Assembly (NCBI GenBank): GCA_029262005.1
Contig: JAJDAG010000042.1
Coordinates: 1-50,063, forward strand
DNA from: Candidatus Zhuqueibacterota bacterium
Lineage (GTDB): Bacteria; Zhuqueibacterota; Zhuqueibacteria; Oceanimicrobiales; Oceanimicrobiaceae
Direction of reading: 5' to 3'
DNA length: 50,063 bases
The position numbers were made by a program, and so were the translations under genes. Position 1 is the first letter of the stretch; each line of letters begins with the position of its first letter. The notes beneath the pieces were generated by a model. It was not told the origin of the DNA. It ran no database searches and saw nothing but the letters and a program-made list of their open reading frames with translations. Below are positions 1 through 50,063 of this stretch, piece after piece.

Positions 1-184
1 TAAATTGTGTATCTTTGCTCATGGGTTAATTGCTTATAGGGCATTACGTGCTCCAGTTTGTGGTTTTGGTCAATTGCGAACTTAATATAATGCAATTAAC
101 CCATTTTTAAAACTGTCGCACTTGGAACTTGAAACTAAGGAATTATTCGCAAGAACTTTTGGATTAAAAGCTGATGGAGGTTGC

Positions 185-391
185 ATGCAATACGGTACAG
201 TTAAAATGTGGGATTCAGGCAAAGGCTTCGGATTTATTGTTTCTGATGACGATGATGAACTTTTCGTTCATGTAATGGACCTCGGCGCTGCGGTTAAAGA
301 AAAACGTCTGTATGAGGGGCAGCGCGTTGGTTTTGACATACGTCGCGAAATGAAAGGAGACAAAGCAATTAACGTCAGGGTGATGCGATGA
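185..391 (+). CDS. Cold-shock-domain protein (CspA family)
   Basis: Small single-domain nucleic-acid-binding protein of 68 residues, expected to bind single-stranded RNA/DNA in the cytoplasm and act as an RNA chaperone. The protein opens MQYGTVKMW and carries the RNP1-like motif KGFGFI (residues 14-19) and an RNP2-like LFVHV, with the usual five-strand OB-fold length. A longer reading from a TTG at 122 is possible, but the ATG at 185 has a GGAGG four bases upstream and gives the normal family length. The usual W-F after VK is replaced by M-W and the loop is acidic (DDDDE), so it is a somewhat divergent member. It is convergent with the hydrolase at 493-1482. Confidence 0.9.
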   Translation: MQYGTVKMWDSGKGFGFIVSDDDDELFVHVMDLGAAVKEKRLYEGQRVGFDIRREMKGDKAINVRVMR

Positions 392-435
392 TTACTTTTG
401 CGGTGCTTTCTTAGTCAAGCAGTCATATTTTACGG

Positions 436-463
436 CTTTCACTGCGGCGCCGCAGAGTGAACA
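436..463. terminator. GC-rich hairpin between convergent genes
   Basis: A perfect 14-bp palindrome CTGCGGCGCCGCAG lies at 442-455, and flanking TTCA/TGAA bases can extend it with a small bulge. It sits between the 3' ends of two convergent genes, where a bidirectional terminator would be expected. There is no clear T-run, so this could also be a plain hairpin. Confidence 0.35.
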
Positions 464-492
464 GTTTGGCTGTGTGAAAACCAAACAGGCGT

Positions 493-1482
493 TTACGCCA
501 TCAGCAGGGCTTCCGAATATTTAAGAACCGCATAATCCATCCAGCGCAAGTCTCTGAGTGGCGTCGGCTGGGCTGAGATAAACCCCATGTGTCCACCTCC
601 CCGGGTAAAATGTAGTTTCACATTCTTGTTCTCCTGTGCATCACGAAAACTCGCCATTGGCACAAACGGATCATCGTCGCTGGCAATGATAACAGTTGGG
701 GTGACGATGTTGCCAAGAAACTGTTTGGCGCTGCATTTTTGGTAATAGTCTTCTGCCGAACGATAGCCATGTAACGGCGCCGTGCAGATTTCGTCAAAGT
801 CCCAAACCGTGGTATTGGCAGGGAATTCAAAGTTTGGGAAATCTGGAAATTGTTTTTGTCTTGCCAATGTCACTTCTTTTAACTGTCTGACAAAACGGTA
901 GTCGTAAATGCGCCGGCTGGGTCGTTTCAGCTCGGCCGCACACAAGCTTAAGTTTACCGGCGGCGTTACAGAGATTGCCCCTTTTAGATTGTTTGGATAT
1001 TCATCTTTACCTTCTCCAAGCAATTTGAGCAGTGCGTTGCCGCTCAGGGAAAAGCCCACAGCAACCAGCGGTGTTGACGGGTACAGTTTTGTTATCTGGT
1101 CTAAGGTAAAAGCCACATCATCACTTTTGCCGGAATGGTAGGTGTTTTTTGCCAGACCTGCGCCCGCGCCGCAGCCACGATGATTCATGCGAAATACCGT
1201 CCAGCCACGCGTTAGATAACGCGCTGCCATTCTGAGCATGTAGGGTGACTCGGCGTCACCGGCCAGCCCGTGCATCAGGACAGCTACTTTTTTGAAAGGC
1301 GCCTTGCGGTTGGCTCGGTTTTCCAGCAAGGCAAGCATATCGCCATCAGGACATTGAACCTTGTGAAGTATTACTTTCTTCGGCGGTGTCGGCCCTGCCA
1401 GATATCTGCCGGCAATGGTTTGCAGGTGGGCATTTCTGAGCAAAGGGTGTGGTTTAAATGTCTGGATATCAGCGCTAATCAT
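493..1482 (-). CDS. YheT-type alpha/beta-hydrolase
   Basis: Predicted cytoplasmic or membrane-associated serine hydrolase of the YheT/EMB8 (COG0429) family, 329 residues, normal family length. The N-terminus has the family hallmark FKPHPLLRNAHLQTI (residues 9-23). The oxyanion/HG region is MHGLAGD (70-76), followed by NHRGCGAG. The nucleophile elbow is GFSLSG with Ser145, the acid is in SDDDPFVP (about Asp270/271), and the catalytic His is in GGGHMGF (His298). All three triad residues are present, so the enzyme should be active. The physiological substrate of this family is not settled; esters or lipids are usual guesses. It is transcribed alone, convergent with the cold-shock gene. Confidence 0.9.
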   Translation of the reverse strand: MISADIQTFKPHPLLRNAHLQTIAGRYLAGPTPPKKVILHKVQCPDGDMLALLENRANRKAPFKKVAVLMHGLAGDAESPYMLRMAARYLTRGWTVFRMNHRGCGAGAGLAKNTYHSGKSDDVAFTLDQITKLYPSTPLVAVGFSLSGNALLKLLGEGKDEYPNNLKGAISVTPPVNLSLCAAELKRPSRRIYDYRFVRQLKEVTLARQKQFPDFPNFEFPANTTVWDFDEICTAPLHGYRSAEDYYQKCSAKQFLGNIVTPTVIIASDDDPFVPMASFRDAQENKNVKLHFTRGGGHMGFISAQPTPLRDLRWMDYAVLKYSEALLMA

Positions 1483-1778
1483 GATGAAAATCTCATTTTT
1501 CGTAACTGTTCAGCTATTTGCCTTTGGTTTTTTGCCAATCGTCAACAACCAGGGGCTTCTGAGCAATTCATATACAGTTATGCCTCAATTGCGACTGCCA
1601 AACAGTTGGAGTTACCATTTTTCAAGTTGAACTACTGTAGCTTCTTTTTTATTTCAAAACAAGCGTTTTGTTTTTGATACCCTTGGGGGGTGTAGCAAAC
1701 GCATGTTTGCCAATATTTCTATTGACTATTATTTTTGAATTTCATATCATAGTCACTTCTTTACTGAAGGTTCAAGAC

Positions 1779-2135
1779 GTGCTCCATCTGAAAAATAAAT
1801 CATTTGTGGAAGGTGAATTGGTTCTCATTCATATTGAGGACAACCCGGCTTTTTACGGGCGGGTTGAGGCCATATCTCCCGACATAAAGCCGAAGTGGTG
1901 GCAGGTTAAATTTTTGTTTCTGACAGTCCCATGCCAATTCACGACATGGATTTTGGATGAAGAGCAGATTCGAGGTGCCGATTTCACCATGGGCGGAACA
2001 CCTATACGAGTTGAAAAGGTGACGATGCCGGAGGATGAAACGTTCTCTGAGGAGGAAGGAGAGTTGGATTCATCTGATCCGGAAAAACCTGTGAAGAAAA
2101 AGGCAACTGTCTTGTCATTGCATAAAAAAGAGTAA
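1779..2135 (+). CDS. Small conserved-looking protein of unknown function
   Basis: A protein of about 118 residues that I do not recognise. The reading frame stays open upstream to a TTG at 1668, but the GTG at 1779 has GAAGG eight bases before it and removes an unlikely hydrophobic leader, so I chose it. The N-terminal 75 residues look like a small beta-rich domain (GELVLIHIEDNPAFYGRVEAI, then KWWQVKFLFLTVP and TTWILDEEQIRG). The C-terminal 40 residues are highly acidic and then lysine-rich, and probably disordered. No signal peptide or membrane segment is seen from this start. It lies alone between the hydrolase and the ACIII operon. Confidence 0.6.
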   Translation: MLHLKNKSFVEGELVLIHIEDNPAFYGRVEAISPDIKPKWWQVKFLFLTVPCQFTTWILDEEQIRGADFTMGGTPIRVEKVTMPEDETFSEEEGELDSSDPEKPVKKKATVLSLHKKE

Positions 2136-2416
2136 GTCGTGCAACTGCATCAGTCGTCCTTTATGTTACGATTGTTTTTAAATACATTATTTGATGGCCG
2201 AGTGCAGCCGGACTTGCCTGTCGTTTCAACGATATTTTTCTCGGGAATTTTTAATTCAGTGAAATTTCGGTCTAAACTAAGACTGAAATGATGTCGTTTT
2301 GAGTTTTGACACGAAAGAGTGTCTGACAAAAAACGACTATCAAGCCTCATTGCCGGCAATTGTATCTTCCTCCACTTAACTACATTTTACACCAATTTTT
2401 CTGGTGAGTAATTAGT

Positions 2417-3067
2417 ATGTCGCAATTATTTCATCCCAGTACCAATGTAATTTCCAAGGTCACAATTTTTGGTGCCGTGCTTTTTATAGGAGGCGCCGCC
2501 TGGGTTCTTTTGGCGCTCGAACGTTCATCTTATGTTACGCAGGCTAAAGTCGTGCGTGAACAGCCTGTTCCTTTCAGTCACCGTCATCATGTGTCTGACC
2601 TTGGTATTGATTGCCGGTATTGTCACACATTTGTTGAGGAAAGCAACTTTGCTGGAATTCCTCCCACGAAAACATGTATGACATGTCATTCTCAAATTCA
2701 TACAACGGCAGCCATGCTTGAGCCTGTGCGTGAAAGTTGGCGTTCCGGCGAATCGCTGGAATGGCTTCGTGTTCATGATTTGCCTGACTTTGTTTATTTT
2801 GATCACAGTATCCATGTGAAGAAAGGGGTTGGCTGTGAGACTTGTCACGGTCCGGTTGGGGAAATGGCTTTGACCTGGCGGGAGTACTCGTTGAATATGG
2901 AGTGGTGCATCGAGTGTCATCGCGCGCCGGAAAAGTTTGTCAGGCCACGGGAGTTTGTTTTTCAGGCTGGTTGGCATGCACCTGCCGGCCAGGCAGCTAT
3001 TGGTGATTCGCTCGTTGCAGCGTATGATATTAACAGTTCAACAAATTGTTCAATTTGCCACAGATAG
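2417..3067 (+). CDS. actA: Alternative complex III pentaheme cytochrome c subunit ActA
   Basis: Multiheme c-type cytochrome subunit of alternative complex III, the menaquinol:cytochrome c (or HiPIP) oxidoreductase that replaces bc1 in many bacteria. It is 216 residues with one N-terminal membrane anchor (about residues 14-34), and the rest is periplasmic. Five CXXCH haem sites are visible: CRYCH (66-70), CMTCH (87-91), CETCH (140-144), CIECH (164-168) and CSICH (211-215), the number known for ActA. Additional His residues (HRHH near 56-58, HSIH near 130-133) can serve as distal ligands. It is the first gene of the respiratory cluster; actB starts 10 bases after its stop. Confidence 0.95.
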   Translation: MSQLFHPSTNVISKVTIFGAVLFIGGAAWVLLALERSSYVTQAKVVREQPVPFSHRHHVSDLGIDCRYCHTFVEESNFAGIPPTKTCMTCHSQIHTTAAMLEPVRESWRSGESLEWLRVHDLPDFVYFDHSIHVKKGVGCETCHGPVGEMALTWREYSLNMEWCIECHRAPEKFVRPREFVFQAGWHAPAGQAAIGDSLVAAYDINSSTNCSICHR

Positions 3068-3077
3068 ATTTGAATAC

Positions 3078-6047
3078 ATGAATAAGAACTCCGAAAAAAT
3101 AGATATGGCGGCTCTGAGAGATAAGCTTGCCACTCAGCAGGGAAAGCAATATTGGCGCAGCCTGGAAGATCTTGCCGGGACTGAAGCCTTTCAAAAACTT
3201 GTTGAAAATGAGTTTTCCACAAGCCTTGATGAGTTTGGCGAGGGTTTTAGCAGGCGCCGATTCTTGCAGGTGATGGGTGCGTCTTTGGCATTGGCAGGTT
3301 TAAGCGCTTGTACCAGCCAGCCTGAAGAAAAGATTGTGCCGTATGTTACAAATCCGGAAGAAATTGTGCCTGGTAAGCCGCTCTACTATGCGACTGCTGT
3401 AATGCTGGGCGGGTATGCCGCCGGTGTTTTGGCTGAAAGCCACATGGGGCGACCGACAAAACTAGAGGGAAATCCAGAACACCCGGCGAGTCTTGGCGCT
3501 ACAGATATTTACGCTCAGGCCTCTGTTTTGGGGTTGTATGATCCGGATCGCAGTCAGGTTATAAGGCGGGTTGGCCGATTTGACACTTGGGAAAACTACC
3601 TTGCGTCCGTGCAGGCCGAGCTGCAAGGGCAGCGTATTAAGGATGGCGCGGGCATCCGCATTCTGACGGAAACGGTTACTGCGCCGGCGCTGGCAAATCA
3701 AATTAGAAATATTCTGAAAGACTATCCGTTGGCCAGGTGGCATCAATACGAGCCTGCGAGTCGTGACAGTTTTAAGGCAGGCGCCCAGATGGCGTTTGGC
3801 CAATATGTAGATTGTCAATATCATTTTGAGCATGCAGATGTTGTTCTTAGTCTAGATGGTGATTTTTTTACAGGCATTCCTGGTGGCCTTGTTTATGCCC
3901 GTAAGTTTACCGGGCGGCGCAAGGCTGAGGGTGATTCGGCAGCCATGAATCGGCTTTATGCTGTGGAGAGTTCGCCGTCTCTGGTTGGTGCAATGGCAGA
4001 TCATCGACTTGCCATGCGAGCAGGTGATGTCGCCGGTTTTGCTGCTTCTGTTGCTGCAGGACTTGGCATCGATGTTCCAGGAGTCAGAAATCAGGCAGTC
4101 CGTCAAAAGTGGATTGACGCGTTGGTGCGTGATTTACGGAAACATTCCGGACGATGTGTTGTGGTTCCGGGCGAATATCAAACCCCGGATGTACACTATC
4201 TTGCGCACGCGATAAACGCTGCGTTGGGCAACGTCGGCAAGACCGTGACTTACACGCAATCTGCTGAAGCCAATCCGGTCGTGCAGCTCGATTCGTTGCG
4301 CGAGTTGGTTGGTGATATGGAAAGTGGTGATGTCGATTTGCTCTTCATTCTTGGGGGAAACCCGGTTTACACCGCACCTGCTGAGTTTAAATTCGATGAA
4401 AAAATGGCCAAAGTGCATACGCGGGTACATTTGAGTTTGTATGAAGATGAGACTTCTGAACTCTGTCACTGGCATATTCCTCAATCTCATACGCTTGAAT
4501 CATGGGGTGACGCACGTGCCTATGACGGCACTGCTACGATAATTCAGCCACTTATTGCACCACTTTATGGCAGCAAAACAGCACATGACGTCTTGTCTGT
4601 ACTTTCGGGCCAATCCGGCAAGTCGACTTACGACATTGTTAAAGATTATTGGAAGAAGGAAATTGGTGGCGTTGATTTTGATGAACGCTGGCAAATAGCC
4701 TTGCACAACGGCACGGTTGCCGGCACAGCATTTGTCCGGAAAACAGTGCGGTTACAGCGCGCGCAAAATTTGAATGTGGAAGGGAGCAGTCCTGGAATTG
4801 AAGTTGTTTTTCGGCCGGATCCCAATATCTGGGATGGGCGTTTTGCAAATAATGGCTGGCTGCAGGAGTTGCCGAAACCATTGTCAAAGCTAACCTGGGA
4901 CAATGCGGCCATGGTTAGTCCGGCAACTGCGGCAAGACTTGACCTTGAAAATGAACAAATCGTTGAAATTTCCAGTGGCGCTCAAACTGTGAAAGCACCT
5001 GTCTGGATTGTGCCGGGCCATGCAGAAGATTGCGTGACGCTTTATCTCGGCTATGGAAGGACGCGTGTGGGCCACGTGGGTAACGGCACAGGTTTTAGCG
5101 CTTATGGATTGAAGCCGGGCAGCGGTGATTGGTTTGTCGCCGGTGTGAAAATTAACAGGATAGAAGCTCATTGGCCAATAGCGAACACGCAGGAGCACGG
5201 TAGCATGGAAGGGCGCAATCTCGTTCGTTCGGCTTCTGTGGGTGAATATGAATCGCATCCGGAGATGTTCCATGAAATGGGGCATGAGCCTGGTCCCGAG
5301 ATGAGCTTATATCCGCCGTTCGAATATAATGGGTACGCGTGGGGGATGGCCGTTGACTTGAATGCATGTATTGGTTGCAACGCCTGCACCATCGCCTGCC
5401 AATCTGAGAATAATATTGCCGTGGTCGGCAAAGAAGAAGTGCGTAGAGGTCGTGAAATGCATTGGATTAGAATCGACCGCTATTACGAAGGCGAGTTGGA
5501 CAATCCTGAAGTGCATCATCAGCCGGTTATGTGTATGCATTGTGAAAATGCACCGTGCGAAGTGGTCTGTCCGGTAGCGGCAACAACACACAGCGACGAG
5601 GGCCTGAATGAAATGACTTACAATCGCTGCGTCGGCACGCGCTATTGTGCAAATAACTGTCCTTATAAAGTACGCCGGTTTAATTTCTTCAAATATGCTG
5701 ACTACGAAACAGAAAGTCTCAAGTTGATGCGCAACCCGGATGTAACAGTTCGTTTCCGCGGTGTAATGGAAAAATGCAGCTACTGTGTGCAGCGTATCAA
5801 TCTTGCCCGCATTGATGCAAAGAAAGAAGATCGCGAGATTCGTGATGGCGAAATTGTGACCGCTTGCCAGCAGGTGTGCCCGGCAGACGCCATTGTGTTT
5901 GGTAATATCAATGACGAAAACAGTGAAGTTTCCCGACGCAAATCAGAGCACCGCGATTACGGCCTGCTGGCTGAACTTGGCGTCAGGCCACGGACATCCT
6001 ACCTGGCAAAACTCAAAAATCCAAACCCTGAAATTGTAGAAAGTTAA
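3078..6047 (+). CDS. actB: Alternative complex III molybdopterin-like/iron-sulfur subunit ActB
   Basis: Large peripheral subunit of ACIII, 989 residues. The N-terminal part is a molybdopterin-oxidoreductase-like domain (in characterised ACIII it binds no Mo cofactor), and the C-terminal part is a ferredoxin-type domain that relays electrons. Residues 58-64 (SRRRFLQ), followed by a hydrophobic stretch and LSAC (75-78), read as a twin-arginine signal with a lipobox. From about residue 764 to 935 there are four cysteine clusters (CIGCNACTIAC, CMHCENAPCEVVC, the CVGTRYCANNCP region, CSYC with CQQVCP), consistent with three [4Fe-4S] and one [3Fe-4S] cluster. The frame is open upstream into actA, but the ATG at 3078 sits just after the actA stop. 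Its stop overlaps the actC start by one base (TAATG). Confidence 0.95.
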   Translation: MNKNSEKIDMAALRDKLATQQGKQYWRSLEDLAGTEAFQKLVENEFSTSLDEFGEGFSRRRFLQVMGASLALAGLSACTSQPEEKIVPYVTNPEEIVPGKPLYYATAVMLGGYAAGVLAESHMGRPTKLEGNPEHPASLGATDIYAQASVLGLYDPDRSQVIRRVGRFDTWENYLASVQAELQGQRIKDGAGIRILTETVTAPALANQIRNILKDYPLARWHQYEPASRDSFKAGAQMAFGQYVDCQYHFEHADVVLSLDGDFFTGIPGGLVYARKFTGRRKAEGDSAAMNRLYAVESSPSLVGAMADHRLAMRAGDVAGFAASVAAGLGIDVPGVRNQAVRQKWIDALVRDLRKHSGRCVVVPGEYQTPDVHYLAHAINAALGNVGKTVTYTQSAEANPVVQLDSLRELVGDMESGDVDLLFILGGNPVYTAPAEFKFDEKMAKVHTRVHLSLYEDETSELCHWHIPQSHTLESWGDARAYDGTATIIQPLIAPLYGSKTAHDVLSVLSGQSGKSTYDIVKDYWKKEIGGVDFDERWQIALHNGTVAGTAFVRKTVRLQRAQNLNVEGSSPGIEVVFRPDPNIWDGRFANNGWLQELPKPLSKLTWDNAAMVSPATAARLDLENEQIVEISSGAQTVKAPVWIVPGHAEDCVTLYLGYGRTRVGHVGNGTGFSAYGLKPGSGDWFVAGVKINRIEAHWPIANTQEHGSMEGRNLVRSASVGEYESHPEMFHEMGHEPGPEMSLYPPFEYNGYAWGMAVDLNACIGCNACTIACQSENNIAVVGKEEVRRGREMHWIRIDRYYEGELDNPEVHHQPVMCMHCENAPCEVVCPVAATTHSDEGLNEMTYNRCVGTRYCANNCPYKVRRFNFFKYADYETESLKLMRNPDVTVRFRGVMEKCSYCVQRINLARIDAKKEDREIRDGEIVTACQQVCPADAIVFGNINDENSEVSRRKSEHRDYGLLAELGVRPRTSYLAKLKNPNPEIVES

Positions 6048-7423
6048 TGGCAGATACGAGTGTGAAAAAAAGAGGTGCTGCAAAGGCGCCTTTCATTGAA
6101 CCTGGGCATACCTTTGGTTCAATTACTGATAAAATTAGCAGTATTGTCTTAACCCGAAAAACACCGATTTTTTGGTTTGTCGGGTTTGGCATTTCTTTCA
6201 TGCTGTTGAGTTTGTTGATGGTGGCAGTGGCTTATCTGGTGTTTGAAGGAATCGGTATTTGGGGGGTAAATATGCCGGTTGCCTGGGGTTTTGCCATTAT
6301 TAATTTTGTCTGGTGGATCGGAATTGGGCATGCCGGCACGCTGATTTCAGCGATTCTGTTGCTGCTGCGCCAGGACTGGCGAACCTCCATTAACCGTTTT
6401 GCTGAAGCCATGACATTGTTCGCGGTAGCAGCGGCCGGGTTGTTCCCGCTTCTGCACACAGGCCGTCCCTGGCTCGATTATTGGCTGATGCCTTACCCCA
6501 ACACAATGGGGCTCTGGCCGAATTTTCGCAGCCCGTTGGTCTGGGATGTTTTTGCAGTCAGTACCTATGCAACGGTTTCGTTTCTATTCTGGTATACCGG
6601 TCTTGTGCCTGACTTTGCAACGTTGAGAGACAGGACGGTAAACCGTTGGTCAAAAAGAGTTTATGGTATTCTGTCAATGGGTTGGCGTGGCTCGGCTGTG
6701 CACTGGCACCGTTATGAAACGGCTTATTTGTTGTTGGCCGGACTGGCAACACCGTTGGTGGTTTCGGTACACACAGTGGTAAGTTTTGACTTTGCAATGA
6801 GCATTGTTCCGGGTTGGCACGCGACTATTTTTCCGCCATATTTTGTCGCAGGCGCTATTTACGCCGGCTTTGCAATGGTTCTGACTTTGGCAATACCTTT
6901 AAGAAAATTCTATGGCCTGGAAGATTTTATCACCATGCGTCACTTGCAAAATATGGCTAAAATTATGCTGGCAACCGGCCTGATAGTCGGCTACGGCTAC
7001 ATGATGGAAGCATTTACAGCCTGGTACAGCGCCGCGGAATATGAAGAGTTTATGATTTTGAATCGTTTCACCGGCCCATATAAATATGCTTTCTGGTCAC
7101 TGCTGGCGTGTAATGTTATTGCACCACAGTTTGTTTGGTGGAGCAAGGCGCGCAACAGCGTGGTGGCATTGTTTGTTATTGCCATGTTTGTCAATGTGGG
7201 TATGTGGCTGGAACGTTTTATCATCGTTGTCACCAGTCTGCATCGAGATTTTTTGCCGTCTTCCTGGGGAATGTATTCAGGAACATTTTGGGATTGGGCC
7301 ACTTATGCCGGTTCCATTGGCCTGTTCCTGACGCTGCTTTTTGTGTTTATTCGTCTCATTCCATCGGTTTCAATTTTTGAGATGCGAACACTGGTCGCTG
7401 AGGAAAAGGGTAAGAAACATTAA
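6047..7423 (+). CDS. actC: Alternative complex III NrfD-like membrane subunit ActC
   Basis: Polytopic inner-membrane subunit of 458 residues in the NrfD/PsrC family, expected to hold the menaquinol site of ACIII and perhaps a proton path. I see about ten hydrophobic segments from residue 40 onward. Conserved-looking polar residues within the membrane include His95 (GIGHAGTLIS) and His137 in the HTGRPW motif (137-142), both typical of ACIII NrfD-like subunits. The start codon overlaps the actB stop, which indicates translational coupling. It is followed after 82 bases by actD. Confidence 0.93.
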   Translation: MADTSVKKRGAAKAPFIEPGHTFGSITDKISSIVLTRKTPIFWFVGFGISFMLLSLLMVAVAYLVFEGIGIWGVNMPVAWGFAIINFVWWIGIGHAGTLISAILLLLRQDWRTSINRFAEAMTLFAVAAAGLFPLLHTGRPWLDYWLMPYPNTMGLWPNFRSPLVWDVFAVSTYATVSFLFWYTGLVPDFATLRDRTVNRWSKRVYGILSMGWRGSAVHWHRYETAYLLLAGLATPLVVSVHTVVSFDFAMSIVPGWHATIFPPYFVAGAIYAGFAMVLTLAIPLRKFYGLEDFITMRHLQNMAKIMLATGLIVGYGYMMEAFTAWYSAAEYEEFMILNRFTGPYKYAFWSLLACNVIAPQFVWWSKARNSVVALFVIAMFVNVGMWLERFIIVVTSLHRDFLPSSWGMYSGTFWDWATYAGSIGLFLTLLFVFIRLIPSVSIFEMRTLVAEEKGKKH

Positions 7424-7505
7424 CTACAACCACTGAGTGTTTTGTCTGTAATCAATTTTGAAAAGATACTAATTTATATTAGAAAGAAGTGTTTGAGGTA
7501 ACTGA

Positions 7506-8054
7506 ATGAACGATGCCAGCAAGGCAACAGAGCTTTACGGTGTCATGGCCGAATTTGATAGCCCCGAATTATTGCTCGAGGCTTCCGAAAAGGCGTATGA
7601 GCTTGGCTATCGCAAGATGGATGCATACACACCCTACCCAATTGAGGCGCTGCCGGAGGCGGTTGGTTTTAAAAAACCAATTCTGCCGCGTATCGTGTTG
7701 ATTGGCGCAATTATTGGGGGCTGTCTGGGTTTTTTTATGCAATATTATGCCTCAGTCATAAGCTATCCATTGAATATTGGTGGGCGTCCGCTCAACAGTT
7801 GGCCGTCCTTTATCCCGGTCACCTTCGAGACAACCATTTTGCTGGCAGCTTTTGCCGCAGTCTTTGGAATGTTTGCTCTGAATGGTTTGCCTCAACCTTA
7901 CCACCCGGTTTTTAATGTGCCACGCTTTGCTCTGGCCTCAAGAGATCGGTTTTTTCTGTGTATAGAAAGCGAAGACAAGCTATTTGATTTGACCAAAACG
8001 AAAAAATTTCTTAGCGACTTCAAACCGAAGGATGTTTATGAGGTTGAGCCATAG
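7506..8054 (+). CDS. actD: Alternative complex III membrane subunit ActD (DUF3341)
   Basis: ACIII subunit of 182 residues in the DUF3341 family. The N-terminal 60 residues are a cytoplasmic ferredoxin-like domain (GVMAEFDSPELLLEASEKA, then the DAYTPYPIE motif). Two membrane helices follow (about 63-87 and 108-128), joined by a loop with SYPLNIGGRPLNSWPSFIP, which is characteristic of ActD. The C-terminal segment returns to the cytoplasm. In known complexes ActD packs against ActC/ActF and has no cofactor. The start is an ATG with GAGG eight bases upstream. Confidence 0.92.
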   Translation: MNDASKATELYGVMAEFDSPELLLEASEKAYELGYRKMDAYTPYPIEALPEAVGFKKPILPRIVLIGAIIGGCLGFFMQYYASVISYPLNIGGRPLNSWPSFIPVTFETTILLAAFAAVFGMFALNGLPQPYHPVFNVPRFALASRDRFFLCIESEDKLFDLTKTKKFLSDFKPKDVYEVEP

Positions 8055-8293
8055 ATTCGATAATAGAGATTTTTTGTCAGTCGTGGCGTAGGCTCATGTC
8101 TTGATTTGTCGTTGTAGACAATAAAAATCTATTCGTAGCGAAATTGACCAGACCTGGCAGAAAGTAGGCGTTAAGCGAAATAGAATGATTTAAAAGGTAG
8201 CGGCAATTGCCGAGCTACCAGGAAACAGAGCAAAGGAAATTGTTTGTGCGAAAATGTATTTGCAAATATGGTAAAAAAAGAGAGCGGTTTTCA

Positions 8294-8890
8294 ATGGTAA
8301 AAGGAGGCGTGCATCGCGTTACCATTGCGTGTGGTGTGGCGATGCTTCTTTTGCTTTCTCAAACCGCCTGCAGGCAGGATATGCACGATCAACCGCGATA
8401 TGAACCGTTAGAGCAAAACAACTTCTTCAGTGATGCCCGTGCTTCAAGGCCGGTGGTGCCCGGCACAGTGGCACGCGGGAAACTTCGCATTGATGAACAT
8501 CTCTATGAGGGAAGACAAGATGGCGAGTTGGTGACCACTTTTCCATTTCCTGTTACAAAAGAGGTTATGGCACGGGGACGTGAACGGTATGATATTTTTT
8601 GTTCACCATGTCACGACAAAACCGGGAGTGGTGGTGGTATGATCGTGCAACGCGGCTTTAGACCACCGCCGTCATTTCACCTCCAGCGCCTCAAAGCATC
8701 TCCGGCAGGACATTTTTACGATGTCATTACCAACGGCCTGGGAGGCATGTATGATTATAAAGAACGGATTAAACCTGAAGATCGTTGGGCAATAGTTGCA
8801 TATATTCGCGCATTGCAGTTAAGCCAAAGTTTGACAGTTGATGAGCTGCCCGCCGATATCCGTCGAGAATTTTTTGCGAAAGTGAAATAG
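8294..8890 (+). CDS. actE: Alternative complex III monoheme cytochrome c subunit ActE
   Basis: Periplasmic monoheme cytochrome c of ACIII, 198 residues from the ATG at 8294. A TTG at 8207 would add 29 residues without a sensible signal sequence, so I rejected it. The N-terminus is a lipoprotein-type signal with Cys26 in SQTAC, suggesting lipid anchoring. The haem site is CSPCH (103-107), followed by GSGGGMIVQRGF, and a downstream Met in GGMYDYKERI is a candidate distal ligand. The YVAYIRALQLS-like ending is the usual class I cytochrome C-terminal helix. The next gene, actF, starts three bases after the stop. Confidence 0.92.
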   Translation: MVKGGVHRVTIACGVAMLLLLSQTACRQDMHDQPRYEPLEQNNFFSDARASRPVVPGTVARGKLRIDEHLYEGRQDGELVTTFPFPVTKEVMARGRERYDIFCSPCHDKTGSGGGMIVQRGFRPPPSFHLQRLKASPAGHFYDVITNGLGGMYDYKERIKPEDRWAIVAYIRALQLSQSLTVDELPADIRREFFAKVK

Positions 8891-8893
8891 TAA

Positions 8894-10066
8894 ATGCAGA
8901 ATATTGAAGTAATAAAACCGCTATTGAATAAAATGCAGCAAAGGGCCTTGCTGGTTGGTGCCCTTGGTGTATTTGCCACCGCGGTCGGCGCATTCATCAG
9001 TCCGGAACAGTTTTTCAAGTCGTATCTGTTTGGGTATATATTCTGGACGGGGTTGACCTTGGGTAGCCTGGCCATTTTGTCGCTGCACCATATGGTTGGC
9101 GGAGGCTGGGGCTTTGTCATTCAGCGTGTGCTTGAGTCCGGCACCAGGACGCTGCCACTGATGGCGCTACTGTTTTTACCTATCTTGTTTGGCATGAAAG
9201 AGTTGTATCTTTGGGCGAGGCCGGAAGTTGTGTCCACGGATGCCATCCTGCTACACAAGAGTGCTTATCTTAATATTCCTTTTTTTGCCTTTCGGGCCTT
9301 TTTCATGTTTGCAGTCTGGGCCGTTTTTGTTTTTTTTATGAATAAATGGTCTGGCGCTCAAGATAAAACCGCGGATGATTCTTTGAGCGAAAAGTTGCGT
9401 TCCATTGGTGGGCCGGCTTTACTTGTGTGTTTTATAACGATAACGTTTGCCTCCATTGATTGGGTGATGTCGCTTGATCCGCATTGGTTTTCAACTATTT
9501 TTGGCGTCATGCTGATTATTGGACAAGGTGTCTCAACCCTTGCCTTTGCGATTATTGTGGTGAGCCGGCTTGCAGAACATAAGCCTCTCGCCGGAGTTAT
9601 TCAAAAAAAACATTTTCATGATCATGGCAATCTCCTCCTGGCATTTCTTGCTTTGTGGGCATACATGGGCTTGTCACAGTTTTTGATTATATGGTCGGGT
9701 AACCTGCCTGAAGAAATACCCTGGTATCTTCACCGCCTGCAGGGTGGTTGGGGCACATTGGCAATACTGACTGTTTTTTTTCATTTTATCGTGCCGTTTT
9801 TCCTTTTGTTGATGCGGGGAAATAAGCGCAGTGCAAAAGTGCTGTCAAAAATAGCCATGGCGATTATTCTGGTGCGTTTTCTCGACTTATTCTGGATTAT
9901 TATGCCAAATTTTTACCCGCATGGATTTCATATTCACTGGCTTGATTTTGCTGCTCCCATTGGCATCGGTGGTGTTTGGGTCGCGGTTTTTGTCTGGCAG
10001 CTCAAGGGGCGAGCTTTGTTGCCGGTTAATGATCCACGCTTAATAGAGGTCTTCGCGCATGAGTAA
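8894..10066 (+). CDS. actF: Alternative complex III membrane subunit ActF
   Basis: Polytopic inner-membrane subunit of 390 residues, distantly related to ActC/NrfD, with about ten hydrophobic helices. Family-typical segments visible are LSLHHMVGGGWG (residues about 63-74), the SIDWVMSLDPHWFSTIFG stretch and the FHDHGNLLLAF motif. In ACIII it forms the second half of the membrane module with ActC and is thought to contribute to proton handling. It overlaps the next small gene by eight bases, so translation is probably coupled. Confidence 0.93.
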   Translation: MQNIEVIKPLLNKMQQRALLVGALGVFATAVGAFISPEQFFKSYLFGYIFWTGLTLGSLAILSLHHMVGGGWGFVIQRVLESGTRTLPLMALLFLPILFGMKELYLWARPEVVSTDAILLHKSAYLNIPFFAFRAFFMFAVWAVFVFFMNKWSGAQDKTADDSLSEKLRSIGGPALLVCFITITFASIDWVMSLDPHWFSTIFGVMLIIGQGVSTLAFAIIVVSRLAEHKPLAGVIQKKHFHDHGNLLLAFLALWAYMGLSQFLIIWSGNLPEEIPWYLHRLQGGWGTLAILTVFFHFIVPFFLLLMRGNKRSAKVLSKIAMAIILVRFLDLFWIIMPNFYPHGFHIHWLDFAAPIGIGGVWVAVFVWQLKGRALLPVNDPRLIEVFAHE

Positions 10067-10466
10067 AAAAATAGACAAACATGTTGACCCTGGTTATGAA
10101 CTTTCTGATGCGCCGTTTAAGCCGTTGCTCTTGTCCGGTATCGCGCTCGCTGCATTGGTGCTTGTCTCAATTGTTTCGGTGTTCGGATTGTTTGATATTT
10201 ATCGCACTCATTCAGTTGAGACCATGGCTAAAGTATCGCCTCTGGCAGAAGGCCGCCGGTTGCCACCCGGACCCAGGCTGCAGGTCGTTCCCGAAGATGA
10301 CCGCAAGATGTATGAGGCACGCCAGAAAGAGATTTTGCATGGCTATGGTTGGGTTGTGCGTGAAGGTGGCCTGGTTAGAATCCCAATCGAACACGCTATG
10401 GAGATTGCACTTGAACAGGGTTTTGCGGTGCGGACGGGTGGTAGCGTGATGCAAGAACAGAAGTAA
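10059..10466 (+). CDS. ACIII/SCO-linked small membrane protein, function unknown
   Basis: A 135-residue protein with one membrane helix (about 25-50) and a periplasmic-looking C-terminal domain. I recognise a pattern recurrent next to ACIII and SCO genes: RLPPGPRLQ, then a short acidic helix, then YGWVVREGGLVRIPIEHAMEIALEQG. No cofactor motif is present. Its fixed position between actF and the SCO gene, overlapping actF by eight bases, suggests a role as an accessory subunit or assembly factor of ACIII or of the copper-insertion step. This role is inference; I cannot assign a name. Confidence 0.8.
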   Translation: MSKKIDKHVDPGYELSDAPFKPLLLSGIALAALVLVSIVSVFGLFDIYRTHSVETMAKVSPLAEGRRLPPGPRLQVVPEDDRKMYEARQKEILHGYGWVVREGGLVRIPIEHAMEIALEQGFAVRTGGSVMQEQK

Positions 10467-10480
10467 ATTAAGGTTGTAAA

Positions 10481-11380
10481 ATGAATATTAAAACATACTG
10501 TGCGCACCAATGCTGCCAAAATAAAATGGCTGGACTGTTAAAGAGTTTTGCCGCTTTTAATTTTGGTTTGCCTGCACTGACTTTGGCTCTGTTATTGAGC
10601 GCTAGCGCACATGCCCAGGTGATGTCTTCTGACGTCACGCTTGACAATGCCACCAAAAATGTGGGCATCGACCAGAATTTGAACGCGCAGGTACCACTCG
10701 ATATCGACTTCAGGGATGAGAGTGGAAAGCAGGTGCAATTGAATGATTATTTTGGTGATAAGCCGGTTATTCTTGCCCTTGTTTATTACGAATGCCCGAT
10801 GTTGTGCACGATGGTTCTGAATGGACTGCTGCAAGGCATTGATGCTTTGGAGTTTGACGTCGGCAATGAGTTTGAAATTGTAACCGTCAGTTTTGACCCG
10901 ACCGAGACAGCGGAGATGGCCGGTAAGAAAAAAAATGCTTACCTGGCTAAATATCAACGTGAAGGAGCAGAAAATGGCTGGCATTTTTTAACGGGTGCCG
11001 GGGCCTCTATAAAAAAACTAACGGATGCGGTTGGCTTTAGATATAAGATGATTCCAGAAACAGGTGAGTTTGTGCATGCAAGCGGCATCATGTTATTGAC
11101 CCCGGGCGGCAAACTTTCCCGTTACTTTTATGGTATCGAATACCCTGCGCGTGATCTGAGACTGGGTTTGATAGAAGCATCTGCAAACAAGATTGGCTCA
11201 GCAGTGGATCAGGTTTTACTTTTTTGCTACCATTACGATCCAACAACAGGAAAATACGGCTTGGTGATAATGAATGTCATTCGGCTGGTCGGGGCTGTTA
11301 CGGTTATCGTCTTGGTAGGATTCATCATAATTATGCTTCGTCGCGACAGGCGGATGAAGCGGCATTTGAGTAGCATTTAG
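10481..11380 (+). CDS. SCO1/SenC copper chaperone for cytochrome oxidase
   Basis: Thioredoxin-fold copper chaperone of 299 residues that delivers copper to, or reduces, the CuA site of cytochrome oxidase subunit II. An N-terminal signal peptide ends near AHAQ (residue 46). The copper motif is CPMLC (Cys105, Cys109), with the distal ligand His199 in GEFVHASG, all three present. Unlike the shortest SCO proteins it has an extra C-terminal membrane helix (about 264-286), so it may be anchored at that end after signal cleavage. It lies directly before coxB, its expected client. Confidence 0.93.
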   Translation: MNIKTYCAHQCCQNKMAGLLKSFAAFNFGLPALTLALLLSASAHAQVMSSDVTLDNATKNVGIDQNLNAQVPLDIDFRDESGKQVQLNDYFGDKPVILALVYYECPMLCTMVLNGLLQGIDALEFDVGNEFEIVTVSFDPTETAEMAGKKKNAYLAKYQREGAENGWHFLTGAGASIKKLTDAVGFRYKMIPETGEFVHASGIMLLTPGGKLSRYFYGIEYPARDLRLGLIEASANKIGSAVDQVLLFCYHYDPTTGKYGLVIMNVIRLVGAVTVIVLVGFIIIMLRRDRRMKRHLSSI

Positions 11381-11394
11381 GTGAGACGCATTAG

Positions 11395-12336
11395 ATGAAC
11401 GAAGGTTTTCGGTTACTGCCTGAACAGGCCTCTACCATGGCCGGTCAGGTAGACATGCTTTATTACTTTTTGATCGTTGTATCCATTTTTTTTGCGACAC
11501 TGATTTATTCTCTAATCTATTTATTCGCAGTCAGGTACCGCAGGCGTTCAGAGGATGACGTTCCTAAAGAAATTAAGGGCCTCCTGAAGTTAGAAATAGC
11601 GTGGTCGATCATTCCGTTGATTCTGGTAATGGTTGTCTTCGTCTGGGGCGCAACACTCTATTTTGATTCATACACACCGCCGGCTAATGCTCATGAAATC
11701 TATGTTGTTGGCAAGCAGTGGATGTGGCACATTCAACACCCCTCCGGGCAACGTGAAATCAATGAATTGCATGTCCCGGTTGGTGAACCGATTAAGTTAA
11801 CCATGGCCACGGAAGACGTTATTCACAGCTTCTATATTCCGGCTTTTCGAATCAAGAAAGATGTCGTGCCCGGCAGATATTCCACCATGTGGTTTGAGGC
11901 CACAAAGCCGGGGGAATACCACCTGTTTTGCGCAGAGTACTGCGGCACAAAACACTCGCAGATGATTGGTAAAGTCGTGGTAATGGAACAGGCTGATTAT
12001 CAGAATTGGTTGAGCGGCGGCAGTGCCGGTGAATCTCTCGATGTCATTGGTGAAAAGAAATTTAAACAATTTGCTTGCCACACCTGTCACAAAGACAAGT
12101 CCGATGGGCGGGGTCCTTCGCTCGTTGGCGTTTTTGGCGAATCTGTTCGTTTGCAGGATGGCAGTTCAGTTATTGTTGATGAAGATTACATACGCGAATC
12201 TATTCTCACACCAAATGCCAGGATGGCTGAAGGCTACAAGCCAGTCATGCCGACGTTTAAGGGGCAAATTAGTGAGGTTGGTCTTTTACAGATAACAGCG
12301 TATATCAAATCCTTATCTAATAATGGGAGTAAGTAG
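11395..12336 (+). CDS. coxB: Cytochrome c oxidase subunit II with fused cytochrome c (caa3 type)
   Basis: Subunit II of a haem-copper oxygen reductase, 313 residues. Two membrane helices (about 22-47 and 68-90) are followed by a cupredoxin domain. The CuA ligands are all visible: His144, Cys179, Glu181 (carbonyl), Cys183, His187 and Met190 in the CAEYCGTKHSQM motif. A class I cytochrome c domain follows, with haem site CHTCH (228-232) and likely axial Met285 in the VMPTF motif. This fusion defines the caa3 architecture, so electrons can enter directly from ACIII without a soluble cytochrome. The coxA start is three bases after the stop. Confidence 0.96.
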   Translation: MNEGFRLLPEQASTMAGQVDMLYYFLIVVSIFFATLIYSLIYLFAVRYRRRSEDDVPKEIKGLLKLEIAWSIIPLILVMVVFVWGATLYFDSYTPPANAHEIYVVGKQWMWHIQHPSGQREINELHVPVGEPIKLTMATEDVIHSFYIPAFRIKKDVVPGRYSTMWFEATKPGEYHLFCAEYCGTKHSQMIGKVVVMEQADYQNWLSGGSAGESLDVIGEKKFKQFACHTCHKDKSDGRGPSLVGVFGESVRLQDGSSVIVDEDYIRESILTPNARMAEGYKPVMPTFKGQISEVGLLQITAYIKSLSNNGSK

Positions 12337-12339
12337 ATA

Positions 12340-13992
12340 ATGTCTACTGCGGTTTTTAAACCAAAAGAAAATCAGCTGGCGCCTGAGACCGAGGGGCGAA
12401 CTAAAAATTATCTCAATGCAGGTTTCAGCATAAAATCCTGGCTATTGACTGTTGATCATAAACGTATCGCCATTTTATACCTGATCACGATTACGTTATT
12501 TTTCTTCATAGGCGGTGTTTTTGCCTTGCTAATCCGGTTGGAACTGCTCACCCCTGCCGGTGATCTCATGCAGTCGGAAACATACAACAAAATGTTTACA
12601 ATGCATGGCATTGTAATGGTGTTTTTCTTTTTAATTCCAGGCATTCCTTCAGTGTTCGGCAACTTCCTAATCCCGCTTATGATCGGCGCAAAGGATCTCG
12701 CTTTCCCGCGAATTAACCTTTTGAGCTGGTATGTTTTTTCGCTCGGGGGCTTGCTCGCATTTTGCGCTATAATTTTTGGCGGTGTTGATACAGGCTGGAC
12801 GTTCTACACGCCATACAGTAGCACGTATTCGAACAGCAATGTGATTCTGGCGGCGCTTGGCGCCTTTATGGCTGGTTTTGCCTCTATTCTGACCGGGCTG
12901 AATTTTATTGTAACCATTCACAAAATGCGTGCCCCTGGCATGACCTGGTTCCGTCTGCCTCTAATGGTTTGGGGACACTATGCGACCAGCATTATTCAGA
13001 TTCTGGGTACACCTGTGGTCGCTATAACCATCATTTTGGTTGCTCTGGAGCGTCTGTTGCATATTGGCATTTTCAACCCGAAGCTGGGTGGCGATCCGAT
13101 TCTTTTTCAGCACCTTTTCTGGTTCTACTCACACCCGGCGGTCTATGTTATGATTTTACCGGCTATGGGTATCATTAGCGAAGTGATAACCTGCTTCTCG
13201 AGAAAAAAAGTATTTGGCTATAAGTTTATCGCCTTTTCCAGTATGGCGATTGCAGTGCTCGGCTTCCTGGTCTGGGGGCATCACATGTACACATCGGGTC
13301 AGTCCACCTATGCAAGTATGGTCTTTTCGTTTTTAACATTTTTAGTTGCGATTCCTTCGGCAATCAAAGTGTTTAACTGGACTGCCACGCTTTACAAAGG
13401 CTCTGTCTCCTATGATGCGCCAATGCTTTATGCAATTGGTTTTATGGGTTTGTTTACCATTGGTGGTTTAACCGGTGTTTTTGTGGCTACGCTTGGGTTC
13501 AATGTGCATGTGCACGATACTTATTTTATTGTGGCCCATTTTCACTATGTTATGGTGGGAGGCGCCATCATGGCCTACATGGCAGCGATGCACTTTTGGT
13601 GGCCCAAAATGACGGGCAGGCTTTACCCTGAAGGGTGGGCACGTTTTTCATCATTGGTTATTTTTATTGGTTTTAACCTGACATTTTTTCCGCAGTTTAT
13701 TGTTGGCTATCTGGGAATGCCAAGGCGGTACCACATTTACCCGGAAGAATTTCAGATTTGGAATGTACTGTCCACTGCCGGAGCGACCATTCTCGGTGTA
13801 GGCTATGCCATCCCTTTGATTTATTTTATTTGGTCTCTTAAATACGGTCAAAAAGCCAGTAGCAACCCTTGGCGCGCAAAAGGGCTTGAATGGGAGCGTT
13901 GTTCTTCACCGCCCATTGCACATAATTTTGAGCAGACGCCTGTTGTGATTGAAGAGGCTTATGAGTATCAACAGAAAATCTGGATAAAGTAA
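12340..13992 (+). CDS. coxA: Cytochrome c oxidase subunit I, A2-type
   Basis: Catalytic subunit of the oxygen reductase, 550 residues with about 12 helices. Ligands seen: His89 (haem a, TMHG), His265, His314 and His315 (CuB), His400 (haem a3) and His402 (haem a) in [15 protein letters not shown]. The cross-linked Tyr is Tyr269. The helix VI motif is WFYSHPAVY rather than the mitochondrial GHPEVY: the proton-gating Glu is absent and the Tyr-Ser pair (263-264) marks an A2-type enzyme, as in the Rhodothermus caa3 oxidase. The D-channel Glu is thus replaced by the YS pair, a known variant that still pumps protons. Confidence 0.97.
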
Positions 13993-14003
13993 GAGGAAGA
14001 ATT

Positions 14004-14648
14004 TTGTCAAGCAAGAACGTTGCGTTACAGCATCATTTTAAAGATTTAGGCCAGCAGTTCGAGGCATCGCGTTTGGGAATGTGGGTCTTCCTTGCACAGG
14101 AGATTCTGTTTTTTGGCGGCCTGTTTGCAGGATACGTTGTCTATCGAAGTATGTACCCTGTGGCATTTAACATTGGCAGCTCACTGCTGGATGTTCAGCT
14201 TGGTGGTATTAATACTGCAATTTTAATTGGCAGCAGTCTTACCATGGCTATGGCAGTTTATTCGGCACAAAAGGGCGACAAGAAAAAGACCATTATCTTC
14301 CTGGTTGCGACTTTACTGCTTGGCTGTTCTTTTCTTGGGATCAAGGTGGTTGAGTACTCGCACAAATTTCATGCAGGGCTGTTGCCGGGAGATGGTTTTT
14401 CTTTGGATAGTCCTCACGCTGGTCAGGTTCGCATTTTCATGTCTTTCTATTTTGCCATGACAGGCATGCATGCTGCGCATATGATAATCGGGGCCGGACT
14501 CCTGGTGTGGCTGATTATCAAAACAGCAAAGGGTCGTTTTTCCGCCGAGTACAATACACCTGTTGAGTTATTCGGGTTGTACTGGCATTTTGTCGATATT
14601 ATTTGGATTTATCTGTTTCCTCTACTTTATCTGATGGGAAGAAGTTAA
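14004..14648 (+). CDS. coxC: Cytochrome c oxidase subunit III
   Basis: Integral membrane subunit III, 214 residues with five helices, the short bacterial form. Family motifs are LGMWVFLAQEILFFGGLF near the N-terminus, GMHAAHMIIG and the final YWHFVDIIWIYLFPLLYL. The start is probably the TTG at 14004, which has AGAGGAAGA just upstream; no ATG in frame lies early enough to retain the first helix. Its stop overlaps the coxD start by one base (TAATG). Confidence 0.94.
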   Translation: MSSKNVALQHHFKDLGQQFEASRLGMWVFLAQEILFFGGLFAGYVVYRSMYPVAFNIGSSLLDVQLGGINTAILIGSSLTMAMAVYSAQKGDKKKTIIFLVATLLLGCSFLGIKVVEYSHKFHAGLLPGDGFSLDSPHAGQVRIFMSFYFAMTGMHAAHMIIGAGLLVWLIIKTAKGRFSAEYNTPVELFGLYWHFVDIIWIYLFPLLYLMGRS

Positions 14649-14950
14649 TGTCACAGCATATCGTTCCAATAAGGACTTATTTATTTATCTTTTTTTCACT
14701 CCTCATATTAACCGCTATCACGATCTGGGTTGCATTTCAAGATCTTGGTATTTTTAATGATGTGGTTGCTTTGGGAATTGCCACCACCAAGGCCTGTCTG
14801 GTTATCTTTTTCTTTATGCACCTCAAATATAGCCACAAATTGAACTGGGCTTATGTCTTTTCCGCATTTCTTTTTCTCACGATTTTGCTTGTGATTACGT
14901 TGAGTGATTATTGGACCCGTGGGTGGTATGTGGCGACAGAGGCGTGGTAG
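14648..14950 (+). CDS. coxD: Cytochrome c oxidase subunit IV (prokaryotic, COX4 family)
   Basis: Small membrane subunit of the caa3 oxidase, 100 residues with three helices. The pattern TAITIWVAFQDLG, then IATTKACLVIFFFMHLKYS, is diagnostic for prokaryotic COX4/CtaF. The ATG at 14648 overlaps the coxC stop; an in-frame ATG at 14603 would lie inside coxC and add an implausible polar leader. It ends the respiratory cluster, and no clear terminator follows. Confidence 0.92.
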   Translation: MSQHIVPIRTYLFIFFSLLILTAITIWVAFQDLGIFNDVVALGIATTKACLVIFFFMHLKYSHKLNWAYVFSAFLFLTILLVITLSDYWTRGWYVATEAW

Positions 14951-15285
14951 TACACTTTGCTGGTTGTATCTATTTGCACCTCCTCGTGTCGTTAAAATTC
15001 TGAATCAGGCCAGCATTTTTTCCTCTGCCGGTTAATCTGTTACAAATCATATCTACTCAAAAGAAACTTCTCATCAAAAAAAACTTCTCACGCCGAGATG
15101 CGAAGTCGCCGAGGTTACGCAGAAACAATAATAGCATAATTCGTTTTCTGTGATTTTGAGCCCCTCAGGGTTGTATAGGCAATTTAACTTAGAGATAAAA
15201 CTTTGGCTGTCCCTTTTGCATCTCTATCTGCATTTTTGGGCTTTATTTTGCCCGGATTGATTGATGATAGCTTATTGTGGTTTAC

Positions 15286-15447
15286 ATGATAAAATTAATG
15301 AGCAGTACAATCAAGAATTTAGAGTACCCTGTCAATCCCGTTAAAAAGAATTTATCACCCACAGAAAACGACATAGAGCCAAATTATCTTTCAAATTACA
15401 TGGATTTCGTATTTGAGGCGGCAATACGACTCATCCCGCGCTTGTGA
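15286..15447 (+). CDS. Possible 53-residue small ORF
   Basis: An ATG-started frame of 53 codons ending in TGA inside the loop of the hairpin at 15435-15456. The composition is protein-like (mixed polar residues, ending FEAAIRLIPRL), but there is no convincing ribosome binding site and I recognise no family. It could be a degraded gene end or chance. Confidence 0.15.
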   Translation: MIKLMSSTIKNLEYPVNPVKKNLSPTENDIEPNYLSNYMDFVFEAAIRLIPRL

Positions 15448-15463
15448 AATCGCGGGGTGACTG
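15434..15463. repeat. REP-like palindrome, copy 1
   Basis: The 6-bp perfect stem CCCGCG/CGCGGG (15435-15440 and 15451-15456) has a 10-base loop and is followed by GTGACTG. The 12-mer GCGGGGTGACTG at 15452-15463 recurs exactly at 47829-47840, with TCCCGC at the matching left edge of both copies. This suggests a dispersed intergenic element. Confidence 0.45.
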
Positions 15464-15604
15464 TGTCACTTTCAAACTTAGGCGAGTAGCATGTAGAACG
15501 TAAGCAGACAGTAAAACAGTATGTTTGAGTAGGTCGATTCGAGAATTATCATAACATTCTTGCCTTAAGTTTATTGAGATAAGTGACTTTATTTTAGATT
15601 CAGC

Positions 15605-16633
15605 TTAAAGCCATTTGCGTTTTGCAAAAACCGTTACCTGGGTTTCGTGAATGCGGGTCCACACCTGGTCCTCTACCGGGGTTATTTCGGCAATTAAAAA
15701 TCGCCGAACTTTGCCAAACCTGTGTTTAATTTCTGGCGGCTGCGCTGATGTCACAGGGTAGATCTTTCGAACTAACCCTGTAGAGGTATCACCGTTTTCA
15801 AATTTCAGAGTAACTTCTTCCGCATTTTTAAGCTGACCTTCGTGTGCCTCCTCAAAATAGGCTTTAATATAGTTCATGGATGTGTCTGTGATTTTTAGAA
15901 CCTGCTCCCCGGCCGTAATGACTTCGCCTTGCTTTTTGTAAACGGCTGAGATTATTCCTTCCTGCGATGCAGACAATGTTTCTTCACCTCTGATATCATA
16001 AGGTGAATGAGCAGTGTTGGCAGACAAAACAGTGCGCTGGCGTTCATAACTTTGCAGGGTGCGCAAGGCTGCTTTTAGCTCAATTTGAAGTTCGGCCAGT
16101 GCAAATTTTGCCTTTTCCAGCTCGAATGCGAGCTTGCGCTGTTCGCTTAGTAGAATGGCGTTGAGTTTGCGAAGTTCATTGGCCTGACGAACTTCATCGC
16201 TCAGCGTTTTTATCGATTTTTGCTTAAGCTCAATTCTTTCATGCAGCAAAGCAATCAGTCGCCTGGCATCAATTATTCTTCTTTGGTTCGTGTAATACTC
16301 TGCACGCACCGGCTCGAAGAAAACGGTCGCAGTTGAATCGGTTCTATCAAGCCAAACCAGTGGCATGCCAATTTTTACTGTATCGTTGATGGCGCAGCTA
16401 ATTTGCATAATTCGGCCGGTAGCTCTTGCCGTTACCAACGCTGTTCTCGCTTCAAGAAAGCCCACGCCTTTAATATAGTAGATTTTCTCAAAACCCCATT
16501 TGCTGGTGAAGGCAATGAGGAGCGAGATGGCAATCAGATAAATATATTTGCCCCACGACCTTTCTTTCTTCTGCCGCTGAGCGATTGACTTAATAAGATG
16601 CTTTTCCCTGCGTTTGAGTATTTTGCTACGCAT
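15605..16633 (-). CDS. HlyD-family membrane fusion/adaptor protein
   Basis: Periplasmic adaptor of 342 residues, the last gene of the exopolysaccharide operon. A lysine/arginine-rich cytoplasmic start is followed by one membrane helix (about 29-47). Next come a first lipoyl half-motif (EARTALVTARATGRIMQI, 61-78), a long coiled-coil hairpin (about 105-215, rich in RIDARRLIALLHERIELKQK-type heptads) and the second lipoyl half (SQEGIISAVYKKQGEVITAGEQVLKI). A beta-barrel domain (YIKAYFEEAHEGQL) completes it. In secretion systems such proteins bridge an inner-membrane transporter to a TolC channel. No ABC or RND transporter is nearby; the inner-membrane partner encoded here is a glycan synthase. 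It starts two bases after the TolC-fusion stop. Confidence 0.9.
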   Translation of the reverse strand: MRSKILKRREKHLIKSIAQRQKKERSWGKYIYLIAISLLIAFTSKWGFEKIYYIKGVGFLEARTALVTARATGRIMQISCAINDTVKIGMPLVWLDRTDSTATVFFEPVRAEYYTNQRRIIDARRLIALLHERIELKQKSIKTLSDEVRQANELRKLNAILLSEQRKLAFELEKAKFALAELQIELKAALRTLQSYERQRTVLSANTAHSPYDIRGEETLSASQEGIISAVYKKQGEVITAGEQVLKITDTSMNYIKAYFEEAHEGQLKNAEEVTLKFENGDTSTGLVRKIYPVTSAQPPEIKHRFGKVRRFLIAEITPVEDQVWTRIHETQVTVFAKRKWL

Positions 16634-16635
16634 GC

Positions 16636-18780
16636 CTATTTTTCTTTAAGGGTTGAATAGGTTTTGTAATCGTGAATTGCGAATCCGGAGAGAATTTCCC
16701 CGGCATCAATACGGGTGACAATTTGCGCCATAAATTGCCGAAGTGCCATCTTGGTCTTAAAATCATCGGCATTCAGGCCTAGAACTAAACGTTTGTCCAA
16801 TTCCGTAGTGTGTGGTGTGATATGACTTAACGCCGTTTGAATCGATATCAAACTTTTTCTTTTGTAGGCCATGAGGGTCACGCTGCTTACATTGGAAATA
16901 ATTTCACGCAAGGCTTGAACGTCAACCTTATGATAAAAAGTCGGCAGATCTATCCCGATTGGCAGTGCTGTGTTTTGTGATTTCAAGGCCACTTTTATCT
17001 GTATGATCGTTTCAAGCAAGCGTCTGAGCAATTCCGGCTTTTCCTTTTTCCATGCCGGCAGTGTGTGCGGTTCAATGTCGAGGTGCAGCATGTCGAATGT
17101 TGCCCCGACTTCTACTCTGCGATTGTATTCGATAATAAAATCGAGACCGGCAATCAGATGGTTTCTTTTACTGGGAAAAATCCACATCGGGTCGCCTATG
17201 AGCGCCGAAACTGAAATTGCATTTTGGTGCAGCCGCGTTATGGTTGTTTGCAGAATATTCGTGCTTTGGGCCGATGACATTATTTCGCGGTTGATTGAGA
17301 GAAAAACCTGGGTTAAGCCTTCGGTCTGACAAAATTGCACGAGGCGTTGCTGCTGAGCATCGTCGGCCAGGGTTTGCGCCGTGTTCCAGACCCAGGTTGC
17401 ATGCGATAATTCTGTTGGTGCTCCTGGTTTGTGCGCGAGTGTGCGGTTTAATTCACTCGGCCAGCGTAAACCGCAAAGATAGAGGAGCTCGTAGAAGCGG
17501 AGGGTCTTTTCGTGTTGCAAGTATTTTTTTCGCAACCGGGTTTTTTCGATTTGCACATCAAAGCGCAGCAAACGCAATCGATCCGTTTTGACTCTTTCCG
17601 GCAATCGTACGAGTTTCTCATTTTTAATTCGTTTGCTTTCGCGCTGAAATTCAAGTTCTTTTTCTATTTCCATTAACTGGTGGGTTGTCAGTCGCAGGCG
17701 GTCGTGTGCTTCGACAACGTTCGAACGTGCGACTGCCCTGGCATTTTCAGCGGCCACTTCCCAGGAAGCGGCAGTGGCCATCATTTGCGCCTTGCGTTTT
17801 CCGTGGGTGACCGGGAAGAGCAGCGGAAAAGCGAGACGGATTCCGGCTTCGGCGCTGCCGGTGATTTTTCCAGGATCGTGCCAGCGGTAACGGTAACCCA
17901 AATAAGGGGTGAAGTGGACATTTCTATATTCGGCGCTTTGCGCACGGCTGTTTTCGGCCACGCTTTTCGCCAGGAAAATCCGGGCCTGGCTCGCGTTGTT
18001 GACGGCCAGATTTTGCAGTTCCTGTTTTTTTATACGTAAAGCCTGGTACTCGATGGTGTCTAATGCAATCTGTGATGTTTGCAGGTTGAATAAGTCTGCC
18101 ATTTCCTGCTGTTGGCTGTTAAATCTGGCCAGACTGAATTCTTCCCGCCCTTTGCTTTTGATAAGTTCTTTTTCGATTTCAAAAATATCCGGTAGGAGTT
18201 TTTCGCCTTGTTCATATTGCTGTTTGGTGATTTTCAGCATTTTGTGATAAATTCTACTCAGGCGTTTCCGGCTCTCTGCTTCCTGGTGTGTTTGCAACAT
18301 ATCAATATAACGCGTTCGGAAATCAAGCAGCGCTTGGTTTAGAGCTGCGTTGGTTGCATGGTCTGCTGCCTGTAATTCTGCTTTTGCATTTTTTATTCGC
18401 GCTGAGCGTGTTTTCGTAACTTGTATAATGTCCTGACTTAATCTGAGGATCAGCGAGTTGCCTGCATTTAATTCATCGTCTGTAAGATCTATTCTGTCTG
18501 GCAGGTAGCGGTAACTTGCTTGAAACTCCGGCCAGTGTTCAACGCGTGTGGCTGACAAATTGTGTTTGGCTGCTCGCCGTTTTAACTCTGCTGCTTTTAT
18601 GGTGAGCGCCCGTGTCAGCGTCAGTTTTTCGAGATCATGAAATGTGAAAATTTGTTGTCCGAGCAGTGCGGATGTGAAAGGCAGCCAAACTGTAAACAAG
18701 AGCGCGATTGTCAGTTTCAGCCAATGCGGGGGTTTCGTGCATTTGTCGTTTAGTTTCTTTTGTTTCACAGCAGTTACCAT
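16636..18780 (-). CDS. TolC-like outer-membrane protein fused to a GH18-like TIM-barrel domain
   Basis: A 714-residue two-part protein. After a signal peptide (about 20-42), residues 45-445 look like an outer-membrane efflux protein: long amphipathic helices with two similar halves and TolC-type strands such as YLGYRYRWHDPG and EAGIRLAFPLLFP. Residues 462-712 form a separate domain with alternating strands and helices of a TIM barrel (TWVWNT, VFLSIN, VSALIG, LHLDIEP, IGIDLP, VTLMAYK, LVLGLN, GFAIHDY). DMLHLDIE (563-570) matches the glycosidase-18 signature DxxDxDxE except His566 at the second Asp, and MAY (637-639) resembles its MxY motif. I infer a polysaccharide export channel with an attached hydrolase or binding domain. 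Such a fusion is unusual for TolC proteins. Its first seven bases overlap the glycosyltransferase end. Confidence 0.82.
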   Translation of the reverse strand: MVTAVKQKKLNDKCTKPPHWLKLTIALLFTVWLPFTSALLGQQIFTFHDLEKLTLTRALTIKAAELKRRAAKHNLSATRVEHWPEFQASYRYLPDRIDLTDDELNAGNSLILRLSQDIIQVTKTRSARIKNAKAELQAADHATNAALNQALLDFRTRYIDMLQTHQEAESRKRLSRIYHKMLKITKQQYEQGEKLLPDIFEIEKELIKSKGREEFSLARFNSQQQEMADLFNLQTSQIALDTIEYQALRIKKQELQNLAVNNASQARIFLAKSVAENSRAQSAEYRNVHFTPYLGYRYRWHDPGKITGSAEAGIRLAFPLLFPVTHGKRKAQMMATAASWEVAAENARAVARSNVVEAHDRLRLTTHQLMEIEKELEFQRESKRIKNEKLVRLPERVKTDRLRLLRFDVQIEKTRLRKKYLQHEKTLRFYELLYLCGLRWPSELNRTLAHKPGAPTELSHATWVWNTAQTLADDAQQQRLVQFCQTEGLTQVFLSINREIMSSAQSTNILQTTITRLHQNAISVSALIGDPMWIFPSKRNHLIAGLDFIIEYNRRVEVGATFDMLHLDIEPHTLPAWKKEKPELLRRLLETIIQIKVALKSQNTALPIGIDLPTFYHKVDVQALREIISNVSSVTLMAYKRKSLISIQTALSHITPHTTELDKRLVLGLNADDFKTKMALRQFMAQIVTRIDAGEILSGFAIHDYKTYSTLKEK

Positions 18781-20087
18781 TGGATATATCTTTGACGAAC
18801 TTTGTAAGGTGCAAAAGGGTCTACATTCGAGTGTCGAAATACAAGTTCCTGGAAGTAGGCTTTTAAACGTACAAACTTCAGGAAAATTTTAAACGGGTTT
18901 ATCAATGGCAGGTAAAGCAAGAGCTTAAAATCTTCTGTTCTGTTTGATAATGCGATTGCCACCAGCAACTCGAGCAATTCTGCGCAGAAATAAAGACAGA
19001 AGTTGACAACTAACAGGGGCAAGAGAATATCTGTGAAATTTACAGCAATATCGAAAAGGTAGACAGCCGTTACAAATGATAACGCAACATGGTAGAAAAG
19101 CGAATCCACAAATGTGATCACATCTATGAGCCTGAAATTTTTGGAGTATGGATTAAAAATGTCCCGATGTTTTCTCATGCGGTTTTTTATCATGTTGCGG
19201 TCCCAGCGTGAGCGCTGGTTAATAAGGGCTCGAATGTTTGCAGGGACGTTCGTCAGGCAGATAGCGTCCGGCTGAAATGAGATTTTGTACCCCTTTTTAC
19301 GCACACGAATGGCGAGGTCTGAATCATTGCCGGGTCCGGGCTCGTGCCCGCCTATCGAATTCAAGCCGATGAGATTTCGGCGAAATCCTCCGAATGCACC
19401 TGAAATGATCGGCAGAATGCCTAATTTTGCGCGCACACGTCTGCCGATAGAAATGGTAAAAATATATTCGATTTGCTGCAAGTGAGTCAGCAGATTGTTG
19501 TTGCCGTTGCGTGGCCTGAGATTGCCTGACACCCCACCTACCTCTGGATCGGCAAAGGCGGTGAGCATTTTATAAATGGCATCTCTGTCAAAAGTCGTGT
19601 CTGAATCGACAAAGATAACGAATTCACCCCGGGTAAATTGGAGGCCGTAGTTAAGCACAGCGGATTTTCCGGCCCGTTCAGAAAATCTCGCATAAATGAT
19701 GTTGTCATTTTGGGCCAGTTTGTGGCAGATTTCAGGTGTGCCATCTGTGGAACCGTCATCGACGATAATCAATTGCAGATTTTTATAGGTTTGCTCTTGC
19801 AGCGACCGAACAGTCCAGCCGATTGTTTCCTCTTCGTTTAGTGCTGGAATGATAACAGTTACCAGCGGTGGGTTGTATTTTAAGCGTAACAAAAAGTCGT
19901 TGTCTCGACGGGGGCTGCGCTCTTTCAGTTTTTCATCTATAAGAATGAAAATATCGGTGAGAACGTAACGCGGAAAATCAAAAATAAAAAAATACCAGAA
20001 CACTCGAAATGCACCATATTCATCCAGGCTCAACAGATAATCAAAAGTATCGGCAATTATGTCCGGCATCATTTCAAGGTTTCCCAA
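18774..20087 (-). CDS. Processive family-2 glycosyltransferase (exopolysaccharide synthase)
   Basis: Inner-membrane glycan synthase of 437 residues, related to PgaC/hyaluronan/cellulose synthases. An N-terminal hydrophobic segment (about 28-50) is followed by the GT-A domain. Its motifs are VTVIIPALNEEETI (76-89), VDDGSTDG (109-116), the DxD metal site DSD (161-163), GND/SD (253-257) in place of TED, and the acceptor-site QRSRW (291-295), which marks a processive enzyme. At least three C-terminal membrane segments (about 325-400) follow and could form the translocation channel. There is no PilZ domain. The sugar cannot be predicted. The ATG lies 19 bases inside the end of the regulator gene upstream, and the stop overlaps the TolC-fusion gene by seven bases. 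Confidence 0.9.
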   Translation of the reverse strand: MGNLEMMPDIIADTFDYLLSLDEYGAFRVFWYFFIFDFPRYVLTDIFILIDEKLKERSPRRDNDFLLRLKYNPPLVTVIIPALNEEETIGWTVRSLQEQTYKNLQLIIVDDGSTDGTPEICHKLAQNDNIIYARFSERAGKSAVLNYGLQFTRGEFVIFVDSDTTFDRDAIYKMLTAFADPEVGGVSGNLRPRNGNNNLLTHLQQIEYIFTISIGRRVRAKLGILPIISGAFGGFRRNLIGLNSIGGHEPGPGNDSDLAIRVRKKGYKISFQPDAICLTNVPANIRALINQRSRWDRNMIKNRMRKHRDIFNPYSKNFRLIDVITFVDSLFYHVALSFVTAVYLFDIAVNFTDILLPLLVVNFCLYFCAELLELLVAIALSNRTEDFKLLLYLPLINPFKIFLKFVRLKAYFQELVFRHSNVDPFAPYKVRQRYIQW

Positions 20088-21535
20088 ATATTATCTAAGT
20101 TGGTGGCTGTGGAAGACAGGTCGAACACCTCGTATTTCAGCTTTAGCTCAACATTGAAACGTTTGTGGATATTTTCAGCCAAACGTTTGAATGCGATTTG
20201 GGTGCTGGCAGTATCTGTGTGGGTGAAAATGATCAAAATGTCACCACCGCTTAAATCCGTAAACATGTCGCTGGTTCGGAAGGTCTGCCCGATTATGGCA
20301 GCAAAATCCTTTTTGAATTTTCGCGAGTTCTTTAGCTGCTTTTCCGCAAGCGCTTCATTTGCAGCACTGAGGTTAAAACGTGCCAGCGTAGACGGGGTTT
20401 TGTAGCGGGTACAACGCGCTATTTCCAGACGGAGATATTCGGCGAACACTTCGTTTTTGTAGAAACCCAGTTCTTTTTTTAGAATGCCGAGGACGCCGGA
20501 GCCGGGCAGGACGCCTTCCTCTGCTGCGCGATAACCGGTCTCAGATATGACAAATTCCTGAATGGGGCGGATCTGCGCCTCTTCAGGGCCGAACACTGCG
20601 GCACAGACGAGACAAAAGCAGGAGAGAGCGGGTTCTGAAAAATTATGATTGCAATCTTGGCACCACATCACTTCAGAGGGTTTGTCGTAATCAACGCCAA
20701 TGTGCCGCAGCTCTTTGCTGCATTTAGGACAGATCAGTTTCATGCCGAGCTTGTACTCGGATTCGCGGCCAATGTAAGCACAGCGAAAGTGATGAATGGT
20801 GGTTTCTTCATTGATGTTTAAGGAGGCACATTTGGGGCAGATTTCACGAAAATTTATCTGGGTGTGGTCACAATGTGGACAAATGTTGACTTTATCAACC
20901 AGCTTGGCATTCAGCAATTGTGCTTCATGCACTGAGGCAAGAAAACTTATTTCTTCGCCTGCCCGCGTATTGAGCAGAAGTTGCACCAGTGGGTAGGTGT
21001 AGCCGGCTTTGGCGCGGTAGTTTCTCTGTGGCGACAATAGTTGTGGATCCCGGGAAAAAAAATAACGCAGCAGCAGCAGCCTGTTTTTTGAACTTTGCCC
21101 TATGGACTTAGGTAGCGCCTCCAGTTGGCGTAGGCGATTTTGAATTTGTGACAATTGGCCGAATATTTCAACCATGTCATTTTGCCTGACCGGTGAGGAC
21201 AAGACGGCATCGGTGACATCCGACAGCGACTCCCACTCTGTTTCGCCAATCACCAGCAGCGGTGTCAAAAAATGTTCGGACTCCGATCGCAGATCGTGTA
21301 ACGTCTGCCAGACCCATTGCTCGGTGTTGGCGTTTAAAATGATAAACTCTGCCTCGGGTAAAATGGTAGTGATGGTGAGATTTGCCAGAGTGGGCGACTC
21401 GGATATCAGTTTTTTTACAAAGAGATAGAGGACATCGTTTTCCGTTTCGGATAATAGAAACACCGGCCCCTTTGCTCTGGCGGCCGACGATACGGGCGTC
21501 GCTGTGTCTTGTGTCGCTATTTTGTATTCAAGCAT
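20069..21535 (-). CDS. Zinc-ribbon protein with degenerate GGDEF domain (TackOD1-like), exopolysaccharide regulator
   Basis: A 488-residue cytoplasmic protein and first gene of the exopolysaccharide operon. Residues 25-130 form a receiver-like alpha/beta domain without a clear phospho-Asp pattern. Residues 217-312 are cysteine-rich (CPHC, CPKC, HHFRCAYIG, CPKC, CQDC, CFCLVC), resembling the TackOD1 metal-binding output domain. Residues 365-475 have the layout of a diguanylate cyclase (RFNL, then RTSDMFTDLSGGDILIIF), but the signature is SGGDIL instead of GGDEF, so cyclase activity is doubtful; it may bind c-di-GMP/GTP or be structural. It probably controls the synthase downstream. The TackOD1 assignment is from memory of the cysteine spacing. 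Confidence 0.75.
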   Translation of the reverse strand: MLEYKIATQDTATPVSSAARAKGPVFLLSETENDVLYLFVKKLISESPTLANLTITTILPEAEFIILNANTEQWVWQTLHDLRSESEHFLTPLLVIGETEWESLSDVTDAVLSSPVRQNDMVEIFGQLSQIQNRLRQLEALPKSIGQSSKNRLLLLRYFFSRDPQLLSPQRNYRAKAGYTYPLVQLLLNTRAGEEISFLASVHEAQLLNAKLVDKVNICPHCDHTQINFREICPKCASLNINEETTIHHFRCAYIGRESEYKLGMKLICPKCSKELRHIGVDYDKPSEVMWCQDCNHNFSEPALSCFCLVCAAVFGPEEAQIRPIQEFVISETGYRAAEEGVLPGSGVLGILKKELGFYKNEVFAEYLRLEIARCTRYKTPSTLARFNLSAANEALAEKQLKNSRKFKKDFAAIIGQTFRTSDMFTDLSGGDILIIFTHTDTASTQIAFKRLAENIHKRFNVELKLKYEVFDLSSTATNLDNIWETLK

Positions 21536-21847
21536 ACCGATAAATTATATTGGAACGTATTCTCTCAGTCTCCGCTTCTATTTACGGTGCCAGTTCAGGC
21601 ACCAAATCCGCAAGCCAATGCATTTCATGCAAAATGCTGTCCCCGATTTTTACATACAACTGGCTTCAGGGGCCAAATGGCAGGCAAGCCCGGATTTTTT
21701 GGCTATTCATTAAATTTCGACTGTTTCTTTACTAGGGTTAACAAACAGAGAGGATTGTTGCGGTTATTTAAAATCTAAATTATATTAAAGTTAGAGCGAT
21801 TCGTTTGTTGAACGCTTCCAGGATTTCTGGGACGGTGGGTTTCCCTT
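21536..21847. other. Intergenic region, nothing recognised
   Basis: About 310 bases upstream of the exopolysaccharide operon, presumably carrying its promoter. I see no gene, no strong hairpin and no recognisable regulatory motif. Confidence 0.5.
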
Positions 21848-22216
21848 TTAATCCCCGGCTTTGCAGCTTGACTTGTTTTTTGGTGTGGCGTCCGGGTTCA
21901 GGGGATGGTGTTTTCGGCTTGGCCGGAGAATAAGTGTGATGATAACCGGCCAGAAGAGCGTGTTTACAATGTCGTGCAGGCTGGCGCTCCAGCGAAATTG
22001 ACCATAAGCGCTCAGGTCATCCCGCAAATCAAAACATTCCATGAGCAGGCTGAGAATGAGCACGGCAAGTACAGGCCATACTGTTGCCAGACGTTTGGTG
22101 CTGATACCTGTAACAAAGTAAACAGAAAGCCCAATATAGACATGAATGGCGTCTTTCGATAGTGGCAGATATTGCATCAAGTAGATTTTAAACAGTTGAT
22201 AGAACGATGTTTCCAT
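21848..22216 (-). CDS. Small membrane protein, VanZ-like
   Basis: A 122-residue integral membrane protein with three hydrophobic segments (about 24-39, 43-60 and 84-98) and a basic, polar C-terminal tail. The ECFDLRDDLSAYGQFRWSASLHDIVNTLFWP stretch (spanning about 60-90) resembles the E...R...D...N pattern of VanZ-like proteins, though the match is weak. The start has AGGA nine bases upstream. It lies downstream of a TonB receptor on the same strand, about 65 bases away, so the two may be co-transcribed. The function is unknown. Confidence 0.7.
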   Translation of the reverse strand: METSFYQLFKIYLMQYLPLSKDAIHVYIGLSVYFVTGISTKRLATVWPVLAVLILSLLMECFDLRDDLSAYGQFRWSASLHDIVNTLFWPVIITLILRPSRKHHPLNPDATPKNKSSCKAGD

Positions 22217-22280
22217 ACGAAGTTTTCCTGTGCTTAACTTTCCCTGTTAAGTGCGCATAGCACCCGAGTTGCGCCCGGCA

Positions 22281-24707
22281 TTACAATTCATACGAAACAG
22301 AAAACATGCTGCGCCTTCCGTTTACAGAGCCGCCAAAAAGCTCAAAATGTTTGTCATTCAGTGCATTGCTAATTGTGAAGCCAATTCGTGTCTTGGCCCC
22401 GGGTTTGTAGCTGCCGGTAAAATTGATAATGTTGTAAGCCGGCACGCGGCCGACAAAGATACCGGATGCCCAGTCAAAAGAGTTTACATGTTTGAGGTGC
22501 AACTGCAAATCGATGCCGCGCCTGCTTGCGTAAACCGCACTCAAATTTACTTTATGACCGGGGGTGTTAGGCGAAAGCAGCACCTCGGTAGTTTGTCGTG
22601 CGATTTTGTGGTCGAAAAATGTGTAATTGCCCCGCAGTTCAAGTTCCCTGGTCAGTTTGAGGGCTGCGCCTAGTTCCATTCCCCATTCTTTAACGCGCCC
22701 TGAGTTGGTGTATGAAACCACCAGCGCTTCACTGCCGTCCGCAAGGGTCGTGAGAGCAGGCCCCAGTTCACGGTCTATGTGGTTTTGGGCAATTGTTTTC
22801 CAGGCTTGAGGAATTCCTTCCGGTAATTGGTAGGCAGAGTAAGCCGGGTTTACGCCCGGCAGTAAATCCGTAATGAAATCTGCGAGCAGGTTGTAATAGA
22901 ACGTAAGTTCGAGCTTGAGCGTTTGCCTGGGCTGGCCTTTGTAACCCAATTCCCAGCCATGGACTTTTTCGACATCAAGGGCTGCATTGCCGATAGCCAG
23001 ATGCGGTGTGAATCCGAAATCCAGCGGCAGATCGACTGTACCGGTCGGCAGGTTTTCTGCTCGTTCAATATCGAGTTCTATTTGTTGTTCCAATGCTGCC
23101 AGGTCTCTGGGCGGCCCTGCCAGAGTTCTGAGAAAAAACTCCGCATAGTTTGGTGTTTGAAAAGCGCGATTAAAAGTCAGGCGGAAACCGTGATTTTTTT
23201 GGGGATTGTAAACCAACGCTGCTTTGGGTGAAATTTGTGTGGCGTGCAAGGTGCTGCGGTCAATCCTTGCCGCCGCCAGAATATTGAGTGGTGCTGCAAG
23301 CTTGAAATCTGCCTGTGCAAAAAGGCCGGATTGGTTTTCTTTGTACTCATGCGGAGTAAAGGTGCCTCGGGTGTTTACATTTTGAAATTTATGCGAAGCA
23401 CCCCAGATAATGCGCATCTTGTCGCCAAAGGTCGTCAGGTTTTGTTGGAACTGGAAATTGATATCAGACGAGTTTTCTTTGAATTTTTCGCCCGTTGCAA
23501 GCGCCATTTGATGTTCGCCAAACGTCTTGCGGCCGTTGTAATCGGTTTGAAAGAACAGGTGTTCGGCGGTATAGCTCAGCCGCGACCACGGCCTGAGCAC
23601 GCCCTCCACCTGCATGCGGCCGATGCTGGTGAGGTACACTTCATTCTCCGCCTGGGTTACGCCCGACTCAGCGGTGAAGACACTGCCGTCATCCAAATTG
23701 TAATCAAGCCTGGCCGAGCCGTAAACAGTGCTTATATCTTCATTATTTAAAGCGAGTTGCTCAGTTGGCAAGCCACGATATTCCTGCCGATCCAAGTCAT
23801 CTTGATTTATGTTTCGGGATTGACTCCAGGTGCCGCTGCGGGAACCGCCAAAATTTAACTTGTAGCCCCATCTTTCCTGAAAACCGGCAAAGCGAAAACT
23901 GCCGCGAATACTGTTGAGTTCACCAAACGCGACCGTTGCCCGTGCGCCTTGAATTTTTTCCGGAGCAGGTGTTACTATATTCATGACGCCGGAAAAAGCA
24001 TTGGCGCCATAAAGTGCCGAGCCCGGGCCGCGAACGAATTCCATTTCACCGGCATCGCTGAGTGGCAGACTGAGCGTGTTCCATTCCTGAGCGAGCAGCA
24101 AAGCCATGGCTGTTTCGCGATGGTCCTGCAGCACCAGCACGCGGCGGTTCAACGGGCGATTAAAGCCGCGTGTGTTGATGTTGAAATCGTTCAGACCGTT
24201 TTGCACGATGTCAATTCCCGGGTGCGCGGCAAAGACGGCAGGTATTTGGCCGGCGCTGGATAGGTTCTCTAAAGTTGCTTTTTCAGCTTTGTTGACCGCT
24301 GCCGGCGCATCTGTGATTTTTTCTACTCGTTTTGAAACGCCATAAACGTGCACGTTTTCCATATAAATGACTTCAGGGCTGAGGAGTATTTTAATCTGGT
24401 TGTTTTGTTCCGCGCTGACATTGATGTTGGTGAGTTCCGTGTTCTCGTAGCCGACTGCAGAAAATTGAAGGATGTAGCTTCCCGGCGGTAGGCCGGTGAT
24501 ATTAAAGTGGCCGTCTTTGTCAGAAGCCACGCCGTAGCCTGCACCCCGGATCGTTACATTCACCGACTCAATCGGTCGCTGCGTAACCGCATCGGAAACG
24601 ATCCCTGAAATGCGCCCGGAATCGTCCAGACTAAAACCGGCTGCCGGCATGAGAAGGCAAACAAATAACCAACAGACCAAAATGTTTTCCCTAAACGGTA
24701 CATTCAT
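22281..24707 (-). CDS. TonB-dependent receptor with carboxypeptidase-regulatory-like N-terminus
   Basis: Outer-membrane active-transport receptor, 808 residues from the ATG at 24707. An in-frame ATG at 24761 exists, but only the inner one has AAGGA at proper distance and exposes a normal signal peptide (ILVCWLFVCLLMPAAGFS). Next comes a CarboxypepD_reg-like domain (GRISGIVSDAVTQRPIESVN and on), then a plug (EFVRGPGSALYGANAFSGVMNIVT) and a barrel with a TonB-type extended C-terminus (FELFGGSVNGRRSMFSVSYEL). A TonB-box-like NVHVYGVSKR precedes the plug. The substrate is not evident: no metal or vitamin enzyme is adjacent and there is no SusD partner. It is divergent from the receptor at 25178. 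Confidence 0.92.
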   Translation of the reverse strand: MNVPFRENILVCWLFVCLLMPAAGFSLDDSGRISGIVSDAVTQRPIESVNVTIRGAGYGVASDKDGHFNITGLPPGSYILQFSAVGYENTELTNINVSAEQNNQIKILLSPEVIYMENVHVYGVSKRVEKITDAPAAVNKAEKATLENLSSAGQIPAVFAAHPGIDIVQNGLNDFNINTRGFNRPLNRRVLVLQDHRETAMALLLAQEWNTLSLPLSDAGEMEFVRGPGSALYGANAFSGVMNIVTPAPEKIQGARATVAFGELNSIRGSFRFAGFQERWGYKLNFGGSRSGTWSQSRNINQDDLDRQEYRGLPTEQLALNNEDISTVYGSARLDYNLDDGSVFTAESGVTQAENEVYLTSIGRMQVEGVLRPWSRLSYTAEHLFFQTDYNGRKTFGEHQMALATGEKFKENSSDINFQFQQNLTTFGDKMRIIWGASHKFQNVNTRGTFTPHEYKENQSGLFAQADFKLAAPLNILAAARIDRSTLHATQISPKAALVYNPQKNHGFRLTFNRAFQTPNYAEFFLRTLAGPPRDLAALEQQIELDIERAENLPTGTVDLPLDFGFTPHLAIGNAALDVEKVHGWELGYKGQPRQTLKLELTFYYNLLADFITDLLPGVNPAYSAYQLPEGIPQAWKTIAQNHIDRELGPALTTLADGSEALVVSYTNSGRVKEWGMELGAALKLTRELELRGNYTFFDHKIARQTTEVLLSPNTPGHKVNLSAVYASRRGIDLQLHLKHVNSFDWASGIFVGRVPAYNIINFTGSYKPGAKTRIGFTISNALNDKHFELFGGSVNGRRSMFSVSYEL

Positions 24708-25177
24708 CGCTTTGTCCTTAAGCGATCTGTTCAATTGTTTCAAAATGAAATTGAGTAACATACATTTAATGTGTACCGAACTTTAAATATTCTCTGATTA
24801 AGAGTCAAGAAATATTTGACTTAACAACCTTTTTTAAGTATTTATCTTTGTTACCATTTTTTGACTTCGCAGTGCAAAAGAGAATATACCGAATTGCGAC
24901 AAGTATGCGTATGACGTTACTTTGTTTCTAAATGCCAACACTGAAGCTGCATAAGCTTTTATTTTATTTAAAGTTGTTTGTCTTTTTTGCGTTGAAAAAA
25001 CGTTACAGGATGGTTTTGTACTAAAAAAACACTTGCTTTTTTTTCGAGGAACAGTTAGCTTACTCCGCCTTTAGTCTTTTCATTTCAGAATGTTATCTTT
25101 TAACAATCCTACGCAGCATTTGTAGTATATAGAGTCGTTCTACTTAAGTCTTATTAATTAACCTTGGAGGGTTTGAA
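24708..25177. promoter_or_regulatory. Divergent control region between two TonB receptors
   Basis: About 470 AT-rich bases from which two TonB receptor genes diverge. The plus-strand gene has a strong Shine-Dalgarno (TTGGAGGG, about 25163-25170). I looked for cobalamin and TPP riboswitch hallmarks and Fur-type palindromes and saw none convincing. Homopolymer T/A tracts are frequent. Confidence 0.4.
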
Positions 25178-28075
25178 ATGTCAATTGGTAAACATTTGCT
25201 CAGAATGACCGGTTTGGTTTGTGTTATGCTTTGCTGCATAACAGGCCCGGTTTTAGCACAAAACGCAACTTTGAGCGGAACTGTATCTGACGCTGATACC
25301 GGTGACCCACTGCCCGGTGCCAATGTGGTCGTAACATCCGGCACAGCCCAAACGGGCGCGGCTGCAACTTCCGACGGCACATTTTCGGTTGCCAATATTC
25401 GCCCCGGTACATACGCAGTTAAGGTAACTTTTATCGGTTACCAGACCTACTCAATGGCTGATGTTGTATTATCTGCCGGCGAAACCAAGACGCTGAATGT
25501 AACTTTGGAAGTTACGGGTATTGAGTTGAACCCCATTTCGATTTCAGCCTCACGCCGCGCTGAGAAAGCGCTGGACGCTCCAGCATCAATTTCTGTTATT
25601 GAGCTGCGTGAAATAAATCAAATGGTTGCGCCGTCGAGTGCATCGTTGCTACAAAATGTAACGGGCGTGGATATGGCAACCACTGGTGTTGACCGTCGTG
25701 AAATTGTTATGCGCGGATTCAGTAATGCATTTTCCGGTGCCGCCTATGTTTTGACTGACAACCGGCGGGCCGCTGTTCCATCCCTGGATGTTAATTTGCA
25801 CTCCATTATGCCGAACTTAGCCATTGATCTTGACAAAGTGGAAATTGTTCGTGGCCCTGGTTCTGCGCTTTATGGCTCCGGTGTTGATGCCGGTGTTGTG
25901 CATTATATTACGAAAGACCCGTTCACTCATCCTGGTACCACGGTTTCTTTTTCAGGCGGTGAACGAACATCCTTGGCAGGTCACCTTCGCCATGCCGGTG
26001 TTCTCGGGGAAAGCGTCGGCTACAAAGTAACTGCGCAATATGCTCAGGCCGATGACTGGGGATACAGCGCGAAAGATTCGCTGGATCTGGTTCAAATTAA
26101 TAAGCTTGCCGGTGTTGGCCTAAGCTCCTATAATCGTGATTATGAGAAACTCAACGTAAATGGTTTGCTTGAGTTTAAGCTGGGCGACGATACCAAGCTG
26201 ATTGCCAATGGTGGTTACTCAACACTCACTTCAACTGTTTTATCTGGAATTGGTACAGTCCAGGCTGATGGTTATGGATACACATACGGTCAGCTCAGAT
26301 TTCAATCAGGCAACTTTTTCGCCCAAACATATCTCAACAAAAATGATGCAGGTGACTCATTTGTTTATGGTCAGCTCAAAGCAGATGAGGCCGGCGCTAC
26401 TTCGGTTGTGGACAAGTCCTATTTGTTCAATGCTCAGGCTCAGTATGATATGGAACTGGCTAACGGAAAAGAGCATCTTGTTTTTGGTGTTGATTATGAG
26501 CGCACTTCACCTGATACTGAAGGCTCCATTTTTGGCCGCAATGAAGATGATGACCTCATTGAAGAAACCGGCGCTTACGTGCAGTCTACTACAAATTTAA
26601 CAGAGCAACTGGATTTTACTGCTGCATTGCGTGCGGACTACAATAATATTGAAGAGGATTTTCAATTTTCTCCGCGTGCGGCCATTGTGTTTAAGCCTAC
26701 GCCACAGCATAGTTTGCGAGCAACCTACAATCGTGCTTATTCGCTTCCGGGTGGCAACTCGCTGCACTTGGATATCGTTGGTTTAAGGCTGCCTATCAGT
26801 ACATCAGGGTTTGACATTGTTCAACGTGGTATGGGTTCAAGGAATGGTTTTACCTTTAACACAGCGAGATCGCAAGGTGGCATTACAGCTTCTTCCATGT
26901 TACCGGTTCCAGGCGTTTTTGGGGGAAATTTTATGACCTATTCAGCACCAGGCGTGCCCACGCAAAACGTGCCTCTTGCTGCTGTTTACGGTATGCTGTA
27001 CGCAGGACTGTCTGCCACCCCGAATGCAGATTTGGTTGCTGTTCTTGGCGCCAATGGCATCCCGGTTGATGAAGCTACGGTTGCTGCTCTTAAGGTGCTG
27101 TTACGTCCGCAAGGTATCGACCCAAACAATCCTTTGCCGGCAACAAATGTTCAGGGGTTGGGCACCTCAATTCTTGCTGCTGCACCTGAAGATGTTGATC
27201 CTCTAAAGTCAACGATTACCCAGAGTTTTGAGGTTGGCTATAAAGGGTTGGTCACGGACAGGCTGTTGTTTGCTGTTGATTTTTACAAAACACAAAAGAA
27301 AAATTTTGTGAGTGGTGTAACGCAAATCTCACCGCTTGCCGGTTATCAAATGCCGGATGGCAGTATTCCAATTGTGGGTGAACTTACACCTGCATTGGCT
27401 GCAGCGATCGCTGCCAACCCTGCGCTTGCTCCAACTTTGCAGCAACTTGGGGTTGCACCTGAGTTAGTTGCAGGCTTGATTGTTGGCCTTGGCGCTGCCG
27501 ACCTTAATGCGTTGTTTAGCCAGGTTCCGGCAGGTGTTGTACAACCAGATCAAAATACTGCTGCGGGTGAGATTGTTGGTGGTTATCGCAACTTTGGTGA
27601 TGTCGACTTCTGGGGTATTGACGCATCGGTTCAATTTTTAGCAAGCAGCAGGTTGAACCTCTTCGGCAACATTTCAATTGTAAGTGATGACTTTTTTGAT
27701 AATGATGAGCTAGGCGTTGAAAATACAGCTATTTTTCAGGCGCTGAATGCCAGTAAATTTAAGGCAAAAGGTGGATTTAGCTACAATATCCCCCGCGGTT
27801 TAAACGTGAATGTTGCCGGCCGATACACCAAGGCCTATCCGGTCGCTTCTGGCCCGTATATTGGTGGGTTGCCAATTTCGCATCCGGATGACATTGGTGG
27901 GCTGGACAACTATTTTGTCCTCGACCTTGGCGCGGGCTATGATCTGAACGCATTTGCACCAGGCTTGCGTTTTGATGTTACGGTTCAAAATGTGCTGAAT
28001 AACGAGCATCGGGAGTTTATTGGCGCGCCGCAAATTGGTCGACTTGCTCTTGCAAGACTGACTTTTACGCGTTAA
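25178..28075 (+). CDS. Large TonB-dependent receptor with hydrophobic helical insertions
   Basis: Outer-membrane receptor of 965 residues. A signal peptide ends at VLAQ (about residue 28). A CarboxypepD_reg-like domain (29-115, GTVSDADTGDPLPGANVVV) is followed by a TonB-box-like NPISISASR and a plug with the VEIVRGPGSALYGSGVDAGVVHYIT motif. A beta-barrel ends in RLALARLTFTR, terminal Arg after an aromatic-rich strand. Two stretches, about 605-675 and 738-788, are rich in Ala, Leu, Pro and Gly and look helical rather than beta; they probably lie in extracellular loops. The substrate is unknown. A strong terminator follows the gene, so it appears monocistronic. Confidence 0.92.
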   Translation: MSIGKHLLRMTGLVCVMLCCITGPVLAQNATLSGTVSDADTGDPLPGANVVVTSGTAQTGAAATSDGTFSVANIRPGTYAVKVTFIGYQTYSMADVVLSAGETKTLNVTLEVTGIELNPISISASRRAEKALDAPASISVIELREINQMVAPSSASLLQNVTGVDMATTGVDRREIVMRGFSNAFSGAAYVLTDNRRAAVPSLDVNLHSIMPNLAIDLDKVEIVRGPGSALYGSGVDAGVVHYITKDPFTHPGTTVSFSGGERTSLAGHLRHAGVLGESVGYKVTAQYAQADDWGYSAKDSLDLVQINKLAGVGLSSYNRDYEKLNVNGLLEFKLGDDTKLIANGGYSTLTSTVLSGIGTVQADGYGYTYGQLRFQSGNFFAQTYLNKNDAGDSFVYGQLKADEAGATSVVDKSYLFNAQAQYDMELANGKEHLVFGVDYERTSPDTEGSIFGRNEDDDLIEETGAYVQSTTNLTEQLDFTAALRADYNNIEEDFQFSPRAAIVFKPTPQHSLRATYNRAYSLPGGNSLHLDIVGLRLPISTSGFDIVQRGMGSRNGFTFNTARSQGGITASSMLPVPGVFGGNFMTYSAPGVPTQNVPLAAVYGMLYAGLSATPNADLVAVLGANGIPVDEATVAALKVLLRPQGIDPNNPLPATNVQGLGTSILAAAPEDVDPLKSTITQSFEVGYKGLVTDRLLFAVDFYKTQKKNFVSGVTQISPLAGYQMPDGSIPIVGELTPALAAAIAANPALAPTLQQLGVAPELVAGLIVGLGAADLNALFSQVPAGVVQPDQNTAAGEIVGGYRNFGDVDFWGIDASVQFLASSRLNLFGNISIVSDDFFDNDELGVENTAIFQALNASKFKAKGGFSYNIPRGLNVNVAGRYTKAYPVASGPYIGGLPISHPDDIGGLDNYFVLDLGAGYDLNAFAPGLRFDVTVQNVLNNEHREFIGAPQIGRLALARLTFTR

Positions 28076-28096
28076 ATAAACCGACCTAGCCATATT

Positions 28097-28143
28097 AAAA
28101 AAACTCCCGGTTTCAATATTAACAATGAAGCCGGGAGTTTTTT
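28097..28143 (+). terminator. Rho-independent terminator after the TonB receptor
   Basis: The stem AAAAAACTCCCGGTTTCA pairs with TGAAGCCGGGAGTTTTTT across an AT-rich loop, with a single G-T wobble, and ends in a T-run. With A-tract and T-tract on both sides it could work in either direction. It separates the receptor gene from the barrel protein at 28260. Confidence 0.9.
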
Positions 28144-28259
28144 GGCTTAGTACCTTTGCAAAGATGCGTACACATCAGGACGGATTCAAAACGAAATTTC
28201 TACAACTAATAGGCCCAATATAATAGTATAGGAACAGCAGTCGAGCCAAGGAGGTAGCC

Positions 28260-29081
28260 ATGTTTGCCACCAAGTCAAGACAGTGTTCAATTCTTTTCTT
28301 AGTATTTATTTTGTTGCCATTTTATCTCCCGCTACAAGCACAAACCGTCTGGCTCAACCAGGAATCAAATATTGCCCTCGAGCTGCTCAAACCCAATCTG
28401 GACGGGCCGGATAATACAACTTTCATTACTTCAACTGCTTTTCTTACAGTGCGGGTGCCTATTTCCAGCCGCTTGAATTTTGTTGGTGAACTGCCGTTTG
28501 CCTATGGCGAAATAACTTTTGCCGGGCAGCAACCCAAGGACAAGTTTGGTAATCCGTATTTTGGCGTAGAGATTAAGAGAGCGGGTTCGCCGATTTTTGT
28601 TGAGGCAGGAGGGCGGTTGCCCCTGGTCAGGTCAGATAATTTCGCCAGCTTTGTTGGTTTTTTTTCAGATGTAGATCGTCTTGAGGCCTTTGCCACAGAT
28701 AATTATGCCTTCCTGGGAGCAGTGAATTTTCAATCTTTAGAGCCTGGGGAAGTCAAGTATCGTTTTCGGGCTGGTTCGTCGTTGCTCATGCAAACTGAGG
28801 ATGGCATGGATCCGGATGTGTTTCTTTTTTTTAGCGGCCAATTAGGTTACGAAAGAGAAGCGCTTGAAGTGCTCACTGGTGTCAGCAGCCGGTTCCGTTT
28901 AACCCCGGATGGCAAGCTTGGCCAGCGTTCGTTTCTGCAACTAGGTTTTGCGGTCAGTTACAAAATGGGCATTCTTCGCCCCGGCCTGAACCTGAAGATA
29001 CCCATTGAAGACGATCTTCGCGAAATTGTCGATGTCATTTTTGGACTGAATTTGGGGCTGGAATTGAAAAAGACACACTGA
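28260..29081 (+). CDS. Putative outer-membrane beta-barrel protein
   Basis: A 273-residue secreted protein that I do not recognise. The start has an excellent AAGGAGG seven bases upstream. A signal peptide ends at PLQAQ (about residue 28). The rest is dominated by alternating amphipathic strands (FLTVRVPISSRLNFVGELPFAYGEI, YRFRAGSSLLMQT, FLQLGFAVSYKMGILRPGLNLKIP) typical of a small porin-like or transporter-type barrel, ending in LGLNLGLELKKTH. It is flanked by a terminator upstream and a repeat-rich gap downstream, so it is probably expressed alone. Confidence 0.75.
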   Translation: MFATKSRQCSILFLVFILLPFYLPLQAQTVWLNQESNIALELLKPNLDGPDNTTFITSTAFLTVRVPISSRLNFVGELPFAYGEITFAGQQPKDKFGNPYFGVEIKRAGSPIFVEAGGRLPLVRSDNFASFVGFFSDVDRLEAFATDNYAFLGAVNFQSLEPGEVKYRFRAGSSLLMQTEDGMDPDVFLFFSGQLGYEREALEVLTGVSSRFRLTPDGKLGQRSFLQLGFAVSYKMGILRPGLNLKIPIEDDLREIVDVIFGLNLGLELKKTH

Positions 29082-29145
29082 GGCACAAAATCAGAAAAAT
29101 GTTTTATGTTGCTGTGAATTGTTATCTGTCACGCGCTAAGATTAG

Positions 29146-29350
29146 TATTCGCCACGGATTTACACAGATGTTCACTGATTATTTTCACAGAAAAAGCGTT
29201 TGAATTCCTCTTTTTCTTCTCCCCAAAAATAAATTATTGTGAACGTCAAAAGCGGTACTAAGAATTGCCTCTGCTGTCTCTTCATACATCTAAGTACTAT
29301 AAGCAAAAGTTTTTTATCCGTGTTCCACCCGTGAGAATCCGTGGCTCAAT
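29146..29350. repeat. Imperfect inverted-repeat element (CCACGGATT type)
   Basis: The arm at 29146-29180, beginning ATTCGCCACGGATT, is roughly the reverse complement of the arm at 29316-29350, ending AATCCGTGGCTCAAT. The repeated ACGGAT/ATCCGT words inside match a widespread class of non-coding interspersed palindromic repeats. It lies between the 3' ends of the barrel gene and the carboxypeptidase gene. No open frame fills it. Confidence 0.5.
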
Positions 29351-29355
29351 TGTTC

Positions 29356-30375
29356 TCATTTCAACCTGAGCGTCATCGTCCCGCCTTGCTGCGACCATTG
29401 AATCAAAAACAGCGCTGCCGGCAAATTCTCTTGAAATGTCGGTTGGATGTCTCTGTCGGGTAGAATAAAGCCGGGTGATGACGACCGTGGTCGCAACTCT
29501 ATGGTAAACGCCGGTACCCGGGTTTCGCCGTACAGCCAGTCTGTGGCGTCTCCGCTGGCAAGGTAGAGGTCGGAACTTTGTTCCGGCGTGTAACGGACCC
29601 GGTGGACGGCGAAGATGCTGTCAGCCATGGTGGTGGCAAGCTGGCTTAAGAGGGTCTGATCCGGTGCCGGCGCGTTTGTAAAGCCCCATGGAAATAAGAC
29701 CAGTTGCGAGTAGTTGTGATACGAAATCATGGCCGCGACCTGATGTTCGATAGCAAAGTCACGGATGAGTTGTGTTTCCAGCTCAGAAAAGGGGGCTGTG
29801 CCTCGATAGGTCTCGCTGAAAGTGGAGCCACTGGAACCGGGGCCACCCCACTGGTAGCCATAATTTCGATTCAAATCGACGCCAAAAGTGCCGTCACCGT
29901 TGTTTCTGCGGTTCTTGCGCCACAAGCGGTTGGTTGTAACTGAATACTGGTGGCCGTCGGGATTCAGGAGCGGTATGATCCAGATTTCACCGTTATCTAT
30001 GTAGTTTTTGGTGCGCGCGTCAGAGGCGTAGTTTTCGAGCAGATTTCTGGCAAGCAAAAGTGGCACATCAACTGCGATCCATTCTCTGGCGTGATGTCCG
30101 CCAACGAACAGAATTTCCGATTCATCTTCATTTGCCGTAACATTATCGCTAATCTTTATGGCCCAAATATCGCGCGATTCAACAGTCTTGCCAAGTGAAA
30201 CTACTTTTGCAAGTTCTGGGAATTGCGCCTGCAACCGGGCCAGCTCTTGAGTAAGTTCTGCGTAGTTGTGATAAAGCCCTGCATCCGGGGGGCCCGGCTC
30301 CGGCGTGTCACAAGCGCTGCCTGAAAACAGCAACAAAAAGTATGAAAGAAGGATTGCTTGAAATTTGTTTTTCAT
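29356..30375 (-). CDS. M14 zinc carboxypeptidase lipoprotein
   Basis: Secreted metallo-carboxypeptidase of 339 residues. An in-frame ATG ten codons upstream (30405) lacks a good ribosome site, whereas the ATG at 30375 follows AGGAA by eight bases. Its signal peptide ends in a lipobox, SGSAC (Cys22), so the enzyme should be membrane-anchored in the periplasm or at the surface. Zinc ligands are His95 and Glu98 (HAREW) and His220 (SYHNYSQL). Substrate-binding NPDGHQYSVTTNRLWRKNRR and DLNRNYGYQWGG are present, and the catalytic Glu is Glu293 (FTIELRP). The domain begins right after the lipid anchor, without a propeptide; a propeptide-like protein is encoded by the gene just upstream. Confidence 0.93.
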   Translation of the reverse strand: MKNKFQAILLSYFLLLFSGSACDTPEPGPPDAGLYHNYAELTQELARLQAQFPELAKVVSLGKTVESRDIWAIKISDNVTANEDESEILFVGGHHAREWIAVDVPLLLARNLLENYASDARTKNYIDNGEIWIIPLLNPDGHQYSVTTNRLWRKNRRNNGDGTFGVDLNRNYGYQWGGPGSSGSTFSETYRGTAPFSELETQLIRDFAIEHQVAAMISYHNYSQLVLFPWGFTNAPAPDQTLLSQLATTMADSIFAVHRVRYTPEQSSDLYLASGDATDWLYGETRVPAFTIELRPRSSSPGFILPDRDIQPTFQENLPAALFLIQWSQQGGTMTLRLK

Positions 30376-30483
30376 TTGATTTTTCCTGCTGCCGGCATTC
30401 CGCAAGTTTGAATTGCTTGTGCGTAAGCATTTGTTTTAATTAATTTTCTTGTGTTGGTTTGTGGTACGGTTACCTGTGCTTGT

Positions 30484-30975
30484 CTATTGCTCAGCTGCCA
30501 GTTTTTTTGCATAGTTCCGAATGTCCCGGGCTATTATTTTTACAGACAAGCCATTCTGGCGCAGTTGACTGATATGTTTGTCAAATGCCTGTGCGAGAAC
30601 GGTGTCAGCCTGAACCTCCCAGATATCCAGTCCCATTTCTGCAAATTCTGTCAGGTGCTCGCGGTTGTGCCCTGATATTTTGATCAAGCGTTGAACAAAG
30701 TCGCTTTCCTCTGCATCGACGGAATTCAGTTGTGAGTCTTCCAGCGCTGCAATATCTGTTTGAGCAACCCGGGCGATAACATAAGTGCCCTCAACTACAA
30801 TCACATCCACGCCGGCCTGAATGAGGCTGTCGGCCTGCTCCGGACGTTCAATCTCGATTTTTTTCATTTGTGGCAGATTCGGATCTCTGGCCTGGGTTGC
30901 ACTGTGCTTTTGTTCCGGACGCTGGCAGGCGGTGAGCATACAAAACGCAAGCGTGAAAGTGAGCATTTTTGACAT
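30484..30975 (-). CDS. Lipoprotein resembling M14 carboxypeptidase prodomains
   Basis: A 163-residue lipoprotein (lipobox MLTAC, Cys17). After a short linker there seem to be two copies of one motif: DSLIQAGVDVIVVEG...VIARV (about 47-70) and LTEFAEMGLDIWEVQADTVLAQAF...IQL (about 103-128). The second copy looks like the N-terminal region found before the catalytic domain in some bacterial M14 carboxypeptidases. It is transcribed towards the M14 gene, which starts about 108 bases downstream, so a separately encoded prodomain, chaperone or inhibitor of that enzyme is a reasonable inference. No catalytic motif is present. Confidence 0.65.
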   Translation of the reverse strand: MSKMLTFTLAFCMLTACQRPEQKHSATQARDPNLPQMKKIEIERPEQADSLIQAGVDVIVVEGTYVIARVAQTDIAALEDSQLNSVDAEESDFVQRLIKISGHNREHLTEFAEMGLDIWEVQADTVLAQAFDKHISQLRQNGLSVKIIARDIRNYAKKLAAEQ

Positions 30976-31504
30976 TTGCTTTCCCCATGTTGAAGGTTTG
31001 ATATTTTTAATTGGAAAGTGATTGAATAATAATAAGTAAGCATTTTGATAATGTCAATATGCGGGATAAAAAAAAGATGTTCTTTGCATGTGATAAGTTT
31101 GATTTGCCAGCGTGATGAATTGCGAGATAGGCTCTAAAATTAAATTCAGGGAACTGCTGAAGCAAAAAACAGGATAAAAAAGTGCTTTGAAACAATGCAG
31201 TTCGACAAAGATATGCCGCAATTTTTTGCGTTGGAACATTTTTTTTGCGTTGCCCTTAAAATAAAAAAAAACTTGCATTTATTCATAAATAAGTTTAGTT
31301 TTTGTGTCAGTTATTGTCGAAATGTAAATTTTCCTCTGGCTCGACTATTCCGACGTTTCCAACGAAAAGACCATAGTTCTTCTGATTGTGATGCGAAGCG
31401 AGGGAGAAAGGCTTGGAAAGGTACCATAGAATTTGATCTTGCTATCTTTTTTACGCCTTAATTCTGTATGACTGCCTAATGGGGGGTACATACCAAAATA
31501 GACT
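30976..31504. other. AT-rich intergenic region, nothing recognised
   Basis: About 530 bases between the divergent prodomain-like lipoprotein gene and the VWA/DUF11 gene. It must hold both promoters. Short open frames occur on both strands but show no family features or ribosome sites, so I treat them as chance. Confidence 0.5.
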
Positions 31505-34500
31505 ATGTGTTGCTCTTACGGAAAACTACTGAAACGGGGTCGTTACTTTCTGGCCATACTGCTCTTGCTGAGCATTCCAGCGCTTGCCTTCTGTCAATCT
31601 CTCACGATAAGAATGAATGATGTTTCTGCTGCGGGTGATTCGGTTCGTGGCATGGTGTCGGGTTTCCCATTCCCGGTCATTACCAGGCACATCTCTATCA
31701 TCGATTCGTCCACCGGTGCACCTGCGCTGGGTTTGGCTGACAGTTCGAGATGGCTCGGTGCCAACGAAACAGCACGGAATGGTCGTACGGTTAAAGAAAA
31801 CTGGCAGGTTTTACAGGAATATGCCGTTGACGATTCAATCAGGGCTAATTTATACGCACAACCCGATGGCCCTTTGCTTCGTGAAGTGACTCGTTTCAGC
31901 TTCCCGATTATTTCAACCAGCACAATGTTGGTAATGGATGTGAGCACGAGTATCGACACAGTGGTTGAATTGAATCTTGCCAAGAAAGGCGCCAACAGAT
32001 TTGTTGATGGCATGCGTGTGGGGTCTCCCCTCATAACCGACGAATATGACAGGGCCGGTGTCATTGAATTCAGGCGAAAAACCGCAACTGTTCTGAGCAA
32101 CTTTACCGACAACCGTAGTGATTTGCACCGTGCCATTAATTCGGCAAAGCCGATTGGCAGGAGTGGAACGCCACTCTATCTCGCGCTTAAACAGGCAATA
32201 AAACTCACCAGCAAAGAAGACCCAAACCGGATTCGCAGTGTCATTGTTTATACCGATGGGTTAAATAATCGCAGCGGCTCAACCATTGAGCAAGTCATCG
32301 ATGCTGCGAAAGAAAGCCGGATTCCTATTCATACAATTTATTTGCGCAGGAAAGGCGTGATAACTCCGAGCGACAAAGCTGCAGCGGATTCTTTGCGATT
32401 CATTGCTGAGGCCACGAATGGATTTTTCTTTACAACCATTGGCGGAGTTGAGTTTGAGCGGATTTATGAAAATCTTTCTAAAGTCACACAGAATTTTTAC
32501 CTGATGGCGCATCACAGCGCCGATGTTTGTGTTCGGGCTCCGGAACGGTTTGTCGAGGTAACCGCAAAAACCGCAGACGGCAGAATTGGCGTTGGCGCAG
32601 GCCGTTACACCGCACCCGGGCAAGCGAAATTTTATGATCTTCGGTTGACTGCCTCAGCCACGCAACGGGTTCTTGCTGTTGGTGACACAATCGATTTTAC
32701 TATACGCGTAGAGAATGTTGGGCCGGATTTGGCGTCGGCAGTCAGTGTGCAGCAGGTACTGCCACATGACACGCTCCGTTTTGTACTGGACTCCGGGGTT
32801 TCAGGTTCTCCGCAAATCTCAGTTACCGGTGATTCGTTGAACTGGTCTGGGTTGGTTGTACCGTCTGGCGCCACTATTTCACTTAGGTTTGCTGCGGTTG
32901 TTAGCCCGCAACTTACTCTGGGGGAGGCAGCAAAGGTCGTTACTTCCGCCTCTGTTGTGGCAGCCTGTGAGCAAAATGTTGACGACAATACTGTTTTTCT
33001 GCCTTTTGAGATAATTGCAAAACCGCCCGTTTATGATCTTGAATTAACAAATATTGCTTTTCCTGAAGCGGTCTTGCAAAATGAGGAATTTCGTTTTGAA
33101 TTGACCATGAAAAATAATGGGCCGGACACAGCAAGGGAGATTACGCTGGTCGATACACTTTTTCAGTTTGATTTGCTGCGTGACTCTTTGCGGTTTGATG
33201 TTGCGCCGGATTCCATTCGGGGCAATGTGTTATTCTGGCATTTCGACTCCCTGGCACCGAATGCTGTGCAAAAAGTCATTTATACGGCTAATTTGCCGGC
33301 CTGTGACTTGCTTGAAAATGCTCCGGCAGCGGTACGGAACCATGCATCGGTTCTGGCAAGATACGATACAAATCCAGCCAACAATTTTGCAAAAGCAAGC
33401 GTTGACATCACACCGCTGGATTGCTCATTTGTTGAGTTGGCTGTTCGCAAAACAGCGAGCGTTGACTCGGTTGAGCAGGGTGTGCTGTTTACCTACTTGC
33501 TTGAAATCAGCAACCAGGGTAGCAGAATTGCCCGGGAGGTCAACGTTTGGGACGCACTGCCGACACGTCTTAGAATCGCCAGTGCATCTGTGCTGCCATC
33601 GACCACGGTAAATTCAGATACACTGCAGTGGCATTTTGACGAGATCGCTGCAGCGGATACGATTCAGATTGCCTTGCAAGCGGAATTCTTGTGCGCGGAA
33701 TCACCAACGATTTTTCCTTTCATTCAAACAAATTTTGTCTGGTTGTCTGCGCTTGAAGATCGTGACGCCGGCAACAACCAGGACAGTGTAGAGGTTGTTG
33801 TCACTGGCTCGACATGTGCCACGCCGGCGGATTTTAAAATAGAAAAGCGTGTATCTCAGGATGTGGTGAAACAGGGGGAATTGTTCCGCTTTGACATTGA
33901 TGTTGTTCAACGAACGGGTCCCGATGTTGGCAATGTTGCTGTTTTTGATGTACTGCCTGATTTTTTTCAGCTCATTGAAGCAAGCCCGGCCCCCGCAAAT
34001 GGTTTGAGCGCAGATACCTTGCAATGGCAATTTAACAGCGCTGCTTTTGTCGACACAAGTATTTCGCTTTTGTGTCAGGTGCCATGTGATGTAGATTTGC
34101 CGACCGCTGTTTTAGAGTGGGTGAATGTGGCCTGGCTTTCTGCTGATGGCGACACCAATTCTGATAATGATCGAGACAGCGTCACAGTGACTTTTTCCGG
34201 AACGCTGTGCGATTCAGCCAATGTTGACTTTGAGCTGCGTAAGTCGTCGTCCTCTCAGACTGTAAAACAAGGTGAGGAATTCACCTGGCAAATCGACGTG
34301 AATAGATTAACCGCCGCGCACTCAGATCCGGTAAATGTTTTTGATGTGTTACCTGAATTTGTTGAAATCATCAGCGCCAGTTTGCCGCCCCTGAATGGCC
34401 TTGCCGCAGATACATTGTTTTGGCAGTTCAACGGCTCGCTGCAGGACACCACCATCGAGTTGACAGCCCTGGTTCCTTGCGGAGTTGCAATGCCTTCTGC

Positions 34501-35695
34501 AAGTGCAGATTTGCTCAATACCGCCTGGATTGCAGTTGTAAACGACACCAATTTTGTCAATGATCGCGACAGCGTCACAGTGACTTTTTCCGGGACGTTG
34601 TGCGACTCAGCCAAGGTTGATTTTGAGCTGAGTAAGTCGTCGTCCTCTCAGAGTGTAAAACAGGGTGAAGAATTCACCTGGCAAATCGACGTGAAAAGAT
34701 TAACTGCAGCGCACTCAGGCCCGGTAAATGTATTTGATGTGTTGCCGGAATTTGTTGAAATCGTCAACGCCGGTTTGCCGCCCCTGAACGGTTTTACCGC
34801 AGATACATTGTTTTGGCAGTTCAACGGCTCGCTGCAGGACACCACCATTGAGTTGACAGCCCTGGTTCCTTGCTCGGTTTCGTTGCCTTCTGCAAATATA
34901 AGTTTGCTCAATACCGCTTGGGTTGCGGCCACAAACGACAGCAATTTAACCAATGATCGCGACGATGCTGTTGTAACAATCTCTGCACCGTGCCGCAGCG
35001 ATGAATTCGATCTGTCAGTGGAAAAATCAGCGAGTCAGGACACGGTTTTTGTCGGCCAGGAATATTCTTACAGAATTCGTATTCACAATCATGGGCCTGC
35101 CCGGGCCACCAACATCACAGTGGCTGATGCCATACCTGCTGATCTGCTTTTTTCCGAGTTCAATTTTGCCCCATTTGCCACCAGCGAGCCGGACACACTT
35201 GTGTGGCATTTCGATGAACTCGCACCGAATACAACAATTGAAATCAATTATAATGCAATGTTACCCGGCTCAACCGAGCTAATTGGTGAGCCTGTGCGAA
35301 TAAACACAGCCCGTGTTAAAACGGCTAACGACGTCAATGCTGCCAATGATCAGAGCAGCGCCACCGTTGTCTTTGAAGCGCTCAGAAATTGTAAAAAACT
35401 GATGCTGCTCGACCGCAACGTTTTCGCTCCTTCCGCTGGCGACCCGCTGCAAATTATTGTGGATGTTGACTCTGACAACAACGTGAGCCTTGATGTGTAT
35501 GACATCACGGGTTACCCAATCAAAAATATTGTCAAAGGGCGCGTTCCAGTTGGCCGCAGGCAAACGTTTTTTTGGGATGGCACAAGCGATGATGGTCGTA
35601 ATACAGGCAGTGGCATATATGTGATTTTGTTTCAAGGCCAATTGTCCACGGGCAAAATTATAGAGTGTGACAAAAAAGTGATCATTGTACGATGA
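31505..35695 (+). CDS. Secreted VWA protein with seven DUF11 repeats and a FlgD/Por-type C-terminal domain
   Basis: A surface or secreted protein of 1396 residues. A signal peptide (about 10-30, ending AFCQ) is followed by a unique region. The von Willebrand A domain (about 138-330) has a MIDAS with DVSTS, the SGTPLY threonine and YTDG, so metal-dependent ligand binding is likely. Seven DUF11-like beta repeats begin near residues 376, 510, 641, 776, 908, 1039 and 1167, each opening with a D/E-L-x-(K) strand and a GxxFxFxIxV segment. Repeats 5 and 6 are nearly identical. The last 100 residues (NVFAPSAGDPLQI ... WDGTSDDGRNTGSGIYVILF ... KKVIIVR) resemble FlgD-Ig or Por/type IX sorting domains. 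The role may be adhesion or surface structure. Its stop overlaps the next gene by four bases. Confidence 0.85.
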   Translation: MCCSYGKLLKRGRYFLAILLLLSIPALAFCQSLTIRMNDVSAAGDSVRGMVSGFPFPVITRHISIIDSSTGAPALGLADSSRWLGANETARNGRTVKENWQVLQEYAVDDSIRANLYAQPDGPLLREVTRFSFPIISTSTMLVMDVSTSIDTVVELNLAKKGANRFVDGMRVGSPLITDEYDRAGVIEFRRKTATVLSNFTDNRSDLHRAINSAKPIGRSGTPLYLALKQAIKLTSKEDPNRIRSVIVYTDGLNNRSGSTIEQVIDAAKESRIPIHTIYLRRKGVITPSDKAAADSLRFIAEATNGFFFTTIGGVEFERIYENLSKVTQNFYLMAHHSADVCVRAPERFVEVTAKTADGRIGVGAGRYTAPGQAKFYDLRLTASATQRVLAVGDTIDFTIRVENVGPDLASAVSVQQVLPHDTLRFVLDSGVSGSPQISVTGDSLNWSGLVVPSGATISLRFAAVVSPQLTLGEAAKVVTSASVVAACEQNVDDNTVFLPFEIIAKPPVYDLELTNIAFPEAVLQNEEFRFELTMKNNGPDTAREITLVDTLFQFDLLRDSLRFDVAPDSIRGNVLFWHFDSLAPNAVQKVIYTANLPACDLLENAPAAVRNHASVLARYDTNPANNFAKASVDITPLDCSFVELAVRKTASVDSVEQGVLFTYLLEISNQGSRIAREVNVWDALPTRLRIASASVLPSTTVNSDTLQWHFDEIAAADTIQIALQAEFLCAESPTIFPFIQTNFVWLSALEDRDAGNNQDSVEVVVTGSTCATPADFKIEKRVSQDVVKQGELFRFDIDVVQRTGPDVGNVAVFDVLPDFFQLIEASPAPANGLSADTLQWQFNSAAFVDTSISLLCQVPCDVDLPTAVLEWVNVAWLSADGDTNSDNDRDSVTVTFSGTLCDSANVDFELRKSSSSQTVKQGEEFTWQIDVNRLTAAHSDPVNVFDVLPEFVEIISASLPPLNGLAADTLFWQFNGSLQDTTIELTALVPCGVAMPSASADLLNTAWIAVVNDTNFVNDRDSVTVTFSGTLCDSAKVDFELSKSSSSQSVKQGEEFTWQIDVKRLTAAHSGPVNVFDVLPEFVEIVNAGLPPLNGFTADTLFWQFNGSLQDTTIELTALVPCSVSLPSANISLLNTAWVAATNDSNLTNDRDDAVVTISAPCRSDEFDLSVEKSASQDTVFVGQEYSYRIRIHNHGPARATNITVADAIPADLLFSEFNFAPFATSEPDTLVWHFDELAPNTTIEINYNAMLPGSTELIGEPVRINTARVKTANDVNAANDQSSATVVFEALRNCKKLMLLDRNVFAPSAGDPLQIIVDVDSDNNVSLDVYDITGYPIKNIVKGRVPVGRRQTFFWDGTSDDGRNTGSGIYVILFQGQLSTGKIIECDKKVIIVR
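34181..34966 (+). repeat. Tandem 393-bp duplication encoding two DUF11 repeats
   Basis: Two in-frame, almost identical units, 34181-34573 and 34574-34966, each 131 codons. Shared words include GTCACAGTGACTTTTTCCGG, AATTCACCTGGCAAATCGAC and GTTCAACGGCTCGCTGCAGG. Differences cluster in a few codons, and the second copy diverges more towards its end. This suggests a recent tandem duplication inside the VWA gene. Confidence 0.85.
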
Positions 35696-38600
35696 TGACA
35701 GCGAAGAAAAAAAGCATCTTTTCAAAAGTCGCCAGGCATATTTGCTGCCGCACTTTCCGACTCTGGTTGCTGGTTGCGATTTTGTTATCGGGTTATTTTT
35801 GTGAATCGGGATATACCCAGGTCCGCGCCGGCTCTGCTTATTTAAAAATTGTGCCGGGTGCTCGTCAGCAGAATCTGGGCGGTAGCCTCACCGCCGGCCT
35901 TGATGAGCCTTATTCTATTTATGCCAATGCTGCAGCAGTTGGTTTTTTGCGCGAGACGCAATTTTCTTTCAGTCACAGCCGCTGGATTTCTGATATCACC
36001 AATTCATCGGTGCTATTCGGCAAGCAGTTTCACCCGTGGCAAAAACGGTTAAATCTGGCTTTGGGCTTCAATTATCAGGGCGTTGATTTTGAATCTACGG
36101 GAGGTTTGCAACCTGCCACAAGTTCACAAGATTATCTTGCCACACTTAGCTTGGGATTTCCAGTCGTTGGTAAACGTCACTCGTTGGCCCTGGGAATTAC
36201 TGCGAAACACTTATACACAAAACTGGATCAATATTCCGGTAACGCTTTTGCTTTTGACGGTGGTTTGCTCTACCGCACCTCAAGGTTTCGTTTGAGCCAA
36301 GGGCCGCGTGGGATGTTTGGTATCTTTTCACTCGGTCTATCATTAAACCATGTTGGCAAACCCATCACCTTTATTACTGAAAGTACGCCTTTACCCTGGA
36401 CTGTTCGAGTTGGTTCATCGTTCAATTTTGGTCGCCATGATGGGCCACAAACACAGTTGCTTTTTGATTATCACAAAGTGAATGATGAAGTGCACACATT
36501 CAGCATTGGCGCCGAAATTCAGAATTTTTTTAGTATTTTCCTGTCAGATTCATCCAGGTGGTCTCGGCTCATGTCAGTGCGAGGCGGTTACCATTTTAAT
36601 TCAAATCGCAACACACGCATTCTCAGTAAATTTACATTTGGTCTGAGTATTCGTCTGGATGATTACATGAATAATTCACTTTCTGCCGGCAGAAAAAGAA
36701 ATCATGGCGGACGAATAGAAGTTTCCAGACCCATACAAAACTCAGCACTGCGCGGGGATTTTGGCTTTTATAATAGTGCTACTTTTACCAATGTTTATCA
36801 GGGGAGCGGCACATGGTTTAAGGTTGGTCCGGAAGCGTACGATTTCGAACACTCGCCGTACCATTCAGTCAATATCGGGCAAATGCCGGATAGTCTTTAC
36901 TGGACCAGCGAACCTGTTGAGTTTGCCTGGCAACCAGCAAATGATCCGGATTTGTATGACCAGGTCAATTATTTGTTGATGATTTCAACTAACAGCGCCT
37001 CTGTGCAAAAACGCCTGACAGCCGTGCAGGATTCAGGCGCTGCGGCTTTTTCGGAAAATGCCTTGCAACATCAACTTAAAGTGGCAAGAGAAGGCAATCA
37101 AAGCCGGGTCAGCTTTGCCTATATAAAGGAAAATTCTGACAATCAAAACGCTTTTCTAAGCAGCATCACGGGGCTGAACTTTGACCTGGCCGACAATGAT
37201 GACATACTAAAGTGCCGGCTTCCCGCTCAAGCTGATTCCGGCAGTTATTATTGGTCGGTACTGGCCTACGACAAGAATTTGCATTTTCGTCCCATTGCCG
37301 AAGAAGGGCGAAACATTCGACGGTTCCATATCCGCCGTTACCCGGATCTTGATATTCGGATTACAAACGCCAGGTGGCAAAAAGGCACCTACCTGGTTGA
37401 TGTTGTTCTTAGCGATTTAAACGAAACCATTTTGCCCGAAGAGTTTCCGGTGCAGATAGATGTTTTGTCTACAAGCGGTTCGACAGTGCTGCCGCAAACA
37501 ACCATTTATGGGCCCCGGTTTCACCACATCCAAAGAGGCGAATCCATTACGATTCCAGTGAATTGGGATCCACGTTTCGCGAATATTCATGCATCGGTGA
37601 ATTTAGCGCCTGCAGTGGGTAGCGTCCATGAAAAAAATTATCTGAGCAGCCGTGATGTCTACTCCAACAACAGCGAGGTTGACACGCTTGTGTGGTATGA
37701 TCTGGCTGTGAAGAAAACGGTTTCCGTTGCTGAGTTCAGCCCACATGTGCATTTTAATTCAGGCAAGTCAACACTGTTGCCTTTAGATAGACAGGAATTA
37801 GCGAGGCTCAGTAAAGCCTTTAACGACAGTGTATTAAGTAACTTTTATATCAGCGTGAATGGACACACGGATCAGATGGGGTGGCGTGGTTTGTCTCCTG
37901 CTGCCGGTATTCAAAGAAACTGCAGGTTGTCTTCGGACCGTGTGCAAAGTGTTAGTGACTTTTTAACAGGTATGGGCCGGGTTCGTCCTGCACGCGTCAG
38001 CGTCACTGGTTTCGGGCAAACTCAGTTGCTTGTGAAAAATGCCAAGAGTGCAGCAGATCACGCCAGAAATCGTCGCGTGGTTGTGCGAATGTTTCAGCAA
38101 CCCTGCCTCAATATTACCAATGCAAATTGTACCATCGTTGCACCATGCACCGCCACTCCGGTCAACCTTGTCGATTCAAACGAAGACATCAACTATGAAA
38201 TCTCCATCAGCAACATTGATGGCTTTGCTGCGAAGAATTTTGAAGTGCATGAACAGGTTCCGGCAACAATGACCACATTAAACTATTTTCCCAGGCCGCC
38301 GGACGACATCATAAAAGGGGCCTCCAAAGAACTGATCTGGCGTTTCCCGAGGCTGGGACGTGGCGCTACTCCAATTCAGGTTAAGTATACCGGCAAGATG
38401 CCAATGAAGGTGGCCGGCGCTCAACAAGTAACCACGGTTACCCAGGTTGCATTTCCCAATGCGGCTGACAGGAGTGGACTAAACAACCGGGCTAGCGCAG
38501 ATGTTTACCTCATTGGAAAACCTGGACCGCCGGAGCCATTTTACCATACGGTGAAATGTAACGAAACATTGTCATTGCTGGCTCAATATTACTATGGGGA

Positions 38601-39018
38601 TGTGAAAAAGTATCTGAAAATATTTCACTCGAACAGAGGTACGGTAACTCATCCTGACAGAATCTATGACGGCGCCAAGTTGGAGATTTCAGGCAAACTG
38701 GCCCAGCCTGGCCTTCCGGCAAAGTCGTTGGGGCTGCCGTATGTGAAAATTCAAAAGTCTGGTGAGCCAATAATTGGCTCCAAAATTATGGGCAGTTACA
38801 CTTATAATCACTGTGAGCCTGAGGGACAGTCACGGTTGCGCTGGTATGTGAACGATGCACTGGTGCAGGAAGATCGTGGCCCGGGAGGCCGTAGCGAATA
38901 TCTGGTCGGAAACGTCCCTGGGGCAATCATTCGTTTTGAGGTTACCCCCGTAACTGAAGCGCCGCATTCATTAGCTGGTACGCCTGTTTCCATCGACTTT
39001 GGGCCTGTGAAAAAGTAG
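35692..39018 (+). CDS. PorV-like barrel fused to OmpA, DUF11 and LysM-like domains
   Basis: A 1108-residue mosaic envelope protein. After a signal segment (about 20-42), residues 45-320 read as a PorV/PorQ-type outer-membrane barrel (AYLKIVPGARQQNLGGSLTAG, YSIYANAAAVGFL). A fibronectin-like segment follows (VEFAWQPANDPDLYDQ). An OmpA peptidoglycan-binding domain lies about 683-800 (VHFNSGKSTLLP, NGHTDQMG, ARNRRVVVRM). A DUF11-like repeat (about 820-940) comes next, then a LysM-like unit (YHTVKCNETLSLLAQYYYGD, about 950-1000) and a C-terminal Ig-like segment. The first bases overlap the preceding stop (ATGA), so it is coupled to the VWA/DUF11 protein and may be its outer-membrane anchor or export partner. 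That partnership is inference. Confidence 0.82.
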   Translation: MMTAKKKSIFSKVARHICCRTFRLWLLVAILLSGYFCESGYTQVRAGSAYLKIVPGARQQNLGGSLTAGLDEPYSIYANAAAVGFLRETQFSFSHSRWISDITNSSVLFGKQFHPWQKRLNLALGFNYQGVDFESTGGLQPATSSQDYLATLSLGFPVVGKRHSLALGITAKHLYTKLDQYSGNAFAFDGGLLYRTSRFRLSQGPRGMFGIFSLGLSLNHVGKPITFITESTPLPWTVRVGSSFNFGRHDGPQTQLLFDYHKVNDEVHTFSIGAEIQNFFSIFLSDSSRWSRLMSVRGGYHFNSNRNTRILSKFTFGLSIRLDDYMNNSLSAGRKRNHGGRIEVSRPIQNSALRGDFGFYNSATFTNVYQGSGTWFKVGPEAYDFEHSPYHSVNIGQMPDSLYWTSEPVEFAWQPANDPDLYDQVNYLLMISTNSASVQKRLTAVQDSGAAAFSENALQHQLKVAREGNQSRVSFAYIKENSDNQNAFLSSITGLNFDLADNDDILKCRLPAQADSGSYYWSVLAYDKNLHFRPIAEEGRNIRRFHIRRYPDLDIRITNARWQKGTYLVDVVLSDLNETILPEEFPVQIDVLSTSGSTVLPQTTIYGPRFHHIQRGESITIPVNWDPRFANIHASVNLAPAVGSVHEKNYLSSRDVYSNNSEVDTLVWYDLAVKKTVSVAEFSPHVHFNSGKSTLLPLDRQELARLSKAFNDSVLSNFYISVNGHTDQMGWRGLSPAAGIQRNCRLSSDRVQSVSDFLTGMGRVRPARVSVTGFGQTQLLVKNAKSAADHARNRRVVVRMFQQPCLNITNANCTIVAPCTATPVNLVDSNEDINYEISISNIDGFAAKNFEVHEQVPATMTTLNYFPRPPDDIIKGASKELIWRFPRLGRGATPIQVKYTGKMPMKVAGAQQVTTVTQVAFPNAADRSGLNNRASADVYLIGKPGPPEPFYHTVKCNETLSLLAQYYYGDVKKYLKIFHSNRGTVTHPDRIYDGAKLEISGKLAQPGLPAKSLGLPYVKIQKSGEPIIGSKIMGSYTYNHCEPEGQSRLRWYVNDALVQEDRGPGGRSEYLVGNVPGAIIRFEVTPVTEAPHSLAGTPVSIDFGPVKK

Positions 39019-39176
39019 ATAGATCTGATGTCACTTCTGAAAATAACACGCCGCCTGCTCCCTCTGGTCGGAACACGCCAAACCAATCTGCGACTGGTCC
39101 GCGCATAACCTCGGTAATCGAGTTTCTGTCAAATACGAATTAATTCTCTTCCTTTAGAAAATGGGTAAGCTTTGTT

Positions 39177-39896
39177 GTGGATGCTATCAATTTATCTGAT
39201 CTGTTTATTTGGTTTGTTGCTTTCTTATTGTCTTTTACTGCCCATGAAGCGGCGCATGCCTGGATTGCTATGAAAGGGGGGGACCTCACGGCCTATGCAG
39301 GCGGACAAGTCACATTGAATCCTTTGCCACATATTGAACGCTCACCAGTTGGCATGGTTGTGGTTCCGCTGGTTTCGTATGCCCTGGGAGGATGGATGAT
39401 TGGCTGGGCAAGCGCGCCTTACGACCCCAACTGGGCTGCTCAATATCCGCGTCGTGCCGCCTGGATGGCCGCAGCCGGACCGGCTGCAAATTTTGTAATC
39501 ATGATTGTCGCATTTACTTTACTCAAAGCCGGCCTTGCTTTTGGATACTTTGCGGAACCCCTTCGCGAGCAATTGTTCGCCAATGATCGTCTGCAACTTG
39601 GAAGTGTTGTGATTGCAACGGCTGGCGGGATGAGTGGGATTGCTAAACTCCTCAGCATTCTTTTCATGCTAAACATCATTTTGTTGCTGTTTAATCTGCT
39701 GCCTTTCCCCCCGCTTGACGGAAGCTCCGTGGTGACCCTGTTCATGTCCGAACAAATAGCGCAGCGGTTTACTGGATTTGTGGGCCAACCGATGTATTCA
39801 TTCCTGGGCATAGTTGTTGCATGGAAGATTCTCAATTTTCTATTTTGGGATGTTTTCGTAATTTGCTTCCGGCTGCTGCACGGCCCTGTTTTTTGA
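39177..39896 (+). CDS. M50-family site-2 zinc metalloprotease
   Basis: Intramembrane protease of 239 residues, the short M50B type without a PDZ domain. The zinc motif HEAAH lies in SFTAHEAAHAWIAMKGG (about 22-38), and the third-ligand motif is LLPFPPLDGSSV. Five or six hydrophobic segments are present. The probable start is the GTG at 39177; no good Shine-Dalgarno is seen and no earlier in-frame start is better. Such enzymes cleave membrane-bound regulators or transporters, but no obvious anti-sigma partner is adjacent. It has intergenic gaps of 160-190 bases on each side. Confidence 0.9.
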   Translation: MDAINLSDLFIWFVAFLLSFTAHEAAHAWIAMKGGDLTAYAGGQVTLNPLPHIERSPVGMVVVPLVSYALGGWMIGWASAPYDPNWAAQYPRRAAWMAAAGPAANFVIMIVAFTLLKAGLAFGYFAEPLREQLFANDRLQLGSVVIATAGGMSGIAKLLSILFMLNIILLLFNLLPFPPLDGSSVVTLFMSEQIAQRFTGFVGQPMYSFLGIVVAWKILNFLFWDVFVICFRLLHGPVF

Positions 39897-40087
39897 GCGA
39901 ACACATCGAAATCCAATTATTTTAAAGCCCAGGCTTCCGTTTTTAATGGGTTGTGAGCTGTAAGAAACACCACTCTTTTTTCAGTTTAAGTTATTTCCGG
40001 ATATTGAGAAATTTGTACTAAATTGAGACAACTGCCTTTTGCTGTTATGAATTGCCAAGTTAAACAACGGCTTCTCCTCAAGGAGGG

Positions 40088-41230
40088 ATGATGAAAACAA
40101 TTTTAAAAATGTGCCTGGCTGCGGCACTGCTGTGCGCTTCAAGCCAGATGGTGAGTGCGCAAATTACCGTAACCATCACGCCTGTTAATCGGGCCGGTCT
40201 GGAAGTATTTTTCCTCAAAGATTTCGACATAACCAGGCCGGGTACTGGGCCCCCCATCTTCTCTGTTGAAATGAACAATGCCGGCGCAGCGCGCACGGGA
40301 CTCATAATGGAGCTTGCTATACTGAGTCAGCGGCATGGCCCGCTTTCCAGTGGTCGCACCCGTCCTTTTTCAATGGCTGCAGGCGAGGCAATTAGGCTAA
40401 CCAACAACAACATGTTTACCAATATAGGTCGATTTTCTTTAGATGAATATCGATTTGAAGAGGATCTCATTGAAGATCTCATTCGCGATATTTTGTCGAC
40501 CGGTCGCCTGCCAACAGATGTGTACACGTTTGAGGTAAGGATAAACGGGCCTGGAATAAGCCCGGGCAGCGGCCAGCTTGATATTCGGGTGAGCAACCCG
40601 CGCAAACTCGACCTCGTTTTCCCGGGGGGGCCGGCTACATCGCGTAAGGCTGAGTGCCCGGTTGTTTTCACCCCGTTGCCGCAATTTCGCTGGGAATCAG
40701 ATTTACGTACTTTTCGGGTCATCATCGCCGAGTCCCGGCCTGGTGAAGATCCGGAGAGCGCCTTAAATAGAGAGCCGCGTTTTGAACGAACGTTCATCAT
40801 CAGAAATAATCGTACGCCAGATGTGGTTCCGGATTTCGGTGAGTTTCGTCAGCGTCCGGAAATTTTACCCACTACCACATTCCAATTTCCCGCTACGGGC
40901 CATGGCCTGCGCTTGCGGCCCGGGAGAGTTTATTATTGGCGTGTCATTGGTCTGACCGAGACCTCCAGTGGCAGGGTACCTATGGAGAGTGAAATTTATT
41001 GCTTCCGTGTCGCCAGGCTGGACAATGCCGATGGCAAAGGGCGGCAGGTGGAGTTAATTTTGAGAAATCTTCTTGGCTCAGACTATGAAAAATTATTTGG
41101 TGAAGGCGGCGAGTTGGAAGGTTTTGAGCCCAAACGCCTGACTTTTGAAGGCAAAGAGGCAACAATACCCGATTTGATGCGACGGTTGCCAAAACTCAAT
41201 CGCGCTTATTCAGGATTTCGCCTTGAGTAG
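40088..41230 (+). CDS. Secreted protein with Ig/fibronectin-like region, unknown function
   Basis: A 380-residue secreted protein. Two adjacent ATGs (40088 and 40091) follow AGGAGG; the second has better spacing, so the true start may be one codon in. A signal peptide ends at MVSAQ (about 25). The N-terminal 150 residues include a beta-rich section (ITVTITPVNRAGLEVFFL). The middle has an Ig/fibronectin-like section (FRWESDLRTFRVIIAES ... YYWRVIGLTE ... YCFRVARLDN) similar in feel to one in the PorV-OmpA protein. The last 60 residues are helical and charged. I do not recognise the family. It may be co-expressed with the FecR gene 170 bases downstream. Confidence 0.72.
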   Translation: MMKTILKMCLAAALLCASSQMVSAQITVTITPVNRAGLEVFFLKDFDITRPGTGPPIFSVEMNNAGAARTGLIMELAILSQRHGPLSSGRTRPFSMAAGEAIRLTNNNMFTNIGRFSLDEYRFEEDLIEDLIRDILSTGRLPTDVYTFEVRINGPGISPGSGQLDIRVSNPRKLDLVFPGGPATSRKAECPVVFTPLPQFRWESDLRTFRVIIAESRPGEDPESALNREPRFERTFIIRNNRTPDVVPDFGEFRQRPEILPTTTFQFPATGHGLRLRPGRVYYWRVIGLTETSSGRVPMESEIYCFRVARLDNADGKGRQVELILRNLLGSDYEKLFGEGGELEGFEPKRLTFEGKEATIPDLMRRLPKLNRAYSGFRLE

Positions 41231-41400
41231 GAATTCTGAACCTTGCACCTGGTGACCGTGAGGCTTCGGTGTTGAGTATTTGCATTTCGAGTTTACGGTT
41301 GTAAATTTTATGTTTTTGCACCGCCACTGGATCGCGGAATGGTAGTAATAAGGTTGAGACTTCGTCGGTTTAGGAATTAACGAATTTAAGGAAATTGGAA

Positions 41401-42072
41401 ATGAAGACCCAAAATACATTCATTGCGTTTGCAATCTGCTTAATTGCAACCTCTTCCGGGTTTGCAGACAGTGGTAAGGATGTAGCGCTTATTTTAAAAA
41501 CAGCCGGCAAAGTCGGTGTAAACAAACAAGGTCGCAGCACCTGGTCCACGGCGCGCAGAGGACAGCGTGTGCATTCCGGGGAAATCGTAAAAACCGGAGA
41601 TCGCGCACTGGCTGCTTTGGTATTTACCGACGACAAATCGTTGATGAAAATTCGCTCGAACTCCAATGTTACCGTTTATGGTAAACGTGAAAAAAATAGT
41701 ATTGCCAAGCGGATTCAAATTTCCTTTGGGGAAATTTGGGCAAAGGTAACCAGGCAGAATGTCAAGTTGCGCATCGAATCGCCCTCCGGCGTGGCCACGG
41801 TTAAAGGTACTGAGCTGAACTGCCTTTACGCCGATGATAATTTTTTTGTGTTGTGCCAGAAAGGCATTGTCGATGTGACCAACCAATTTGGAAGCATGCT
41901 GCTCGGGGCCAATGAAATGGCGCGTTTGACCAAGGGCCTACCCCCGGAGAGAATTTCAGGTAACCCTGACAAAATATTCGATATGACTAATGACGGTGAC
42001 GGCAAGCAAATGGAAATTGAGTATGAAGATGAAGATGGAAATAAGAAAACGCTCATCCTGGACTTTGATTAG
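41401..42072 (+). CDS. FecR-domain periplasmic protein
   Basis: A 223-residue protein with a signal peptide (ending SGFADS, about 22) and a FecR domain (about 25-150). Features are the ILKTAGKVGVNKQG start, RRGQRVHSGEIVKTGDRALAALVF, the ISFGEIWAKV strand and ESPSGVATVKGTEL, the classic SPxAVAxVRGTxF-type signature. The C-terminus is acidic (DDGDGKQMEIEYEDED). This is the stand-alone type without a membrane-spanning sigma-regulator N-terminus, so it is probably a periplasmic sensor or scaffold. The ATG at 41401 follows AAGGA by eight bases; a TTG two codons upstream is less likely. The barrel protein gene follows after about 50 bases. Confidence 0.88.
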   Translation: MKTQNTFIAFAICLIATSSGFADSGKDVALILKTAGKVGVNKQGRSTWSTARRGQRVHSGEIVKTGDRALAALVFTDDKSLMKIRSNSNVTVYGKREKNSIAKRIQISFGEIWAKVTRQNVKLRIESPSGVATVKGTELNCLYADDNFFVLCQKGIVDVTNQFGSMLLGANEMARLTKGLPPERISGNPDKIFDMTNDGDGKQMEIEYEDEDGNKKTLILDFD

Positions 42073-42122
42073 AGCACTTAATTTGTCAATTGTAAAATAA
42101 AACGTCTTAAGTGGAACGAATT

Positions 42123-44744
42123 ATGTGTGTTAAAAAAATAGATTTTATATTAATTGTCGCAATCTTTGCTATTGCAGTTTGGGGAGAAACCCTCGCGAGT
42201 CCAAATGAAACAAATAAAGTGCTTTCCGAGGCCGGTATAATTCATTTGCCTGTAACCTCACTACGCGAGAATGAGAAACTCGTTGTTGAAGGCAGAGTGG
42301 ATGGCGCAAAAGCACGCGTGGTGTTTATGCGGCTGTACTTCAAGTCGCAAACACAAGAGTCGTATGATTATGTTGAAATGTCAAATGGGACATCCGGTTA
42401 TTTTGGCGAGTTGTCTCCTGACAAATTTAATGGAAATAATCTATCCTATTTTATCCTGGCTATGCTCGAAGATGGAAAGGTCATAACTTATCCGCAGCAA
42501 AATCCTTATGGCAACCCTTTAAAGGTTGTCATTGCAGCAGGCGGCCCTTCTGTATCAGAGCCGCCGCAACAGGAAACCACGCCTTTTGTGCAACCTGAGC
42601 CCAACGTAATTTTCCCTGAGGAGGACTTTGAGCTGCCCTCGTCGTCTGTCATTGGCGATGATTCCTCCTTGCTTTTTCTCAGCCCGGAAGCGGGTGATGA
42701 GTTTGGCGTTGGCGAAGATATTGTTATTGCTGTATCCTTTTTCTCTTCCGGCAGTGATTCCATTGACGTGAATAGTATCAATCTATTTGTCGATGGTATG
42801 AATGTTACGCTCGATTCTGAAGTTTCCGACAATGTGATGACTTATATTACATCCTCTTTATTGCCCGGCGGGCACAGCGCATTTTTACAAGGATATTTTC
42901 ACTCGGGTGTTGAACTGCCTCACGCTGAAATTGCTTTTATTGTTAAGGGAGAGCGCCCCAAGTCCGGGCTGGAATCACCGGTCAAAGGGCGTGTTTTTGC
43001 TGAAACACGCCATGAAAGCATTAGCGACGTGGGTTATAATGATAACAATATGGGTGGGTTTCTCTCAGGAAAACACGGCATTGTGCAGTACGATGCAAAG
43101 CTCTATTTGACCACACGCGAGGATTCGCAGTTCCAGCCACGCAATCGTTATTCTTTTAATTTGGAGTTGCCCTTTATTGGCGTTACGGTTGGTGATTTTT
43201 ACCCGCGTTTCAATGATTTAATGTTGTGGGGAAAACGCGTTCGCGGATTGCATGGCCGTTTACGTTTGGGCTTTTTCAATGTTGATCTTGTTACCGGCCA
43301 AACTGTACGCAGGGTGGCTGCAATCGATAGTACGGTGCTGGATGCCCTGGGGCAGGTGCTCCCCAACTCGGCCGGTAGCGACTCTACTGCAATTGTCACT
43401 ACAGGCAGATTCAGGCAGAATTTGCTGGGCCTGAGAACGAGTTTTGGCACTGGGAGAAACTTTCAGTTCGGCCTTAATCTTTTGAAAGCAAAAGATGACA
43501 GTACCGGACTTGGCCCCAACGAATACGCCACAACACCTCAGGACAATGTTGTTATTGGCTCTGATTTGATGATTGGATTTGCCAATCGAAGAATTGAGTT
43601 CCGTGCGGGGGCAGCCTACAGTCTTATCACCGAAGATATTTTGGGTGGCCCACTTAGCAAGGCTGAAATCGAGGAACAGTTTCCGGATTTTGATCTGCCC
43701 ATCAACCCGGCTGATTTTGCAGATTATTTAATTATAAATCTAAGCACAAAACCGCTCGATGATCCGCGTAAGGGTAAATCCCTGGCACTCAATTCGAGCT
43801 TTCGTTTTAATTTTTTCAATAATAATTTTGTCATCGGCTACAAACGTATCGGCGGTGAATATGTGTCGCTGGGAAATTCCTTCCTGCGCAGCAATCTCAG
43901 AGGATTCTATTTTCAAGATCGCATCCGACTGTTGCAGAATAAGCTATATTTGAATTTTGGATTTGAGAATTATGACGATAACTTTGCTGCGGATGATGAG
44001 AACACACCAACCAAACTGAAAACCCTTAACACTGGGTTTACCATTTATCCCGGCGCTCATTTACCCAATTTCACATTTAATTTACGTAATCACAACCGCG
44101 ATGATAACATTGATTCTTTGTTTATCGATATAAATTCAAGCAGCCTTGTTGCTGATACCACACACGTTGGTGAAAATAACAACACACGCGACTTCAGTTT
44201 GCAGATGAATTACGATACCCATTTTATGAATTTGAATCACGCCATTTCCATTAGCTATATTAAGTCTGATCGCACCGATGATTTTGTGCAGGAAACTGAA
44301 AACGCATCAAATGTACAGGTCGTTTCCGTTCGAACAAAGTACCAATTCCCCTTGATTACGACGTTTAATTTTGCCCGCAACGATAACAATTTCGGTGATG
44401 GTCTCAACACATTTAATTTTAAAATGTTTGGCTTTAAGGCCGAATATCCTTTCCTCAACCAAAAGGTCAAAACATACTTGGGCACGAATTATACTTCGGC
44501 CTCAGGAACATCATCCAGTGACTCGACGACTTTGACTTCGGTAACAGATTACAATCGCCTGGCTTTTAACGCCGGCGCCCGGTTTGATATTTCGCGGTCA
44601 CAGTATATTGCTCTGGATGCCAGTTTGATCAGTTTTAAAGATGGCGGGCTTACAGTGGATACCTCAACCACGCCGGCGACCAATGCACCAAACCCATCTT
44701 TCACGGATAGAAGTATCCGCGTTTTTTATGAAAAGCGTTTTTAG
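42123..44744 (+). CDS. Large outer-membrane beta-barrel protein
   Basis: A protein of about 873 residues with a signal peptide (IDFILIVAIFAIAVWGETLAS). A first Ig-like region (about 25-125) and an acidic, proline-rich linker (QPEPNVIFPEEDFELP) are followed by a second Ig-like region (to about 270). From about residue 290 onward there are regular strand/turn repeats of a big barrel (YSFNLELPFIGVTVGDFYPRF, LRLGFFNVDLVTGQ, FNFKMFGFKAEYPFL), ending in a terminal Phe (FYEKRF), as expected for BAM-inserted proteins. The ATG at 42123 gives the cleaner signal sequence; a GTG at 42111 is in frame. I do not recognise a family. It is the last gene before a terminator. Confidence 0.8.
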   Translation: MCVKKIDFILIVAIFAIAVWGETLASPNETNKVLSEAGIIHLPVTSLRENEKLVVEGRVDGAKARVVFMRLYFKSQTQESYDYVEMSNGTSGYFGELSPDKFNGNNLSYFILAMLEDGKVITYPQQNPYGNPLKVVIAAGGPSVSEPPQQETTPFVQPEPNVIFPEEDFELPSSSVIGDDSSLLFLSPEAGDEFGVGEDIVIAVSFFSSGSDSIDVNSINLFVDGMNVTLDSEVSDNVMTYITSSLLPGGHSAFLQGYFHSGVELPHAEIAFIVKGERPKSGLESPVKGRVFAETRHESISDVGYNDNNMGGFLSGKHGIVQYDAKLYLTTREDSQFQPRNRYSFNLELPFIGVTVGDFYPRFNDLMLWGKRVRGLHGRLRLGFFNVDLVTGQTVRRVAAIDSTVLDALGQVLPNSAGSDSTAIVTTGRFRQNLLGLRTSFGTGRNFQFGLNLLKAKDDSTGLGPNEYATTPQDNVVIGSDLMIGFANRRIEFRAGAAYSLITEDILGGPLSKAEIEEQFPDFDLPINPADFADYLIINLSTKPLDDPRKGKSLALNSSFRFNFFNNNFVIGYKRIGGEYVSLGNSFLRSNLRGFYFQDRIRLLQNKLYLNFGFENYDDNFAADDENTPTKLKTLNTGFTIYPGAHLPNFTFNLRNHNRDDNIDSLFIDINSSSLVADTTHVGENNNTRDFSLQMNYDTHFMNLNHAISISYIKSDRTDDFVQETENASNVQVVSVRTKYQFPLITTFNFARNDNNFGDGLNTFNFKMFGFKAEYPFLNQKVKTYLGTNYTSASGTSSSDSTTLTSVTDYNRLAFNAGARFDISRSQYIALDASLISFKDGGLTVDTSTTPATNAPNPSFTDRSIRVFYEKRF

Positions 44745-44770
44745 AACCATCCCACCGACTGAGAATGATA

Positions 44771-44807
44771 TAAAAAGGCAGTGGATTTTTATCCCTGCCT
44801 TTTTATA
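44771..44807 (+). terminator. Rho-independent terminator
   Basis: The stem TAAAAAGGCAG pairs with CTGCCTTTTTA across a short AT-rich loop and runs into T-rich sequence. It lies between the barrel gene and the cyclase gene, so the cyclase is probably transcribed from its own promoter or by read-through. Confidence 0.85.
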
Positions 44808-44818
44808 TTAATGCAATC

Positions 44819-46951
44819 ATGCAAATTTCGTTTGCGAGCATAAAAAAACTCTGGTTTAATAAATGGGTGTTTGGCAGTATCATTGCCTTTATCGCAACGA
44901 TACTTGGATTGCTCCTTGGCGCCTATTATGACGAACTGGAGCTCAAATCTTACAACCTGCGTTTTGGTATTCGTGGCTCACAGGAAACCAGTGCGGATGA
45001 TATCGTCATTGTCGCCATCAATGATCAGAGTATTAAGTCGCTGCGAACCTGGCCATTTCCCCGAACCTATTTTGCCCGAGCCATTTTGAACCTGCACGCT
45101 GCGGGTGCCAGGATGATAGTTGTGGATATTGAATTCACGGATCCCTCAGCACTGGATCGTCGTCAGGATTTAGCTTTGGGTGGTGCAATCAAGCGTGCAA
45201 AGCAGGTCATTCTGGCTGGTGAGCTGGTTAATGCCAGTGACCTGAGTCGAAACATTCAAAACTCCTACATTCTGCCGCCACTTGAATTGTTGACTTCAGC
45301 TACGGGCGCCACTTGGGGCACGATCAATGTTGACGAAGATTCCGATGGATTTATCAGGCGCTATTTGCTGTTCCAGACGCATAATAACAAAGGCTATCTG
45401 CCAATCAGCATGCACGCCTACCTGAATTTGCGACCCAGTGCAAACGGAAGCAAAAATGTGAAATTTGAGCAAGATGGCCATTTTATTCTGGATGCACACC
45501 GCATCCCAAAGGTCGATTACAACTCGATGCTCATCAATTATCGTGGCCCGGCAAAATCGTTTCCTACATACTCCTTCGAAGAAGTGATCGATGATACATC
45601 CTTTGCCCTGAGTGGTGATGAAGACAGCGATTCGTTTGAAATTCACAAGATGGCCGGCACTTTCAAAGACAAAATTGTGTTTATCGGTGCATCGGCAGAA
45701 GTGCTGCATGATAACAAGTTGACCCCATTTTTTCAATATCAGGGTAACAAACGAAAAATGCCCGGGGTTGAGGTGCACGCCAACGCGCTGAGTACCTTTC
45801 TGCGGGGCGATTTTATTTCTCGTCAGGCTTTTTGGAGTTTATTGCTGATTGTTTTTGTTCTTTCTGCAGCAACAATGCTGGTGACCAAGTTGCTTTCGCC
45901 GTTCCGCGGCCTCTTTGCTGTCCTGGGTATTTTGCTGTTTTACGTTGTGGCGAGTCTCTATTATTTTATCAATCAACTGCTGTGGATAGAGTTGGTGACA
46001 CCCATGTTTGTTATTGGGTTGAGCTACCTCGGCAACACTGTCCACCAGATATTGACGGAGCAGCGCGAACGCAAGCGCGTCAAAAAATCCTGGGAACAGT
46101 ACATGTCAAGGGATGTCATCGACACCATGCTTAATTCTGGGGAGCTGCCGAAATTTGGAGGAGAGCGCCGCGAGCTTACTGTTTTGTTTTCTGATATCCG
46201 GGGTTTCACTACCTTTGCAGAACGGCACACTTCCCATGCCGTTGTCAAAAAGCTTAATGAATATCTCTCGGAAATGGTGGATGTCATTTTCAATAATGCC
46301 GGCACTCTGGACAAATTTGTTGGCGATGAAATTATGGCGGTTTTTGGCGCACCGCATCACATGAAAGATCACGCCAAAAAGGCCTGCCACACGGCCCTTG
46401 AGATGATCGATCGATTGTGTGCTCTGCAAAAAAAATGGTCTGAAAAAAAGGAAGATTATTTTGAGATTGGTATTGGCATTAATTCCGGGAAGGTTATTTC
46501 AGGAAATCTCGGTTCAACGCAACTTCTTGATTATACGGTTATTGGCGACGATGTCAATTTGGGCGCACGACTTGAAGGCGCCAATAAACAGTACGGTACA
46601 ACCATTATTATTAGTGAGTTTACTTACAAGCTTGTGGGCAAGGAAGCGAAAGTGCGAGAGCTTGATTTGGTTAGAGTTAAAGGCAAAAAGAAACCTGTGA
46701 GAATTTACGAACTGCGAAGTATGGAAGCGTTGCCGGCCATTGAGCAGGATCTGGTCATCGATGCCTATACCCAGGGCTTGAACTATTATAAAAAACTCCA
46801 GTGGTATCCGGCACTCCGGGAATTTAAGAGAGTGTTACGCTATTTCCCCACGGACGGCCCTACCCGAGTCTACATAAAACGCAGCCTCGATTTTCTCGAA
46901 AACCCGCCTCCCGCCAATTGGGATGGTGTTTACGAATTTACCACCAAGTAG
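44819..46951 (+). CDS. CHASE2-domain class III adenylate cyclase
   Basis: Membrane-bound sensor cyclase of 710 residues that makes cAMP from ATP. An N-terminal helix (about 18-37) leads into an extracytoplasmic CHASE2 domain (about 40-335), then three helices (about 338-415). The cyclase domain (about 450-640) has metal-binding Asp459 (LFSDIRGFTTF) and Asp503 (KFVGDEIMAVFG). The Lys of LDKFVGD and the Asp of LLDYTVIGDD specify adenine, and the VNLGARL Asn/Arg pair completes the site, so it should be an active adenylate cyclase. The last 65 residues form a TPR-like tail (QGLNYYKKLQWYPALREFKRVL). Stand-alone FecR proteins are frequent neighbours of CHASE2 cyclases, and one is encoded 2.7 kb upstream. 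The start is an ATG without an obvious Shine-Dalgarno. Confidence 0.94.
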   Translation: MQISFASIKKLWFNKWVFGSIIAFIATILGLLLGAYYDELELKSYNLRFGIRGSQETSADDIVIVAINDQSIKSLRTWPFPRTYFARAILNLHAAGARMIVVDIEFTDPSALDRRQDLALGGAIKRAKQVILAGELVNASDLSRNIQNSYILPPLELLTSATGATWGTINVDEDSDGFIRRYLLFQTHNNKGYLPISMHAYLNLRPSANGSKNVKFEQDGHFILDAHRIPKVDYNSMLINYRGPAKSFPTYSFEEVIDDTSFALSGDEDSDSFEIHKMAGTFKDKIVFIGASAEVLHDNKLTPFFQYQGNKRKMPGVEVHANALSTFLRGDFISRQAFWSLLLIVFVLSAATMLVTKLLSPFRGLFAVLGILLFYVVASLYYFINQLLWIELVTPMFVIGLSYLGNTVHQILTEQRERKRVKKSWEQYMSRDVIDTMLNSGELPKFGGERRELTVLFSDIRGFTTFAERHTSHAVVKKLNEYLSEMVDVIFNNAGTLDKFVGDEIMAVFGAPHHMKDHAKKACHTALEMIDRLCALQKKWSEKKEDYFEIGIGINSGKVISGNLGSTQLLDYTVIGDDVNLGARLEGANKQYGTTIIISEFTYKLVGKEAKVRELDLVRVKGKKKPVRIYELRSMEALPAIEQDLVIDAYTQGLNYYKKLQWYPALREFKRVLRYFPTDGPTRVYIKRSLDFLENPPPANWDGVYEFTTK

Positions 46952-47195
46952 CCTGCCCTTGTTTTTGCGCTATATTAACTCCCCTGTTCAGGCCTGATTC
47001 AGGCTCTGCAACGGCGCAAAAGCCATTACAGTTTTAATCAATACAGTTTTCCTGAATTCAGGAAGAATCCTGAATGTAAAGTTATCCGCTCGATTCACGC
47101 CGGTGTCCTCGAAAAGCAGGTTGTCCGCCAAAGTTGGGTGGATGGTTTGCAAAGGATTATTATAATTAAATTACCAATAATTGATAATTTACATT
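46952..47195. repeat. Intergenic palindromes with CCTGA/TCAGG core
   Basis: GCCTGATTCAGGC at 46992-47004 and the perfect 16-bp palindrome TTCCTGAATTCAGGAA at 47049-47064 share the CCTGA/TCAGG half-site, with a further half-site ATCCTGAAT just downstream. They could be operator-like sites or degenerate transposon ends. No gene lies here. Confidence 0.35.
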
Positions 47196-47381
47196 CTAAG
47201 CCGCAACCAGCAGTGGAACAATTGGCTTATAGGCCTCCGGAGTGATTGTTTGAATTTCAGGTTCAGCTTTCTCGCCAAGCTGCTTAAGCCGGACCGCGAT
47301 TGTGATGACCAGGCCGTAACCGATGTAAGTAGAAGAGACCAGGCAAAGACATATCCAAAAAAGATATGTAAGAGCGTTCAT
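47196..47381 (-). pseudogene. 5' remnant of a family-2 glycosyltransferase gene
   Basis: Reading minus from the ATG at 47381 gives 61 codons: MNALTYLFWICLCLVSS with a membrane segment, then RLKQLGEKAEPEIQ, and a final PIVPLLVAA before TAG. That end matches the start of a GT2 domain, where AAYNEE would be expected; here the Tyr codon position reads TAG and the next codon is still Asn, after which similarity ends. So the frame carries a stop at the Tyr position and the gene is truncated shortly after. It lies beside another gene remnant. Confidence 0.6.
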
Positions 47382-47438
47382 AATTTTCTCACGGATTTTT
47401 TGGGGCCGATTTATTTTAAGTGTTCGAATTTCCCGCCG

Positions 47439-47585
47439 CTTAAACGGTTCAATAACACCTTTGGTCACGATACAGGCGATGCGATGTTGCTCGAATTTAA
47501 TAATATTTTTCAAAGGATGAGCCGAAAAGAAGATATAGCATGCCGATTCGGTGGCGAAGAGTTTGTGCTTGTTTTGCCGGGCGCG
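47439..47585 (+). pseudogene. Fragment of a GGDEF (diguanylate cyclase) gene
   Basis: About 49 codons encode LKRFNNTFGHDTGDAMLLEF and then IACRFGGEEFVLVLPGA, the core of an active-type GGDEF domain with GGEEF at 47550-47564. The sequence before this has no cyclase character in any frame, and after LPGA the frame ends within five codons. Neither half of a full domain is present, so this is a broken remnant. The open frame extends upstream to 47181 but only by chance, overlapping the antisense glycosyltransferase remnant. Confidence 0.75.
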
Positions 47586-47766
47586 ATCGGGCCGTTGTAG
47601 CTGAACTAACTCTAAAACAGAATGGAGTAGATGTCGAGCAAGTTGAATTAATGCAGAATGAGCTTTGAACCGGCATATGCTGTCTATGGACACATAGAAC
47701 TTTGACATTAAATAGCCATGTCTTCTATTAAATAGTGCTTGGCCGAAAGCTCGTCTATTTCTGATA

Positions 47767-47840
47767 TCCCGGCTTTCTTTTATGCCGGATTCTCATGATT
47801 TTAACAGAAGATTCCCGCACAAATAGTGGCGGGGTGACTG
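47767..47840. repeat. REP-like palindromes, copy 2 region
   Basis: One hairpin CCGGC/GCCGG (47769-47773 and 47784-47788) is followed by a second, CCCGC/GCGGG (47814-47818 and 47829-47833), ending GGTGACTG. The right edge GCGGGGTGACTG is identical to that at 15452-15463. It resembles paired repetitive extragenic palindromes and lies about 50 bases upstream of the MHYT kinase start. Confidence 0.5.
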
Positions 47841-47889
47841 CGCGGAAGCGTTTTCGTTCAAACACTAAATACGAAAACAAGCCAATAGA

Positions 47890-50063
47890 ATGAATCACAA
47901 ATTTCTACAGTTTTTAAATTCCAGTATTGACCAGAGCAACGCTTTATCGGGCAGATACGATCCTTTTTTAGTCATCCTTTCTATCTTAGTTGCAACAATT
48001 GCAGCCCATGCGGCTTTGCAAATTGCCGAAAGAATCTTAACTGACCCGAATCCTCGGCGAAAAAAAGTTTGGCTTTCTTTAGGTGCCATTGCTATGGGCA
48101 CCGGGATTTGGGCCATGCACTTTGTCGGCATGTTGGCTTTTCAGCTCCCCGCCACGGTGAATTATGATATACAAATCACTTTGCTCTCAGTGATCCCCGG
48201 AATTCTCGCGAGCGGTGTTGCGCTCTTTTTTATGAGCAAACAGAATCTGAACTTTTGGCGCATCAATCTTGGCGGTGTCCTTATGGGGCTAGGGATTGGC
48301 AGCATGCATTATACAGGCATGGCAGCGATGATCATGGATGCCGCCATGTATTATGATCCGGTTATTTTTGTTCTTTCTATTCTTGTTGCTCATATTTTGG
48401 CCACTTTTGCCTTGTTTATAAGGTTCATGTTTGCCAAAAAAAGAGGCGCAACAACAATCAGAATTGAAATTTGTAGTGCCTTCATTATGGGCTGCGCCGT
48501 TGCCGGAATGCATTACACCGGTATGGCCGCGGCCAAATATTTTTCGGTTGAAGGTGTTAGCGTGCCGGAATCAGGCGTTTCTCCATTGGCATTAGGACTA
48601 TTTGTGGCCTTCATTGCTGTAGCCTTGCTGACTGTAGCGATATTAAGCGCGCTCATGGATAAACGCATCACGGCAAGTGAAGATAAAGCACAACTCATTC
48701 TGGAATCAACTGCCGAAGGAATATTCGGTTTGGATGTGGACAGTAAAATGACATTTTTGAATCCGGCAGCGCTCCAGATGTTAGGTTATACCAAAAAAGA
48801 GTTGATCGGCCAATCGGCACACCTGAAAATTCATTGTTGTCACGATGTCAGCCCAAACCATTCAAGGGAAGAATGCCCTTTGTGTAGCGGAAAAACAGGG
48901 TTTACGGCAAGGAGCCTTTTGGAAACGACCTTGGTAAAAAAAGATGGTAGCGAACTTCCTGTTGAGTACAGTAAAACCCCGATCAATAAGTACGACAATA
49001 TTATCGGGGCCGTTGTCGCTTTCAACGACATAACAGAAAAAAAGATTGCGCAAAAAAAAGAAAAAGAAAACAGTCTTCTGTTGGCCGGTATATTGGAAAC
49101 CGCCAACGACGCTGTTATTTCCATTGATGAATCGCAGAAAATCATTGTGTTCAATACCGGTGCGGAAGAAATTTTCGGGTATCAAAAAAGTGAGGTTATC
49201 GGGCAATCACTGAATCTCCTTTTGCCGCAAGAAGTCAGGTATAAACACCAAAACCACATTACAAATTTTTCCGCTTCTCCTACTCAGTCAATGCGAATGA
49301 GTGAGCGCACCAAGGGTTTATACGGATGCCGGAAAAACGGAGAAGAATTCCCGATTGATGCATCAATATCCAAATATGAATTGGGGTCGAAGAAAATCTA
49401 CACCGTTGTCCTTCGAGACAAAACCGAAAGCGTTCTTGTCGAACAAAAACTGCGCAAAGCCAAAGAAGCCGCAGAAGCAGGGAATCTGGCCAAATCCGAA
49501 TTTCTCGCAACCATGAGCCATGAAATCCGCACACCCATGAACGGCGTCATTGGTATGACAAATATTCTCTTGGATACCAATCTAAATAAGGAACAACGGG
49601 AAAACGCCAAAATGATTCAAAGTTCGGCAGAAGTTTTGCTCAACATTATCAATCAAATTCTAGATTTTTCAAAAATTGAAGCCGGCAAGCTTGAGCTCGA
49701 AAATGCTGAATTTGACCTGCGCACCCTGTTGGACGAAGTTTCTGATTTGCTGGCATTTAACGCGCATGAAAAAGGGTTGGCTTTTGCCTGTTTCATCACA
49801 CCGGATATAGACAACCATGTTATTGGCGATCCGGTACGCATTCGCCAAATTATTATCAATCTCGCCAACAATGCAATTAAATTCACCAATGCCGGTGAGG
49901 TGATCATTAAAGGTGAGGTGGAAAGTGAAACCGATACTGAAATGTGGGTCAGATTTACTGTGCAAGATAGCGGCATTGGCATTCCGAAAAAAGCAATCGA
50001 CCGCCTCTTTCAATCTTTCAGCCAGGTAGATGCCTCGCACACACGCAAATATGGCGGCACGGG
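47890..50063 (+). CDS. MHYT-PAS-PAS histidine kinase (5' part, cut by window end)
   Basis: N-terminal 724 residues of a membrane sensor kinase; the gene runs off the window. Residues 1-255 form an MHYT domain of seven helices with the three motifs MHFVGM (76-81), MHYTGM (139-144) and MHYTGM (207-212), thought to bind copper and sense O2, NO or CO. Two PAS domains follow (about 265-385 and 392-515), the first with a Cys/His-rich stretch (HCCHDV ... REECPLC). HisKA has phospho-acceptor His544 (SHEIRTPMNG). The ATPase domain shows the N-box NLANNAIKF, G1 DSGIGI and the GGTG at the very end. Receiver or HPT domains may follow outside. The ATG at 47890 is the only in-frame start before the first helix; its Shine-Dalgarno is weak. 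Confidence 0.93.
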   Translation, partial: MNHKFLQFLNSSIDQSNALSGRYDPFLVILSILVATIAAHAALQIAERILTDPNPRRKKVWLSLGAIAMGTGIWAMHFVGMLAFQLPATVNYDIQITLLSVIPGILASGVALFFMSKQNLNFWRINLGGVLMGLGIGSMHYTGMAAMIMDAAMYYDPVIFVLSILVAHILATFALFIRFMFAKKRGATTIRIEICSAFIMGCAVAGMHYTGMAAAKYFSVEGVSVPESGVSPLALGLFVAFIAVALLTVAILSALMDKRITASEDKAQLILESTAEGIFGLDVDSKMTFLNPAALQMLGYTKKELIGQSAHLKIHCCHDVSPNHSREECPLCSGKTGFTARSLLETTLVKKDGSELPVEYSKTPINKYDNIIGAVVAFNDITEKKIAQKKEKENSLLLAGILETANDAVISIDESQKIIVFNTGAEEIFGYQKSEVIGQSLNLLLPQEVRYKHQNHITNFSASPTQSMRMSERTKGLYGCRKNGEEFPIDASISKYELGSKKIYTVVLRDKTESVLVEQKLRKAKEAAEAGNLAKSEFLATMSHEIRTPMNGVIGMTNILLDTNLNKEQRENAKMIQSSAEVLLNIINQILDFSKIEAGKLELENAEFDLRTLLDEVSDLLAFNAHEKGLAFACFITPDIDNHVIGDPVRIRQIIINLANNAIKFTNAGEVIIKGEVESETDTEMWVRFTVQDSGIGIPKKAIDRLFQSFSQVDASHTRKYGGT

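Follow-up and report, generated by a model that had tools for sequence, protein, structure and literature searches.

A widespread four-gene unit joining a GT2 synthase, a HlyD-type adaptor and a TolC-type channel fused to a GH18-like barrel: a candidate exopolysaccharide export system

Four packed genes and their products

The window (the whole stretch of DNA analysed, 50,063 nucleotides of contig JAJDAG010000042.1 from Candidatus Zhuqueibacterota bacterium) carries a four-gene unit at positions 15605-21535 of the minus strand, encoding a regulator, a membrane GT2, a TolC-type channel with a TIM barrel as its C-terminal part, and a HlyD-type periplasmic adaptor (Table 1). The original prediction described four packed genes with 19- and 7-base overlaps and a 2-base gap, and the open reading frames and junctions, measured anew (-19, -7 and +2 bases), agree with it. 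The GT2 frame opens with TTG, a start that is kept in its relatives. Promoter and terminator scans of the locus return matches not above the shuffled-sequence level.

Table 1. Genes and features of the four-gene unit in the window.
Feature	Positions	Strand	Basis or remark
TackOD1 + degenerate-GGDEF regulator, 488 aa	20069-21535	minus	PF18551, Pfam
Membrane GT2, processive-type synthase, 437 aa	18774-20087	minus	PF00535, Pfam
TolC-type channel + C-terminal TIM barrel, 714 aa	16636-18780	minus	OEP PF02321 + predicted structure
HlyD/EmrA-type periplasmic adaptor, 342 aa	15605-16633	minus	PF16576, Pfam
TackOD1 zinc-ribbon domain	20549-21094	minus	PF18551 E=2.7e-56, 190.6 bits vs cut-off 32
Degenerate GGDEF region	about 20078-20473	minus	C-terminal part of regulator
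I-site RTSD (R420-D423)	20267-20278	minus	plus third Arg R451
GT2 catalytic domain	about 19197-19859	minus	PF00535 E=4.5e-39
QRSRW motif	19203-19217	minus	GT2; hydrophobic segments C-terminal
TolC-type channel part	about 17476-18639	minus	OEP E=2.2e-15; model
GH18-like TIM barrel	about 16639-17412	minus	AlphaFold model; motif
HLDIEP active-site motif	17068-17085	minus	barrel

Among 74 GT2 relatives, D111, the DxD at 161-163, D255 and QRxRW are invariant and D110 is nearly so. The best NCBIfam model for the GT2 is PgaC/IcaA (TIGR03937), and the score of 155.6 bits against a cut-off of 422.3 indicates that the protein is not a PgaC equivalog by this model. The cellulose-synthase-type model CelA reaches 35.7 bits (cut-off 699), and a search of the GT2 for a PilZ domain gives no match. 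Its profile matches hyaluronan synthase (HAS) structures and the match reaches into the membrane region. By these sequence comparisons, the closest families are the HexNAc-using polymerases PgaC, NodC and HAS, and the D/DxD/D and QRxRW set, together with the HAS membrane-region match, marks the GT2 as a putative processive synthase.

The third protein has a hydrophobic, signal-like stretch (residues 21-41) within a TolC part (first 435 residues) that is modelled at pLDDT 85 and finds structural matches in Foldseek with TMt up to 0.77-0.79, open TolC scoring 0.77 by target length; the OEP family is also matched in 12 of 30 proteins of the other gene-order group described below. The AlphaFold model of the C-terminal part (pLDDT 94.5, pTM 0.91) is a complete TIM barrel of eight alternating strands and helices. 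TolC C-termini are periplasmic, and for this reason the barrel is presumably located in the periplasm as well.

Searched alone against Pfam, the C-terminal 260 residues of the window's protein match no family, GH18 included; GH18 is matched in 12 of 30 relatives' barrels, and PgaB- and PelA-type families in none of the 30 barrels scanned. A solved protein from Cellulomonas fimi (10yv) is a sequence relative across the whole barrel (E=2e-18). The structural matches to GH84, GH164, GH191 and GH18 score moderately throughout, so the GH18 label does not rely on structure alone; it rests on the Pfam matches and on the motif. Aligned against chitotriosidase, FDxxHLDIEP falls on the strand-4 signature DxxDxDxE of GH18, and strand 6 carries MAY in the place of the standard MxYD.

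The adaptor matches HlyD family PF16576 (E=5.4e-10), and its profile finds EmrA as the best solved match (E=7.8e-19, profile positions 12-291). The usual partner of EmrA is an MFS transporter, EmrB. An RLS-type TolC-docking motif in the adaptor tip was considered as general proof of docking and dropped, as its strict form occurs in 7 of 71 adaptors, all from the window's gene-order group; the copy in the window's own adaptor is imperfect.

In the neighbour scan, adaptor and channel are not accompanied by a gene for an ABC, RND or MFS inner-membrane transporter, except at Thiodiazotropha-type loci. There, the genes directly upstream encode an RND pump together with a separate HlyD, the sole RND pump encountered beside the units. 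The 25 commonest families among 127 immediately adjacent genes include two-component proteins, glycosyltransferase 9, UDP-sugar dehydrogenases and deacetylases, and ABC and RND transporters are absent from them; an uncommon pump could still lie outside these 25 families. Elsewhere in the window's genome there are well over ten ACR_tran (RND) matches, and a distant partner for the adaptor or the channel is therefore possible. The predicted combination of synthase, adaptor and TolC without an ABC or RND pump holds in the neighbour scan and is conserved as a unit.

Conservation, gene orders and the regulator

Searching 82 genomes of the phylum with the TolC-barrel protein yields a full-length relative in 10 further genomes and two weaker matches, one a lone barrel and one partial. 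The order TackOD1-GT2-TolC/barrel-HlyD is retained at every phylum locus that is not cut by a contig end. Compared with the window, identity is 61-65% for the GT2 (40% in one divergent locus), 43-51% for the regulator (24% in the divergent locus) and 20-40% for the channel and adaptor. Within the phylum, the full-length regulator and the TolC-barrel protein share genomes, and the sole mismatch is a contig that ends inside the GT2.

Beyond the phylum, a single scan of the genomes of 84,980 species recovers 283 regulator relatives, the best 80 of which were read and, with the window and one further locus (L023), make up the 82 loci compared here. All four genes stand together at 62 of these 82 loci: 43 have the order TolC-HlyD-Tack-GT2, 15 have the window's order Tack-GT2-TolC-HlyD and 4 have other arrangements. 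Several of the remaining loci stop at contig ends, and at some Bacteroidota loci the barrel is not detected. Carriers of the four-gene unit comprise KSB1/Caldithrix MAGs, Planctomycetota, Omnitrophota, Gammaproteobacteria, WOR-3 and Bacteroidota; among the best 80 of 283, KSB1 and Caldithrix MAGs are the closest named relatives of the window, and cultured carriers include Roseivirga, Rheinheimera, Prolixibacter and Brumimicrobium. Joint conservation of the four genes elsewhere, on which the original prediction turned, is thus found in many phyla, and their co-occurrence is far beyond chance. TackOD1 occurs in 10 of 247 (about 4%) sampled genomes of the Brumimicrobium phylum. Viral contigs scanned with the TolC-barrel protein give no match, and in a plasmid tblastn search only the barrel is matched, on two Bacillaceae plasmids.

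In the GT2 tree, the 53 GT2s of the TolC-HlyD-Tack-GT2 order (Bacteroidota, Gammaproteobacteria and WOR-3) form one clade with support of 100/100, and the remaining lineages have the Tack-GT2-TolC-HlyD order. Gene order follows the GT2 tree, indicating that the unit has been inherited jointly and rearranged about once. Such joint inheritance is the strongest sign of shared function that sequence can offer.

The zinc ribbon foreseen in the regulator is present and corresponds to a named domain, TackOD1 (PF18551), whose function has been termed obscure (PMC5847659); most of its cysteines are nearly invariant among relatives. The C-terminal region had been described as a degenerate GGDEF domain, and GG[DE]EF is found in 0 of 80 regulator relatives, indicating that the regulator has lost GGDEF catalysis. 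The I-site is distributed by gene-order group. In the window's group, R420, D423 and R451 are kept in 20/20, 20/20 and 19/20 proteins, respectively; in the other group, mostly Bacteroidota, the three occur jointly in 13 of 60, and universal control by c-di-GMP is accordingly rejected. PelD and BcsE bind c-di-GMP via the I-site of dead GGDEF domains (PMC8461298, PMC7112168), and by analogy with PelD the intact I-site probably makes the regulator of the window's group a c-di-GMP sensor. The nucleotide could come from proteins encoded elsewhere in the window's genome, among which there are at least five strong matches to GGDEF. The other group, with its I-site largely lost, would have to respond to a different signal.

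A proposed export route and its alternatives

The most likely mode of action is c-di-GMP-gated synthesis of a HexNAc-containing polymer, export through HlyD and TolC, and periplasmic trimming by the barrel. The TackOD1 and degenerate GGDEF protein would act as the cytoplasmic switch. The membrane GT2 would build a chain from a nucleotide sugar, the sugar probably being an N-acetylhexosamine, and pass this chain across the membrane by a channel of its own; the HlyD/EmrA-type adaptor, in place of BcsB or TPR scaffolds, would connect the synthase to a trimeric TolC-type channel, and the GH18-like barrel that ends each TolC subunit on the periplasmic side would trim, edit or clear the chain near the channel. 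GH18 enzymes employ the acetamido group of their substrate, and this chemistry, together with the kinship of the GT2, suggests an N-acetylhexosamine polymer. The analysis establishes the gene set, the folds, the motifs and their conservation, and the co-inheritance of the genes; we infer the identity of the polymer, the contacts between synthase and conduit and the direction of transport. The reading of the unit as an exopolysaccharide machine draws on the families to which the proteins belong, on their invariant motifs and on the linkage of the genes. We estimate the probability that the operon is a synthase-dependent exopolysaccharide system with a TolC-type conduit as its envelope route at roughly two in three. 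A bolder proposal, that such operons constitute a separate widespread secretion class in which TolC itself bears a polysaccharide-processing enzyme, three barrels ring the channel, synthase, adaptor and TolC form a continuous pipe and TackOD1 and c-di-GMP exert control, is advanced tentatively, at somewhat less than even odds.

The built-in glycosidase-like domain of the original prediction is borne out as a GH18-like barrel in which D568 (68/68), E570 (67/68) and Y639 (66/68) are kept, and its trimming role would follow from the fold and these catalytic residues. The GH18 motif is incomplete, with His replacing the second Asp and the Asp following the Tyr lost, so that activity is not certain, and one divergent barrel (L030) has Lys in place of the catalytic Glu. 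These features would suit a barrel that serves the same export system as a non-enzymatic part, either as a collar that binds the glycan or as a domain for folding or gating of the channel, an option compatible with the main explanation. We nevertheless regard it as rather unlikely, since binding alone hardly requires the catalytic residues to persist at an overall identity of about 20-35% among the barrel-bearing proteins, and the same barrel also stands alone in other proteins (L038, L031).

The kinship of the adaptor to EmrA, normally partnered by an MFS transporter, and the many non-processive members of GT2 would also fit a GT2 whose product is a short oligosaccharide or a sugar linked to lipid, exported by HlyD and TolC with a flippase or MFS transporter encoded elsewhere. 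The motif set and HAS membrane-part match, which mark processive synthases, argue against such an exporter, as does the lack of a transporter conserved next to the unit in the neighbour scan, and we consider it improbable. Still less probable is a pair of ordinary efflux parts lying beside an unrelated synthase and working with an RND pump elsewhere in the genome: the ACR_tran matches in the window's genome and the Thiodiazotropha-type loci speak for it, but adaptor and channel are co-inherited with the GT2 across two gene orders and many phyla, nearly every channel carries a fused glycosidase-like barrel, and regulator and TolC-barrel protein co-occur within the phylum.

Relation to known systems

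The literature searched, which covers few subscription papers, yields no paper describing this gene set. The original prediction took BgsA-BgsB as the nearest precedent; a closer one is the Thermosynechococcus set XcsA/HlyD/TolC, with a tripartite cellulose synthase-HlyD-TolC route already proposed in 2018 (Maeda 2018, as cited in PMC12430437). According to the same source, the XcsAB-TolC model is unvalidated, one reason being that the genes do not form a single operon. Both systems would join an inner-membrane GT2 through a HlyD-type adaptor to TolC without a pump. XcsAB-TolC has a cellulose synthase with PilZ, scattered genes, a separate endoglucanase and a generic TolC, whereas the present unit has a PgaC/HAS-like GT2 without PilZ, a tight operon, a TackOD1-GGDEF regulator and a hydrolase-like barrel fused to TolC itself, and is found in many phyla. 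Given the 2018 proposal, the architecture is not wholly new, and the predicted distinctness narrows to the widespread, operon-encoded version: the unit is real and widespread, and is best read as a new, operon-encoded form of synthase-dependent export. With this three-part logic held in one tight operon across many genomes, cultured hosts included, the question of whether a synthase feeds a HlyD-TolC conduit becomes directly testable.

PNAG synthesis by PgaABCD resembles the unit in that PgaC/IcaA is the best-scoring GT2 model, and a glycosidase-like periplasmic domain, in PgaB, accompanies the PNAG synthase. The unit differs in having neither the deacetylase nor the PgaA TPR-porin, and in using a TolC-type export channel. 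In BgsA-BgsB (mixed-linkage glucan) and Alg8-Alg44 (alginate), a GT2 is paired with a membrane-fusion-type protein; to our knowledge, these units contain no TolC and no hydrolase-fused channel and have other regulators, and the C-terminus of BgsA binds c-di-GMP. Likewise, we know of no hydrolase borne by TolC in the Xcs, Pel or PNAG systems.

The Pel system resembles the unit in that a cytoplasmic degenerate GGDEF protein with an RxxD I-site, PelD, is encoded with the synthase (PMC8461298, PMC7112168). This receptor feature is present here (RxxD in 20/20 proteins of the window's group), and binding of c-di-GMP is predicted. PelD has a GAF domain where this regulator has TackOD1, the barrel has no PelA-type match, and neither a PelF-type GT4 nor other Pel components are found among the operon genes.

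EmrAB-TolC shares the EmrA-like adaptor and the TolC fold, and the unit differs from it in having a glycan synthase in the place of an MFS, ABC or RND partner. The inner-membrane partners of TolC named in the abstract of PMC8277102 are ABC, RND and MFS only; if the proposed route is true, a synthase joins this list. TackOD1, with its obscure function (PMC5847659), would likewise gain a concrete context. Other TackOD1 proteins examined in the phylum include REC-TackOD1 response regulators adjoining a histidine kinase and an MshEN-T2SSE pilus ATPase, indicating that TackOD1 serves more than one function and is not a specific mark of exopolysaccharide systems.

TackOD1 beside kinases and pilus ATPases

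Among the loci carrying relatives of the operon proteins in other genomes and plasmids, a HisKA kinase adjoins the TackOD1 (zinc-ribbon) protein in L112, L114, L115 and L118, and a MshEN-T2SSE (PilB-type) ATPase additionally lies beside it in the first three of these. The L112 copy, which was the one scanned for domains, is a REC-TackOD1 protein. With these kinase and ATPase neighbors, TackOD1 may be a general regulator of surface machinery that ties pili to exopolysaccharide.

Genes upstream of the operon

In KSB1/Caldithrix relatives (L032-L035, L041 and others), a conserved divergent gene adjoins the exopolysaccharide operon on the regulator's upstream side, at a distance of ~2.2 kb; the L033 copy encodes MshEN-T2SSE. 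This gene is missing from the corresponding place upstream of the regulator in the window. Directly upstream of the operon in two Thiodiazotropha-type symbiont loci (L053 and L056) is an RND pump together with its own HlyD, the pump being confirmed by Pfam for L053.

Separate barrels at other loci, and further genes in the window

GH18-like barrels and more distant barrel relatives also occur without TolC (see table). A type IX sorting tail is present on one of the 30 relatives' barrels scanned against Pfam.

Barrels without TolC at other loci, and further genes in the window
Feature	Location	Strand	Remarks
GH18-like barrel	L038:2860-3729		small secreted or lipoprotein-like protein close to operon; Planctomycetota MAG
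GH18-like barrel	L031:9079-10347		standalone protein; genome G051
Distant barrel relative	L120:6001-6819		Priestia megaterium plasmid; GT4 gene nearby
Distant barrel relative	L121		Bacillaceae plasmid
GGDEF domain fragment	window 47436-47588	+	short open frame; model positions 42-92
Two large genes side by side	window 31505-39018	+	

The GGDEF fragment is possibly a frameshifted or decayed gene. One of the two large genes encodes a 1396-aa protein with VWA and seven DUF11 repeats, and the other an OmpA-domain protein of 1108 aa.
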